The notes under the pieces are model-generated. The model ran no database searches. It was given only the letters and a program-made list of their open reading frames with translations, and was not told the DNA's origin. The position numbers were made by a program, and so were the translations under genes. Below, in pieces: positions 1-54,970 of a DNA stretch of 54,970 bases (positions within the stretch are counted from its first letter, which is position 1; every line of letters starts with the position of its first letter). This DNA comes from Candidatus Anaeroferrophillacea bacterium (lineage in GTDB: Bacteria > Desulfobacterota > Anaeroferrophillalia > Anaeroferrophillales > Anaeroferrophillaceae), in contig JAFGAM010000090.1 of the NCBI GenBank assembly GCA_016933675.1, positions 1-54,970 of the forward strand, in the 5' to 3' direction.

Positions 1-45
1 CCCGTCACCCCGGAGAATGACCCCAGAGAGACGGGTTTGTCTTTT
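1..45 (+). terminator. Candidate intrinsic terminator of a gene left of the window
   Basis: CCCGTC at 1-6 can pair with GACGGG at 30-35, with further C/G-rich pairing possible inside, and a T-rich run (TTTGTCTTTT) follows at 36-45. On the plus strand this looks like a rho-independent terminator for a gene ending before base 1. The stem is interrupted, so it is only a candidate. It abuts the 3' end of the convergent tmRNA gene. Confidence 0.4.
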
Positions 46-50
46 CTAAA

Positions 51-401
51 TGGTGGAGGTGGCGGGAATCGAACCCGCGTCCGAAAACCTTTGTCGTGGA
101 GCGTCTACATGTTTAGCCGGATTTTATTTTAGCCGGCCGCAGCCTCCTCCGGTCGGGATGGTGCGGCGGCGAGCTCCCTGAGATTTCGCCAAAACGGCCG
201 GCAGCGAACCGTGCGGCTAGCCTGCTGAGATGACACCCGACACCGGACTAACAGGCGTCCTCCGGGCGGATGGGCCGCCTAAGCGGCCAGTGCGTAGTCG
301 TAGTCGGCGTTTATTTTGCCGTTCCACCGGTTTAAGGAGGGAGATGGGACCTCCACATGCAGCTCCAGACTCAGCATTCCCGTCGAACCCGAATCACCCC
401 C
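51..401 (-). ncRNA. ssrA: tmRNA (transfer-messenger RNA)
   Basis: Rescues stalled ribosomes by adding a degradation tag. The 5' end GGGGGTG (401 to 395) pairs perfectly (one G-U) with the CACCTCC that precedes the 3' ACCA ending at 51. The 3' part carries the TTCGATTCC T-arm of the tRNA-like domain, and the 5' part the conserved GGTTCGACGGGAATGCTGAGTCTGG-type region. The tag frame is read in the minus strand around 279-310 and ends ...DYDYALAA followed by TAG. By analogy with the resume context of other tmRNAs (UAnnC then GCN) the tag is most likely ADYDYALAA; the preceding AAC codon could make it NADYDYALAA. The partner gene smpB lies directly upstream. Length, 351 nt, is normal. Confidence 0.97.
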
Positions 402-416
402 ATTGAGTGAGCCGTA

Positions 417-445
417 CATATACCACAGCGGCGCGGTTAGGTAAA
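417..445 (-). promoter_or_regulatory. sigma70-type promoter of ssrA
   Basis: On the minus strand TTTACC (445-440) is followed after exactly 17 nt by TATATG (422-417), 15 nt before the mature tmRNA 5' end. The spacing fits a housekeeping promoter driving ssrA separately from smpB, with short 5' trimming of the precursor. Confidence 0.55.
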
Positions 446-547
446 GGAAAAAGCTTGCCGTGGCCATGGTTGAAGGTGCGGCGTTGCCGCCGCCCTGCCG
501 ATGTCACCAGACGCTGTAAGGTCATCCGGCACCATCATCAGGCACTT

Positions 548-997
548 CTACCGCCGGCGGAAATCCCGTTCCACGTCGCGTTTCATCGCCTGTTTCTTCA
601 GGTCCTCGCGCTTGTCGTAGAGCCGTTTGCCCCGCGCCAGGGCGAGTTCGATCTTCGCCCGGCCCTCCTTGAAATAGGCCTTCAGCGGCACCAGTGAGAA
701 CCCCTTTTCCGCCGTTTTTCCGATAAGCTTGCGGATCTCCCGCTTGTGCAGCAGCAGCTTGCGGGGTCGCAGCGGATCGTGGTTGAAGGCCGAACCGTGG
801 GTGTAAGGGCTGATGTGAAACTGGAGCAGGAATACCTCGCCGTCGGTGATGCGGGCGTAGCTTTCGTTAAGGCTCGCCTTGCCGGCGCGCAGCGATTTCA
901 CCTCGGTGCCGGTCAGTGCGATGCCCGCTTCCATCGTTTCGATGATCTCGTAATTGTGCCGCGCCTTCTTATTGCTGCAGATCAGTTTTATGCCCAT
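548..997 (-). CDS. smpB: SsrA-binding protein SmpB
   Basis: Small basic RNA-binding protein that delivers tmRNA to the A site of stalled ribosomes. The 149-residue product has the family's usual length. It begins MGIKLICSNKKARHNYEI, contains the conserved ETMEAGIALTGTEVKSLRAGKASLNESYARI segment of the OB-fold, the HISPYTHGS...HDPLRPRKLLLHKREI block, and ends in the basic tail (GKRLYDKREDLKKQAMKRDVERDFRRR) that mimics an mRNA/anticodon arm in the decoding centre. It lies immediately upstream of ssrA on the same strand, the usual pairing. The ATG at 997 gives the conserved N-terminus, so the start is secure. Confidence 0.97.
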   Translation of the reverse strand: MGIKLICSNKKARHNYEIIETMEAGIALTGTEVKSLRAGKASLNESYARITDGEVFLLQFHISPYTHGSAFNHDPLRPRKLLLHKREIRKLIGKTAEKGFSLVPLKAYFKEGRAKIELALARGKRLYDKREDLKKQAMKRDVERDFRRR

Positions 998-1082
998 GTA
1001 TGTAATCCGAATTTATGACTGTTTTTTCAACTACGACGACCGGCGCATGTGCGTTATGCGTCGCCATCGGTTTTCTTCCCGT

Positions 1083-1541
1083 TCAGCCGTCATGACCATC
1101 TTCCGCCGGCGACTGCCGCTGTACCTCAAACATCACCAGCTCGCCCGCCTGCCGGCGGAAGCGGCGGTGCAGCAACAGCCCCGCGGCGACGGCGGGAAGC
1201 AGGGCGGCCAGCAGCGGCAGATGGCCGCCGAGCGGGTCGGTGCCCAGCCGGTCAATGAGCCGGCGGCCGGCGGCACCGCCGATCAGGAAAAGAATGACTA
1301 CCGCGGCGGTGATCAGCATGGCTCGTGCCTGTTCACCCGGGGCGTGGTTGCCGACGGTGACCCGGTCGCCGGGCCGGGCGTCAAGGCGGTTTTTCACCCG
1401 CAGCGACACCTCCGAGCCGCCGGCGAGCGGCAAGCAGGTGCTGCGGCTCGGACAGTGACGGCAGGCGCCACCGCCGCCGGCGATACGCACCAGGGCGTCG
1501 GTACCGCTGATTTCTTCGACAATTCCGGTGTGCCGGGTCAT
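1083..1541 (-). CDS. RseC/MucC-family membrane protein (SoxR-reducing system)
   Basis: The 152-residue protein matches the RseC_MucC family. A soluble N-terminus with a cysteine cluster (CRHCPSRSTC, about residues 27-36, then a SLRVKNRLDARPGDRV strand) is followed by two hydrophobic segments (about residues 75-95 and 105-125) and a charged cytoplasmic tail. Family members either modulate the RseA/sigmaE system or assist the Rnf-like SoxR-reducing complex in enterobacteria; in this lineage they often sit beside rnf genes, but no rnf gene lies in the window. It is on the same strand as the ntr operon upstream, with an 88-bp gap, and may be co-transcribed. The four cysteines suggest a metal or Fe-S site; the exact function is not established. 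Confidence 0.8.
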   Translation of the reverse strand: MTRHTGIVEEISGTDALVRIAGGGGACRHCPSRSTCLPLAGGSEVSLRVKNRLDARPGDRVTVGNHAPGEQARAMLITAAVVILFLIGGAAGRRLIDRLGTDPLGGHLPLLAALLPAVAAGLLLHRRFRRQAGELVMFEVQRQSPAEDGHDG

Positions 1542-1629
1542 CCAACCTCGCGGTGTTCCGGTATGTGCCGCCGCGGGTTTCCCGCGACCGGGAGGGGCGA
1601 GCTGTCGGGTACGTTCCCGCCGTGGCCGG

Positions 1630-3024
1630 TCACTGTTCCGCGGCGGCCTTTATTTCCAGCGCCTTGATCTTCCGATGCAGGTTGCGCCGGGTGATGCCGA
1701 TGGCGGCGGCGGTGCGTGAGACGTTGCCGTCGAATTCACGCAGCTTGGTGCGCAGGTAATGGCTTTCGAAGCGGTCCACTGCCTCGGAGAAGCTGGGTGC
1801 CATGAATTCGTCCAGGCCGCCGGCGGCCGCCGCCGTGGCGGCTGAAGTGTCCGTTTCTTCCCGCATGGCGGCGGGCAGATCGGCGGCGGCGATGCGCGGG
1901 CCCGGCACCATGATCGCCAGCCGCTCCATCAGGTTTTTCAGCTCCCGGACGTTGCCCGGCCAGGCGTAATGCTGCAGCAGTGCCATGGCGTCGGCGTCCA
2001 GTTGCTTGTCCGTCCCGTCGCAGTTGCCGGACCCCGAAAACCGCCGCAGGAAATGATTCGCCAGCAGCGGAATATCCTCGGGCCGCTCCCTCAGCGGCGG
2101 TACCTCCACCGGGATGACGTTGAGGCGGTAGTAGAGATCTTCGCGGAAGGTGCCGTCCTCGATCGCCGTTTCCATGTGCTTGTTGGTGGCGGCGATGACC
2201 CGCACGTCGATGGTGATCGGCCGGCTGCTGCCGAGCCGGGTGAAGGACTGTTCCTGCAGTACCCGGAGAATCTTGGCCTGGGTGTTGAGGCTCATGTCGC
2301 CGATTTCGTCGAGGAAAATGGTGCCGCCGTCGGCCTGTTCGAACTTGCCGCTCTTGCGCTCGGTGGCGCCGGTGAAGGCGCCCTTCTCATGCCCCAGCAA
2401 CTCCGATTCGATCAGGCTTTCGGGGATTGCGGCGCAGTTGACGTCCACGAAGGGGCGGCCGGAGCGGGGACTGAGGCGGTGGATGGCCCGCGCCACCAGT
2501 TCCTTGCCGGTACCGTTCTCACCGGTGATCAGCACCCAACCGTTGGTCGGCCCGATAACCCCGATCTGTTCCCGCAGGGTGGCGATTCTGCGGCTCGTGC
2601 CGATGAGGTGCGATTCCCGCTGAAAGCGTTCCCGCAGCTGGATGTTCTCCCGTCGCAGACGGGAGATAGTCAGGGCGTTCTCGGCGGTGATGACCAGTTT
2701 TTCGAGGGAGAAGGGCTTCTCGATGAAGTCGAAGGCACCGAGCTTGGTGGACTGCACCGCCGTCTCGATGGTACCGTGTCCCGAAATCATGATCACCGGC
2801 ATCTCCGGCCGGGCGGCTTTCAGCTGCTCGAGAACCTGCAGACCGTCGGTGTCCGGCAGCCAGATGTCCAGCAGAACGAGATCGAACCCCTCAGCGGCGG
2901 CCAGGCGGATGGCTTCGCCGCCGGTTTCGGCGCCGCTGGCCGCGTAGCCTTCGTCGGAAAAAATGTCCACCAGCGACCGGCGGACGTCGGGTTCATCGTC
3001 GACGATGAGAACGGAGGTTTTCAT
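1630..3024 (-). CDS. ntrX: NtrX-type sigma54-dependent response regulator
   Basis: The 464-residue protein has three modules. A receiver domain (1-120) carries the acidic pair DD at 9-10, the phospho-acceptor D53 (LLDIW) and the conserved Lys of EKPF. An AAA+ sigma54-interaction domain (about 140-365) has Walker A GENGTGKE, the GAFTGA sigma54-contact loop and the FLDEIGD Walker B. A Fis-type helix-turn-helix lies at the end (NVSRTAAAIGITRRNLHRKIKAL). It activates sigma54 promoters after phosphorylation. The start overlaps the stop of the upstream kinase gene by 4 bp (ATGA), so the two are translationally coupled. NtrX and other NtrC paralogues are hard to separate by eye; the NtrY partner makes NtrX the better name. 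In this class the targets are commonly nitrogen, redox or envelope genes. Confidence 0.9.
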   Translation of the reverse strand: MKTSVLIVDDEPDVRRSLVDIFSDEGYAASGAETGGEAIRLAAAEGFDLVLLDIWLPDTDGLQVLEQLKAARPEMPVIMISGHGTIETAVQSTKLGAFDFIEKPFSLEKLVITAENALTISRLRRENIQLRERFQRESHLIGTSRRIATLREQIGVIGPTNGWVLITGENGTGKELVARAIHRLSPRSGRPFVDVNCAAIPESLIESELLGHEKGAFTGATERKSGKFEQADGGTIFLDEIGDMSLNTQAKILRVLQEQSFTRLGSSRPITIDVRVIAATNKHMETAIEDGTFREDLYYRLNVIPVEVPPLRERPEDIPLLANHFLRRFSGSGNCDGTDKQLDADAMALLQHYAWPGNVRELKNLMERLAIMVPGPRIAAADLPAAMREETDTSAATAAAAGGLDEFMAPSFSEAVDRFESHYLRTKLREFDGNVSRTAAAIGITRRNLHRKIKALEIKAAAEQ

Positions 3025-5267
3025 GTGTTGATGGCGGCGGTCGGCAGTTCGATGACGATGCAGGTGCCGCGGGGCTGGTTGGGGCGTACCCGAATGAAGC
3101 CGCGGTGATCCTGGACGATGGATTTGACGATGGCGAGCCCCAGACCGGTGCCGCTTTCCTTGGTCGAGAAGTAGGGCTCGAAGAGCCGCAGGCGGTCCCG
3201 GTGGTTGACCCCGACGCCGGTGTCACAAACCTCAGTAATCACGATCTGGAGGGTTTTGTCAAGTGTCGTGGTGACCGTGATTCCGCCGCCGGTGACGCTG
3301 CGGATGGCGCTCACGGCGTTGTCCAGCAGGTTGGTCATCGCCCGCTTGAATTGGTCGGCGTCCACCGTGATGGTGCCCACGGCGGTGTCGGGCGCAAAGG
3401 TGATGGGAATGTCGGGGTGACCCTGGCGGTAGAGTTCCAGCGATTCCTCGATGACGGCATTGAAATCCGCCGGCCGGGGGGCCATCTGGGGCATGCGGGC
3501 GAACTGCGAGAATTCGTTCACCAGCCGTTTGAGGACGTCCACCTGTTTGACGATGGTCGTCGTGCAGGAGGTGAGCACATCGTCGTTGTCCGCCACCAGG
3601 CCGGCGTAACGGCGTTGCAGCCGCTGGGCCGAAAGAGCTATGGGGGTGAGCGGGTTTTTGATCTCGTGGGCGATACGTCGGGCCACTTCGCGCCAGGCGG
3701 CGGCCTTTTGCGCCTGTACCATTTCGGTGAGATCGTTGACGATCACCAGCATGCCGATGTACTGCTGGTCTTCGTTCACCAGGCCGGTGAAGGCGACGGA
3801 AAGGTGCAGGCCGCGGTCCGCCAGGCTGATCTCGATGGCGCGGCTCTCGGGGGCGATGCCGGTGCCGGCTTCCCGGGTGCGCAGAAACTGGCGGATCTTC
3901 TGGATGATCTCGGGAGTGAACACCTCACGATAGGGTTTGCCGCGGCAGGCGTCGCCGTCGAGATCGAAAAAGCGCTTTGCCGCCGCGTTGGTAGTGATGA
4001 TCCGGCCGCCGCGGTCCAACGAGATGACCCCGGCGTTGATATTGGCGAGGATCACTTCGATATACTGCCGCCGTTTCTCCAGCTCGGCATTCATTTCCTG
4101 CAGTGCGGCATGGGCCTGCTCACGCTCGGAGGTGCTGGTGCGGAGTTTCTCCGTCATCTCGTTGAAGGACTGGACGAGCATGCCCAGTTCGTCGCTGGCC
4201 ACGATGTCGATGGTGAAATCGAGATTCCCGGTAGCCACCCGCCGGGTGGCCAGCGCCAGCTCCTGAAGCGGCTCGGTGATGTTGCGTGCGAGGTAGAGCC
4301 CGAACCACATGGAGATGAAGATGATCAGCGCGGCGATGAGGACAAAGGTGAGTACGTAGCTGTACTTGATGTAGAGCTCCATACTCTCCGTCTGTTTGTA
4401 GCTGCTGTACTTGCTGGAGATGGTGTCCATCCGGGTGATGAGTTCCGCCGGCACCAGCCGGCTGGTGACCACCACGGCGAGGATCTTGTCACCCTGCCAG
4501 GCGGAGAAGACCGGCGCCAATCCCTGGATCAGGCCGCGGCCGTCGGGCAAATGAACGATGCGGCTGGCAGGCAGCTCGTCGGGGATGCCGGTGGTGGTGG
4601 CCTGGTGCAGCAGCGTCGGCGCGATGACTTCCCGGGTCACCGCCGCCAGCGGGAGGAGGTTGTCGATGCCGTAGACGCCGATGCCGTCGAGGGGATACTC
4701 ACCATGTCTGCGGGTGATGTATTCCTGGGCCGGTTGCGGGTTTTCGCCGATCAGCAGCCCTTGGCGGGTGATCGCCTCGGCCAGTGCCGCCGCCAGCATC
4801 TCGTTATCATCGCGCAGGGTGCGGTAATACTGGCGGCCCACCTCCAGTGAGGCGTCCAGAGCGTGTTCGAACTGGGCCGAAAACCAGTTGTCGAGGCTGA
4901 TGCGGATGAAGCCGGTGGCGGCGGCGAAGAGCATCAGTGTCGGTACCAGTGAGAGGGTGGCGAAGGCCAGTACCAGCTTGGTGCGCAGCCGGAAGCCGAC
5001 GATTCGCCGCCGGCGCTCCAGTAGCAGCTTAAGCGTGTTCCTGAGGATCAGGAAGATCAGCAGGAGCAGCAGAATAATGTTGATGTTGATCAGGGCGAAG
5101 ACGATGATGTTGCTGCCCAGCGGCATTCCGGCGGCCGGCAGCCGGGGGAAGTTGAGTTCGATGTAAAAAAGGACGCCGAGAACGGCGACGAGCAGGACGA
5201 TGAAGATCAGCTCGCGTTTGCGGCGGAGTTTTTCGCTGTTCCGGTTGTGGAGGGATGGCGTGGCCAT
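3021..5267 (-). CDS. ntrY: NtrY-type membrane sensor histidine kinase
   Basis: The 748-residue kinase probably phosphorylates the adjacent NtrX. The N-terminus has hydrophobic helices at about 17-40, 50-75 and 95-115, then a roughly 190-residue periplasmic region, a further helix (YVLTFVLIAALIIFISMWFGLYL), HAMP (ITEPLQELALATRRVATGNLDF), and a PAS domain (VILANINAGVISLDRGGRIITTNAAAKRFF). A HisKA domain with the phospho-acceptor His in REVARRIAHEIKNPLTPI and an HATPase_c domain (N box NLLDNAVSAI, G boxes DTGVGV and GTGLGLAIV) complete it. This order is characteristic of NtrY. It touches the DUF4390 gene upstream (stop/start overlap of 1 nt) and overlaps ntrX downstream, so all three form one operon. 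The signal sensed by the periplasmic part is not visible from sequence. Confidence 0.92.
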   Translation of the reverse strand: MATPSLHNRNSEKLRRKRELIFIVLLVAVLGVLFYIELNFPRLPAAGMPLGSNIIVFALININIILLLLLIFLILRNTLKLLLERRRRIVGFRLRTKLVLAFATLSLVPTLMLFAAATGFIRISLDNWFSAQFEHALDASLEVGRQYYRTLRDDNEMLAAALAEAITRQGLLIGENPQPAQEYITRRHGEYPLDGIGVYGIDNLLPLAAVTREVIAPTLLHQATTTGIPDELPASRIVHLPDGRGLIQGLAPVFSAWQGDKILAVVVTSRLVPAELITRMDTISSKYSSYKQTESMELYIKYSYVLTFVLIAALIIFISMWFGLYLARNITEPLQELALATRRVATGNLDFTIDIVASDELGMLVQSFNEMTEKLRTSTSEREQAHAALQEMNAELEKRRQYIEVILANINAGVISLDRGGRIITTNAAAKRFFDLDGDACRGKPYREVFTPEIIQKIRQFLRTREAGTGIAPESRAIEISLADRGLHLSVAFTGLVNEDQQYIGMLVIVNDLTEMVQAQKAAAWREVARRIAHEIKNPLTPIALSAQRLQRRYAGLVADNDDVLTSCTTTIVKQVDVLKRLVNEFSQFARMPQMAPRPADFNAVIEESLELYRQGHPDIPITFAPDTAVGTITVDADQFKRAMTNLLDNAVSAIRSVTGGGITVTTTLDKTLQIVITEVCDTGVGVNHRDRLRLFEPYFSTKESGTGLGLAIVKSIVQDHRGFIRVRPNQPRGTCIVIELPTAAINT

Positions 5268-5932
5268 TACTGCCGTTCGTCACCGTTCACCGGGTTCTCG
5301 GCCGGTCGGGGGATGTCGATGATGTAGGTCTGGGTCTGGCGATCCCAGGCGGAAAGGAAGAAAAAGAGGTACTCGAGATGGAACGGCAGCCTGGTTTCCT
5401 GGATTTCCGCCCGGACCCTGACGCTGTAGTCCGCGTCATCATGCCGTTGCCGGCGGGTCAATAGCGGCAGGTCGCGGAAGCTGGAGACGAGGTGCAGGGC
5501 CTGCCGGTAGGACGATGTCTCGACGGTCGGTTGCCGACCGTCGAAATTCACCACAAACACCTTTTTGAGGGTATCGAAAAAAATGCTCTGGCGATAGGTC
5601 GCGGATGAGACATGACGATCAAAATTTACCAGAAAGAGGTAGGTTTTTTTGCAATTGACGGTTGTCAGGAGGGTGATATCCTGTTTGACGCCGTTGAGGA
5701 TGAGGTTTTTCAACGTACGGTCGAAAGGGTTGGCCACCACGACGTCAAGGGTGGTGGCGCCGCTCCGCTGTCCGAGAACGAATTCTTCCAGGTATGGCGG
5801 GTTGTCCGCGGTGAGGCGGATTTGATCCGGTGTTTTGGCATTTATATTGCTAGAGTGAAATATATTGGAGACCAGCATCACCAGCAGGATGGTGCCGGTG
5901 CGCCGGAAAAGCAAAGCCGATGATTTTTTCAT
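5267..5932 (-). CDS. DUF4390-domain protein, exported or membrane-anchored
   Basis: The 221-residue protein has a basic N-terminus and one hydrophobic segment (about 12-26: TILLVMLVSNIF), giving a signal peptide or signal anchor. The beta-rich body contains patterns of the DUF4390 family: paired YRQSIFFDTLKKVFVV and VETSSYRQALHLVSSFRDLPLL strands, and an EYLFFFLSAWDRQTQTYIIDIP end. The function is unknown. DUF4390 proteins regularly lie directly upstream of ntrY-like kinases in delta-proteobacteria and beta-proteobacteria, and here the stop codon overlaps the ntrY start, so a role in periplasmic signal input to NtrY is a reasonable inference. It is the first gene of the operon; the promoter should lie in the 5933-6189 divergent space shared with dctP. 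Confidence 0.8.
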   Translation of the reverse strand: MKKSSALLFRRTGTILLVMLVSNIFHSSNINAKTPDQIRLTADNPPYLEEFVLGQRSGATTLDVVVANPFDRTLKNLILNGVKQDITLLTTVNCKKTYLFLVNFDRHVSSATYRQSIFFDTLKKVFVVNFDGRQPTVETSSYRQALHLVSSFRDLPLLTRRQRHDDADYSVRVRAEIQETRLPFHLEYLFFFLSAWDRQTQTYIIDIPRPAENPVNGDERQ

Positions 5933-6189
5933 TATGGCAGGTTCCGGTCCATGCGGTTGAAAAAAGGTTGTGCGGTCGGTTGGCGTTGGCGGTATCGCTT
6001 CGGCGGTTACGTTATACCGCAGATGGCGGAAACAGACAAGCGGTAGCGTGGTGGATTCCGCGATTTCCTTTCGCTTTCTGCCGCGGCGGGGAGCCGTCCT
6101 GATTTCTGCTTGCTTTTGCCCCGCCGCTGTGATAAAACTCTATTCTAATTTGATCGTGAAACAAACGACAACAAGCCAAGGAGGAACGT

Positions 6190-7254
6190 ATGCTGCGCAG
6201 AATGATGACGACGCTTCTGGTGACGGGGCTGGCACTGATGTTGCTGACGTCCGCCGCCTGGGCGGAAAAGCCGAATCCGCTGGCCAAATGGAAGTCGAAT
6301 GTTGACATGTCTTCGGCCAAGTACGTGATGAAGGTTTCCAACGTTTCCCACCCGATTATCGAGGGGGTCGGCGTCGGCTACCGCATCCGTGATGCTCTGT
6401 GGGAACGGAGCAACGGGCAGATCGCTTTGCAGTTTTTCCCGCTCAGCCAGCTCGGTGGTGAGGTCGAAGTGCTCAACATGCTCCAGGCCGGAGCGGTACA
6501 GGGAATGATGTGTTCCTCGGTGGCGGTGACCAATCTGGCCCCGCGCATGGGGATTGTGAACCTCCCGTTTCTCATCAACTCTTTCGACAAGCTCGATAAA
6601 TTTGTCAACAATGTCGCGCTGTTTCAGTATTTCCTCGACGGCATGCTGCACCAGGGCGTGATGGGGGCCGACATCTCCGGCTACGGCAACTACGGCTGGG
6701 CTTCCACCATTCCGATTCAGACCATCGCCGATGCCAAGAAGGTCAAGTTCCGGATCGCCGAGGCGGCGGTCAACAAGTCCCTGTACGAGGCCTGGGGATT
6801 TCACCCGGTCGTCATGCCGTGGCCGGATGTACCCATCTCGCTCAAGCAGGGCGTGATCACCGGTCTCGACCATACCCCGATGGTGTGCAATATTACCAAG
6901 AAATTCGAGGTCTGCAAGAATTTCACCCAGATCAACTACGCTCAGGGGCTCTTCATCCACCTGATCAACAAGGCCTGGTTTGACAGTCTGCCTGCCGGCC
7001 TGCAGCAGACGCTGCTGGACGTTATTCATGAGGAGTGTGCCAAGACCCGTGAACTGACCCGACAGCAGGAAGACATCGAAATTGCCAAGGCCAAGGAAGC
7101 GGGTGTCACCTTCTTCAAGCTGTCCGATGAGGAGTACGAGAAGCTGCGGGTGCAGGGTGATGCGGTACACAAGGAGTGGACCGGCCAGATCGGTGCCGAC
7201 TACCTGAAAAAGGTGCAGGATTTCCTCGGCTACGAGCGGATTCTCGATTATTGA
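6190..7254 (+). CDS. dctP: TRAP transporter periplasmic substrate-binding protein (DctP family)
   Basis: The 354-residue product starts with a Sec signal peptide (MLRRMMTTLLVTGLALMLLTSAAWA, cleavage probably after AWA). The mature part has the DctP pattern: an early KVSNVSHPIIEGV strand, ERSNGQIALQFFPLSQLGGEVEVLNMLQAGAVQGM, the central FRIAEAAVNKSLYEAWGFHPVVMPWPDVPISLKQGVITGLDHTP region that contains the substrate-carboxylate arginine (FRIA), and a long C-terminal helix. It captures an organic acid in the periplasm for the DctQM permease encoded next. A good ribosome-binding site (AAGGAGGAACGT) precedes the ATG. The ligand cannot be told from sequence; dicarboxylates, keto acids and short fatty acids are all possible. 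Confidence 0.92.
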   Translation: MLRRMMTTLLVTGLALMLLTSAAWAEKPNPLAKWKSNVDMSSAKYVMKVSNVSHPIIEGVGVGYRIRDALWERSNGQIALQFFPLSQLGGEVEVLNMLQAGAVQGMMCSSVAVTNLAPRMGIVNLPFLINSFDKLDKFVNNVALFQYFLDGMLHQGVMGADISGYGNYGWASTIPIQTIADAKKVKFRIAEAAVNKSLYEAWGFHPVVMPWPDVPISLKQGVITGLDHTPMVCNITKKFEVCKNFTQINYAQGLFIHLINKAWFDSLPAGLQQTLLDVIHEECAKTRELTRQQEDIEIAKAKEAGVTFFKLSDEEYEKLRVQGDAVHKEWTGQIGADYLKKVQDFLGYERILDY

Positions 7255-7273
7255 CCATAACCTGTGTGGACGG

Positions 7274-7306
7274 GGGCCGGAAAAACGATCTTCCGGCCCT
7301 CTTTTT
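7274..7306 (+). terminator. Intrinsic terminator between dctP and dctQ
   Basis: GGGCCGGAA (7274-7282) pairs with TTCCGGCCC (7291-7299), with an 8-nt loop, followed by TCTTTTT. A 9-bp perfect G+C-rich stem with a T tract is a textbook rho-independent terminator. It lies 20 bp after dctP, so it should let the binding protein be made in excess over the permease by partial read-through. Confidence 0.85.
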
Positions 7307-7334
7307 GCCTCCGGAACGGTAATAGAGGGGAAGT

Positions 7335-7829
7335 ATGTTGCGAGCGGTTTTTCGCGGTATCGACGCGGTGCTGATCTTTTTCGAGGAGTGGGTGCTTTTC
7401 ATCGCCGTTATGGCGGGGCTCATCTCTCTGTTCGTCAATGTCGTGCTGCGCTACACGATTCACTATTCGCTGGCCTGGTCCGAGGAACTGATCCGCGAGA
7501 TCATCATCCTCACCACCTTCATCGGTTGCAGTGCCGCCATCCGGACCCGGTCGATGATCCGCATCGACGCCCTGCCGCAGATGATTCCGAGGATGAAGAA
7601 GTTTCTGGACTTTTTCAGCAACATCTGCGTGCTGGTGTACTGCACGATCATTACCTCCCTGGGCTGGAAGATGGCCGCCATGCAGATGATGACGCATCAG
7701 AAGACCATCATTCTGCGGATTCCCCTGGTGCTGTTGTACGGCATTCTGCCGCTCATGGGGGTGCTGATGGCCATTCGGACGCTGCAGGTCATGTGGAGTG
7801 ATTTTACTGCCGGGCGTGAGCTAGGCTAA
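7335..7829 (+). CDS. dctQ: TRAP transporter small membrane subunit (DctQ family)
   Basis: A 164-residue protein with four hydrophobic helices (about 18-38, 48-68, 95-115, 133-150), the DctQ topology. It has the conserved SLAWSEELIREIIILTTFIGCSAAIRTRSMIRID stretch (helix 2, the WSEE motif and the following RIDAL). It packs against the large DctM subunit and is essential for TRAP transport. An AGGGGAAGT ribosome site precedes the ATG at 7335. It is separated from dctP by the terminator at 7274-7306. Confidence 0.9.
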   Translation: MLRAVFRGIDAVLIFFEEWVLFIAVMAGLISLFVNVVLRYTIHYSLAWSEELIREIIILTTFIGCSAAIRTRSMIRIDALPQMIPRMKKFLDFFSNICVLVYCTIITSLGWKMAAMQMMTHQKTIILRIPLVLLYGILPLMGVLMAIRTLQVMWSDFTAGRELG

Positions 7830-7990
7830 TCTTTTGACGTCCCGGGGGGCAGTTGATCGGCAGCCGGTATCGCCGCGGCTGATTGCAAGTCGGCGGGTGC
7901 CGGGAACATGTGTTGACCCGGTTGCCCGCGAAGCCGGCACCGGGGAAGAACTCTACGGCATCATTCAGCGGAACGGCATGGCTATATAAT

Positions 7991-9283
7991 ATGGAAACCA
8001 GCTATCTTGTCATAACGTTGTGTCTTATCGGCTGCCTTGCCGCGACGGTGCCGGTCTTCATGGCACTGTTCTTTACCGGTGTCGTCGGCTTTTACTTTTT
8101 CACCGGCATGCCGGTGATGATGCTGGCCCAGACCCTGTTCCGCAGCATGGACAACTTCGCCCTGGTGGTGGTGCTGTTCTTTATCCTCTGCGGCAATATC
8201 ATGACCCAGGGCTCCATCGTTCACAAACTGGTCAAGGTGGCCAATGCCCTGGTGGGCTTCTTTCCCGGCGGCCTGGCGATGGCCGGGGTGCTGGCCTGCG
8301 GCATGTTTGGCGCCATCTCCGGCTCCACCGTGGCAACGGTGGTGGCCATCGGCGGCTTCATGATCCCGGCGCTGATGGACAACCAGTACGACGAGCAGTT
8401 CAGCGTTGGCATCATGACCACCTCGCCGATTCTGGGGATCATCATTCCGCCGTCCATCTCCATGATCCTCTATTCGATGGTCAGCAACGATTCCCTCGCG
8501 GCGTTGTTCATGACCGGTTTCGTTCCCGGCTTCCTGATCATCATCGCTTTTTCCATCTATTCCTACTTCTATTGCAAGAATCGCAACTTCAAGCGTCTGC
8601 CGGCGCCCACCTTCCGGGAACTGCTGGCGGTGCTTCGGGAAGGGATCTGGTCGCTGCTGTTGCCGTTGCTGATCTTCGGCGGCATCTTTTCCGGTGTTTT
8701 CACCGCCAACGAGGCGGCGGTTATCGCCTGCGTCTATGCCTTTGCCGTCGAGTTGCTCATCCATCGCGACATGAAATTTCGCGAGGTCAAGAAGGTGGTG
8801 GTGTCGTCGGCCATCACCTCGGCCACGCTGCTGATCATCGTTGCCGGTGCCTCGGCCTTCGGCCGCTACCTGACCCTGGAACGGATCCCGGCGCTGATCG
8901 CCGATGCCGTTGTCCAGCAGATCCATTCACCGGTGGTATTCCTGCTGGTGGTCAATATCATGCTGCTCATCGTCGGGATGTTCATGGACATCATCTCGGC
9001 CACCCTCATCCTGGCGCCCATCCTGCTGCCGATTCTGCCGGAATTCCACATCAACTCGCTCCATTTCGGGCTGCTGATGACCGTCAACCTCGGTATCGGT
9101 TACTGTACGCCGCCGCTGGGGGTCAGCCTCTACATCACCGGCGCCCTGGTGAACCGCGGCCTGCTGTATGTCACCCGGGCAGTGATGCCCTTTCTGACCG
9201 TTCAGATTCTGATTCTCATACTGCTGACCTACTGGCCCGATCTGGTTCTGTTCCTGCCCCGGTTGTTCTACAACGTCGGCTAG
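7991..9283 (+). CDS. dctM: TRAP transporter large permease (DctM family)
   Basis: The 430-residue, strongly hydrophobic protein has about 12 membrane segments and is the Na+-coupled channel subunit of the TRAP system. It shows family hallmarks: FFILCGNIMTQGSIVHKLVKVANALVGFFPGGLAMAGVLACGMFGAISGSTVATVVAIGGFMIPAL, SPILGIIIPPSISMILY, and a C-terminal repeat NLGIGYCTPPLGVSLYITGAL. The ATG at 7991 places the first helix directly after the start; a much longer frame opens upstream from a TTG at 7883, but that extra part is low in hydrophobicity and unlike the family. No good ribosome site precedes 7991, and 160 bp separate it from dctQ, unusual for a pair that often overlaps, so translation may be weak. 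Confidence 0.92.
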   Translation: METSYLVITLCLIGCLAATVPVFMALFFTGVVGFYFFTGMPVMMLAQTLFRSMDNFALVVVLFFILCGNIMTQGSIVHKLVKVANALVGFFPGGLAMAGVLACGMFGAISGSTVATVVAIGGFMIPALMDNQYDEQFSVGIMTTSPILGIIIPPSISMILYSMVSNDSLAALFMTGFVPGFLIIIAFSIYSYFYCKNRNFKRLPAPTFRELLAVLREGIWSLLLPLLIFGGIFSGVFTANEAAVIACVYAFAVELLIHRDMKFREVKKVVVSSAITSATLLIIVAGASAFGRYLTLERIPALIADAVVQQIHSPVVFLLVVNIMLLIVGMFMDIISATLILAPILLPILPEFHINSLHFGLLMTVNLGIGYCTPPLGVSLYITGALVNRGLLYVTRAVMPFLTVQILILILLTYWPDLVLFLPRLFYNVG

Positions 9284-9410
9284 TTTGCGGCTTGATTCCG
9301 GCGGCCGGTGCCGTACGGACGGGTGCGGACGTCGACGGTGGCAGGCAGAAATCGGGGAGGGGTGGGGAAAGAGTCTTTCGGGCGGTGCGGCCGCTCCAGG
9401 AGGTTTGACG

Positions 9411-9842
9411 ATGGCGTTGCGTATACTGGTGCCGGTCGATGAATCGCTGGCGTCATTCCGGGTGATGAACTACCTGATCCGCCGGCGTGAGGATCTGCAG
9501 CCGCGGGTCACGCTGGTTACGGTCATTCCGCTCAGCGAACTCGCCTACCGGGGGATCCCCGATTTTCAGCTGGAGATGATCAAGGACAATGCCCTGAAGA
9601 TGGGCAAAAAAACCCTTGAGCGACATCGCGATGAATTTCGGCAGGCGGGGATATCGGTCGATATCCTGCTGGAAAAAGGCGGTGCCCCGGGCGATGTGAT
9701 CTGCGCTCTGGCCGCACGGGAAAGCTTCGATATGATCTGCATCGCGCCCAACAGCAAGAGCGAGATGTCGCAGATGGTCTTCGGTTCGGTGACCAACCAC
9801 GTGATCTACCATGCCCCCTGCCCGGTGCTGCTGGTGCGCTGA
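9411..9842 (+). CDS. Universal stress protein (UspA family), TRAP-associated
   Basis: A 143-residue cytoplasmic protein. It opens MALRILVPVDESLASFRVMNYLIRR (UspA beta1-alpha1 with the Asp that contacts nucleotide), has GGAPGDVICALAARESFDMICIAPN in the middle, and ends with the ATP-binding signature G-S-V-T-N-H-V-I-Y-H-A-P-C-P-V-L-L-V (GX2GX9G(S/T)-like, here FGSVTNHV). An AGGAGG site sits 8 nt before the ATG at 9411, which decides this start over a longer upstream frame. UspA proteins encoded at the end of TRAP operons (as TeaD is with TeaABC) bind ATP and tune transport, so this one probably serves the DctPQM system. Confidence 0.9.
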   Translation: MALRILVPVDESLASFRVMNYLIRRREDLQPRVTLVTVIPLSELAYRGIPDFQLEMIKDNALKMGKKTLERHRDEFRQAGISVDILLEKGGAPGDVICALAARESFDMICIAPNSKSEMSQMVFGSVTNHVIYHAPCPVLLVR

Positions 9843-9880
9843 CGAGTGGTTCTACGGTAACCCTCCCGTTATCTTTGTTG

Positions 9881-9907
9881 AAGACGGCTTCCCGAAAGCT
9901 CCGTCTT
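9881..9907 (+). terminator. Hairpin after the TRAP/uspA genes, possible terminator
   Basis: AAGACGG (9881-9887) pairs with CCGTCTT (9901-9907), with extra inner pairs around GCTT/AGCT. There is no real T run after the stem, so termination is possible but weakly supported. The remaining space to 10143 shows no gene. Confidence 0.4.
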
Positions 9908-10143
9908 TGGCCAGGCCTCACATTGTTCCGGTCTTCATTGTTGCGCGCTCAAGCTGAGTCGTTTGACGTACCGTGACGCCGCATGCATCAGCTTGTGTGC
10001 GGAGTGAATCCGGGACCGCCGTTGTGCCAGCCAGTCTTGCCGTACTCTGGCAGTTGTTGCGTGCCCGGCACCGGCATCTTCCTGTCTTACGCCGGTTTTG
10101 CCGCCGGCCGCCCCGTTGCCGGGAACGGGAGCGTCCGCCCCGT

Positions 10144-11172
10144 CTACGGCATGGACTTTCCCATTGCCGCGGCGAGCGGCCGCAGTCCGGCCATCAACCG
10201 CTCGAACCCCGGTATATCCAGTTGTTGCAGCGAATCGCAGCGGGCCGTTTCGGGCCGGTAATGGACCTCGACCAGGATGCCATCGGCCCCGGCGGCGAGG
10301 GCGGCACGGGAGAGTGCCGGGATCAGCGAGCGCTTGCCGGCGGCATGGGACGGGTCGACGATTACCGGCAGATGGGATTTTTCCTTCAGGACCGGCACCG
10401 CGCTGATATCCAGCGTACTCCGGGTGGCGGTCTCGAAGGTTCTGATGCCCCGTTCACACAGCATGACCTGAGGATTCCCTTCGGCGAGGATGTACTCCGC
10501 CGACATCAGGAACTCCTTGATGGTGGTCGCCATGCCGCGCTTGAGGAGTACCGGTTGACGCAGTTGGCCCACCCGCTTGAGGAGGGAAAAGTTCTGGATG
10601 TTGCGGGCCCCGATCTGCAGAATGTCCGCCGCTTCGGCCACCGCTTCCAGATCCCGCTCCCGCAGTACCTCGGTGATGATCGGCAGCCCGGTGGCTTTTC
10701 GGGCCTCCTGCAGCAGTGCCAGCCCTTCACCTTCCAGCCCCTGGAAATCGTAGGGCGAGGTCCGCGGCTTGAAGGCGCCGCCGCGCAGGATCACCCCTCC
10801 GAGCCGCCTGATGCCGGCGGCGGTTTCGATCATCTGTTCGCGGGACTCTACCGCGCAGGGTCCGGCAATGACGGTGAAATGGCCCTCGCCGATGGTGACA
10901 TCGCCGACGCTGATCAGGGTTTCCCCGGCCGCCGATTCGCGACTTGCCAGCTTATAGGGTTCCATTATCGGGATGATGTTTTCCACCAGCGGATCGTTGG
11001 CCAGTTCGCTGGAGGCGTTGCCGGGCAGCGAGACGCCGTTTTTGCCGATGATGCCGATGATGGTTTTGTATTTCCCGCGGCTGATATGGGGTTGAAAGCC
11101 GAGATCTTCGATACGCCGGGCGATACGGTTGATGTCATGGTCCATGGCTTCGGGGCTGATTACGAGAATCAT
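10144..11172 (-). CDS. aroF: 3-deoxy-7-phosphoheptulonate (DAHP) synthase, AroF/AroA(Q)-type with N-terminal ACT-like domain
   Basis: Catalyses the first step of the shikimate pathway, phosphoenolpyruvate plus erythrose-4-phosphate to DAHP. The 342-residue protein has an N-terminal ferredoxin-like/ACT-type regulatory domain (about 1-70, [26 protein letters not shown]), as in the Thermotoga maritima enzyme. The (beta/alpha)8 barrel follows, with IAGPCAVES (metal Cys and PEP site), [15 protein letters not shown], the KRG motif, CERGIRTFE and [13 protein letters not shown] (metal His). It stands alone on the minus strand. The upstream leader (11404-11576) carries an aromatic leader peptide and a transcription attenuator, so expression is probably controlled by Phe/Tyr/Trp supply. 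Activity is probably also inhibited by tyrosine or phenylalanine through the N-terminal domain, as in the Thermotoga enzyme. Confidence 0.95.
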
Positions 11173-11403
11173 CGCGGATCTCCATTGTCATGAGGTTGGT
11201 GCCGGCCCGACAAGCTGGCTTCGTAACAACCCGGGCATGGTGGCGGCCGGACAGCTTCCCCCTCATTACGGTGTGCCGCTTTCCGGGTCATTCGAAGGAT
11301 GGTGAAGTCGAATTCTCCGAGTGAAGGGATCAACCGTGAGGCTGAAGCCGCTACGGTACCATCGCTAATATGACCGTAGTCGATCTGTGGTTACGATTCC
11401 AGC
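11173..11403. other. Untranslated stretch between attenuator and aroF
   Basis: The 230 bp between the attenuator terminator and the aroF start carry no ORF with coding character and no second terminator that I can see. It is an unusually long spacer for a leader-controlled gene. Confidence 0.5.
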
Positions 11404-11441
11404 AAAATAAAAAGGCCGGGAACGAGTCGTCCACGGCCTTT
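11404..11441 (-). terminator. Attenuator terminator of the aroF leader
   Basis: On the minus strand AAAGGCCG (11441-11434) pairs with CGGCCTTT (11418-11411), and the run continues TTATTTT to 11404. The left arm also contains GTGGACG (11434-11428), which can instead pair with CGTCCAC at 11475-11469, so this terminator has an antiterminator alternative. No gene other than the leader peptide ends here, which argues for a regulatory terminator. Confidence 0.8.
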
Positions 11442-11464
11442 GCATTGCGCTGTGATCAGGCGCC

Positions 11465-11530
11465 GGCAGTGGACGGGCGATTCCCCATCCACTGCCTGAC
11501 GGTTGACGGTCCGTCAGGTACGGATGGGGT
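11465..11530 (-). promoter_or_regulatory. Mutually exclusive leader hairpins (aromatic amino-acid attenuator)
   Basis: Minus strand, in transcript order. Segment 1 is CCCCATCC (11529-11522, inside the leader-peptide codons). Then comes a small hairpin CCTGACGG/CCGTCAGG (11518-11511 with 11502-11495). Segment 2 is GGCAGTGGATGGGG (11496-11483) and segment 3 CGTCCACTGCC (11475-11465). Segment 4 is GTGGACG at 11434-11428 and segment 5 the terminator right arm. Segments 1:2 (8 bp), 2:3 (9 bp) and 3:4 (7 bp) are each perfect and mutually exclusive. A ribosome stalled at the aromatic codons would leave 1:2 formed, freeing 3 to block the terminator; one that reaches the stop codon would disrupt 1:2, allow 2:3 and terminate. 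Confidence 0.75.
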
Positions 11531-11576
11531 CCGCATACATAAAAAAATACCAGTAAAAACGAAGTGCTGCTTTCAT
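11514..11576 (-). CDS. Aromatic leader peptide (20 aa) controlling aroF
   Basis: ATG at 11576, stop TGA at 11516-11514. The peptide is 20 residues with the run RFYWYFFMY at positions 6-14: three Phe, three Tyr and one Trp in eight codons. An AGGA ribosome site lies 8 nt before the ATG (CAGGATTCAGCAG). It is the first translatable unit upstream of the leftward DAHP synthase gene and is followed by the switching hairpins and the terminator. This is the arrangement of pheL or trpL type leaders, but placed before aroF and reading all three aromatic residues. It is too short for usual gene calling. The peptide itself probably has no function beyond ribosome stalling. No convincing promoter was found upstream. 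Confidence 0.8.
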   Translation of the reverse strand: MKAALRFYWYFFMYADPIRT

Positions 11577-11830
11577 CTGCTGAATCCTGCCGACGGCCTC
11601 TGGGCGCCTTGGTCGATTACCAGTTCGCCGCTCCCCTATCACAGGGGCGGAAGAAAGGCAAGCACATTTTTCGCCGCAACGTGGTTGTCGGCTTCGTGAA
11701 AACGGCATATTCTTCTGGGAAGACGCCATTGCCGGAGTGGTTTCGCCGGTGCCTGAAAGAGGTTGCGCTTTCGGAACAAGGATGGTAGATATCCAGGCTA
11801 GATAACTTGTAAGGAGAAGTTAATAATTCC

Positions 11831-12892
11831 ATGGTGTTGGGAAGTTATCATCGGTTTTATCCGGCCGCCGGTACCCCGGCTGCCGGGGCCGGGGAGACGG
11901 TGTTGCTGCGTGACGGTTGCAACCGCCCGGTCTCCTATCTGCGGGTGTCGGTGACCGATCGCTGCAACCTCCGGTGCCGCTACTGTGTTGCCGGGGAACT
12001 CTTTGATTTCATTCCCTGTGCCGGGATACTCCGTTACGAAGAGATCGTCCGGGTGGTGCGGGCACTGGCGCCGGTGGGGATCGACAAGGTGCGGCTCACC
12101 GGTGGCGAGCCCCTGGTGCGCCGCGGTCTGCCGCGGCTCGTGGCCATGCTGCGGCAGATCGACGGCATCCGGGACGTTGGCCTGACCACCAACGGGGTGT
12201 TGTTCGCCGAGTGCGGTCGTGAACTTCGGGATGCCGGGTTGACGAGGGTGAATATCAGCCTCGATACCCTGCGGCGGGATCGGTTCGCCGAACTGACCAG
12301 GCGGGATTTCTTTTCCCGGGCCATGGCCGGCATCGACGCCGCCGTCGAGCTGGGGTTCGATCCGGTGAAGATCAACGTGGTGGCGATGCGCGGGGTGAAC
12401 GACGACGAATTAGTCGATTTCGTCCGCTTCGGTCGTGACCGTGGGGTTGAGGTGCGGTTCATCGAGTACATGCCGGTGGGCCAGGGGACGGGCTGGCAGG
12501 AGGCGTCGTTTATCTCAGCCGCCGAAATCCGCGACCGTCTGGCGGCGGCTTGCGGGCCTTTGGAACCCGCGCCGCCGGAATTTTCCGGCGGGCCGGCCCG
12601 TATCTGGCGGGTGACGGACGGTGGTGTCCGGATCGGTTTCATCAGCGCCCTGTCGGATCATTTCTGCGACCGGTGCAACCGGGTGCGGATCACTGCCGAC
12701 GGGCGATTGCGGCCGTGTCTCCTCGAGGATACCGAGTACGACCTCAGGGGGCTGCTCAGAGCACCGGGCGTCACTGACGCGGCGATCCGGGAGCTGTTTT
12801 TTCAGGGCCTGGCAAGCAAGCCGGCGGGACATGGGATGTCCTGCAATGCGCCGCGCAAATGCCAGCGGCCTATGTCCTCCATCGGCGGTTGA
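11831..12892 (+). CDS. moaA: GTP 3',8-cyclase MoaA (molybdenum cofactor biosynthesis)
   Basis: Radical-SAM enzyme that, with MoaC, converts GTP to cyclic pyranopterin monophosphate, the first step of molybdopterin synthesis. The 353-residue protein has the N-terminal SAM cluster motif CNLRCRYC (Cys 45, 49, 52), the KVRLTGGEPLVRRGL block, NVVAMRGVNDDELVDF, RFIEYMPVG, and the second [4Fe-4S] site CDRCNRVRITADGRLRPCL. It ends in the conserved Gly-Gly (SSIGG) required for catalysis. AAGGAG lies about 15 nt before the ATG at 11831. The first 22 residues are longer than usual, so a later start is conceivable. A Moco riboswitch was looked for in the leader and could not be supported. Confidence 0.96.
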   Translation: MVLGSYHRFYPAAGTPAAGAGETVLLRDGCNRPVSYLRVSVTDRCNLRCRYCVAGELFDFIPCAGILRYEEIVRVVRALAPVGIDKVRLTGGEPLVRRGLPRLVAMLRQIDGIRDVGLTTNGVLFAECGRELRDAGLTRVNISLDTLRRDRFAELTRRDFFSRAMAGIDAAVELGFDPVKINVVAMRGVNDDELVDFVRFGRDRGVEVRFIEYMPVGQGTGWQEASFISAAEIRDRLAAACGPLEPAPPEFSGGPARIWRVTDGGVRIGFISALSDHFCDRCNRVRITADGRLRPCLLEDTEYDLRGLLRAPGVTDAAIRELFFQGLASKPAGHGMSCNAPRKCQRPMSSIGG

Positions 12893-13243
12893 CCATGTCT
12901 GTGGTTTCGGAGCTGTGCCATCTCCATTTGCTGCCCGGCGCTGGGTAGCGCACCCGGACAGGTCCGGCAATCCGGATCACAACGGCGTGCTGAAACGCCG
13001 CATTCCCCGGGGAGGTGCCCGCAGGCACCACGCGTTGTTTGGGAGCAGGTCTGAATGCGGGTGCCGTCCGATTTCGGCGTGGATTGGCGGCCGTTACGGT
13101 TTCATAAATGTTGTCAGCGTGTCGATATGATTGCGACGGCTTTTGGCGTACCGCTCCCGTTGTCCGGGACCGGAGTGAATTTTTGCGGTAGATAGCCGAG
13201 CTGGTGCAGGGATGACGGGGTACGGGGGGCGCGGGGTTCCAAG
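12893..13243. other. 351-bp moaA-moaC intergenic space, nothing recognised
   Basis: Read on both strands; only short overlapping frames without family resemblance are present. There is no clear terminator and no repeat-family core, so the two moa genes are separated by apparently non-coding or decayed sequence. Confidence 0.4.
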
Positions 13244-14026
13244 GTGACATTGCAGCTGACCCACGTGGATGACCGGGGGCGGGCGCGGATGGTGGATGTC
13301 GGGGCCAAGCCGGAGACCTTCCGGGTGGCACGGGCCTTCGGCCGCGTGCGTCTGGCCGCGGAAACCGTGGAACTCCTTGCCACCGGCAGGGTAGCCAAGG
13401 GAGATGTCCTGGCGGCGGCCCGGGTGGCCGGGATCATGGCGGCGAAGCGCTGCGGCGAGCTGATTCCGCTTTGCCATCCCCTCCCGTTGACCGCAGCGGG
13501 CGTCGATTTGGTGCTGCGTCCGGCCGCCGCCGACCTGGTGGTGATCGGCGAGGCCCGGGTGGTGGGCAAAACCGGGGTGGAGATGGAGGCGATGACCGCG
13601 GTGGCCGTGGCGGCGCTGACCGTTTATGATATGTGTAAGGCCGTGGATCGGGGAATGAGCATCGGCCCGGTGACCCTGCTGGAGAAATCCGGCGGCCGTT
13701 CGGGGCACTATATCAATCCGGCTTACGGCCTGCCGGCCGGCCCGGGCACGACGGCGACCCTGCGGGAAGGGCAGATTGTCCGGCTGCTGCCCCCGGCGGC
13801 GGATGACTGCTGGCGCTTTGTCGACGATAACGGGGCAATCCTGCTGGCCGTTTCCGTTGCCGCGGTTGTCGGCTGCTCATCCTGGTTAGCGCCGTCGCCG
13901 CTGTGCCTGGCCGGTGAAGCGATCCTGGTGGCGGAGCCGGTCCCCGGGGGCGGGCAGGGCGTCGTGAAGTTTTTCGTCCGGCGGCCGGGAACCGTGCGTT
14001 CCGGCGAGCTGGTGGCGCTGCTGTGA
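13244..14026 (+). CDS. moaC: Cyclic pyranopterin monophosphate synthase MoaC with a C-terminal extension
   Basis: Works after MoaA to form cyclic pyranopterin monophosphate. Residues 1-165 are a complete MoaC: TLQLTHVDDRGRARMVDVGAK, RVAKGDVLAAARVAGIMAAKRCGELIPLCHPLPLTAAGVDL, GKTGVEMEAMTAVAVAALTVYDMCKAVDRGMSI, and LLEKSGGRSGHY, where the family normally ends at about 160 residues. Here about 95 more residues follow in frame (AYGLPAGPGTTATLREGQIVRLLPP... to ...RRPGTVRSGELVALL). They look beta-rich, with alternating hydrophobic strands and glycine turns, and match no domain I can name. The start is GTG at 13244, with a weak ribosome site. It follows moaA on the same strand. Confidence 0.93.
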   Translation: MTLQLTHVDDRGRARMVDVGAKPETFRVARAFGRVRLAAETVELLATGRVAKGDVLAAARVAGIMAAKRCGELIPLCHPLPLTAAGVDLVLRPAAADLVVIGEARVVGKTGVEMEAMTAVAVAALTVYDMCKAVDRGMSIGPVTLLEKSGGRSGHYINPAYGLPAGPGTTATLREGQIVRLLPPAADDCWRFVDDNGAILLAVSVAAVVGCSSWLAPSPLCLAGEAILVAEPVPGGGQGVVKFFVRRPGTVRSGELVALL

Positions 14027-14123
14027 CGCCCGTCTGCTGGTCTTCATGACCACCCGCCGCCTTCCGGACTCGCGACGCCCGGAAGGTGTGAAATGAGCGT
14101 CAATAGAAGTATTTCGAATGACC

Positions 14124-14318
14124 GAGGTTGCGGCGTAACGAAGAAGATGCGGCCTGACGAGGTCCTCATTGACGGTAGCGTAACCGCAGTCAAAATACGG
14201 CAATATGGGATGGTACCGTAACAGCTCCGTTGTTCGAGCCTCACGGCGCGTGGAACCGGGGGTGTACGTAGCCGTAAGTTGTGCGGCTCGGGTTGCCGCG
14301 CAACGAAGTGGATAGTTG
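14124..14318 (+). repeat. Dispersed intergenic repeat, one partial and one full-length diverged copy
   Basis: A 3'-end fragment (GGTTGCGGCGTAACGAAGAA at 14126) is followed by a diverged full unit from 14185 (AAAATACGGCAATATGGGAT, CCGTAACAGCTCC, CACGGCGCG) ending GGTTGCCGCGCAACGAAG at about 14291-14309. The same word order recurs at 19901-20050 and 41189-41330. The space 14027-14338 holds nothing else. Confidence 0.6.
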
Positions 14319-14338
14319 TTGCGAAGTCGGCGGGCATT

Positions 14339-15352
14339 ATGGACGATGAAACGCTGTTGACGGTCGATGACCTGGTGGTCGGATTCGCCACTTCCCGGGG
14401 GGAATTGACCGCGGTCGACGGCCTGAGTTTCCGTCTTGCGCGGGGTGCCAACCTGGGCCTGGTCGGTGAGTCGGGCTGCGGCAAGAGCGTCACCGCTTTG
14501 GCGCTCATGGGCCTGGTGCCGTCGCCGCCCGGGTTGGTATCCGCGGCCCGCCTGGAGTTCGCCGGCCGCGATCTGAACGCCGTGACGGCTGAGGAGTACC
14601 GCCGTCTGCGGGGTCGGGAGATGGCGATGGTGTTCCAGGAACCCATGACCGCTCTCAATCCGGTTTTCACGGTCGGCAGCCAGATCGTGGAGACCGTGCG
14701 CACCCACCGGCGGCTCTCCAGCCGTGCCGCCCGCGACCTGGCGGCGGAGATGCTCGACCGGGTCGGAATTTCCGCGCCGCGCCGCCGGCTCGACGATTAT
14801 CCGCACCAGATGAGTGGCGGTATGCGTCAGCGGGTGATGATTGCCATGGCGCTCATCTGCCGGCCGAAGCTCCTGCTCGCCGATGAACCGACAACCGCGC
14901 TTGACGTGACCATCCAGGCGCAGGTACTTGATTTGATGCGGGACCTGCGCGGCGAATTCGGCATGTCGATGATCATGATAACTCACGATCTCGGTGTCGT
15001 CGCCGAGGTGGCTGAACGGGTGCTGATCATGTACGGCGGCACCGCCGCCGAGGTCGGCACCGTCGTCCAGTTGTTCGACAATCCCCTGCATCCCTATACC
15101 CGGGGGCTGTTGCATTCCATTCCCCGGATTGATCGGCCCGTCCGGCGCCTGGAGGCGATTCCCGGAACGGTGCCGGAGTTTATCGGCCGGCCGGCAGGCT
15201 GCCGGTTTGCCAACCGCTGCCGGCAGGCGATGGATGTCTGCCGACGGCAGGCGCCCCCTCGGGTAGAGCCCGAGATCGGCCACACGGTGGCCTGCTGGCT
15301 CTATGACCGGGCCGCGGCGTCATTGCCGCCGCGGGCCGTCGGAGAAAGGTGA
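14339..15352 (+). CDS. Oligo/dipeptide-type ABC transporter ATP-binding protein (OppD/DppD family)
   Basis: A 337-residue ATPase with Walker A GESGCGKS (about 38-45), Q-loop [13 protein letters not shown] signature [15 protein letters not shown], Walker [13 protein letters not shown] and switch His (ITHD). The C-terminal oligopeptide-transporter extension has [13 protein letters not shown] and a Cys pattern (C-x6-C-x6-C...C in [14 protein letters not shown]...TVACW) that in OppD/DppD proteins binds an Fe-S cluster. It would power peptide or nickel uptake, but the usual partners (substrate-binding protein, two permeases, OppF) are not adjacent. The ATG at 14339 was chosen because it directly precedes the conserved [11 protein letters not shown] strand. 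It lies 7 bp before hsp20 and probably shares its transcript. Confidence 0.9.
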
Positions 15353-15359
15353 GGAATCC

Positions 15360-15812
15360 ATGAGTAATCGGTATGGAACGTCTTTTGACGATCTGCTCAC
15401 CATGAAGGAGCAGATGGACAAGCTTTTCCGCACCACCATGAACAAGGTCGGCGGCCAGAGCGAGCCGCGCCAGGGACACTGGTTTCCGCCTATCGATCTT
15501 TACGACTGCGGTGATGACCTGCGGTTGGAGATTGAACTGCCGGGGGTTCGCCAGGAGGACATCGAACTGACCGTCGAGGGCGACGTCCTGCATCTGACCG
15601 GCCGCCGACAGGCCGTGGAAGCCGGCTCCCGGGACCGCATCGTGAGGCTCGAACGGCCGACGGGGCGTTTCGACCGGCACTTCAAATTGCCGGCGCGGGT
15701 CGACGACCAGCGTGTCGACGCCACCCTTGCGGAGGGTGTCCTGACCGTTCGCCTCATCCGTTCCGCGGCGGAGAGGAAAAAGGTTATACCAGTCAATGTC
15801 GCCAGTGAATGA
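15360..15812 (+). CDS. Small heat-shock protein, Hsp20/alpha-crystallin family
   Basis: The 150-residue ATP-independent chaperone prevents aggregation of unfolded proteins. An N-terminal arm (MSNRYGTSFDDLLTMKEQMDKLF) is followed by an alpha-crystallin domain (about 40-135) with WFPPIDLYDCGDDLRLEIELPGVRQEDIELTVEGDVLHLTGRR, and the late strand VDATLAEGVLTVRLIR that corresponds to the conserved GVLTV motif. A short tail (KVIPVN) gives the IXI/V-like oligomerisation motif. The GAGGAA before the ATG at 15360 overlaps the end of the upstream ATPase gene, indicating co-transcription with it. Confidence 0.95.
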   Translation: MSNRYGTSFDDLLTMKEQMDKLFRTTMNKVGGQSEPRQGHWFPPIDLYDCGDDLRLEIELPGVRQEDIELTVEGDVLHLTGRRQAVEAGSRDRIVRLERPTGRFDRHFKLPARVDDQRVDATLAEGVLTVRLIRSAAERKKVIPVNVASE

Positions 15813-16129
15813 TGGCTTCGAAACGGCAGCATTGCCGTTCTCTGTCAGCGCCCCACGCTGTCCGCGGCAGCGATTCATCATCAAGCAATGTCGCGCTGAA
15901 CTCGGCAAACGTTGTTTGTAGGTAGATGAATATCCCTTTGCAGGTCAAGTGTTGGGCGTTGAGTTGCGTGAAAATGGGGGGGCGCATGCGGGCGGGCGTT
16001 GCCGTCCGGGTCATGCGGCGCACCTCGGCGGCCGCATTGATTTTCCCGGGGGATGCGGGGCGCGTATCCGGAGCGGCGGTGGAGCGGGTCGCTCACGATA
16101 ATTTTCTGCTTTTGGTTGCGGCTTGATCG
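15813..16129. other. 317-bp space between hsp20 and ispE
   Basis: Contains a small hairpin just after hsp20 (AACGGCA/TGCCGTT near 15820-15840, no T run) and otherwise no ORF with family resemblance and no repeat core. The ispE promoter should lie here, but no clear -35/-10 pair stands out. Confidence 0.4.
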
Positions 16130-17038
16130 ATGCACGATGTTGCCTGGTACAGCCGGTCCTGTCCCGCGAAGATCAACCTCTGGCTGTCTGTCGTCGGCCG
16201 GCGCGCCGACGGCTACCATGACCTGCAGACGGTTATGGAGCCCATAAGTCTGGCCGATGAGCTTCGGCTGCGGGTGCTGCCGGCCACCGGAGCAGCCCGG
16301 GTCACCGTGCGCTGCCCGGCGCTGCCCGATCTGCCGGCGGAGCGGAACCTCGTGTACCGGGCGGCAGCGGCACTGCTGGAACGTTCGGCCGGGCTCGGCA
16401 ATCCGCCGCCGGCGGTGGAATTCGAGTTCGAACTAAAGAAACACATTCCTCACGGTGCCGGTCTGGGCGGCGGCAGCAGCGACGCCGCCGCCGCGCTGCG
16501 GCTGCTCAACGACCACTTGTCGACACCTCTGCCGGCGACCGAACTCTTCACCGTGGCCCGCACCATTGGCGCGGATGTGCCGTTTTTTCTCCATTGCCGC
16601 CTGTGTTATGCCGAGGGCATCGGTGATCGCATCATGCCGCTGGATGACCCGATACCCCGCTGGTACCTGCTGTTGAAACCGCCGGTGAACATCGAGACCG
16701 GCTGGGCCTACAGTCAGCTGCGGGTAAATAATAAGTTGACAAACCGCAAATTACATATTAACATGCGGCAATTTTTTCAGCCGGGGTTTTTGGGGAAAAA
16801 GTATAGTCTCTTCAATGACTTTGAAGCAGTTGTGGGGCGCTCGGTACCGGGGCTGCAGCTGATGCGGGCGTGGCTCGAGGCGCGCCGGGAACATGCCGGC
16901 GTTCTCATGAGCGGCAGCGGTTCGTGTCTTTTCGCCGTGTTCCATTCGGCGGCGGCGGCAAGCCGGGCGTACACCGAAGCGGCAGGCGGCTGGCGCTCGT
17001 CGTCCGTCTGGTTCAAGACGGCCCGCAACCTGTGTTGA
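16130..17038 (+). CDS. ispE: 4-diphosphocytidyl-2-C-methyl-D-erythritol kinase
   Basis: GHMP kinase of the non-mevalonate (MEP) isoprenoid pathway; phosphorylates CDP-methylerythritol. The 302-residue protein has the conserved N-terminal CPAKINLWLSVVGRRADGYHDLQTVM, the ATP-binding loop HIPHGAGLGGGSSDAAAALRLLN, the catalytic Asp region GADVPFFLHCRLCYAEGIGD, and the C-terminal MSGSGSCLFAVF glycine loop. The residues around 205-230 (NNKLTNRKLHINMRQFFQ) are a little AT-richer than the surroundings, typical of the variable loop. It lies upstream of tRNA-Gln and prs, the order seen in Geobacter-type genomes. Confidence 0.95.
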   Translation: MHDVAWYSRSCPAKINLWLSVVGRRADGYHDLQTVMEPISLADELRLRVLPATGAARVTVRCPALPDLPAERNLVYRAAAALLERSAGLGNPPPAVEFEFELKKHIPHGAGLGGGSSDAAAALRLLNDHLSTPLPATELFTVARTIGADVPFFLHCRLCYAEGIGDRIMPLDDPIPRWYLLLKPPVNIETGWAYSQLRVNNKLTNRKLHINMRQFFQPGFLGKKYSLFNDFEAVVGRSVPGLQLMRAWLEARREHAGVLMSGSGSCLFAVFHSAAAASRAYTEAAGGWRSSSVWFKTARNLC

Positions 17039-17168
17039 TGCTAGCGCTCTGCGGCGGAAGCGGCATGATGCGCTTTCCCGATGGCGCAACCCTCCAGCGG
17101 GCGGCGGTGTGCAGGGCCCGTTTTTTCGTGTCCGCCCGGCCGGGCACCGCCCGGGGAAGGTTTCGTAC

Positions 17169-17243
17169 TGGGGTGTCGTCAAGCGGTAAGACACAGGTCT
17201 TTGGAACCTGCATTCGGAGGTTCGAATCCTCCCACCCCAGCCA
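17169..17243 (+). tRNA. tRNA-Gln (anticodon UUG)
   Basis: The acceptor stem TGGGGTG (17169-17175) pairs with CACCCCA (17233-17239). The anticodon stem CAGGT/ACCTG encloses the loop CTTTGGA with anticodon TTG. The T arm GGAGG-TTCGAAT-CCTCC is perfect. Discriminator G is at 17240 and CCA is encoded at 17241-17243. It lies between ispE and prs. Confidence 0.97.
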
Positions 17244-17290
17244 GCAGTCCGGGCTTGTCCCAGATCCATAGATATGACAACGGCGGCGAC

Positions 17291-18247
17291 ATGACTGATT
17301 ATCCGAAGATGGACAAGCTGAAGGTGTTCAGCGGCAACTCGAACCCCGAGCTGGTGCAGGCGATCTGCCGGGAGCTGGGGGTGCCCCTGAGCCGGGGAAT
17401 TGTCAAACGCTTCAGCGACGGCGAGATCATGGTTGAAATTCATGAGAGTATGCGCGGCATGCGGGTGTTCGTGGTGCAGTCGACCTGTGATCCCGGCAAC
17501 ACCAATCTCATGGAGCTGCTGATCATCATCGATGCCCTCAAGCGGGCGTCGGCGGCCGAGATCAACGCGGTGATTCCCTATTACGGCTATGCCCGGCAGG
17601 ACCGCAAGGTGGCGCCCCGGGCGCCCATCACCGCCAAGCTGGTGGCCAACCTGCTGACGGTTGCCGGGGCCACCCGGGTGGTGGCGATGGACCTTCATGC
17701 GGGCCAGATTCAGGGTTTCTTCGATATCCCCGTGGATCATCTCTATGCCAGCCCGGTACTGGTGGATTATGCCATGGAGCACATCGGTGGCGATATCGTC
17801 GTGGTATCTCCGGATGCCGGCGGCGTCGAACGGGCCAAGGCCTACGCCCGCAAGATGGGGACCGCCCTGGCGGTGATCGACAAGCGTCGCAGCGGTCCCA
17901 ACCAGGTGGAACAGATGAATGTCATCGGCGATATCGACGGCCATGTGGCGGTCATTGTCGATGACATGATCGATACCGCGGGAACCCTTACCGAGGCGGC
18001 CCGGGTATTGCGTGAGAAAGGGGCGGGCAAGGTGTACGGGTTCGCCGCTCACGGTGTGCTTTCCGGGCCGGCGATCGAGCGCATTGAAAATTCGGAACTC
18101 ACGAAGGTGGTTATCACCGACAGCATTCCTCTCGGGGAGGCAGCCCGGAGTTGCCGCCGGATCGAGGTGCTCTCGGTGGCCCCCTTGTTGGCGGACGCTA
18201 TCCGCCGGATCTATCTTGGAGATTCCGTGAGCTGCCTGTTCAATTGA
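17291..18247 (+). CDS. prs: Ribose-phosphate pyrophosphokinase (PRPP synthetase)
   Basis: Makes 5-phosphoribosyl 1-pyrophosphate from ribose-5-phosphate and ATP for nucleotide, His and Trp synthesis. The 318-residue length is standard for class I. Visible motifs are KVFSGNSNPELVQAICRELGV, RFSDGEIMVEI, the flexible loop YYGYARQDRKVAPRAPI, the MDLHAGQIQGFF metal/ATP site, VVSPDAGGVERA, and the PRPP-binding loop VIVDDMIDTAGT. The frame is open far upstream through the tRNA gene, but the ATG at 17291 gives the conserved N-terminus. It probably shares a transcript with the tRNA-Gln and lies ahead of rplY. Confidence 0.97.
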   Translation: MTDYPKMDKLKVFSGNSNPELVQAICRELGVPLSRGIVKRFSDGEIMVEIHESMRGMRVFVVQSTCDPGNTNLMELLIIIDALKRASAAEINAVIPYYGYARQDRKVAPRAPITAKLVANLLTVAGATRVVAMDLHAGQIQGFFDIPVDHLYASPVLVDYAMEHIGGDIVVVSPDAGGVERAKAYARKMGTALAVIDKRRSGPNQVEQMNVIGDIDGHVAVIVDDMIDTAGTLTEAARVLREKGAGKVYGFAAHGVLSGPAIERIENSELTKVVITDSIPLGEAARSCRRIEVLSVAPLLADAIRRIYLGDSVSCLFN

Positions 18248-18473
18248 GCGGTCGGCATGGATGTTGTGACCGCGACGGAACCGCAGCCAGTGCCAAAATG
18301 CAGCAAAATTGGCCGGAACAATGACCGGGGCGGATTCGCGGTTTTTCCCGGTGCCGGGGGAAGTGAGGTGCCGCCTTGCATCGAATTAGTCGGGTTGCGG
18401 CGCCGCCGCTACGGGTAAGTCGTCGAGCTTGAAGAAACAGTAGGTCCTGTGGATTTTTGGAGGAAAGAGATAC

Positions 18474-19103
18474 ATGGCTATCGTAAATCTGGCGGTTCAG
18501 CCGCGTGAATTCGCGGGCAAGAGCGCGGTGCGGGATCTGCGCCGCAATGGCATGATTCCCGCTGTCGTCTACGGCAAGGAACATGATGCAACGATGCTGA
18601 CCCTGAACGAGCGGGAGTTCACCCGTTTTCTGCAGCGTTACGGTCAGAGCTCCCTCGTGTCGTTGCAGGATGACGGTGTTGCCACCGATGCCCAGCGGCT
18701 GGTGATCATCAAGGATGTACAGCACAATCCCGTGTCCGGCAAGGTGATTCACGTTGATTTCCACGCCGTGCGGCTGGGGGTTCCCATCCAGGTCGAGGTG
18801 CCCGTCAACCTGGTCGGCAAGCCGGTCGGCATTGCCCGGGGCGGCCTGTTGCAGCCGGTGCGCAGGACCCTGGAAATCAGGTGCCTGCCGCGGCAGATTC
18901 CGGAAACCATCGATATCGATGTTTCCGGCCTCGATATCGGTGAGGCCATCCATGTCGAGGAACTGCATGTCGAGGGGGTCGAGTTTATTTTCTCGACGAA
19001 TTTTACCATTGTCACCGTCCAGGGCATGAAGGCTGAGGCCACATCGGTCGGCGAGGAGGGTGCCGAGGCCGGGCAGAGAGCGGCCGAGGCCGGCGGGGAA
19101 TGA
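18474..19103 (+). CDS. rplY: 50S ribosomal protein L25, long CTC form
   Basis: Binds 5S rRNA in the large subunit. The 209-residue product is the two-domain TL5/CTC type rather than the short enterobacterial L25. The N-terminal 5S-binding domain (1-95) has REFAGKSAVRDLRRNGMIPAVVYGKEHDA and HVDFHAVRLGVPIQVEVPV at its end. A C-terminal beta domain follows (VGIARGGLLQPVRRTLEIRCLPRQIPETIDIDVSGLDIGEAIHVEEL) and an acidic Glu/Ala-rich tail (about 190-209). GGAGG precedes the ATG at 18474. It sits between prs and pth, as in many bacteria. Confidence 0.96.
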   Translation: MAIVNLAVQPREFAGKSAVRDLRRNGMIPAVVYGKEHDATMLTLNEREFTRFLQRYGQSSLVSLQDDGVATDAQRLVIIKDVQHNPVSGKVIHVDFHAVRLGVPIQVEVPVNLVGKPVGIARGGLLQPVRRTLEIRCLPRQIPETIDIDVSGLDIGEAIHVEELHVEGVEFIFSTNFTIVTVQGMKAEATSVGEEGAEAGQRAAEAGGE

Positions 19104-19127
19104 TGGTTTTTCCCGGTTGATTGTCTC

Positions 19128-19718
19128 ATGGGTGCGGTCGACTGGCTGATCTGCGGACTGGGCAATCCCGGCGCGGCGTACCGGTGGACGCGGCACAATC
19201 TTGGATTTTTGGTACTTGACAAGCTGGCCCGGGAGATGGCAATTGGCATGGGGCCGGATGATGATTTGCTGAGCGAGGTCGGAGCCGGAAGCCGGGGCGG
19301 CCGGCGGCTGCTGCTGGCCCGGCCGCGGACCTGGATGAACCGCAGCGGTATCGCGGTGCATCGGCTGTGCGGACACGCCGGATTAGGCGATGACGCGGGG
19401 CGGTTGATTGTCGTCCATGACGATCTCGACATCCCCTGCGGTTTTCTGAAAATCAAGCTTGGCGGCGGCCATGGCGGCCACAACGGCGTACGGTCGATCA
19501 TCGCGGAACTGGGTACCGGCGACTTCCACCGGGTGCGGGTGGGTATTGCACCGGCGGAGAGACCTGACGACGTGGTTGCCTATGTCCTGAGTCCCTTTCC
19601 GTCGGCAGCCGTGGAAACGGTTGATCGGGTTGTCGAGCAGGCTGCCGCCGCAGTCCTCGTGATGATCGACGAGGATACCGGTACGGCGATGCAGCAGTTT
19701 CACGGGCGGCGACTATGA
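19128..19718 (+). CDS. pth: Peptidyl-tRNA hydrolase
   Basis: Recycles peptidyl-tRNAs released from stalled ribosomes by cleaving the ester bond. The 196-residue protein carries the family motifs: LICGLGNPGAAYRWTRHNLGFLVLDKLA (catalytic His in TRHN), PRTWMNRSG, the VVHDDLDIPCG block with the catalytic Asp, and GGGHGGHNGVRSIIAELGTGDFHRVRVGI. It follows rplY by 24 bp in the conserved rplY-pth pair. The start ATG at 19128 lies just ahead of the first beta strand. It has a functional link with the tmRNA system at the left end of the window, though no genetic link. Confidence 0.96.
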   Translation: MGAVDWLICGLGNPGAAYRWTRHNLGFLVLDKLAREMAIGMGPDDDLLSEVGAGSRGGRRLLLARPRTWMNRSGIAVHRLCGHAGLGDDAGRLIVVHDDLDIPCGFLKIKLGGGHGGHNGVRSIIAELGTGDFHRVRVGIAPAERPDDVVAYVLSPFPSAAVETVDRVVEQAAAAVLVMIDEDTGTAMQQFHGRRL

Positions 19719-19740
19719 TAAAAATCGTAACCATCGCCGC

Positions 19741-19812
19741 CATGTGCGGAAAAGGGGTGCACCGCAGTGCCTCCGGATTCGCGGCGCGCGAAGGCTGAGG
19801 AATCCGGCGTCA
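19741..19812 (+). repeat. Dispersed intergenic repeat, short copy
   Basis: ATGTGCGGAAAAGGGGTGCA, then GCCTCCGGATTCGCGGCGCG and GGCTGAGGAATCCGGCGTCA: the 5' half of the repeat family, followed about 90 bp later by a full copy. The space between pth and hppA (19719-20101) is made almost entirely of these two copies. Confidence 0.65.
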
Positions 19813-19900
19813 TACATTAGTGTCGGACGACCCGACCGGCAGAACAGCGAACAGGTGGAATTGGGTTGCGAAGCCGATGGCTGGTGGACCCGTGACCGCT

Positions 19901-20050
19901 GCCAGAATACGCCGAAAAGGGATGGCGCCGTAACGGCTTCAGATTCGCGGCGCGCTAAAGTTGAGGAATGCGGCAACCATACCGTTACGCCGCCGTCATC
20001 CGGCTTGCAGCGCAACGAAGAAGATGGAGTCCTAACCAAGCCATCATCAG
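19901..20050 (+). repeat. Dispersed intergenic repeat, full copy
   Basis: Best full example: GCCAGAATACGCCGAAAAGG, GCCGTAACGGCTTCAGATTC, GCGGCGCGCTAAAGTTGAGG, then a variable middle, then GCGCAACGAAGAAGATGGAG and an AAGCCATCA end at about 20050. The block order is the same as at 41189-41330. Confidence 0.75.
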
Positions 20051-20101
20051 TTATCATTGGCATAATAAAGGATTTATCAACCGTTTTAAAGGAGGGGAAG
20101 A

Positions 20102-22096
20102 ATGGAGAACCTAACCATCTACGCGCCAATTCTCGGGGTTGCGGGCCTTCTGTTTGCGGGGGTGCTTTACGCCCTCGTGGTCAAGCAGCCGGTCGGTAAC
20201 GAAAAGATGCGGGAACTGTCCGAAGCGATCCACGCCGGCGCCATGGCGTTCCTGCGGCGCGAGTACAGAATCCTGGCGGTCTTTGTTGTCGTGGTCTTCG
20301 CCCTGCTGTATGCCTTCCTCGGCAAGCACACGGCGTTTGCCTTCGTCTTTGGCGCCTTGTGTTCGGCGCTCGCCGGTTTCGGCGGCATGATGTCGGCGAC
20401 CCGCGCCAATGTCCGTACCTCGGCGGCAGCCAATATCTTCGGCCAGGCCAAGGCCCTGAGCGTCGCCTTCAACGGCGGCGCGGTGATGGGGATGCTGGTG
20501 GCGGCGCTCGGTCTGCTGGGTGTCGGGGTGCTGTTCTACCTCTTCGGTGGTGATCCTGAAACCGCACAGTATATCAATGGCTTTGCCATGGGTGCCAGCT
20601 CCATCGCGCTCTTCGCCCGTGTCGGCGGCGGCATCTATACCAAGGCTGCGGACGTCGGCGCCGACCTGGTGGGCAAGGTCGAGGCCGGGATTCCGGAAGA
20701 CGATCCCCGCAACCCGGCGACCATCGCCGACAACGTCGGTGACAACGTCGGCGACATCGCCGGTATGGGCGCCGACATCTTCGAGTCCTATGTCGGTTCG
20801 GTCATCGCCACCATCGCCATCGCCGCCACCGCTTCCGGGGCCATGTTCACCGAACTGCGCTACCAGTTCATGTGCTACCCGATTCTGGTGATCATGATCG
20901 GTATCATCAGCTCCATGATCGGTGTTCTCGCCATGAAGGTGCTGGAAAAGTACAATCCTGCCGACGCCCTGCGCTACTGCACCTTCGTCGGCGCGGCGCT
21001 GATGCTGCTGGGTGCCTACTATGCCGGCAAGGCCCTCGGTCTGCCGACCGGCGCGTTCTGGTCGGTGCTGTTCGGCTGCCTGTGCGGTATCCTCATCGGT
21101 ATCACCACCGAGTACTACACCTCCGCCAAGCCCATTGAAAAGATCGCCGCCGCCAGCCAGACTGGTCCGGCGACCACCATCATCACCGGTATCGCCATCG
21201 GTATGGAAAGCTGTGCTTTGCCGGTGCTGCTCATCTGCGTGTCCATCTTCGGTGCCTTCAAGCTGGTTGGTCTCTACGGCATCGGCATCGCCGCCGTCGG
21301 CATGTTGGCCACGGTCGGCGTGACCATGTCCGTTGATGCCTACGGTCCCATCGCCGACAACGCCGGTGGTATTTCCGAGATGGCCGGCCTTGGACCGGAA
21401 ACCCGGAAGATCACCGACAGCCTCGACGCCATCGGCAACACCACTGCTGCCGTTGGTAAGGGTTTTGCCATCGGTTCCGCCGCCCTCACCGCCCTGGCGC
21501 TGTTCTCCGCCTACGGTTCCGCGGTCGGATTGCAGACCATCGATCTGATGAATCCGATGGTGGTTGTCGGTCTCTTCCTCGGCGGTATCGTACCCTTCAT
21601 GGTGGGTGCCCTTACCATGTCTTCGGTGGGTAAGGCCGCCTATGCCATGGTCGAGGAAGTGCGCCGCCAGTTCCGCGAGATTCCCGGCATCATGGAAGGC
21701 ACCGGCCGGCCGGAGTACGAACGCTGCGTTGATATCTCCACCGCCGCTTCCCTGCGTGAAATGATCGTTCCCGGCCTCATGGCGGTCATCGTGCCGGTGC
21801 TGGTCGGTTTCGGCCTCGGCGCCGAGGCGCTTGGCGGCACCCTTGCCGGTGCCACCCTCACCGGGGTGTTCCTGGCGCTGTTCATGGCCAATGCCGGCGG
21901 TGCCTGGGACAACGCCAAGAAATACATCGAGCAGGGTCACTTCGGCGGCAAGGGTTCCGACGCTCACAAGGCGGCGGTTACCGGCGATACCGTTGGCGAC
22001 CCCTTCAAGGATACCTCCGGTCCGGCGATGAACATCCTTATCAAGCTCATGTCCATCGTTTCTCTGGTCATTGCGCCGTTGCTGATGATCGGCTGA
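20102..22096 (+). CDS. hppA: Membrane-bound ion-translocating pyrophosphatase, K+-dependent type
   Basis: Hydrolyses PPi and pumps H+ (or Na+) across the inner membrane. The 664-residue protein has about 15-16 membrane helices. The PPi-binding motif [46 protein letters not shown] and the later [16 protein letters not shown] and DNAKKYIE plus [17 protein letters not shown] acidic motifs are all complete. The [10 protein letters not shown] sequence has Ala where K+-independent enzymes have Lys (GNTTKA), so it should need K+. Whether it pumps H+ or Na+ cannot be decided here. The AGGAGGGG ribosome site precedes the ATG at 20102. It ends before a strong terminator. Confidence 0.97.
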
Positions 22097-22120
22097 ACGG
22101 AGTATCGTCTCCGAACCATG

Positions 22121-22150
22121 GGGGCCGGCGTCAAGCCGGCCCCTTTTTTT
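22121..22150 (+). terminator. Intrinsic terminator of hppA
   Basis: GGGGCCGGC (22121-22129), loop GTCAA, GCCGGCCCC (22135-22143), then TTTTTT... A 9-bp perfect G+C stem with a T tract directly follows hppA by about 24 bp. Confidence 0.92.
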
Positions 22151-22284
22151 CTAACGTGCCACCATCCATCGGCGTCTGTCCGGGCCACGAACCACACGGG
22201 TGGTTTAGCGGGTATTGGCGGGTTGTGGAACGGGTGCGGGGGCTTGTCCGGGCGTCCTGGCGGTGGCGGCGTTCCCCTTTGCGC

Positions 22285-22313
22285 TTGACAGAAACAGTGC
22301 CCTGGGATACTAA
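22285..22313 (+). promoter_or_regulatory. sigma70 promoter of yebC-ruvCAB
   Basis: Consensus -35 TTGACA (22285-22290), 17-nt spacer, -10 TACTAA (22308-22313). It is the strongest promoter match in the window, about 70 bp before yebC. No SOS (LexA) box was recognised next to it. Confidence 0.75.
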
Positions 22314-22380
22314 AAAAATCAATAACAATCAGGAGATTACGGCGGCAGCGCCGGTTTTGCATTGGGTAGGGAGCGAATGT

Positions 22381-23130
22381 ATGTCGGGCCACAACAAATG
22401 GAGTACCATCAAGCACAAGAAGGCCGCGGCTGATGCCAAGCGCGGCAAGGCATTCACCAAACTGATCAAGGAGATCACCGTCGCGGCGCGTAGCGGCGGT
22501 GGTGATCAGGAGAGCAACCCCCGGCTTCGGAGCGCCATCGCCGCCGCCAAGGCGGTGAACATGCCCAAGGATAACATCGAACGCTCCATCAAGCGCGGTA
22601 CCGGGGAGATCGACGGCGTCACCTACGAGGAATTCAGCTACGAGGGCTACGGACCCGGCGGGGTGGCGGTGCTGGTCGACATCATGACCGACAACCGCAA
22701 TCGTACGGCGGCGGAGATCCGTCACATCTTTAACAAATCCAACGGCAATCTGGGCGAGAACGGCTGTGTCGCGTGGATGTTCGACAAGAAGGGGCTCATC
22801 GTTGTCGATCGCGAAACCGCCGACGAAGAGACGCTGATGGATGTCGCGCTGGAGGCCGGTGCCGACGATGTGCACGAGGAGGATGATGTCTTCGAGGTCT
22901 ACACCGGGACCGACAGCTTCGATGCCGTCCGTCAGGCCTTCGAGGACCGTGATATCCCCTGTCTGTCGGCGGAGATCACCATGGTTCCCCAGAATACCAT
23001 CCGGGTCGAAGGCAAGGAGGCGGAGCAGATGCTGCGGCTGCTGGAGCGGCTGGAGGACTGTGACGACGTCCAGAACGTGCATGCCAACTTCGATATCGAC
23101 GATGAGATCATGGAGCAAATCCAGGGATGA
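22381..23130 (+). CDS. yebC: YebC/PmpR family protein (TACO1-like)
   Basis: The 249-residue protein begins [37 protein letters not shown], the near-invariant YebC N-terminus. It continues with [73 protein letters not shown], and a C-terminal domain ending IMEQIQG. Family members have been described as transcription regulators (PmpR) and, more recently, as translation factors that help ribosomes past difficult (proline-rich) sequences. It is the first gene of a yebC-ruvC-ruvA-ruvB operon, its stop overlapping the ruvC start by 4 bp (ATGA). Confidence 0.96.
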
Positions 23131-23648
23131 CGGATAACGGCCATGCCGGAGGTTTGACGGTGCTCGGCGTTGACCCCGGCAGCGCCGTAACCGGGTTCGG
23201 CGTCGTTGCCCATGACGGCCGTGACCTGGTGCATCGGCATCATTCCCAGCTGCGGCTGTCCGCTCTGCCTTCGCTGGGTGAGAAGCTGGCGCGGCTGTAC
23301 GATTGTACCATGGAACTGATTGATATGTACTCACCCGGGGTGTGCGCCGTCGAGGGCATCTTTCACGGTCGCAACGTCCGCAGCATGGTTGTCCTCGGGC
23401 AGGCCCGCGGCGCGGTCATGGTTGCCGCCGCCAATCGTGGCCTGGAGATTGTCGAATATCCCCCGGCGACGGTCAAACAGGCGGTGGTCGGCTACGGCCG
23501 GGCGGCGAAGGAGCAGGTGCAGCGGATGGTGGGGATGATTCTGGGCCGACTGGAAACGGTCGATGAACATGCCGCCGACGCCCTGGCGGTGGCCATCTGC
23601 CACCATCATCAGCATCGCCTGACGGCGATCGCGGGGCGGATTCGATGA
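23127..23648 (+). CDS. ruvC: Holliday-junction endonuclease RuvC
   Basis: Resolves Holliday junctions by symmetric nicking. The 173-residue protein has the RNase-H-like catalytic acidics: Asp in [14 protein letters not shown], Glu in [26 protein letters not shown], and the C-terminal [16 protein letters not shown]. The region [28 protein letters not shown] is also typical. It overlaps yebC (4 bp) and ruvA (4 bp), so translation is coupled. The start ATG at 23127 gives a slightly long N-terminus (MTDNGHAGG) before the first catalytic strand; no better start is apparent. Confidence 0.96.
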
Positions 23649-24271
23649 TTGCCCGGCTGCGGGGAGTGTTGATTCGCAAGGATACTGACCAGGTGATTGT
23701 CGATGCCGGCGGCGTCGGCTACCGGCTCTGGATATCGGCGGCGACCCATCGGCAGTTGCCGGCGGTGGGCGATGAGGTCGCCCTGTGGGTGACCACCCGC
23801 TTCCGGGACGAGGAGATCATGCTTTTTGGGTTTTGGCAGCCCGTGGAGCAGGAAATGTTCAGCCGCCTGCTGAAGGTTTCCGGTGTCGGCCCGCGGCTGG
23901 CGCTGGGGATCCTGTCGCAGATCGAAATCCCGCAACTGGAAAATCACCTGGTGAACCAGGATGCCGCCATGCTCGCCCGGCTTCCCGGCGTCGGCAAGAA
24001 GCTGTCGCAGCGAATGGTGATCGAGCTGGGAGAAGAGCTGCGCAAACGCGGAGTTTCGGTCGCTGTACCCGATGCTGCGGGCGGTGCCGCGACCGTTCGG
24101 GGTGAGGTGCTGGCGGCAATGGAGGCGCTCGGCTACCGTCAGGTTGATTGCCTGCCGACGGTGGCCCGGGTGCTCGCGCAGCGGCCCGGCGATGCGGTGG
24201 AGCAGGTCATCAAGGACGTTTTGCGGGGGATGCATGGCGGATCAGCGGCTGGTCGATCAGCAGGCGAATGA
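23645..24271 (+). CDS. ruvA: Holliday-junction branch-migration subunit RuvA
   Basis: Tetramer that binds the four-way junction and loads RuvB. The 208-residue protein has the N-terminal OB domain ([31 protein letters not shown]), the two helix-hairpin-helix DNA-binding motifs ([14 protein letters not shown] and [16 protein letters not shown]), and the C-terminal RuvB-contacting domain ([16 protein letters not shown]...). Its end overlaps the ruvB start by 38 bp, a larger overlap than elsewhere in this operon. Downstream of ruvC with a 4-bp overlap. Confidence 0.96.
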
Positions 24272-25238
24272 CGCCGAACGCCGCGAGGAGGCCGGTCTCC
24301 GGCCCCGGCGGCTGACGGAGTACGTCGGCCAGCGGCGGGTGGTGGAGAACCTGAAGATCTTCATGGCCGCCGCCGGTGACCGCGGCGAGGCCCTCGACCA
24401 TGTCCTTATCTCCGGCCCTCCGGGGCTGGGCAAGACCACTCTGTCGCAGATCATTGCCGCCGAGATGGGGGTGCAGCTCCGGGCCACCTCGGGTCCGGCC
24501 ATTGAGCGGCCCGGTGACCTGGCGGCAATATTGACCAACCTCCAGGATCACGACATCCTTTTCATCGACGAGATCCACCGCATGAACCGTGCGGTGGAGG
24601 AGATCCTCTATCCCGCGCTCGAGGATTATAAGCTCGACATCATCATCGGCCAGGGACCGGCGGCGCGTTCCATTCGCATCGATCTGCCGCCCTTTACCCT
24701 CATCGGTGCCACTACCCGTTCCGGTCTCCTCAGTTCGCCCCTGCGCAGCCGCTTCGGCATTACCTTCCGGCTCGAATTCTACCGGGATGACGAACTGGCC
24801 ACCATTATCCGGCGCTCGGCCGCCATCCTCGGGGTGGGACTGAACGACGCCGGCGCGGCGGAGATCGCCGGCCGCTCCCGGGGTACGCCGCGCATCGCCA
24901 ATCGGTTGTTGCGGCGGGTGCGGGATTACGCCCAGTACCATCGGCAGGCGGAGATCGACCGCGAGGTGGCCGACGTCGCCCTGGCGCGCATGGAGATCGA
25001 CGCCCGCGGTCTCGATGCCCTCGACCGCCAGTACCTTGCTATTCTGATCCGGGGTTTTGCCGGCGGACCGGTGGGGGTCGAAACCCTGGCCGCCGCCCTC
25101 CACGAGGATGTCGGTACCCTCGAGGATGTCTGTGAACCATTCCTCATGCAGGGCGGTTTTCTGAGCCGCACGCCCCGCGGCCGCGTCGCCACTCACCGTG
25201 CCCATGCACTGATCGACGAATCCCCCGGACGCTTCTGA
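24234..25238 (+). CDS. ruvB: Holliday-junction branch-migration ATPase RuvB
   Basis: Hexameric AAA+ motor that drives branch migration. The 334-residue product begins [33 protein letters not shown]. It has Walker [20 protein letters not shown], Walker [31 protein letters not shown], sensor 1 [20 protein letters not shown], and the sensor-2 arginine region [17 protein letters not shown]. The C-terminal winged helix ([42 protein letters not shown]) is complete. The ATG at 24234 lies inside ruvA; a longer open frame from 24072 does not resemble RuvB. Last gene of the operon. Confidence 0.97.
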
Positions 25239-25292
25239 TGGACGCCGCAAGGGTTCCATCTTCCCCGCTGCTTGACAAAAGAAATTTCCCGC

Positions 25293-25321
25293 TTGACGGC
25301 AGTGAAAAAATGTTTTATTGG
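25293..25321 (+). promoter_or_regulatory. sigma70 promoter of the fadD-tetR unit
   Basis: TTGACG (25293-25298), 17-nt spacer, TATTGG (25316-25321). The predicted start of transcription falls in the TetR-type palindrome just downstream at 25326-25343. Confidence 0.65.
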
Positions 25322-25325
25322 ATGA

Positions 25326-25343
25326 TGACTGAGTCGTCATTCA
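25326..25343 (+). promoter_or_regulatory. FadR/TetR-type operator 1
   Basis: TGACTGAGTCGTCATTCA, an 18-bp inverted repeat of half-site TGAnTGA, matches 15 of 18 defined positions of the Bacillus FadR operator pattern TGAATGAMTANTCATTCA as I recall it. It starts 4 bp after the -10 box and covers the likely +1, where a repressor would block initiation. A sister site is at 27801-27818. Confidence 0.75.
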
Positions 25344-25371
25344 TTTATTGTCGGAGCGGGGGTTGGACGAC

Positions 25372-27174
25372 ATGAATCTGGTACGGATGTTTTTTTCCCG
25401 GGTGGAGCAATACGGCGACGAGCGGGCACTGATGGTGAAACGCGCCGGCCGCTATGCCGATATCTCCTGGCGCGAATGGGGGCGGCGGGTGGAGTGTGTC
25501 GCCGGTGGCCTGATGGCCCGGGGGGTGCAGGCAGGCGCCCGGGTGGCGCTGCTGTCGGAGAACCGGCCGGAGTGGTCCTACGCCGACCTCGGTATCCTCT
25601 CCTGCGGCGCGGCCAACGTGCCCATCTATCCCACCAGCCAGCCGCGCCAGATCAGCTACATCATCAACAACTCCGAATCGGCGGTGCTCTTCGTTTCCAC
25701 CAACGAGCAGCTGGCCAAGGCTCTCCAGGTGCGGAATGACTGTCCGTCGCTGGGGCTCATCGTGTCGTTCACCGCCGGCGCGGATCTCGCTCCCGAGCTG
25801 CGGGTAGACGGCGTCGTTACCCTCGATGAACTTGCCGGCGAGGGCGAGAAATGGCTGGCCGAAAACCCCGCGGTGCTGTCCGCACTGCGTGAAAAGATCG
25901 GTGCCGACGACCTGGCGACCGTCATCTATACCTCGGGCACCACCGGTGACCCCAAAGGGGTGATGCTGACCCACGACAACTTCTATTCCAACTGTGCCGC
26001 AGTGCGGGAAATAGTCGTTGTCGACCATCATGACGTCTGCCTCTCCCATCTGCCGTTGAGCCACGTGCTCGAGCGCATGGCGGGCTATTACCTGATGATC
26101 TACGGCGGCGCGACCATCGCCTATGCCGAGGCCATCGATACCGTGCCGCAGAACCTCGAGGAGGTGAAGCCGACCCTGATGGTCAGCGTGCCGCGGCTGT
26201 TCGAGAAGATCTACGACAAGATTATGGACGCCGCCCACCATGCCACGGGGCTGAAGAAGAAGCTGATGTTCTGGGCCTTTGGGGTGGCCGAGCGGCTGGC
26301 CGCCTGTCTGGACGTGAACCGTGAACCCGGTGCCGGCCTGCGGTTCGAACAGAAGCTGGCGGAAAAACTGGTGTTTACCAAGCTGACCGCCAAACTCGGT
26401 GGTCGGATGCGCTTCATGGTTTCCGGCGGGGCGCCGCTGCCGCGCAAGATCGCCGAGTTCTTCTACGGTGCCGGCTGCAGTATTCTCGAGGGCTACGGCC
26501 TCACCGAGACCGCCCCGGTGCTGGCGGTGAACACCCTGGAAAACATGCGTTTCGGCACCGTCGGCCTGGCGATACCCGGGGTCAGCCTGCGGATCGCCGA
26601 GGATGGTGAGATCCTCGCCCGGGGGCCGAACATCGCTCAGGGCTACTTCCGCAATCCCGAAGCCACCGCCGAGGCCTTCGTCAACGGCTGGTTCCATACC
26701 GGCGACGTGGGCAAGATCGATGCCGAAGGCTATCTCAGTATTACCGACCGCAAGAAGGACCTCATCGTCACCGCCGGCGGCAAGAACATCGCCCCGCAGC
26801 ACCTGGAGAATCTCCTCAAGATGGACAAGTACATCAGCGAGGTGATGCTCTACGGCGATCGAAAGAAGTTCATCTCGGCGCTGGTGGTGCCGGATTACGA
26901 GCGCATCGAGGAGTACGCCCTGACCCATGATGTGTTGTACACCGATGTCACCGGTCTCATCGGCGATCCCGAGATTGTCCGCCAGATTGAGCGTCGCATT
27001 GCCAAGGTGCAGGATGAGCATGATATTCCGCCGTACGAGCGGGTGAAGAAGTTTGTTCTCATGGCCCAGGATTTTTCCATGGAAGCCGGCGAGGTGACCC
27101 CGACCCTCAAACTGCGGCGCAAGATTGTCACTTCGAAGTTCCAGCAGCAGCTCGATGCCCTCTACGAAGAATAG
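25372..27174 (+). CDS. fadD: Long-chain acyl-CoA synthetase (AMP-forming)
   Basis: Activates fatty acids to acyl-CoA via an acyl-adenylate. The 600-residue protein belongs to the ANL superfamily, FAA1/FadD15-like branch. It has ATVIYTSGTTGDPKGVMLTHDNF (P-loop, A3), LPLSHVLERMAGYYLMIYGGATIAYAE, VPRLFEKIYDKI, SGGAPLPRKIAEFFYGAG, EGYGLTETAPVL (A5), GWFHTGDVGKIDAEGYLSITDRKKDLIVTAGGKNIAPQHLE (A7-A8), and a C-terminal Lys in KLRRK. The N-terminus is soluble, suggesting membrane association only. A TTG frame opens 24 bp earlier; the ATG at 25372 is taken. Its end overlaps the tetR start by 20 bp. A FadR-like operator covers its promoter. Confidence 0.93.
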   Translation: MNLVRMFFSRVEQYGDERALMVKRAGRYADISWREWGRRVECVAGGLMARGVQAGARVALLSENRPEWSYADLGILSCGAANVPIYPTSQPRQISYIINNSESAVLFVSTNEQLAKALQVRNDCPSLGLIVSFTAGADLAPELRVDGVVTLDELAGEGEKWLAENPAVLSALREKIGADDLATVIYTSGTTGDPKGVMLTHDNFYSNCAAVREIVVVDHHDVCLSHLPLSHVLERMAGYYLMIYGGATIAYAEAIDTVPQNLEEVKPTLMVSVPRLFEKIYDKIMDAAHHATGLKKKLMFWAFGVAERLAACLDVNREPGAGLRFEQKLAEKLVFTKLTAKLGGRMRFMVSGGAPLPRKIAEFFYGAGCSILEGYGLTETAPVLAVNTLENMRFGTVGLAIPGVSLRIAEDGEILARGPNIAQGYFRNPEATAEAFVNGWFHTGDVGKIDAEGYLSITDRKKDLIVTAGGKNIAPQHLENLLKMDKYISEVMLYGDRKKFISALVVPDYERIEEYALTHDVLYTDVTGLIGDPEIVRQIERRIAKVQDEHDIPPYERVKKFVLMAQDFSMEAGEVTPTLKLRRKIVTSKFQQQLDALYEE

Positions 27175-27781
27175 CGATACCGTCGATAATCGTCGGCGGG
27201 AGAAGTATCTGGCGATCGTCGAAGCGGCGCTGGAAGCCTTTGCGGAACACGGGTATCATGACTGTCAGGTTTCCCGTATCGCCCGACGTGCCGGGGTCGC
27301 TGACGGCACCATCTATCTGTACTTCGCCAACAAGGAAGCCCTGTTGGTCTCGGTGTTCCGGGAAAAGCTGGGGCTGGTGACCGTTGCGGCGCGGGCACTG
27401 GTGGATTCCCGGGAGACTGCCTGGGAGGCGCTGGAGGCGCTGGTGCGCTATCACCTGGACTACCTGGAGCGCCATCCGGTACTGGCGAATTTCTTCCAGA
27501 TCCAGACCCGCCAGGTGTCCGCCGGTATTCGCCAGGAGATCGCGCAGCCGCTGAAGGAGTACTATCGCCTCATCGAATCGCTGGTGGATCGCGGCAAGGG
27601 CGAGGGGAGCGTCGCCGTCGATCTCGACACCCGGGCGGCCCGGGAGATGATCTTCGGCACCCTGGACGAGGCGGTGAGCTGCTGGGTGCTGAGCCCTCGG
27701 GTTTACTGTCTCACCGACCGGGCGCCGCTGCTCTGGCGCCTGTTGTCACGGGCGCTGGCGCCCCGGGTGCAGGGGGCTTGA
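27155..27781 (+). CDS. TetR-family regulator, FadR-like repressor of fatty-acid degradation
   Basis: A 208-residue regulator. The N-terminal helix-turn-helix REKYLAIVEAALEAFAEHGYHDCQVSRIARRAGVADGTIYLYFANKEALLVSVF matches TetR/FadR proteins (the GVADGTIYLYFANKE recognition helix is the Bacillus FadR type). The rest is an all-helical ligand-binding domain that in such proteins binds long-chain acyl-CoA. It is translationally coupled to fadD and sits between two palindromes matching the FadR operator, one on the fadD promoter and one on the beta-oxidation operon. The likely logic is repression of both units, relieved by acyl-CoA. It would then also be autoregulated. Confidence 0.9.
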   Translation: MPSTKNSDTVDNRRREKYLAIVEAALEAFAEHGYHDCQVSRIARRAGVADGTIYLYFANKEALLVSVFREKLGLVTVAARALVDSRETAWEALEALVRYHLDYLERHPVLANFFQIQTRQVSAGIRQEIAQPLKEYYRLIESLVDRGKGEGSVAVDLDTRAAREMIFGTLDEAVSCWVLSPRVYCLTDRAPLLWRLLSRALAPRVQGA

Positions 27782-27800
27782 ATTTTTTTTGGCAATTTTA

Positions 27801-27818
27801 TGAATGATTGTTCACTCA
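27801..27818 (+). promoter_or_regulatory. FadR/TetR-type operator 2
   Basis: TGAATGATTGTTCACTCA, again of form TGAnTGAnTnnTCAnTCA, 15 of 18 positions matching the recalled Bacillus FadR consensus. It lies 19 bp after the tetR stop and 22 bp before the acyl-CoA dehydrogenase ATG, overlapping a possible -10 box (TATGAA 27799-27804, with TTGAAT 15 nt upstream). Confidence 0.78.
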
Positions 27819-27840
27819 AAGTATTCCGGAGGAAATGTCA

Positions 27841-29712
27841 ATGGGAAGCATGTTGGTGAACCGCAGGGATCAGCAATTTGTCCTCTTCGAGCAGCTTGGG
27901 GTCGAAAAACTCTTCACGGCGGAGAAGTTCCACGATTACACTGCCGAGGATGTTCGCATGCTGATCGGCGAGGCGGAGAAATTCGCCGTCAATGAACTGG
28001 AGCCGGCCTACAAGCCCGGTGACGAACAGGGCTGCACCTTTACCGACGGCATTGTCAAGGCGCCGCCGGCCTTTCATGAACCCTACCGCAAGCTCTGCGC
28101 GGCGGGCTGGAACTGTGCCACCAAGGACCCGGATGTCGGCGGCCAGGGCATGCCGCTGACGGTGTTCAACGCCTGCGCCGAGTGGTTCAACGCCGCCAAC
28201 TTTCCGCTGATGATGTATCCCGGCCTCACCTGGGGGGCGGCAAACCTCATCGATAAATACGGTAGTGAGGAACAACGGCAGAGGTACATGATGAACATGT
28301 ACGCGGGTACCTGGGGCGGCACCATGTGTCTCACCGAGCCCGGTGCCGGCAGTGACGTCGGCGCCCTGAAGACCCGCGCCGTGCGTCGCGACGACGGTAC
28401 CTGGCTGATCACCGGCACGAAAATCTTCATCTCCTGCGGTGACCACGACATGTGCGGTAACATCGTCCACATGGTGCTTGCCCGCATCGAGGGCGATCCG
28501 CCGGGGACCGACGGCATCTCCATCTTCATCGTCCCCAAGTACCGCGTTGGTGCCGACGGGCAGCCGGGGGAGGTAAATGACGTCAGCACCGGCAACATCG
28601 AGCACAAGATGGGCATCAAAGGTTCCGCCACCTGCGTACTCAATTTCGGTGAGAACGACGCCTGTATCGGCGAGCTGCTGGGTGAGGCCCGCAGCGGCAT
28701 GCGCATCATGTTCAACATGATGAACGAGGCGCGCCTGGAGGTGGGCATGCAGGGTCTGGGACACGCCAGCGCCGCCTTCGAGCATGCCCTGGCCTACGCC
28801 CGCGAGCGGGTTCAGAGCCGGGCGGTGTGGGATTTCGCCAACCCGGCGGCCAGCCCGGTGCCGATCATTGAGCATGCCGACGTGCGTCGTGTGCTGCTGT
28901 GGATGAAGGCCTATGTCGAAGGCATCCGCTCACTCAACTATTCCCTCGCCTATGCCATCGATTTTTCCGAAGTCGCCGGGGATGCCGCCGAGAGGGAACG
29001 CTGGCACGCGATTGCCGAGCTGCTGACGCCGGTGTGCAAGGCCTTCTCCAGTGATCGCGCGGTAGATATCTGTTCCCTTGCCATCGATACCTACGGCGGC
29101 TACGGCTACTGTTCCGAATACCCGGTTGAGCAGTACATGCGCGACGCCAAGATCGCCTGCCTCTACGAGGGTACCAACGGCATTCAGGCCCTCGACCTCG
29201 TCGCCCGCAAGCTGCCCAGCAAGGGCGGCCGGGCGGTGACCGCGCTGTTCAAGGAGATCGGCGCGACGGCGGCGAAGGTGGCTAAGGAACCGGCCCTGAA
29301 GCGTGATGCGGGTATCCTCGGCAACGCTTTGCAGGCGGTTTCAGGGCTGACCCGGCAGTTCGGTGTCTGGGCCGAGGGCGCCGGGCTGGTGGTGCCGATC
29401 CTTTACGCCCGCCCGTACCTCGACATCCTCGGCGACCTGCTGGTGGGCTGGCACCTGCTCCAGGGTGCCGCCATCGCCGTCCGGAATCTGGAAAAGCTGT
29501 ACGGCGCAGCCGGGGTGGGCAGTGATGCCGCCGGTCGCCGGGCACTGGCGCGTACCGACAACGAAATCGCTTTCTACGAGGGCAAGGTGGCGGCGGCGAA
29601 GTTTTTTGCCGTCAATATCCTCCACGGTCTGCCGGCACGGTGTGAGTCCATCGGCATGATGGAGAAGGTGCCGGTGGAGATGCTCGACCGCTCCCTGGGG
29701 ATGGAAGGGTAA
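27841..29712 (+). CDS. Acyl-CoA dehydrogenase, long form with C-terminal extension
   Basis: FAD enzyme that introduces the 2,3 double bond into acyl-CoA. The 623-residue protein has the usual N-terminal helical domain, the CLTEPGAGSDVGALKTRAV FAD/substrate loop, and the middle beta-domain ending at NMMNEARLEVGMQGLGHASAAFEHAL. The C-terminal helix domain has the catalytic Glu in YEGTNGIQALDLVARKL, and the AcdC-type extension of about 130 residues (the DUF/C-terminal domain of the AcdA-FadE12 long branch) follows. The ATG at 27841 is preceded by CCGGAGG at 8 nt; the earlier ATG at 27835 is too close to that site. First gene of the beta-oxidation operon, controlled by the operator at 27801. Confidence 0.95.
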   Translation: MGSMLVNRRDQQFVLFEQLGVEKLFTAEKFHDYTAEDVRMLIGEAEKFAVNELEPAYKPGDEQGCTFTDGIVKAPPAFHEPYRKLCAAGWNCATKDPDVGGQGMPLTVFNACAEWFNAANFPLMMYPGLTWGAANLIDKYGSEEQRQRYMMNMYAGTWGGTMCLTEPGAGSDVGALKTRAVRRDDGTWLITGTKIFISCGDHDMCGNIVHMVLARIEGDPPGTDGISIFIVPKYRVGADGQPGEVNDVSTGNIEHKMGIKGSATCVLNFGENDACIGELLGEARSGMRIMFNMMNEARLEVGMQGLGHASAAFEHALAYARERVQSRAVWDFANPAASPVPIIEHADVRRVLLWMKAYVEGIRSLNYSLAYAIDFSEVAGDAAERERWHAIAELLTPVCKAFSSDRAVDICSLAIDTYGGYGYCSEYPVEQYMRDAKIACLYEGTNGIQALDLVARKLPSKGGRAVTALFKEIGATAAKVAKEPALKRDAGILGNALQAVSGLTRQFGVWAEGAGLVVPILYARPYLDILGDLLVGWHLLQGAAIAVRNLEKLYGAAGVGSDAAGRRALARTDNEIAFYEGKVAAAKFFAVNILHGLPARCESIGMMEKVPVEMLDRSLGMEG

Positions 29713-29735
29713 CGTGGGAAGGGTAAAGGGGGAAG

Positions 29736-29800
29736 AGCCGGTCCTGATTTCGATGCTGATTTTGAATTTCGATGCTGATTTCGGAGTGGATGGAAAACCG
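29736..29800 (+). repeat. Degenerate short repeat (TCCTGATTTCGATGCTGATTT type)
   Basis: Between the dehydrogenase and fused HAD genes runs CCTGATTTCGATGCTGATTT, then TGAATTTCGATGCTGATTTC: about 20-bp imperfect tandem units. The same kind of C/T-GA rich short repeats returns at 32300-32526 and 54768-54848. Confidence 0.55.
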
Positions 29801-29864
29801 GGCAAGCCGCCATCAACCGCGGAACAATGATTGAAAATGAACCGCCATATAAGGGGGGAATGTT

Positions 29865-32282
29865 ATGACACTAAAGATCAAGAAAGCGGCGGTGTTGGGC
29901 GCCGGGGTCATGGGCGCCGCCATCGCCGCGCACCTGGCCAACGCCGGCATCGAGTGCCTGCTGCTGGACATCGTGCCGCCGGAACTGACCGACGCCGACC
30001 GTGCCGCCGGTCTCGACGAGAATAGCCCGGCATGGCGCAACCGTTTTGCCGCCAACGGCCTGCAGGCGGCAACGAAAAGCAAACCGGCGAGCTTCTTTTC
30101 ACGCTCACTGGCCAAACGGGTTTCGGTGGGCAACTTCGAGGATGACCTGAAACGGCTCGCCGGGGTTGACTGGGTGATCGAAGCGGTGGTCGAAAACCTG
30201 AAGATCAAGCAAAATCTGCTCGGCAAGGTGGCCGCGGTTATCGGCGCGGACTGCATCGTTTCCACCAACACCTCGGGTCTGCCGGTGGGCGACATCGCCG
30301 CCGGCCTGCCGGTGAAGGTGAAGAAACGCTTCCTCGGCGTCCACTTCTTCAATCCCCCCCGCTACCTCAAGCTGGTGGAGGTCATCCCCGGCGCCGAAAC
30401 CGATCCGGCGGTGGTGGACTTCATGGCCGAGTTCTGCGAAGCGCGGCTCGGCAAGGGGGTGGTGCGCTGCAAGGACGTGCCCAACTTCGTCGGCAACCGC
30501 ATCGGCGTCTTCGACATCGCCAACGCCCTGAAGATCATGGCCGACCACGAGCTTTCGGTGGCGGCGCTGGACGCCATCATCGGCAAGGCCCTCGGGCGGC
30601 CGGGCTCGGCCATCTGCGGCACCATGGACCTCGTCGGTCTCGATGTCGGCATGCACGTGATGAAGAACCTCTACGATGCCGTGCCCGACGACGAGATGCG
30701 CGATTACTTCATTCCCCAGGAGTTCATGCAGCGGCTGGTGGAAAACCGCTGGCTGGGCAACAAGTCCCGCCAGGGATTCTACCGCAAGGGGAAGGATGAT
30801 TCCGGCAAGCTGATCAAGGAGATGCTCGACTACCGCACCCTTACCTATGTACCGCGGGAGAAACCACGCTTCAAGACCCTTGACGAGGCGCGCAAGGTTC
30901 CCGGTGGTTTCAAGGGTGGCCTGGGCTTTCTTTTCGCCGCCGAGGACGAGGTCGGCCAGGTGGTACGCGCATATCTCTGCCGCAACTTCGCCTATGCCGC
31001 CGGCCGCATTCCTGAGATCTGCGACGACATTCTCGCCATCGACAACTGCATGAAGTGGGGCTACAATCACAAGCTCGGTCCCTTCGAACTGTGGGATATC
31101 GTCGGGTTGGAAAACGGCGTCGCCGCCATGGGGCAGTTGGGCATCCCGGTGCCGGAGAAGGTTACGACAATGCTTGCTGGCGGCCGCACCGCCTTCTACG
31201 AGCAGCGTGCCGATGGCCGCTGGTACTACGATTTCGCCGCCGGCGATTACCGCCGCGAGGAACTGAAACCCCAGATTATCCTGCTGCCGGCCCTGAAAGC
31301 GCGGCAAAAGCTGGTCACCGGCAACGCCGGCGCCTCGCTTATCGACATCGGTGACGGCGTTGCCTGCCTCGAGTTTCACACCAAGATGAACGCCATCGAC
31401 ATTGCCGTGGGCGAGATGATCTACGAGAGCTGCGACATCGTCGAGCGCGATTTCGAGGGTCTGGTGGTGGCCAACCATGCCGACAACTTCTCCGTCGGTG
31501 CCAATCTCTTCGAGGTTTTCGTCACCATCCAGAAGGGTGACTGGGACATCCTTGACGACATGGTGAAGAAATTTCAGTATGCCAACATGCGGCTCAAATT
31601 CCTGGATAAACCGGTGGTGGTGGCTCCCGCCGGGATGACCCTGGGCGGCGGCTGCGAGGTGGCGATGCACGGCGACCGCTGCCAGGCTGCCGGCGAGACC
31701 TACATGGGGCTGGTGGAGGTGGGTGTTGGCGTCATCCCCGCCGGCGGCGGCACCAAGGAGTTCATGGTGCGGGTTACCGAAGGGCTGCCTGAAGGTACGG
31801 TGGAGAACGGCCTCAACCTCCAGACCCTTTACCAGAAGGCGTTTGAGACCATCGGCACCGCGAAGGTGGCCACCAGCGCGGTGGAGGCGATGGAACACGG
31901 CTTCATCCGTCGCACCGACGGTATCAGCATGAACCGCGACCGACAGCTCCATGACGCCAAGGAAGTCGTGCTTGGCCTGTCCCGCTTTTACACCGCGCCG
32001 ACGCCGGCACGGGTGCCGGTGATGGGCGACAACTTCCGCGGCATGGCCGAGGCGATCCTGTTCAACATGCGCTCGGGTAATTACATCACCGAGTACGATC
32101 TTCACGTTGCCCGCAAGCTGGTATGGGTACTCTCCGGCGGCGATTGCGCCGAAGGTACTTTCGTGTCCGAGGATGAACTGCTGGACCGCGAACGCGAGGC
32201 CTTCCTGAGCCTTTGCGGCGAGTCCCGCACCCAGGACCGGATGATGTACATGCTGAAGAACGGCAAGCCGTTGCGGAATTGA
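29865..32282 (+). CDS. Fused 3-hydroxyacyl-CoA dehydrogenase / enoyl-CoA hydratase (FadN type)
   Basis: Does the two middle steps of beta-oxidation. The 805-residue protein has the dehydrogenase first: NAD-binding AAVLGAGVMGAAIAAHLANAG at about 8-28, CIVSTNTSGLPVGDIA, KRFLGVHFFNPPRYLKLVEVIPG, and C-terminal HAD domain DVPNFVGNRIGVFDI. A second HAD C-like domain follows, then an enoyl-CoA hydratase domain near residues 480-720, with NHADNFSVGANLFEVFV and GGGCEVAMHGDRCQAAGETYMGLVEVGVGVIPAGGGTKEFMVR. The domain order (HAD then ECH) is that of Bacillus FadN, opposite to E. coli FadB. Second gene of the operon, 153 bp after the dehydrogenase. Confidence 0.95.
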   Translation: MTLKIKKAAVLGAGVMGAAIAAHLANAGIECLLLDIVPPELTDADRAAGLDENSPAWRNRFAANGLQAATKSKPASFFSRSLAKRVSVGNFEDDLKRLAGVDWVIEAVVENLKIKQNLLGKVAAVIGADCIVSTNTSGLPVGDIAAGLPVKVKKRFLGVHFFNPPRYLKLVEVIPGAETDPAVVDFMAEFCEARLGKGVVRCKDVPNFVGNRIGVFDIANALKIMADHELSVAALDAIIGKALGRPGSAICGTMDLVGLDVGMHVMKNLYDAVPDDEMRDYFIPQEFMQRLVENRWLGNKSRQGFYRKGKDDSGKLIKEMLDYRTLTYVPREKPRFKTLDEARKVPGGFKGGLGFLFAAEDEVGQVVRAYLCRNFAYAAGRIPEICDDILAIDNCMKWGYNHKLGPFELWDIVGLENGVAAMGQLGIPVPEKVTTMLAGGRTAFYEQRADGRWYYDFAAGDYRREELKPQIILLPALKARQKLVTGNAGASLIDIGDGVACLEFHTKMNAIDIAVGEMIYESCDIVERDFEGLVVANHADNFSVGANLFEVFVTIQKGDWDILDDMVKKFQYANMRLKFLDKPVVVAPAGMTLGGGCEVAMHGDRCQAAGETYMGLVEVGVGVIPAGGGTKEFMVRVTEGLPEGTVENGLNLQTLYQKAFETIGTAKVATSAVEAMEHGFIRRTDGISMNRDRQLHDAKEVVLGLSRFYTAPTPARVPVMGDNFRGMAEAILFNMRSGNYITEYDLHVARKLVWVLSGGDCAEGTFVSEDELLDREREAFLSLCGESRTQDRMMYMLKNGKPLRN

Positions 32283-32299
32283 TGGTATCGGTATCACCG

Positions 32300-32526
32300 G
32301 AGCTGACAATCCCGATCCCGAGTCTGATTTTGATCCTGATCCTGATCTCGATTGCCGCGGCAACGGAAGGTATGGACACACAGAAAATGGAATCTTTACG
32401 AAGCCATTACGATCAGAGACTCCACCGGAACGGTTGCTTGAGCCTCCTGTCACCCTGGTTTCTGATTTCTGACTTCCGGCTTCCGGCTTCTGGCTTCTGA
32501 CTTCCGGCGGCTGAATTCTGAATTCT
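32300..32526 (+). repeat. Degenerate short-repeat tract plus a fragment of the dispersed repeat
   Basis: Inside the gap before the thiolase gene are imperfect TCCTGATCCTGATC units (about 32330-32352), a fragment matching the 3' end of the dispersed repeat (TTTACGAAGCCATTACGATC near 32395-32414), and TTCTGACTTCCGGCTTCCGG-type repeats up to 32526. The latter are similar to the tract at 54768-54848. Confidence 0.6.
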
Positions 32527-32547
32527 TAATATAACAAGGAGATAGTC

Positions 32548-33743
<1,196 letters not shown>

Positions 33744-33747
<4 letters not shown>

Positions 33748-35510
33748 GCGGGGCAGAGCAGCGGCGGCCGGGCGGCGGGTTTTTGCTTCCGAGCCCTGCT
33801 TCGGCGGACATCTTTACCCCTGAAGATTACACCGCTGAACATCGGTTGATCGCCAAGACCACCGAGGATTTCGTCCGTGGTGAGGTCTGGCCGCGGCTCG
33901 ACGCCATCGAGGTTCAGGAGGACGGGGTGGCCGAGGAACTCATGCGCCAGGCGGCCGATCTCGGCCTGCTGGCGGCGGACATCCCCGAGGCCTACGGTGG
34001 CCTCGGCCTCGACAAGGCCAGTTCCGCCCTGGTGACCGAGAAGATGGGGATGGCGGGATCATTTTCCGTCACCCACGCGGCCCATGTTGGCATTGCCACC
34101 CTGCCGTTCGTCTACTTTGGTACCGAGGAGCAGAAACAGCGCTATCTGCCGCAGCTTGCCGCCGGCGACATCGGTGCCTACTGCCTTACCGAGCCCGGTT
34201 CGGGTTCCGACGCCCTGGCGGCAAAGGCCACGGCGCGGCTGTCCGAAGACGGCTGCCACTACGTCCTCAACGGTACCAAACAGTTCATCTCCAACGCCCG
34301 CTGGGCGAAGACCTTCGTTGTTTTTGCCAAGATCGACGGGCGTGAGTTCACCGCCTTCATCGTCGAGCGCGGTATGCCCGGGGTGAGCGTCGGCGCCGAG
34401 GAGAAGAAGCTCGGCATCAAGGGCTCGTCCACCGCCTCGCTCATCCTCGAGGAGGCGCGGGTGCCGGTGGAGAACCTGCTCGGGGAACCGGGCAAGGGCC
34501 ACCACATCGCTTTCAATATCCTCAACATCGGCCGCTACAAGCTTGGTGCCGGCTGCCTCGGGGCGGCCCGGCTGGCGCTGGAGGAGGCGGTGCGCTACGC
34601 CGGCGACCGGGTACAGTTCAAGAAGCCCATCCGCGAGTTCGGTCTCATCCGGCGCAAGTTCGCCGAAATGGCGGCGCGGACCTACGCCGCCGAAAGCGCC
34701 ACCTGCCGGGTGGTGGGACTCATCGACGATATCCTCGCCGAGGTCGACGCCGCCGATTCGGCGGCGGTGCTGGCGGCGATCGAGGAATACGCCGCCGAAT
34801 GCTCCATCGTCAAGGTGCTGGCCAGCGAGGTGCTGGACTACGTCGTCGACGAGGGGGTGCAGATCCTCGGCGGCTACGGTTACTGTGCCGAGTATCCCGC
34901 CGAGCGGCTCTATCGCGATTCCCGCGTCAACCGCATCTTCGAGGGTACCAACGAGATCAACCGGCTGCTGACGCCCACCATGATTCTGCGCCGGGCGCAG
35001 GCCGGCAAGCTGCCGCTGATGGCGGAGATTACCGCGGTGGTGAGGGCTGCCGCCGCCGGCGACCGGCCTGCGGCGGATGTTTTTGACGGTCTGCTGGGTG
35101 CCGAACGGGCGCTGCTGGCGCGGGTGCGGCGGGGTATCCTGCTGGCCGTCGGTACCGCGGTGCTGACCCATGGCGAGAAGCTGACCGGCATGCAGGAGCT
35201 GCTGGGTCTGGCGGCGGATATGATCATCGAGTATTTTGCCGCGGAGACAGCCGTTCTCCGGGCGGTGAAAAGTGGCGGCGGCGATGATTCCTTCGCCGTG
35301 CTCGCTGCCCGGGTCTGGCTCGCCGGTGCCTGCGCCCGTATGCTCACCGCCGGTCGTGAGTTGCTGGCGGCGACGCTGTCCGGCGATGAACTTACCCGTT
35401 TGCTGGCGGCGTTCGAGGGTTTTGCCGGCTTTGTCCCCCCCGATTTGCCCGCCCTGCGCGACCGGCTTGCCGCCCTGGTAATCGACCGCGGCGGGTATCC
35501 GCGGATATGA
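33744..35510 (+). CDS. Acyl-CoA dehydrogenase, second enzyme (VLCAD-like length)
   Basis: The 588-residue FAD enzyme shares the fold but not the exact family of the first dehydrogenase. It has [103 protein letters not shown] (catalytic Glu in FEGTNE), and a C-terminal region of about 150 extra residues resembling the very-long-chain dehydrogenase extension. The N-terminal 30 residues ([30 protein letters not shown]) are typical of this group. Two dehydrogenases in one operon suggest different chain-length ranges. Last gene before the terminator at 35549. Confidence 0.95.
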
Positions 35511-35548
35511 TGGTTCGATAGCGTTTTCCGGCTGGTTGTTTTTTGGGA

Positions 35549-35576
35549 GGGATCCGCATGGCAGATCCCTTTTTTT
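35549..35576 (+). terminator. Terminator of the beta-oxidation operon
   Basis: GGGATC (35549-35554), loop of 9 nt, GATCCC (35564-35569), then seven T. Lies about 40 bp after the second acyl-CoA dehydrogenase. Confidence 0.85.
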
Positions 35577-35646
35577 CTCAAGATTAATGGCCTTTGGTCG
35601 AACTCATGAGGGTATGTATAGCTGTTTTCCTATGGCCGGGGGGACC

Positions 35647-37986
35647 ATGTTTGCCAGAATTTCTCTTGGTGCCAAGATTTTTTGTGGCTTCGCGGTGTTG
35701 ATTGCGCTGTTGATCGTCATCGCCTGGGCGGGGTTCAGCAGTGTACGGAGCATCCATCGTCAGGTAATCGATGCCGCCCGGATCAACCGGGTGGCGGCGC
35801 TGTTGAACGATGCCCGGCGGGCGGAAAAGAATTTTATCAACCGGAATCATGCCACGGATGCCGCGGCGGTGGATGCGGCCGTCGACGCGCTGCTGAAGCA
35901 GGCGGCGGATTTGCGCCGGGGGGCTGACGATGAGCACTTTGTCGCCGAGATCGGCCGGATCGAGGAACTGGCACGATCATATTGCCGGGCATTTTCCCTG
36001 TACCGCGAGATGCGTGAGAAGAAGCATGCCGCCCGCGGCCGGATGGCGGAAGCCGGGGCGGTAGCTGCCGATGTGGCCGGCGACATCGCCGCGGGACAGG
36101 AGAAGCGGATGCGTATCGTCAGCAGTGAGGCGAGCGCGCTGGCCGAACGTACCTTGAAGAATACTGAAGATATCGCCCGTATGCAGCGGATGTTGTTGCA
36201 GGCCGACGGCGCGGCGCGGCTCTACCGGCATGCCCGGCACAAGGAATATGTTGAACAGGTGGACGAAAAAATCGATCTGATTCGCACGGTCGGTTCGATG
36301 CTTCGGGCACGCTTCGACCGGGACAGCGCCCGCGAGATGCTGGACGAGTTTTTCGCCGGGATTGATGAGTATGATGCCGCCTTCAAGGGGTGCGTCGAAA
36401 AGCCGACCGCAAAAAATTTCGCCGCCCTCGAGGACTTCAGCCAGCCGGCACAGGAATTGCTCGAATTTTTGCGTCTGGATCAGGGGGCTGACCTGCGCAT
36501 CGTCTGGTCGCGGGCGGATTCGATGATCAGTGATGTGACCGGGATTATCAACGGGACCCACGATGTCGTCGTCTGGCTGCAGGAGGCCGCCGCCGCCGAA
36601 CAGGCCTTCACCATCAGCCATGACGAGGTGCAACTGCAGGCGGTGACACAGCGTCTCGACCTGATCGACGGGAAGGCGGCGGCGATCCGGGATGCCACCC
36701 GTGACGAGTCCCTGCAGAAATCGATTACCGGTCTGCGGGCCGGGGTGGCGGCTTATCGCGAATCCTTCAGCGCCTACATCGACCTTTCCCGCCAGCAGGA
36801 TGACGCCCTGCAGGCGATGGTCGACAGTGCCCGGAAGGTGGTTATGGTCGGCGACCAGCTGGCTGCGGCGCGGCAGGATGATATGCAGCGCCGGACGCTG
36901 CGGGCACGCATGGTGATCAGTGTCGGTGCCGTGGCGGCGACCATTGCCGGGTTCGTGCTGGCTCTGCTCATCACCCGGATTATCACCCGGCCGCTGCGGC
37001 GGATCATCGACGAACTGGGTTCCGGGGCGACCCAGGTTACCGCTGCAGCCGGCGAGGTGTCTTCCGCTTCCCAGGAACTGGCTGATGGCGCCAGCCGCCA
37101 GGCGGCGGCCATCGAGGAGACCGGATCCGCCATCGAGGAAACGGCGGCGCTGACCCGCAGCAACGCCGCCAATGCCGATGAGGCTGACCACATGACCGAC
37201 GCCGCCCGGGAAACCATGGCGCGAACCGGGGATGCCATCCGGGAACTGGCGGCGTCCATGGATCAGCTCGGCGAGGCGGGGAACGAGATTTCGAAGATCG
37301 TCAAGTCCATCGACGAGATTGCTTTCCAGACCAACCTACTGGCCTTGAATGCCGCTGTCGAGGCGGCCCGGGCCGGCGAAGCCGGCGCCGGTTTCGCCGT
37401 GGTGGCGGAAGAGGTTCGCAGTCTGGCACTGCGGGCTGCCGAAGCCGCCAGAACTACCCAGGGATTGATCGAGGATACCGTTACCCGTATTGATCGGGGA
37501 ACCATGGTCATGAATCGCGTCCGGGATGATTTCACCGAGGTCGGTTCCCTGAACGACAAGATCGACAACCTGGTGAAGGAGATTGCCGGCGCCAGCCGGG
37601 AGCAGGCCGGGGGGATCGAACACGTCGCCGGGGCCATGCGGCAGATTGACAGCGTGACCCAGGAGGTTGCCGCCCTTGCCGAGGAAAGCTCTTCCGCGGC
37701 CGAAGAACTGGCGTCTCAGGCGACGGTGATGCAGGAGGTGGTCGACCAGTTGCTGGGGATGGTGACCGGGAGCGGTGATGCCGGCGATGCGGTACCGACG
37801 GCTCCGGCGTTGCCGGTGGCGGAAGCGAGGTCGGCGGCGTCCCCGGTGTTGCCGGAAAGAAGGCGACAGGTGCCGGCCGCAGGGGGTGACTCCCGGGAGA
37901 TACGTCCGGAGGAGGTGTTTCCTCTCGATGATGAGGAGGAAGGAAATGAGCAGGATGATGGCCGGGAACCCTTCGCGGATTTCTAA
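35647..37986 (+). CDS. Methyl-accepting chemotaxis protein, four-helix-bundle/HBM-type sensor
   Basis: The 779-residue chemoreceptor has a first membrane helix directly after the start ([21 protein letters not shown]), a long all-helical periplasmic region with heptad patterns (about 35-415), a second membrane helix ([20 protein letters not shown]), and HAMP. The cytoplasmic signalling rod has the conserved tip [58 protein letters not shown]. The C-terminal Asp/Glu-rich tail is not an NWETF-like CheR tether. The ATG at 35647 was chosen because the membrane helix follows; earlier in-frame starts at 35536-35632 lie next to or within the terminator region. It partly overlaps the lipoprotein gene. 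Confidence 0.92.
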
Positions 37987-38566
37987 GGTTTTTCTGCTGC
38001 TTTTCGGGTTGGTCCCGCTGCTGGCCGCCTGCGGCATCCTGCCCCAGCGGGTGCGGTTGCAGCCGACGGCGACGGGGACGGTGCCGGCGGCGCCGGGCGC
38101 CGGGCGCCCGGTGTTCGTCGAGGTGGTCGATCATCGGCCAGCGGCCGATCTCGGCTGGCTGGCGGCTGGCGGCCCGGAAGACGAACGGCGGCCGATTTCC
38201 AGTGCCGACCGGTTGGATGATGTCCTCCTACCGTTGATTGTCGAAGCGCTGAAACAGGCCGGTTTTCGTCCCGTCCTGGAGCTGATCGAAGCCGACCGCA
38301 GTCTGGTGGTCGCGGTCGAGGAGTGTGTTCATACCGTGGGGAACGGCATGGTGAGGGTACCGGTGACCACTCGGGTGATACTGGCCGCTGAGGCAGCGGT
38401 GAATGGCGACCGCCACCGCAGCGTGGCGACGGTTGACTTCCGGGGAGAGACGGCGTTCCGGCCCGCGCCGGTGGATACCGAGCGGCAGATCAATGGTGCC
38501 ATCGGGGCGGCGGTTGACAAACTGTGCGCCAATCCGGCCCTGTGGGAATTCCTTGGCTCCCACTGA
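37946..38566 (+). CDS. YajG-like lipoprotein
   Basis: The 206-residue product starts within the end of the chemoreceptor gene, with GAGGAAGG just before the ATG at 37946. It has a signal peptide with lipobox LLAAC ([18 protein letters not shown]), so it should be anchored to a membrane, probably the outer membrane. The mature part has an [15 protein letters not shown] strand, a [22 protein letters not shown] helix and [23 protein letters not shown], the pattern of YajG/YajG-like lipoproteins of unknown function. Translational coupling to the chemoreceptor gene is suggested by the 41-bp overlap. Confidence 0.7.
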
Positions 38567-38574
38567 CGGCCGGG

Positions 38575-38796
38575 GTGGCGGTGGAACGGGACCTGCGGGG
38601 AGAGGGCGCTGGCCGCCGGCCGCGACAACCGGGGTGGCCGGCGGTTTTTATTATCCTGCTGGTGGTGTGGGTGGTGCTGCGGCTGACGGTGCCGTGGGAG
38701 CGGCTCGCGACCGGCGGCAAGGTGCTGGCGGGCGTTGTCGGGATGGCGGTGCTGCTGGTGCTGATCATCCGTTTATCCGGCGGCCGTGGCCGGTGA
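38575..38796 (+). CDS. Small two-helix membrane protein of unknown function
   Basis: From GTG at 38575, 9 bp after the lipoprotein stop: 73 residues, with a charged start (VAVERDLRGEGAGRRPRQPGW) and two hydrophobic helices (AVFIILLVVWVVLRLTV and VLAGVVGMAVLLVLIIRL) ending in a basic tail. It resembles no family I recognise. The longer frame from 38524 would overlap the lipoprotein gene. The near-adjacent position supports co-expression with the lipoprotein gene, but coding is only moderately supported. Confidence 0.45.
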   Translation: MAVERDLRGEGAGRRPRQPGWPAVFIILLVVWVVLRLTVPWERLATGGKVLAGVVGMAVLLVLIIRLSGGRGR

Positions 38797-38881
38797 ACGG
38801 CTGGATGTCGCGGGCCTGAATTTGGCGTTTGGGCGATAACTTTCTGACGGTGTGGTGGCGGTAATCCGAAAAGGTGCGCGC

Positions 38882-40480
38882 ATGATGATATGGCTGCTGC
38901 CGCTGGCGGCGGTTGTGGTGCTGGTTGCTTTCGGTGCCTGGCACGGATGGCTGAAGGCGCTGCCGGCGGGTCTGGCGCTGCGCGGGGAGGCGCACTGGGT
39001 GGCTCCCGGCCGGGTGACCTTTCTGTACGACCTCACCGCCGCCGATAATACCGGTTTGATTCGTCGTGAACGGGAGATCTTTCCGGCGCTTTTCGACCTC
39101 ATAGATCACGCCGAGCGGTATATCCTCCTCGATTTCTTTCTTTTTAACGATCACCGCGGCCGCCAGGCCGGCGTCTTCGAGCGGCCTCTGGCCGCTGAAC
39201 TGGCGGACCGCATGCTGGCCCGCCGTGCGGCGGTGCCGGGGCTGGTCGTCGAGGTGGTGACCGATCCCATCAACAGTGCCTACGACGGCGCCCGGGCCCG
39301 CGCCATCGAGCGCCTGCGGGCGGCGGGGGTCAATGTCGTGGTTACCGATCTCGACCGGTTGCGGGACAGCAATCCGCTCTACTCGGTCTGGTGGCGTCTG
39401 CTGCTGTCCCGGCTGCCGGAGCACTGGCTCGATCTACCCCATCCCTTCGATGCCGGCGGCGCTCCGGTGAGTCTCGCGAGCTGGCTGAGGCTGATCAATT
39501 TCAAGGCCAACCATCGCAAGGTGGTGGTTGGCGACCGAAACGGCGGCTGGGTCGGCCTGGTGACCTCGGCCAATCCCCACGGCGCCAGCAGTTCCCATTC
39601 CAACGTCGCCCTGCTGGTTGCCGACGACGGCTTCGCCCGCGATCTCCATCGTTCCGAGGCCGTGGTGGCCCGGTTCTCCGGCGGCCGTTTGCGGCCGCTG
39701 CCGGAATTGTCCGAACCGCCGGCATTGCCGCAATTGCCGGGAAGGTTGGTTGAGTCGGAACCACCCGCAATACCGGCAACATCGGCAGCTCCAGAAACAT
39801 TCGGGTCGGCGGAAACAGGGGTATTGTCAGGAGCCCCGCTGAAGGCGGCCGACCGCGGAGCCATTGCGGCCGGTAACGGTTTGAAGCTGGCGGTGCGGCT
39901 GCTCACCGAGCAGCGCATCCGCGCGGCGGTGGTCGCCGATCTGGATGCGGCGGGAGCGGGGGACGAGGTGACCCTGGCGATGTTCTACCTTGCCGACCGC
40001 CCGGTGATCCGGGCGCTCCTGGGTGCCGCCCGGCGCGGCGCCAGGGTGCGGCTGATCCTCGATCCCAACCGCGACGCCTTCGGCTATGTCAAGAACGGCG
40101 TCCCCAACCGCCCGGCGGCGGCCGAACTGCGGCGAAATTCGCATGGGTGCATAACCGTGCGCTGGTACGACACCCACGGCGAACAGTTCCACACCAAGCT
40201 GCTCTTCATCCGCCACGCCGCCGGCGGCGCGGTGGCCAGCCTCGGTTCCGCCAACTTCACCCGCCGCAACATCGGCGGCTGGAATCTGGAGACCAACGTC
40301 CGTCTTGCCGGTCCAGCCGTTGCCGCGCCCCTGGCCGGTATCGCCGATTATCTGGATGCGGTCTGGGAGAACCGCGAAGGGCGGCACTGCACCCTGCCGG
40401 CGGCAGCTTTTACCGACGAATCCCGCCGGAAATACTTCCAATACCGGGTTCAGGAAATGCTGGGTCTCGGTACGTTCTGA
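38882..40480 (+). CDS. Phospholipase-D-family protein (cardiolipin-synthase-like)
   Basis: A 532-residue protein with one N-terminal membrane helix (MIWLLPLAAVVVLVAFGAW) and two PLD domains. The first is near residues 200-230, NFKANHRKVVVGDRNGGWVGLVTSANPHG; the second near 430-460, GEQFHTKLLFIRHAAGGAVASLGSANFTRRN. Each has the H-x-K nucleophile and Asn of the HKD motif. Between them is a Pro/Ala-rich linker (about residues 280-320). It could be a cardiolipin synthase or another phosphatidyl transferase; an inner-membrane location is likely. The ATG at 38882 puts the membrane helix at the N-terminus; a GTG frame opens 30 bp earlier. Confidence 0.85.
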   Translation: MMIWLLPLAAVVVLVAFGAWHGWLKALPAGLALRGEAHWVAPGRVTFLYDLTAADNTGLIRREREIFPALFDLIDHAERYILLDFFLFNDHRGRQAGVFERPLAAELADRMLARRAAVPGLVVEVVTDPINSAYDGARARAIERLRAAGVNVVVTDLDRLRDSNPLYSVWWRLLLSRLPEHWLDLPHPFDAGGAPVSLASWLRLINFKANHRKVVVGDRNGGWVGLVTSANPHGASSSHSNVALLVADDGFARDLHRSEAVVARFSGGRLRPLPELSEPPALPQLPGRLVESEPPAIPATSAAPETFGSAETGVLSGAPLKAADRGAIAAGNGLKLAVRLLTEQRIRAAVVADLDAAGAGDEVTLAMFYLADRPVIRALLGAARRGARVRLILDPNRDAFGYVKNGVPNRPAAAELRRNSHGCITVRWYDTHGEQFHTKLLFIRHAAGGAVASLGSANFTRRNIGGWNLETNVRLAGPAVAAPLAGIADYLDAVWENREGRHCTLPAAAFTDESRRKYFQYRVQEMLGLGTF

Positions 40481-40483
40481 TAA

Positions 40484-40505
40484 TGCCCCGGCCTCGGTAT
40501 GCCGG
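40484..40505 (+). terminator. Hairpin after the PLD gene
   Basis: CCCCGGC (about 40486-40492) pairs with GCCGGGG (40501-40507 region), with an 8-nt loop. No T tract follows on the plus strand, so a terminator role is uncertain. Confidence 0.35.
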
Positions 40506-40638
40506 GGTAAAAGAACGGCGCAGTGTCTGCGTATGTCATTAGTATTTAGCGGGTCGACGATGACCTGTGATTATATGTTTTATTGTTTTTGAGTTGTTCA
40601 TGAAACCGTCAATATTGCTGAACGAAAGGAGAAGTTGT

Positions 40639-41112
40639 ATGAAAACTGTCCGTCAACTGCAGGTGATTATTGTTTTTCTGGTTGTTTTAGCGGTCGCTGC
40701 CGGTGCTCTTGCCGGCGATACTGCCACCAGGGATGAATGTGTCGCCAAAGCAAAAGCGGCTGCCCAACTCGTGCTTGATGAAGGGCTGGATGCCGCCCTG
40801 GGAAAAATCAACGACAAAAGCGGTTCGTTCGTGTGGAAAAATTCCTACGTTTTCTGCATCGACCTGGATAAACAATGCAATATCGCTCATCCCATCAAAC
40901 CGAAGCTGATCGGTAAGAACCTCATGGCGGTGAAAGATGTCAACAATAAGATGTTTTTTGCCGAGTTCATCAGTCTGGCAAAAACCAAGGGAGAAGGTTG
41001 GGTTGACTATATGTGGCCGAAGCCGGGAGAGAAAGCTCCGTCTCGAAAATTGACCTATGTGTACCGGGTGCCTGGGCATAACATTGCCATGTTGGCCGGG
41101 ATTTATGAATAA
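40639..41112 (+). CDS. Periplasmic single-Cache-domain protein
   Basis: The 157-residue protein has a cleavable signal peptide (LQVIIVFLVVLAVAAGALA, cut after ALA). The Cache-type (sCache_2 / PilJ-like) ligand domain has the pattern ...AALGKINDKSGSFVWKNSYVFCIDLDKQCNIAHPIKPKLIGKNLMAVKDVNNKMFFAEFISLAK...GEGWVDYMWPKPGE...KLTYVYRVPGHNIAMLAGIYE, which is the standard single-Cache order. It is not attached to a receptor. It lies 240 bp before a chemoreceptor on the same strand, and may supply a ligand-bound form to it. GAAAGGAGAAG precedes the ATG at 40639. Confidence 0.85.
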   Translation: MKTVRQLQVIIVFLVVLAVAAGALAGDTATRDECVAKAKAAAQLVLDEGLDAALGKINDKSGSFVWKNSYVFCIDLDKQCNIAHPIKPKLIGKNLMAVKDVNNKMFFAEFISLAKTKGEGWVDYMWPKPGEKAPSRKLTYVYRVPGHNIAMLAGIYE

Positions 41113-41188
41113 TCCTGGCGGCCGCTAACTACTGGTTTCGCGGGACCGGAAGCCTTTGCCCGGGGTTCTTGATGAAGCCGTGATCATT

Positions 41189-41330
41189 GCCAGGATACGG
41201 CAAAAAGAGACGGCATCCTGACGGCTTCAGATCCGCGGCGCGCAATTGTTGAGGGCTGCGCTGTCACCGTAGGCCGCGGTGATTCAGGTTGCCGCGCAGC
41301 GAAGAAGATGGAGTTGCTGAGAGGCCGTCA
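41189..41330 (+). repeat. Dispersed intergenic repeat, full copy
   Basis: GCCAGGATACGGCAAAAAGA, ACGGCTTCAGATCCGCGGCG, CGCAATTGTTGAGG, variable middle, GGTTGCCGCGCAGCGAAGAA, GATGGAGTTG. The block order is the same as at 19901-20050. It ends just upstream of the mcp ribosome site. Confidence 0.75.
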
Positions 41331-41355
41331 TTTTTGCGCTAAAAGGAAAATTTTC

Positions 41356-43296
41356 ATGGGCCAGCTATTCAGGTCGGGAGTACGCCGCAAGATAATCCTG
41401 CTGGCGTCCATCGGCGTAATCGGACTGATCCTGGTGTCGGGAATGAATGTTCTGCTTGATCTGAAGATGGAAAAATATCTTCGGATGGGGCGGGACGGCC
41501 AGGATATCGTCTATTTGACTCTCCAGAGCATTTTGCTGGAGGAAAAGTTTATCAATACGGGTGGTGAGACCCTGCTTCAGTTGATCGACAAGTATGAAAA
41601 AGAACGGCAGATGATCATTCCCCGCATTAAATCCATGGCCACGGATGAAAAAACAAGACGTACGGTTGATGAGATCGTGGTTAAGGCGCAGGAACATACA
41701 AAAACGTTTGCTGAAATTACCGCAAACATCTCCTCTATCGAGCATGATCGAAATGCGATTACAGAGAAAACACTCCATCTGAGCAGAGTAATCGGTGAGG
41801 TTGTTGATTCGATCACCCGCAAGGAAACCGAGTTGATAATGGATGGGGAGTCTCTCGATCCAAGCAACGCCGCCGTGCGGGATGAATTCAAGCTGCTCGG
41901 ATCCGCATTTGATCAGCAGCTGCTGAATGTGCAAAACCTGTTTGTTTTTAATGACGCGAAACGATTTGAAGACACCCGTAAGCGGTATGAAGGCAATATT
42001 GTTTTGACGTATAAAAATATCGACCCCATGCTCAGAATAATCAATGCCGATGAATTCAACGCGGTATACCGGGAGATAGGGAGTGGCTTGCCGATAATCG
42101 CTGAGATGGAAACATCGGTCTTTGCGGAATGGCGGAAAAATCAGGAGATGCGCCCGCTTCTTTCCCGGAGTGGGGAACACATCCAGCGGGCGGCGCTCGA
42201 GATCGTTGGTATTACCGAAAGCAGCATTGCCGACGGCAAGAAGCTTGCCGGTATCGTCAGTCTGTCCACCGCGGGCATTGCGCTGATGCTGCTGATGACA
42301 TTGGGTTTCTTTATCGTTCGTTCCATTACCCGCCCGTTGAACCAGGCGATAGTCGGATTGGCGGAAGGGTCCGGCGAGGTGACGAAGACCTCCGCGCAGA
42401 TCACCGAGGCAAGCCGGATGGTTGCCGAAGGGGCTTCGGAACAGGCGGCTTCGCTGGAGGAAACCTCCTCTTCTTTAGAAGAAATGGAGTCAATTACGCG
42501 CCTGAATGCCGATCATGCCAGTCAGGCAGACCAGTTGATGAAAGCCGCCTGCCAGGTGGTTGATCATGCCATTGCCTCCATGGAAAAACTCACCCGGTCG
42601 ATGGCTGAAATTACCGCCGCCAGTGAGGAAACCTCGAAGGTAATAAAAACCATCGACGAAATCGCTTTTCAAACCAATTTACTGGCCTTGAACGCTGCGG
42701 TGGAAGCCGCACGGGCCGGAGATTCCGGTGCCGGCTTTGCGGTTGTGGCGGATGAGGTGCGAAGCCTTGCTTTGCGGGCCGCCGAGGCCGCCCGAACGAC
42801 TGCCGGCCTTATCGATGCAAACGCAACGAAGGTCAGGGATGGCGATGCGTTGTTAAGGGCTACCAGTGAAGCTTTTGATTCGGTGGTGGAAAATGCCACC
42901 AAGGCAGCCACTCTGGTGGGCGAAATTGCGACCGCTTCCCTTGAACAAGCCCAGGGAATCGGTCAGATTAATATCGCGGTAGCGGAAATCGACACGGTTA
43001 CCCAGCGGAATGCTTCCGAGGCCGAGGAAACCGCCGCGGCCGCGAGAAGAATGAACTCCCAGGCACATCAGATGCGGGAACTTCTTGGTGACCTGCGGGC
43101 GGTTGTGAGTGGACGGAGGACTGCTTGTGCCGAATCGGAAATGATGGTTTTCGATAAGGTTGAAATGAACGTAAAGCTGCCGGCCGGAAAGGAACATGGC
43201 CGGATGACGGCAATATCAACCGAAGAAACCAACCCTACTCGATATGATGGAATCGCAACAATGGCTGATATGCGCCGAAAAGGGATAACATCGTAA
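41356..43296 (+). CDS. Methyl-accepting chemotaxis protein
   Basis: A 646-residue receptor with a first membrane helix near 12-32 ([23 protein letters not shown]), a helical periplasmic domain of about 270 residues, a second membrane helix ([22 protein letters not shown]), HAMP-like linker, and a signalling domain with [55 protein letters not shown]. The membrane and periplasmic region is noticeably lower in G+C than the surrounding genes (AAAAATAT... codons), while the signalling part matches them. GGA spacing to the ATG at 41356 is good. The last ten residues (about [10 protein letters not shown]) lie in sequence that belongs to the dispersed repeat at 43262. Confidence 0.93.
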
Positions 43297-43345
43297 CCTC
43301 TCCGGATTCGCGGCGCACAATAGTTGGAAAGCTTCACCGGGGTTG
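43262..43345 (+). repeat. Dispersed intergenic repeat copy overlapping the mcp 3' end
   Basis: GCTGATATGCGCCGAAAAGG, ATCGTAACCTCTCCGGATTC, GCGGCGCACAATAGTTGGAA: the 5' half of the family. The stop codon of the chemoreceptor (43294-43296) lies inside it. Confidence 0.65.
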
Positions 43346-43463
43346 TTGGCCGCCATATCCAGGTTGTTCGGCGCTGATTTTTTGTACCGGAAACGCACAT
43401 GGCCGGGGAGAAAGCCCGGCCAACCGGCGAGGCGTTTGGAGAATTTCCAGTGTCCGTACCGGG

Positions 43464-43563
43464 TTATCCTGATGCCAGCGCGGTTTTGATACCGAAAGCG
43501 ACCAGCAGGAAGCCGTAGATTCTGCGCGTGGCGGATTGCCTTGCCGCATTTCGGCGGTTGTTC
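43464..43563 (-). pseudogene. Possible C-terminal remnant of a LysE/RhtB-type exporter
   Basis: On the minus strand a frame reads ...ATRRIYGFLLVAFGIKTALASG then stop (43464-43466). The RIYGFLLVAFGIKTALA pattern resembles the last membrane helix of LysE/RhtB exporters. Upstream in the same frame no intact protein follows, since the MBL gene stop is reached. It may be a remnant, or coincidence. Confidence 0.3.
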
Positions 43564-43578
43564 CGGTTCCATGCCGGT

Positions 43579-45201
43579 TCAGCTGGGTTCTTCATGCCCG
43601 GCGAGGCAGGATTCCACTTCTTGCAGCCGCCGGTTGATCTCCGCCAGTTGTGGTGCCAAGTGCTCGCGGGTGGCGGCGTCGGGCAGATCCTCCCAAGTGC
43701 TCAGCCGGTCGGCGATGACATCCAGCTCGCTCCAGGCGTGGTCGATAGCCGCTTCAAAGGTCGGGTGGGGGCCGGTAACCGTTTTCCGGGGTGCTTCAGT
43801 CGCCGCCGCCGGATCGATAATATCACCTTCCAGCGGTACGGTTGCGGCGAGTCCCAGGGTCGCTTCCACGTGACGACGAAAATCCTCCGCCGCCTGCCGT
43901 TCCCCATGAACGATGTAGACCGCCCGGGGCGGTTTTTCGATGGCGCCCAGCCAGCGGGTGAGGCCGTCGCGGTCGGCATGGGCGGAGAAGCCGCCGATGG
44001 TGTGGATGCTGGCCTTTACCGCCACCTTCTCGCCGAAGATGGTTACCCGCTCGGCACCGTCGACAATATAGCGTCCGGTGGTGCCCACCGCCTGGTAGCC
44101 GACGAAGACAATGCGGGCTTCGGGGCGCCAGAGATTGTAGCGCAGGTGGTGCTTGATGCGGCCGGCATTGGCCATGCCGGCGGCGGCGATGATGATCGCC
44201 CCGCCGGTGAGTTCGTTCAGCGCCCGGGATTCGTCGGTGGTGCGGGAAAAGTGCAGGCCGGGGAAATCCAGGGGGTGGGTGCCGTTGCTGAGCCGGGCGA
44301 GGGTGGTGGCGTCGAAGCATTCGGGATGGGCGAGGAAGATCTCGGTGGCGGAGATGGCCAGCGGGCTGTCGACGAAGACCCGCATCGGTGGAATGCGGCG
44401 CTGTTCGGCCAGTTCACTGACGATGTAGAGCAGCTCCTGGGTGCGGCCGACGGCGAACGACGGGACGATGACGTTGCCGCCTTCGCCGTGGGCGCCGATG
44501 ATCGCCTGGCGCAGCTCCTCGATGGAGGCGTCCATGGGCTTGTGGCAGCGGTTGCCGTAGGTCGATTCGATGAATACCACGTCGGCATCGGCCACCGTGT
44601 CCGGGTCGCGGATGATGGGCTGGCCGGTATTGCCGAGGTCGCCGGAGAAGACCACCTTCACCTCGCGGCCGTTCTCCTTGAGCCACAGTTCGATGAAGGC
44701 CGAACCGAGGATATGGCCGGCGACGCGGAAGCGGGCGCGGACCGCCGGCGAAAGGACGATCTCGCGGTTGAAGGGCAGGGGGCGGAAATAGCGGTTGGCC
44801 TCGTGCGCCTGCTCCATGGTATATAGCGGTTCGATGAACCGGTGCCGGCCGGCGCGTTTCTTCTTGCGGTTGCGCCATTCGGCCTCCATCTCCTGGATAT
44901 GGGCGCTGTCGGCCAGCATGATGGCGCACAGATCGGCGGTGGGCGGGGTGCAGATGATGCCGCCGGCGAAGCCGCGGTGTACCAGCCGGGGGATGAGGCC
45001 GCTGTGGTCGATGTGGGCGTGGGTCAGGAGCAGGTGGCTGACGGTGGCCGGATCAAAGGAAAACTCCTGGTAATTCCGCTCGTCGGCCTCGCGGGAGCCC
45101 TGGAACATGCCGCAGTCAACCAGCAGGCGGGTGTTGTCGGCCTCGACCAGGTAGCAGGAACCGGTGACTGTGCCGGCGCCGCCGATGCAGGTAATTTTCA
45201 T
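43579..45201 (-). CDS. Metallo-beta-lactamase-fold beta-CASP RNA-processing exonuclease/endonuclease
   Basis: A 540-residue protein of the RNA-specificity (beta-CASP) MBL branch, related to CPSF73/YsgA-like RNases. It has LLLTHAHIDHSGLIPRLVHRGFAGGI (the HxHxDH zinc motif), GHILGSAFIELWL, VVFSGDLGNTGQPII (metal Asp), FIESTYGNRCHK, VIVPSFAVGRTQELLYIVSELAEQRRI, the beta-CASP cap, KASIHTIGGFSAHADRDGLTRWLG (motif B/C His) and VYIVHGERQAAEDF. The last 80 residues form a helical, charged tail unique to this subgroup. No neighbours suggest a specific substrate; it stands alone on the minus strand. Confidence 0.9.
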   Translation of the reverse strand: MKITCIGGAGTVTGSCYLVEADNTRLLVDCGMFQGSREADERNYQEFSFDPATVSHLLLTHAHIDHSGLIPRLVHRGFAGGIICTPPTADLCAIMLADSAHIQEMEAEWRNRKKKRAGRHRFIEPLYTMEQAHEANRYFRPLPFNREIVLSPAVRARFRVAGHILGSAFIELWLKENGREVKVVFSGDLGNTGQPIIRDPDTVADADVVFIESTYGNRCHKPMDASIEELRQAIIGAHGEGGNVIVPSFAVGRTQELLYIVSELAEQRRIPPMRVFVDSPLAISATEIFLAHPECFDATTLARLSNGTHPLDFPGLHFSRTTDESRALNELTGGAIIIAAAGMANAGRIKHHLRYNLWRPEARIVFVGYQAVGTTGRYIVDGAERVTIFGEKVAVKASIHTIGGFSAHADRDGLTRWLGAIEKPPRAVYIVHGERQAAEDFRRHVEATLGLAATVPLEGDIIDPAAATEAPRKTVTGPHPTFEAAIDHAWSELDVIADRLSTWEDLPDAATREHLAPQLAEINRRLQEVESCLAGHEEPS

Positions 45202-45577
45202 GTTACACTCCGTATCGGGTGAAAGATGGGTAACGATGCCGTTATATCCGCCCTGAATCGGCCGTTGCCGACAAACCGCTGACCCGGGAGCCTTTTTTCA
45301 ATTCATATGCCATTGCATCGGGTTTTGCGCGCCGTGAATCTGGGGGGCAACCGGCCGGTCGCCCGTACTACCGTGCCATTCCGTATTGGCGCATGTTGGC
45401 AGTGGTTACGGTGCCAGCGAATTGGTCGCGGGTATCGATCCTGATTATTGCCGCCTCCCGGTCTCTGCGCATCGTTTCTTGTGTTTGTATCATCAATCAG
45501 GACTTGAGAGCAATCTTTCCCGGACAATTTCCGCTGCGGTCATGTAAGGCCTGCATGGGTGCATGGATTGGTTTTTG
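45202..45577. repeat. Intergenic space with an inverted copy of the dispersed repeat
   Basis: From about 45313 to 45440, read on the minus strand, the blocks appear as TGCGCCAATACGGAATGGCA, then CCCCAGATTCACGGCGCGCA and AAACCCG. This is a diverged copy of the repeat seen elsewhere on the plus strand. No ORF with family resemblance was found in the rest of the gap. Confidence 0.55.
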
Positions 45578-47602
45578 TCACCGATTCCGCGCCTGGCGTC
45601 GGGCAACGGTCGTTTCCCGCACCAGCTGATGCAACCGTTTCACCAGCTCCGGCGGGCGGTTGGTGCCGTAGCGCAGGCGGTTGTAGAGGACGGCTATATT
45701 CATGGCCGCAGCGGAGATGTCCGGGCGCACGGTGCCGATGCGGTGGGCGTGGGCCAGGGGCGGTTCCCCGGGGTGGGGGGCGAGGCCATGACGCCCGAGG
45801 CGGCGGCAGAAGCGGGCATAGGCAGTGATTATCGGGTCGTGGCGGCGTCCGACCCGGCCCGGCAGGATCAGGAGCATGGCGACGAGTAGCCCGGCGACGA
45901 GGAACCCGACGGTGATGGCGGCGGCGGTGGTCTGCCAGTCGCGGATGCCGAATCGTGACAGGAACTCCCGCTGCAATTCGGGGCCGTATCCCAGTACCCA
46001 GTGGTTCCAGCGGCTGTTGACCGTATCCCACACCAGGGTGAGCCGGTGCGCCAGGCGGTTGGCCGGATCGATAAAGTAGGGCAGCCCGGTGTCCGGCGGC
46101 AGGGCATCGGCGATCCCGGCCGCGATGCGTGTCGGGGAGACGGCGGCGGTGGGATCTATGCGCCGCCACCCCTGGCCGGCAAGCCAGACCTCGGTCCAGG
46201 CGTGGGCGTCGAGCTGGCGGACGATGAGGTGCCCGCCCATGGGGTTACGTTCGCCGCCCTGGTAGCCGGTGACCACCCGGGCGGGGATGCCGGCGGCGCG
46301 CATGAGCAGGGTGAAGGCACCGGCGTAGTGTTCGCAGAATCCCCGGCGGATATTGAAGAGAAAATCGTCCACCGGGTTTGTCGGGTTCATGAGCCCCGGT
46401 TCCAGGGTGTAGACGAAGGGATTGGTGGAAAAATAGGTCAGTCCCCGGCGGATGCGCTCTTCCGGCGGCAGGCCGGATTGCAGCCACCGGCGGCCGAGTT
46501 TCACGGCACCCGGATTGCGGCCTGCGGGCAGTGCCGTGAACCGGCGGTTTTCATCCGGCGGCATCTCCGGGGTGAAGCGGTAGCGGATGGCCGAGGTGAA
46601 CCTGTCGCGGCGTACCGTTTCCACCGGGCGCCGGGCGAGCATCTGGCCGGTGGCGCTGCGGCGGGCGTCGTCGGGCCCGGTGAGCGGCAGATCGAGGGCG
46701 AAGAGCCACAATCGTCCGTGGGGTTGGAGGGCGACGGCGTAGGGGATGGATTTCGCAAGAACCTCGACATCCACGGCGCTCGGGCCGCCGGGTGCCGGAT
46801 TTTCCACCGCCTTCCAGGTGCGGCCGTCGAATGATTCCAGCACCGGGCCGCGCCAGTAAAGCTCCGGCGCCGGCGGGATCCCCTCGGGGAAGTCGGCGCG
46901 GAAGGCCGTTGCCGCCGAGCGGCCGAGGCGGCTGATGCTGCCCGGGCTCATTTCACCGTCCAAACCGGTCAGGCTCCGGCCGGCATCCGCCGGCATCCGC
47001 CACAGGGGGCCGGGGATCCGGGGGAAGAGGACGAAAAGTACCAGCATCAGCGGGAGGCCGAGAACGACGCTGGTTCCCGCCTGGCGCAAAACCGTCCGCG
47101 TCGGCAGATGTATCGGCGGCGGCAGGGTGACGGCGATGAGTGCAGCGGTGACCGTCGTGGCGGCGGTGACCAGATAGAACGCCCAGGGAATCCCCTGGGT
47201 GAACAGGAACGGTGTGGCGATGAGAAACCAGCCCAGATTGACCAGTACCAGGCCGTCACGGCGGGTGTGGGCCTCCTGTAGCTTAAGGGCCGCCAGCAGG
47301 AGGATGGTCGCCACCCCGGAGTTGCGACCCAGTACCATCCCGTGGGTGAGCCACAGACCGACGGTGCCGGCAAGGGCCAGCGGCAGGCGCAGCCGGCCGG
47401 GCATCGGTTTTCGCCCGGTGCCAAGACTGATGAACTTCCACCCCAGGATGACAGCGAGTAGCGCGATCTCCCAGAGCGGCAGCCGGCCCAGGTGGGGCAG
47501 CACCAGTACCGCCGCCATCGCCGTCAGCCAGCCGTGGGCGGTCGGGGAGAGGAGTACCGCGGCGTGGCGCGATGAGGTTTTCCGGTTCCGTTGGTTCAAC
47601 AT
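45578..47602 (-). CDS. Membrane transglutaminase-like protein (TgpA family)
   Basis: The 674-residue protein has 5-6 N-terminal membrane helices (to about residue 195), a TgpA-type extracytoplasmic linker, and a transglutaminase-core domain. The catalytic Cys is in NIRRGFCEHYAGAFTLLMRAAGIPARVVTGYQGGERNP, the His in DAHAWTEVWLAGQGWRRIDPT, and the Asp in the same block. A membrane helix (TTAAAITVGFLVAGLLVAMLLIL) and a DUF4129-like C-terminal region follow. It works with the upstream DUF58 and MoxR genes, a conserved triad, probably modifying or folding an exported protein. Downstream the strand is empty until the MBL gene. Confidence 0.9.
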   Translation of the reverse strand: MLNQRNRKTSSRHAAVLLSPTAHGWLTAMAAVLVLPHLGRLPLWEIALLAVILGWKFISLGTGRKPMPGRLRLPLALAGTVGLWLTHGMVLGRNSGVATILLLAALKLQEAHTRRDGLVLVNLGWFLIATPFLFTQGIPWAFYLVTAATTVTAALIAVTLPPPIHLPTRTVLRQAGTSVVLGLPLMLVLFVLFPRIPGPLWRMPADAGRSLTGLDGEMSPGSISRLGRSAATAFRADFPEGIPPAPELYWRGPVLESFDGRTWKAVENPAPGGPSAVDVEVLAKSIPYAVALQPHGRLWLFALDLPLTGPDDARRSATGQMLARRPVETVRRDRFTSAIRYRFTPEMPPDENRRFTALPAGRNPGAVKLGRRWLQSGLPPEERIRRGLTYFSTNPFVYTLEPGLMNPTNPVDDFLFNIRRGFCEHYAGAFTLLMRAAGIPARVVTGYQGGERNPMGGHLIVRQLDAHAWTEVWLAGQGWRRIDPTAAVSPTRIAAGIADALPPDTGLPYFIDPANRLAHRLTLVWDTVNSRWNHWVLGYGPELQREFLSRFGIRDWQTTAAAITVGFLVAGLLVAMLLILPGRVGRRHDPIITAYARFCRRLGRHGLAPHPGEPPLAHAHRIGTVRPDISAAAMNIAVLYNRLRYGTNRPPELVKRLHQLVRETTVARRQARNR

Positions 47603-47662
47603 CCCATCACTGTCCTGTCCCGGGTGCCTGAGGGAATCGGGAGATGGAATTCCGCCCCTTCC

Positions 47663-48667
47663 CTAGCTGTTGTTCCCTGCCTCCTGAAACAATGCCAGAC
47701 TGCGGAGACACCGGCGGCGGTGTTCCGGGCCGCGGTCCGCCGGGTACTCGCGGCCCGGGATGCGCAGGGCGTACGTCCGCTGTTCCCGCTCGGCGGCCAG
47801 CACCGCACCGCAGAGCACCGACAACCGGGTTTCCGTGGTCATTTCCGGTGGCAGATCGTTCCAGTCGAGGATCACCGGCGGCGCCTGGTCCGCTTCGAAC
47901 TCCCGGGTCAGCAGTTCTTCGTTGCGGGCGGCGGCCTTCCAGGCGATGCGCCGCGCCGGATCACCGCGGCGCCAGGGGCGCAGGCCGGCGAATTCGTCGT
48001 CGCCGGTGGCTGCGGTCGCGGTCCGCCGACAGCCCGCGGCGGTATCCGGATCGGCGGTCGGCGGTATTTCCAGCGCCAGCGGCCGCGGATAGACCATGAT
48101 GCCGGTGGTGAACTCGATCCAGCTCCAGGCGTGGAACAGGCCGAGGGGAAAGGTGGTGAACAGGGTGATGCAGCCGATCGGCCGGCGCCCGCGCCGGGGC
48201 GCGGCCAGCGGCAGGGCGACGGCCGTCGTACCCCGGGCGGCGATTGACCGGAAACGTGAGGTTGCGGCGACCGTCCGTATGCCGATGGCCGGCCGCGGGC
48301 GTTGTGCCCGGTTGTCGATGACGATGGTGACCGCGGCGGTATTGCCGGCGAACACCGCCGGACCGGAACCCGGGTGGACGATCAGACCGGCCAGGTTGCG
48401 ATGGGTCTGCCACATGGCGCCGGTGCCGATACCGGCCAGCAGGAAGGCCAGCGCAAAAGCCAGGCTGCTGCCGTAGTTCACGGCGGCGATGAAGATCAAC
48501 GGCAAGGTGGCGGCGGCGAGCAGGCCGGCGCGGGTCGGGACGATGTAGATGCGCCGGTTGGTCAATTCCACCGGTCGGTCGGTGGGGTGCTCACGGCGGG
48601 TGAGCCAGGCCATGAGCCGGTTTCTTAGACCGGTGATCGTACCGGGGGTGCGTGCAGCCATGACCAT
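47663..48667 (-). CDS. DUF58 domain protein of the MoxR/TgpA triad
   Basis: A 334-residue protein with two N-terminal membrane helices (RAGLLAAATLPLIFIAAVNYGSSLAFALAFLLAGIGTGAMW) and a von-Willebrand-A-like DUF58 region with the motif [39 protein letters not shown]58 proteins usually sit between a MoxR ATPase and a transglutaminase, as here. The ATG at 48667 (MVMAARTPG) was chosen over 48712, which would overlap the moxR stop by 23 bp; 48661 is equally possible. It starts just after moxR on the same strand, and the gene ends 60 bp before tgpA. Confidence 0.88.
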   Translation of the reverse strand: MVMAARTPGTITGLRNRLMAWLTRREHPTDRPVELTNRRIYIVPTRAGLLAAATLPLIFIAAVNYGSSLAFALAFLLAGIGTGAMWQTHRNLAGLIVHPGSGPAVFAGNTAAVTIVIDNRAQRPRPAIGIRTVAATSRFRSIAARGTTAVALPLAAPRRGRRPIGCITLFTTFPLGLFHAWSWIEFTTGIMVYPRPLALEIPPTADPDTAAGCRRTATAATGDDEFAGLRPWRRGDPARRIAWKAAARNEELLTREFEADQAPPVILDWNDLPPEMTTETRLSVLCGAVLAAEREQRTYALRIPGREYPADRGPEHRRRCLRSLALFQEAGNNS

Positions 48668-48689
48668 TCCAGGTATTCCCGCATTGTTT

Positions 48690-49637
48690 TCAGGGGATTG
48701 GTACCGCGGCAAGCACCTCCGTAACGGCGGCGTCCGGAATTCGGCTCTCGTCCAGCGGCCGCAGTCGGTGACCGGCGACGGCGGTAAAAACCGTCTGGAG
48801 ATCGTCGGGGGCGACGAAATCGCGTCCCGCCAGCAGCGCCCACGCCTGGGCGGCGCGCCGCAGGGCGATACCGGCCCGGGGCGAGAGGCCGGTGACGAAG
48901 ATCCCGGCGGTCCGGGTGCGGCGGATCAGCGCCTGAAGGTAGTCGAGCAGCGGGCCGCCGACGTGGACCTCGTGCACTCGTCGCCGCAGGCGGCGCAAAT
49001 CGTCCGGGGAGAGTTCCGGGCGGTATGCCGCCAGCAGGGTCCGGCGATCGTCGCCGGCCAGCAGTTCCCGTTCCGCCGCGGCGTCGGGATAGCCCAGGCT
49101 GAGGCGCATGAGGAAGCGGTCGAGCTGGGACTCGGGCAGCGGCCAGGTGCCCGCCTGGTGCAACGGGTTCCGGGTGGCGACGACGAAGAAGGGTTCCGGC
49201 AGACGGTGACTGACGCCGTCTACCGTTGTCTGGCCTTCCTCCATCGCTTCCAGCAGGGCGCTCTGGGTTCGGGGGGTGGCGCGGTTGATCTCGTCGGCGA
49301 GTACCATTTGGGCGAACAGCGGCCCGGGATGAAAGGTAAAAGTCTGCCGCTCGCGGTCATAGATCGATACCCCGACGATGTCCGCCGGCAGCAGGTCGCT
49401 GGTGAACTGAATGCGGGAGAAGTCGAGACCCAGCACTGTTGCCAGGGCCTGCACCAGGGTGGTCTTGCCGACCCCGGGCAAATCCTCGATGAGCAGGTGG
49501 CCGCCGGCCAGCAGACAGGTCAGCGCCAGCCGTACCTCCCGGTTTTTGCCGAGGATGATGCGGTTGATCTGCGCGATCACCGTTGACAGCCGCCGGTCGC
49601 CGATGGAAGTGATGTGTGGTGCCGGATTTGTCTGCAT
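48690..49637 (-). CDS. MoxR-type AAA+ ATPase
   Basis: A 315-residue chaperone-like AAA+ ATPase. It has Walker A DLPGVGKTTLVQALATVLGL, Walker B PLFAQMVLADEINRATPRTQSALLEAMEEGQTTVDGVSHRLPEPFFVVATRNP, and the sensor-2 region SPRAGIALRRAAQAWALLAGRDFVAPDDL. MoxR proteins assemble or activate metal-containing or exported enzymes with a VWA/DUF58 partner, here the next gene on the strand. First gene of the MoxR-DUF58-TgpA unit. It lies downstream of a long gene-poor stretch. Confidence 0.93.
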   Translation of the reverse strand: MQTNPAPHITSIGDRRLSTVIAQINRIILGKNREVRLALTCLLAGGHLLIEDLPGVGKTTLVQALATVLGLDFSRIQFTSDLLPADIVGVSIYDRERQTFTFHPGPLFAQMVLADEINRATPRTQSALLEAMEEGQTTVDGVSHRLPEPFFVVATRNPLHQAGTWPLPESQLDRFLMRLSLGYPDAAAERELLAGDDRRTLLAAYRPELSPDDLRRLRRRVHEVHVGGPLLDYLQALIRRTRTAGIFVTGLSPRAGIALRRAAQAWALLAGRDFVAPDDLQTVFTAVAGHRLRPLDESRIPDAAVTEVLAAVPIP

Positions 49638-50284
49638 GACGATGTTGTTTCCCCGGTACGCTATGTGGTGGTGTGGAAGATCTGCCGCTGTTGGCGTCGG
49701 AGTGCCGGGGGCGGCGGTCAGAGGGGCAGTTGGCGTTGTAGCGAAGCCGTCTCACCATGGTATCGGCAGCGAAACGGTGTTTCTGCAGCCCGGACGTCCA
49801 CCGTTAAGACGTCCACCGTTAACATGTACAGATTCTCAGAGTATGCCGCTAAGGTAATCATGACCGCGCGGCTTGGCAATCCCCGGTAATGATGTTTTCG
49901 GCATGTTTCCTGCATTGTGACGTGAAGAGTGCTGTCGGGAATCGTCGCTTCATACCGGCAGTTCGGTAACGGCCCCGGCGGAGGCGGTAAATTTCTATCG
50001 TTTGCCGGTAAAAAGCGGGGATGCCGCCGGGCCTTGCCGTCAGTTGCGGGTATCGCCATTGGTTACGGATGATGGACACGCAGGAATTCGGCTCAGGCGT
50101 CGATCCCTCGCCGGGGGTAATCCATAAGCTGGAGCGACCCGTCGGTCGCCCCTTCAGATTCGCGGCGCGCAAAACCCGGGGAATGCGGCGTCAATCTCTG
50201 TTCGCTTGACGCCGAGTGGAGCGTAACGAATAAGCTGGAGCGGTTACGAAGCCATCACCGCTTGAAAAGGAATCGGTAGAGGCC
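49638..50284. other. 647-bp intergenic space with tandem duplication and repeats
   Basis: Contains a perfect tandem duplication of GACGTCCACCGTTAA (49793-49822) and the dispersed-repeat copy at 50120-50259. No convincing ORF is present; the open frames have no family resemblance. Promoters of the divergent moxR and hdrD-like genes should lie here. Confidence 0.5.
50120..50259 (+). repeat. Dispersed intergenic repeat, copy with tandem 3' block
   Basis: ATAAGCTGGAGCG at 50122, CCTTCAGATTCGCGGCGCGC at about 50151-50170, then GGCGTCAA/TTGACGCC (an inverted repeat), GTAACGAATAAGCTGGAGCG and TTACGAAGCCATCACC. The ATAAGCTGGAGCG block occurs twice. Confidence 0.7.
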
Positions 50285-51448
50285 GTGGAGACTGTAGCCC
50301 CGTATAAAGAGATTATCGAGGTCATCAAGGAGAGCGGCGGCGACGCCGCGAAATACTGCTTTCAGTGCGGGTTGTGCGACACCGTCTGTCCGTGGAACCG
50401 GGTGCGGCCGTTCAGCGTCCGGCGGCTGATCCGCGAGGTGACCTTCGGCCTCACCGAGCTGGAAAGCGAGGACCTCTGGCGCTGCACCACCTGCGGCCGC
50501 TGCCCCCAGCAGTGCCCGCGGGACGTGCGCCAGATCGAGTCCATGGTGTCGCTGCGCCGTATTGCCACCGAATACGGCGTTTTTCCGTCCAGCGTCAAGC
50601 CGCTGCGAACCATCAGTGCGAGTCTTGCCGGCGAGGGCAACCCCCTCAACGAGGAGCGCGGCAAGCGGGCCGAATGGGCGCAGGGCAAGTCGGTCAGGAC
50701 GTTCACCGAGGGTACGGAGATCCTCTATTTTCCCGGCTGTTACCTGTGTTATGATCCGCGCCTGAAGAAGGTGGCCCAGGCCACCGTCGAGATTCTCAAC
50801 CGCGCCGGGGTGGATTACGGCATCCTCGGCGAGCGCGAGAGCTGCTGCGGCGAGAGCATCCGCAAGACCGGCGATGAGGAGCTGTTCCGAACCCTGGCGC
50901 GGCAGAACATCCGCGCTTTCATCGATGCCGGGGTGAGGCGGGTGTTGGTTTCTTCACCCCACTGCTACCATACCTTCAAGAATGAATACCCCGAGTTCAT
51001 GGTCCATTTCGAGATCGTGCACATCACTCAATATGTCGCTGAACTGGCGGCTGCGGGGCGGATCGAACTGAACGCTGAATTCGCGCATCGGGTCGCCTAT
51101 CACGATCCCTGCTACCTCGGGCGGCACAACGGCATCTACGACGAGCCCCGCGACCTCCTGCGCCGGGTGTCCGGTCTGGAGCTGGTGGAACTGCCGGATT
51201 CCCGCGCCGACAGCCTGTGCTGTGGCGGCGGTGGCGGCCGCATCTGGATGGAGACGATGAAAGGCGAGCGCTTCTCCGATCTGCGGCTGGAACAGGCGCT
51301 GGCGGTGGGGGCCGAGGTGCTTGCCACTGCGTGTCCGTACTGTATCGCCAACTTCGAGGACAGCCGCCTGACGCTGGAAATGGAGGGGCGATTGGAGATC
51401 CGGGATATCACCGAGATTATCCGCGACGCGATGGCTCAGGCAGGATAG
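50285..51448 (+). CDS. HdrC/HdrB-fused (HdrD-like) Fe-S oxidoreductase subunit
   Basis: A 387-residue soluble protein. The N-terminal HdrC-like ferredoxin domain has two [4Fe-4S] motifs (CFQCGLCDTVCPW at about residues 26-38 and CTTCGRCPQQCP at about 63-74). The C-terminal HdrB-like part has two CCG domains, with the first CCGE (RESCCGES) and the second LCCGGGGG. Such CCG Cys motifs bind the unusual non-cubane [4Fe-4S] clusters that reduce disulfides or pass electrons. The start is GTG at 50285. It is the first gene of the Hdr-like locus, 143 bp before hdrA; the complex is HdrD-HdrA-MvhD-like, not the methanogen CoM-CoB reductase itself. Confidence 0.9.
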   Translation: METVAPYKEIIEVIKESGGDAAKYCFQCGLCDTVCPWNRVRPFSVRRLIREVTFGLTELESEDLWRCTTCGRCPQQCPRDVRQIESMVSLRRIATEYGVFPSSVKPLRTISASLAGEGNPLNEERGKRAEWAQGKSVRTFTEGTEILYFPGCYLCYDPRLKKVAQATVEILNRAGVDYGILGERESCCGESIRKTGDEELFRTLARQNIRAFIDAGVRRVLVSSPHCYHTFKNEYPEFMVHFEIVHITQYVAELAAAGRIELNAEFAHRVAYHDPCYLGRHNGIYDEPRDLLRRVSGLELVELPDSRADSLCCGGGGGRIWMETMKGERFSDLRLEQALAVGAEVLATACPYCIANFEDSRLTLEMEGRLEIRDITEIIRDAMAQAG

Positions 51449-51591
51449 CCTTTGTTCAGCATGTTCATGTTATGCAGCTGAAATCGATCTGCCGGTACCG
51501 GATCCATCTCCGGGGCAATCGATTTCGGACGCGGGTAACACACATATATCAACCTGCCGCAAGGCAGTGAACCTGAACAAGGACAGAAACC

Positions 51592-54500
51592 GTGGAAAAC
51601 GAACGACAGCAAGTGCTTCCGGAAAATTTCGCGCAGTTTCGTGATCAACCCGATGCCGGCAGATTCGGCGACGTGATGGTGGTCGGCGGCGGCGTCAGCG
51701 GCATCCAGGCATCCCTCGACCTCGCGGCGTCGGGATTCAAGGTCTATCTGGTGGAGAAGCTTCCGGCGATCGGCGGCCACATGGCGCAGCTGGACAAGAC
51801 CTTCCCCACCAACGACTGCTCGATGTGAATACTCTCACCCAAACTGGTCGAGGTCGGCCGGCATCCCAACATCGAGGTCCTGACCTACACCGAAGTTGCC
51901 GGTGTGGAGGGGAAAGCGGGTGATTTCACCATCACCCTGATCAAGAAACCGCGTTACATCATCGAGGACAAGTGCACCGGGTGCAACCTTTGTGTCGAGT
52001 ACTGTCCGGTGAGCTACCCGGACCAGTTCAACCAGGGGATTTCCACCAACAAGGCGGTGCACATCTACTTCGCCCAGGCGATTCCGCTGGTGGCCTACAT
52101 CGATGAGAGCTGCCTGTACCTGAAAGAAAAGAAGTGCGGCATCTGCGAGGGGGTGTGTAAGAACGACGCCATCGACCTGCGCCAGCAGCCAGAGAAGCGG
52201 GAGGTCAAGGTTGGCGCGGTCATTCTCGCTTCCGGCTTCGATCCCTTCGACCCGAAGGTGCGGGACGAGTACGGTTACGGACGCTTCAAAAACGTCGTTA
52301 CCAGCATGGATTACGAGCGCCTGTTGTGCTCCACCGGGCCCTACGAGGGCGAGGTGCTGCGGGCGTCGGATTTGCGGCACCCGAAGAAGATCGCCTGGCT
52401 GCAGTGCATCGGCTCGCGGCGGATGACGGCGGGGGATAACAGCTATTGTTCCACCGTCTGCTGTACCTATACCCAGAAGCAGGTGATTCTGGCCAAGGAG
52501 CATGACGCCGACGCCGAGTGCACCGTTTTCCACAACGATATCCGCTCCTACGGCAAGGATTTCGAGGCCTACTACCAGCGTGCCGCGGGGCTGCCGGGGG
52601 TGCGCTTCATCCGCAGCTATGTTTCCATCGTCGGCGAAGATCCTGAGACCGGCACCGTCAAGGTGCGCTACGCCACCGCCGATGACGGGGTGAAGGAGGA
52701 AGAGTTTGAGCTGGTGGTGCTTTCCGTTGGCCTCAATCCGCCCGCCGATCACCGCCGGCTGGCGGATCTGTTCGGCTTTGAGCTGGACGACCACGGCTTC
52801 TGCCGCTCGGTGCCGGGCAACCCCATGGCCACCACGGTGCCGGGGGTGCTGGTCAGCGGCGCCTTCCAGGGGCCCATCGATATCCCTGAATCGGTGTTTT
52901 CCGCCAGCGGCGCGGTGTCCCAGTGCGGCGAGCTGCTGGACTACCGCCGTGACCGCCTGACCACCGCGCGGGTCTACCCGGCCGAGCGCGATGTCGTCGC
53001 CGAGGAGCCGCGCATCGGTGTCTTCGTCTGCCATTGCGGCGCCAATATCGGTCGCATCGTCGATGTGCCGGGGGTGGTGGAGTACTGCCGTACCCTGCCC
53101 AACGTGGTTTATGCCCAGGAACAGCTCTTTTCCTGCGCCACCAATTCGGCGAAGGAAATCACCGACATGATCAACGAGAAGGGGCTCAACCGGGTGGTGC
53201 TGGCGGCGTGCAGCCCGAGAACCCTCGAGCCGCTGTTCCGCGACACCCTGCGGGAGGCGGGGATCAACCAGTACTATATCGACATGGCCAATATCCGCGA
53301 GCACGATTCATGGGTCCATGCGAAGGAGAAGGAGAAGGCCACCGTCAAGGCGATGGACATCGTCCGCATGTCGGTGGCCCGCACCCGGCACCTGGAGCCG
53401 CTGCAGGAGATTGATCTGCCGGTGAACAAGACCGCGCTGGTAATCGGCGGCGGCATTGCCGGCATGACCTGTGCGTTGTCCATCGCCGCCCAGGGGCACG
53501 AGGTCTTTCTGCTGGAGAAGGAGAAGGTGCTGGGCGGCATGGCCCGGCGCATCCATGATACCCTGGAAGGCCTCGACGTGTCGGCGCTGGTGGACGATCT
53601 GGTCCGCCGGGTATACCGCAATCCGCTGGTCCGGGTCTACCATCAGGCGGTGGTCGAGGAGGTCACCGGCTACGTCGGCAACTTCGTCACCCGCATCGGC
53701 TCCGACCGCGGGCCGACCGAGATCAGACATGGCGCCGCGGTGATCGCCATCGGCGCCGACGAGTACCGGCCGACGGAATATCTCTACGGCGCGGACGCGC
53801 GCGTCATGACCCATGTGGAACTGGGCGAGCGCCTCGCCGCCGGCGATGAGGCGGTTGGCAATGCCACGAGCCTGGCGATGATCCAGTGCGTCGGCTGCCG
53901 CAACGAGGACCGCAACTACTGCGCCCGGGTCTGCTGCGGTCACGCGGTAAAGAACGCCCTGGCGCTGAAGGAGCGCAACCCGGGGATGGACGTCACCATT
54001 TTCTTCCGGGATATGCGCACCTACGGGTTGATGGAAGACCGCTACCGCGAGGCCGCGGGCCGTGACGTCCGTTTCGTGCGCTATGAACCCGACGAGCCGC
54101 CGACGGTTGCGGCGGTGACCGCCGAGGGCCGGCCGGTGCTGCGGATTACCGCACCGGACCCGGTGCTGGGCAAAAAGCTGGAGATCGACGCCGATTTCCT
54201 CTCGCTGGCCGCCGCCGTCATTCCTCCCGCCGACGCCCGGGAGATCGCCCAGCAGTACAAGGTATCCATCGGCCCCGACGGTTTCTTCAAGGAGGCCCAC
54301 GTCAAACTGCGGCCGGTGGAATTCAGCGCCGACGGCGTGTTTCTTTGCGGTACGGCGCACTATCCGAAGCATATCCCGGAAACCCTCAAGCAGGCCTGGG
54401 GCGCCGCCGGCCGGGTGCTGACGCTTTTGTCCCACGACACCATTACCGTGTCGGGGGCGGTGTGCGTGGTGGAAGAGCAGCGCTGCATGGGCTGTGGCCT

Positions 54501-54687
54501 CTGCGCCGCGGTGTGCACCTATGATGCCATCGAGCTGAAGGAAACGCGCCACGGCCGCAAGGCGGTGGTGAACCCGGTGATCTGCAAGGGCGACGGGTTG
54601 TGCAACGCCCGCTGCCCCACCGGTGCCATCGTCCTCAAGCATTTCACCGACGAGGAGATTTACGGCCAGATCGACGCCGCCGGGTAG
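51592..54687 (+). CDS. HdrA-like flavoprotein, selenocysteine-containing, two fused FAD halves
   Basis: The 1031-residue protein is read through an in-frame TGA at 51826-51828 as Sec79, in [21 protein letters not shown]; the usual residue here is Cys. The first half has the FAD site [27 protein letters not shown] and two inserted ferredoxin-like Fe-S motifs (C128-x2-C-x2-C-x3-C; then [16 protein letters not shown]). The second half begins [16 protein letters not shown], typical of complete HdrA, and has a second FAD site [33 protein letters not shown]. It ends in a C-terminal ferredoxin [16 protein letters not shown] ... [19 protein letters not shown]. HdrA bifurcates electrons in this family. 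The start GTG at 51592 follows AAGGACAG. Gene callers would split it at the TGA (new ATG at 51904). Confidence 0.92.
51826..51828 (+). other. In-frame UGA, predicted selenocysteine codon of hdrA
   Basis: The frame is open with conserved HdrA sequence on both sides of the TGA. The position is exactly the Cys of the NDCSMC motif, and a UGA at this place is known in Sec-containing HdrA proteins. I could not fold a convincing SECIS by hand in the following 40 nt (GGTCGAGGTCGGCCGGCATC region), so this part is left to computation. Confidence 0.88.
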
Positions 54688-54767
54688 AACAGGGACAGGT
54701 TCAGGAGACAGCATTTCGGGGTCGGGGAAGCATGTAAACGGGGGTCGGCGTCAACCGCGCCGGTCTT

Positions 54768-54848
54768 TGTCCCTGACTTCCGGATTCTGACTTCTGGATT
54801 TTGAGTTCTTGATTCTGAGTTCTTGATTCTGAGTACTTGATTCTAACA
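54768..54848 (+). repeat. Degenerate short-repeat tract
   Basis: Imperfect repeats of TTCTGACTTC / TTCTTGATTCTGAG fill the gap between hdrA and the next gene. They resemble the tract at 32457-32526, ahead of another gene of the fatty-acid pathway. Confidence 0.6.
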
Positions 54849-54864
54849 ACCACAGGAGACGGGA

Positions 54865-54970
54865 ATGGATTTCAAGCCGCAGATACTGGGCTTCGTGTGC
54901 CACTGGTGAGCCTATGGCGCCGCCGACATGGCTGGAGTTTCCAGACTACAATATGCTACCGAGGTCAAGC
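54865..54970 (+). CDS. MvhD/FrhD-like hydrogenase delta subunit, selenocysteine-containing (cut by window end)
   Basis: Begins MDFKPQILGFVCHW, then an in-frame TGA at 54907-54909, then AYGAADMAGVSRLQYATEVK to the window end. The pattern is the start of the MvhD/FrhD (HdrA-linked [2Fe-2S]) subunit, whose conserved CxWC motif has its second Cys replaced by UGA, hence predicted Sec15. The remaining part of the protein is outside the window. MvhD moves electrons between a hydrogenase or other donor and HdrA; its neighbour is the Sec-containing hdrA. ACAGGAGACGGGA precedes the ATG at 54865. Confidence 0.88.
54910..54945 (+). promoter_or_regulatory. Candidate bacterial SECIS for the mvhD UGA
   Basis: CTGGA (54932-54936), loop GTT, TCCAG (54940-54944) forms a small perfect hairpin about 22 nt after the UGA, the usual place for the apical SECIS stem with a G/U loop. 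The lower stem was not computed. Confidence 0.5.

Follow-up and report, generated by a model that had tools for sequence, protein, structure and literature searches.

In textbook attenuators, the leader lies before a terminal branch of a pathway and one residue is read. In the E. coli trp leader (Rfam RF00513), segment 1 is masked by a stalled ribosome, whereas the untranslated RNA folds into 1:2 plus the terminator, so that termination is the default; in the E. coli his leader, the alternating pairings involve an even number of segments, higher than four, and its untranslated RNA terminates. The DAHP synthases of E. coli are controlled mainly by repressors and feedback inhibition.

The closest described systems lie before aroF itself. 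The aroR leader upstream of C. glutamicum aroF encodes Phe-Tyr-Phe and acts by ribosome-mediated attenuation (Neshat et al. 2014, as cited in PMC11802643 and PMC4046766), and according to PMC11802643 it reportedly responds to limitation for Phe but not for Tyr. The uORFC-13-1 motif has been predicted before Acholeplasma aroF; its 24 representatives come from Acholeplasma or from environmental DNA, and the same paper cites an old hypothesis for E. coli aroF (PMC8632094). According to a survey of 2010, leader-peptide systems were unshown outside Proteobacteria and Actinobacteria until that survey found one in Firmicutes, and almost none of the attenuators predicted in Acidobacteria had a function (PMC2965389). 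The first-pass annotation of the DNA studied here placed the well-known leaders of this kind before later genes; attenuation at aroF nevertheless has precedents in aroR and the predicted uORFC-13-1. Among openly readable papers, and so apart from subscription-only comparative studies of attenuation such as Vitreschak 2004, our literature search turned up no aromatic leader described upstream of aroF for the groups treated below, and any claim to priority is provisional.

An aromatic leader and five RNA segments upstream of aroF

The window, i.e. the whole 54,970-nucleotide stretch of DNA analysed, comes from a 2.68 Mb assembly of a small class, of which 22 genomes were examined. Its aroF product carries the ferredoxin-like domain at the N-terminus, as judged by the PF00793 and PF18152 profile matches, and the aromatic 20-codon ORF with its own ribosome site claimed upstream of the gene was confirmed (Table 1). 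The FYWYFFMY run makes this short ORF rich in codons for the pathway products, with the residue class kept in three orthologs, and when the 450 nt upstream were shuffled with dinucleotides preserved, 0/3000 shuffles contained an ORF as aromatic (7 of 9 residues). Transcription might start from a candidate box, CTTG-N15-TRTGATAG, which was read from the upstream sequences of 4/4 orthologous leaders at ~60–65 nt upstream of the leader ATG; a sigma-70 consensus scan gave no promoter on the minus strand and did not match this box either.

The region 11620–11399 folds at −97.1 kcal/mol (z = −5.6). The mutually exclusive pairings and the T-tract terminator that had been proposed after the ORF were likewise found, with helices 1:2, 2:3 and 3:4 followed by 4:5, and the intrinsic terminator (11441–11404) stands between the leader ORF and the structural gene. 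The 4:5 hairpin was missed by a simple terminator scan, probably owing to the mismatch within its stem. The observation made upstream of the DAHP synthase gene was upheld, with the qualification that the T tract and the aroF start are 231 nt apart in the window (11173–11403) versus about 40–60 nt in three relatives. This gap looks like an insertion, and it possibly carries a second promoter.

Table 1. Positions of the leader elements, their helices and aroF in the window
Feature	Position	Strand	Sequence or basis
Candidate promoter box CTTG-N15-TRTGATAG	11636..11662	(-)	putative; common to four orthologous leaders
Shine-Dalgarno AGGA of leader ORF	11585..11588	(-)	sequence, 8 nt before ATG
Leader peptide ORF MKAALRFYWYFFMYADPIRT	11514..11576	(-)	sequence; ATG 11576 to TGA 11514, 20 codons
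Aromatic control codons FYWYFF-M-Y	11535..11558	(-)	F/Y/W run kept in relatives
Segment 1 (ORF end and stop codon)	11511..11529	(-)	pairs with segment 2; conserved
Segment 2	11483..11502	(-)	partner of 1 or of 3
Segment 3	11465..11477	(-)	partner of 2 or of 4
Segment 4 (terminator 5′ arm, antiterminator partner)	11428..11441	(-)	pair counts and ribosome-masked folding
Segment 5 (terminator 3′ arm)	11411..11423	(-)	4:5 stem 97.7% paired, four orthologs
T tract	11404..11413	(-)	sequence
Helix 1:2, part one	11529-11522 x 11490-11483	(-)	CCCCATCC x GGATGGGG
Helix 1:2, part two	11518-11511 x 11502-11495	(-)	CCTGACGG x CCGTCAGG
Helix 2:3	11496-11484 x 11477-11465	(-)	GGCAGTGGATGGG x CCCGTCCACTGCC; 13 pairs including one G-U
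Helix 3:4	11475-11465 x 11438-11428	(-)	CGTCCACTGCC x GGCCGTGGACG; 10/11 pairs
Terminator 4:5	11441-11429 x 11423-11411	(-)	AAAGGCCGtGGAC x GTTCcCGGCCTTT; then TTTTTATTTT to 11404
aroF (type I-beta DAHP synthase; regulatory domain ferredoxin-like)	10144..11172	(-)	TIGR01361, PRK08673 over cut-off; PF00793 and PF18152

A 32-base stretch of the window (11446–11477), comprising part of segment 3 and the spacer, recurs with 97% identity at G000 C141:11075–11106 (L003). These are the only two copies in the assembly, and the second was rejected as another attenuator, being a lone intergenic copy near aspS. Far from the leader, a tmRNA gene lies at window positions 51–401 (−) (RF00023, 182.7 bits).

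Folding was also performed with a masking ribosome, taken from usual footprints to extend at its 3′ edge to 12 nt beyond the first A-site base. With the ribosome on codons 7–12 (F, Y, W, Y, F, F) of the window leader and segment 5 unmade, 1:2 was full, 3:4 present and 2:3 absent; once it had moved to the final Tyr or the stop codon, 2:3 formed (0.92–0.93), and 1:2 and 3:4 were gone. In 4/4 orthologs, a ribosome at almost any aromatic codon gave 1:2 plus 3:4 and one at the stop codon gave 2:3. In the three relatives the switch fell at the last codon of the aromatic run, and the stall positions agree with the predicted switch point. In the modelled folds of all four orthologs, ribosome position thus decides whether the antiterminator or the pairing exclusive with it forms, which bears out the ribosome-dependent switch expected by the first-pass annotation.

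The fold without a ribosome, before segment 5 is made, was 1:2 plus 3:4, i.e. the antiterminator, and therefore the default should be read-through. Consequently the earlier description as classical attenuation stands in part: attenuation is supported, but the predicted polarity is unlike that of trpL, with the untranslated leader expected not to terminate, the first pairing leading to antitermination and the terminator being the fourth pairing. Once segment 5 was included, the terminator won at equilibrium for every ribosome position, and therefore control would have to be kinetic, like that of other attenuators.

We interpret the element, with a probability of about 0.88, as a ribosome-mediated transcription attenuator that would tie aroF jointly to the charging of tRNA-Phe, tRNA-Tyr and tRNA-Trp. 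With all three aromatics plentiful, a ribosome translating the leader would read past the aromatic run, reach the stop codon and cover segment 1, leaving 2:3 to pair and segment 4 free, and the 4:5 terminator would halt RNA polymerase before aroF. With any one aromatic short, the ribosome would stall upstream of segment 1 and 1:2 would form, whereupon segment 3 would capture the terminator 5′ arm (3:4) and transcription would run into aroF. The same 1:2 plus 3:4 pairing would be adopted in the absence of translation.

Conservation within the family and recurrence beyond it

In three same-family genomes (G001, G002 and G004), whose aroF shares 75–78% identity with that of the window, the element lies directly before the orthologous gene with the helix order unchanged. 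Their leaders, MINHNSTAWRYYFFKDSHPNLKV, MENKHTVFWRYYFYYFSDAHPYLKV and MKNMFKIFWHYYYFGNPHPYPKV, were found on checking the relatives for ORFs with aromatic codons and contain the runs WRYYFF, FWRYYFYYF and FWHYYYF; the flanks vary, whereas the aromatic run is kept by class, with Trp in 4/4 orthologs. When the four leaders were aligned (A1), 91.3% of the pairs in 1:2 plus 3:4 and 98.9% in 2:3 plus 4:5 were kept, versus 26–55% in a sliding control with partners moved 1–3 columns. The helices persist, with two pairs altered on both sides, 14:63 (C-G, U-A) in 1:2 and 75:116 (C-G, U-G, U-A) in 3:4; no double-sided changes occur in 2:3 and 4:5 among the four orthologs, where one-sided changes keep pairing except in a single cell of the alignment, at the terminator's outer end. 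Two double-changed pairs were also reached by 133/500 shuffles, i.e. covariation among four close orthologs is thin, and the helices are supported more by conserved complementarity than by this weak covariation.

A covariance model (R1) run on 22 genomes of the order gave strong matches only in the four members, and those inspected among the other matches (25–30 bits) were ordinary terminators, coding sequence or reverse-strand echoes of the element. An exact pattern search of 395 genomes of the phylum returned the same four genomes only, and R1 found no convincing match in 29 other aroF loci. The exact five-segment form therefore looks restricted to the window's family. A second DAHP synthase gene in family genomes (e.g. 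G000 C28) showed no such leader in the upstream sequence inspected by eye.

Aromatic leader ORFs recur much more widely, as revealed by the search for F/Y/W-rich short ORFs before AroF-type genes that had been suggested with the original observation. When the 400 nt next to each aroF start were scanned for short ORFs in which 5 or more of 9 residues are F/Y/W, 52/110 loci of the same phylum had one, versus 3.4% of shuffles and 3/110 on the opposite strand. Such an ORF together with a terminator was identified in 50/111 phylum loci, window included (4/1110 shuffles), and in 42/78 loci (3/780 shuffles) of a second set built from the 80 named records most similar to the window aroF, which are mostly Acidobacteriota with some Desulfuromonadales; both sets were picked by similarity to the window protein, and the fractions are not unbiased estimates. 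When nine residue sets were compared as controls, F/Y/W alone was strongly enriched (41.8% versus 0.9%), and all three residues occurred in 40/50 leaders of the phylum and 39/42 of the second set (~85% together). Complementarity to the 5′ arm of the terminator reached p ≤ 0.05 versus shuffles in 47/92 loci. Most such stretches lie at the leader ORF end or up to ~15 nt past it, e.g. GTCTGCCC, which encodes VCP or RPSA, or, in Acidobacteriota, GAGTGGG following the stop codon; a few lie further downstream. At the usual site the stretch would be covered by a ribosome that has reached the stop codon, as expected of a putative three-segment version of the same logic.

In acidobacterial aroF loci (L089, L099, L082, L118, L063 and others), a TATAAT-like box often lies ~8–13 nt before the leader start, without a Shine-Dalgarno sequence, which suggests that these leader peptides are translated from leaderless transcripts. 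Near the aroF leader region of one related genome, a cobalamin riboswitch (RF00174) lies at L222 193–359 (−), opposite in strand to the retrieved locus.

Residues sensed, alternative explanations and known systems

The trpE gene in the window's genome has its own leader, MGADMGILSVTANTWWWCMEAR, with a Trp run and a terminator, as do the trpE genes of relatives (MKSATWRKFWWCTVLFSGMDIHC and MTAKEQKNWWWCTMFQPGIVVHC). The runs before trpE in the family, NTWWWC, KFWWC and NWWWC, are Trp-only, that of the window genome being WWW; the sites lie at G000 C144 near 29331 (L257), L255 and L256 (WWWC, FWWC). No leader was found before a second trpE-like gene in the family, nor was a conserved one detected before pheA there, where some contigs end short. 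As the trpE leader is Trp-only and the aroF leader mixed, Trp would be read separately at trpE and jointly with Phe and Tyr at aroF, which favours the first-pass proposal that the mixed leader reads the pooled aromatic supply.

The leader might instead attenuate but in effect sense one residue, e.g. Phe or Tyr, the other aromatic codons being incidental or pace-setting, much as aroR is described as responding to Phe. We regard this as rather unlikely, given Trp in 4/4 orthologs and all three residues in most leaders of both sets; moreover, a Trp-only leader already serves trpE, and therefore chance is an unlikely reason for Trp codons before aroF. Translational control or a trans-acting factor, either an RNA-binding protein or a repressor at palindromes, would dispense with transcription termination, and an operator might lie in the palindrome GGCAGTGG...CCACTGCC, or a regulator's binding site in the conserved CTTG-N15-TRTGATAG box; this is improbable in view of the T-tract terminator in 4/4 orthologs, the antiterminator overlapping its 5′ arm, and the aroF ribosome site, which lies beyond the terminator and outside the switch. 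Hardly credible is an ordinary terminator with a structured spacer, belonging e.g. to an upstream transcript or a small RNA and joined by a chance ORF, which the equilibrium dominance of the terminator and the distance to the window aroF would suit, whereas the shuffles and the aromatic class conserved in relatives refute a chance ORF, the ORF stands in order with mutually exclusive helices, and the upstream neighbour moaA (at 11831 by profile matches) is divergent, so that no neighbouring gene needs terminating here.

The evidence leans towards a widespread undescribed class, in which one Phe/Tyr/Trp leader would pool three signals (starvation for any one sufficing), gate the first committed step and allow read-through without translation, occurring before about half of the AroF-type genes examined in the phylum and Acidobacteriota, as a five-segment relay in the family and a simpler three-segment form elsewhere. 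Pathway entry appears to be gated by one peptide sampling three end products, trpE keeping its Trp-only leader. Recurrence in two large groups suggests an overlooked general regulatory solution, with many natural variants for testing how multi-residue signals combine and how segment number relates to the default state. Judged from the sequences, what is new would be a five-segment leader that senses three residues where the pathway begins and reads through by default.

Compared with known systems, the window leader falls outside the Trp and Phe leader families of Rfam (RF00513 and others): its region had no Rfam match at gathering score and chance-level matches only at a relaxed threshold, and no match was found upstream of aroF in 20 related loci. 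Like E. coli pheL-pheA and trpL-trpE, it has control codons, alternative helices and an intrinsic terminator, but those leaders serve one amino acid each and precede terminal-branch genes; unlike in trpL, the stalled ribosome is modelled to leave segment 1 free, with read-through expected by default. The E. coli his leader shares the more than four alternating segments, whereas its segment number is even and its untranslated RNA terminates. The uORFC-13-1 motif is alike in combining a short ORF and a terminator before aroF, with attenuation proposed, but it is a prediction only and its ORF is said to code for at least one Phe (PMC8632094). Nearest is C. glutamicum aroR, likewise an aromatic leader peptide before a DAHP synthase gene acting by ribosome-mediated transcription attenuation, which, compared by description only, differs in its actinobacterial host and in its Phe-Tyr-Phe codons, with no Trp mentioned in the accounts cited.
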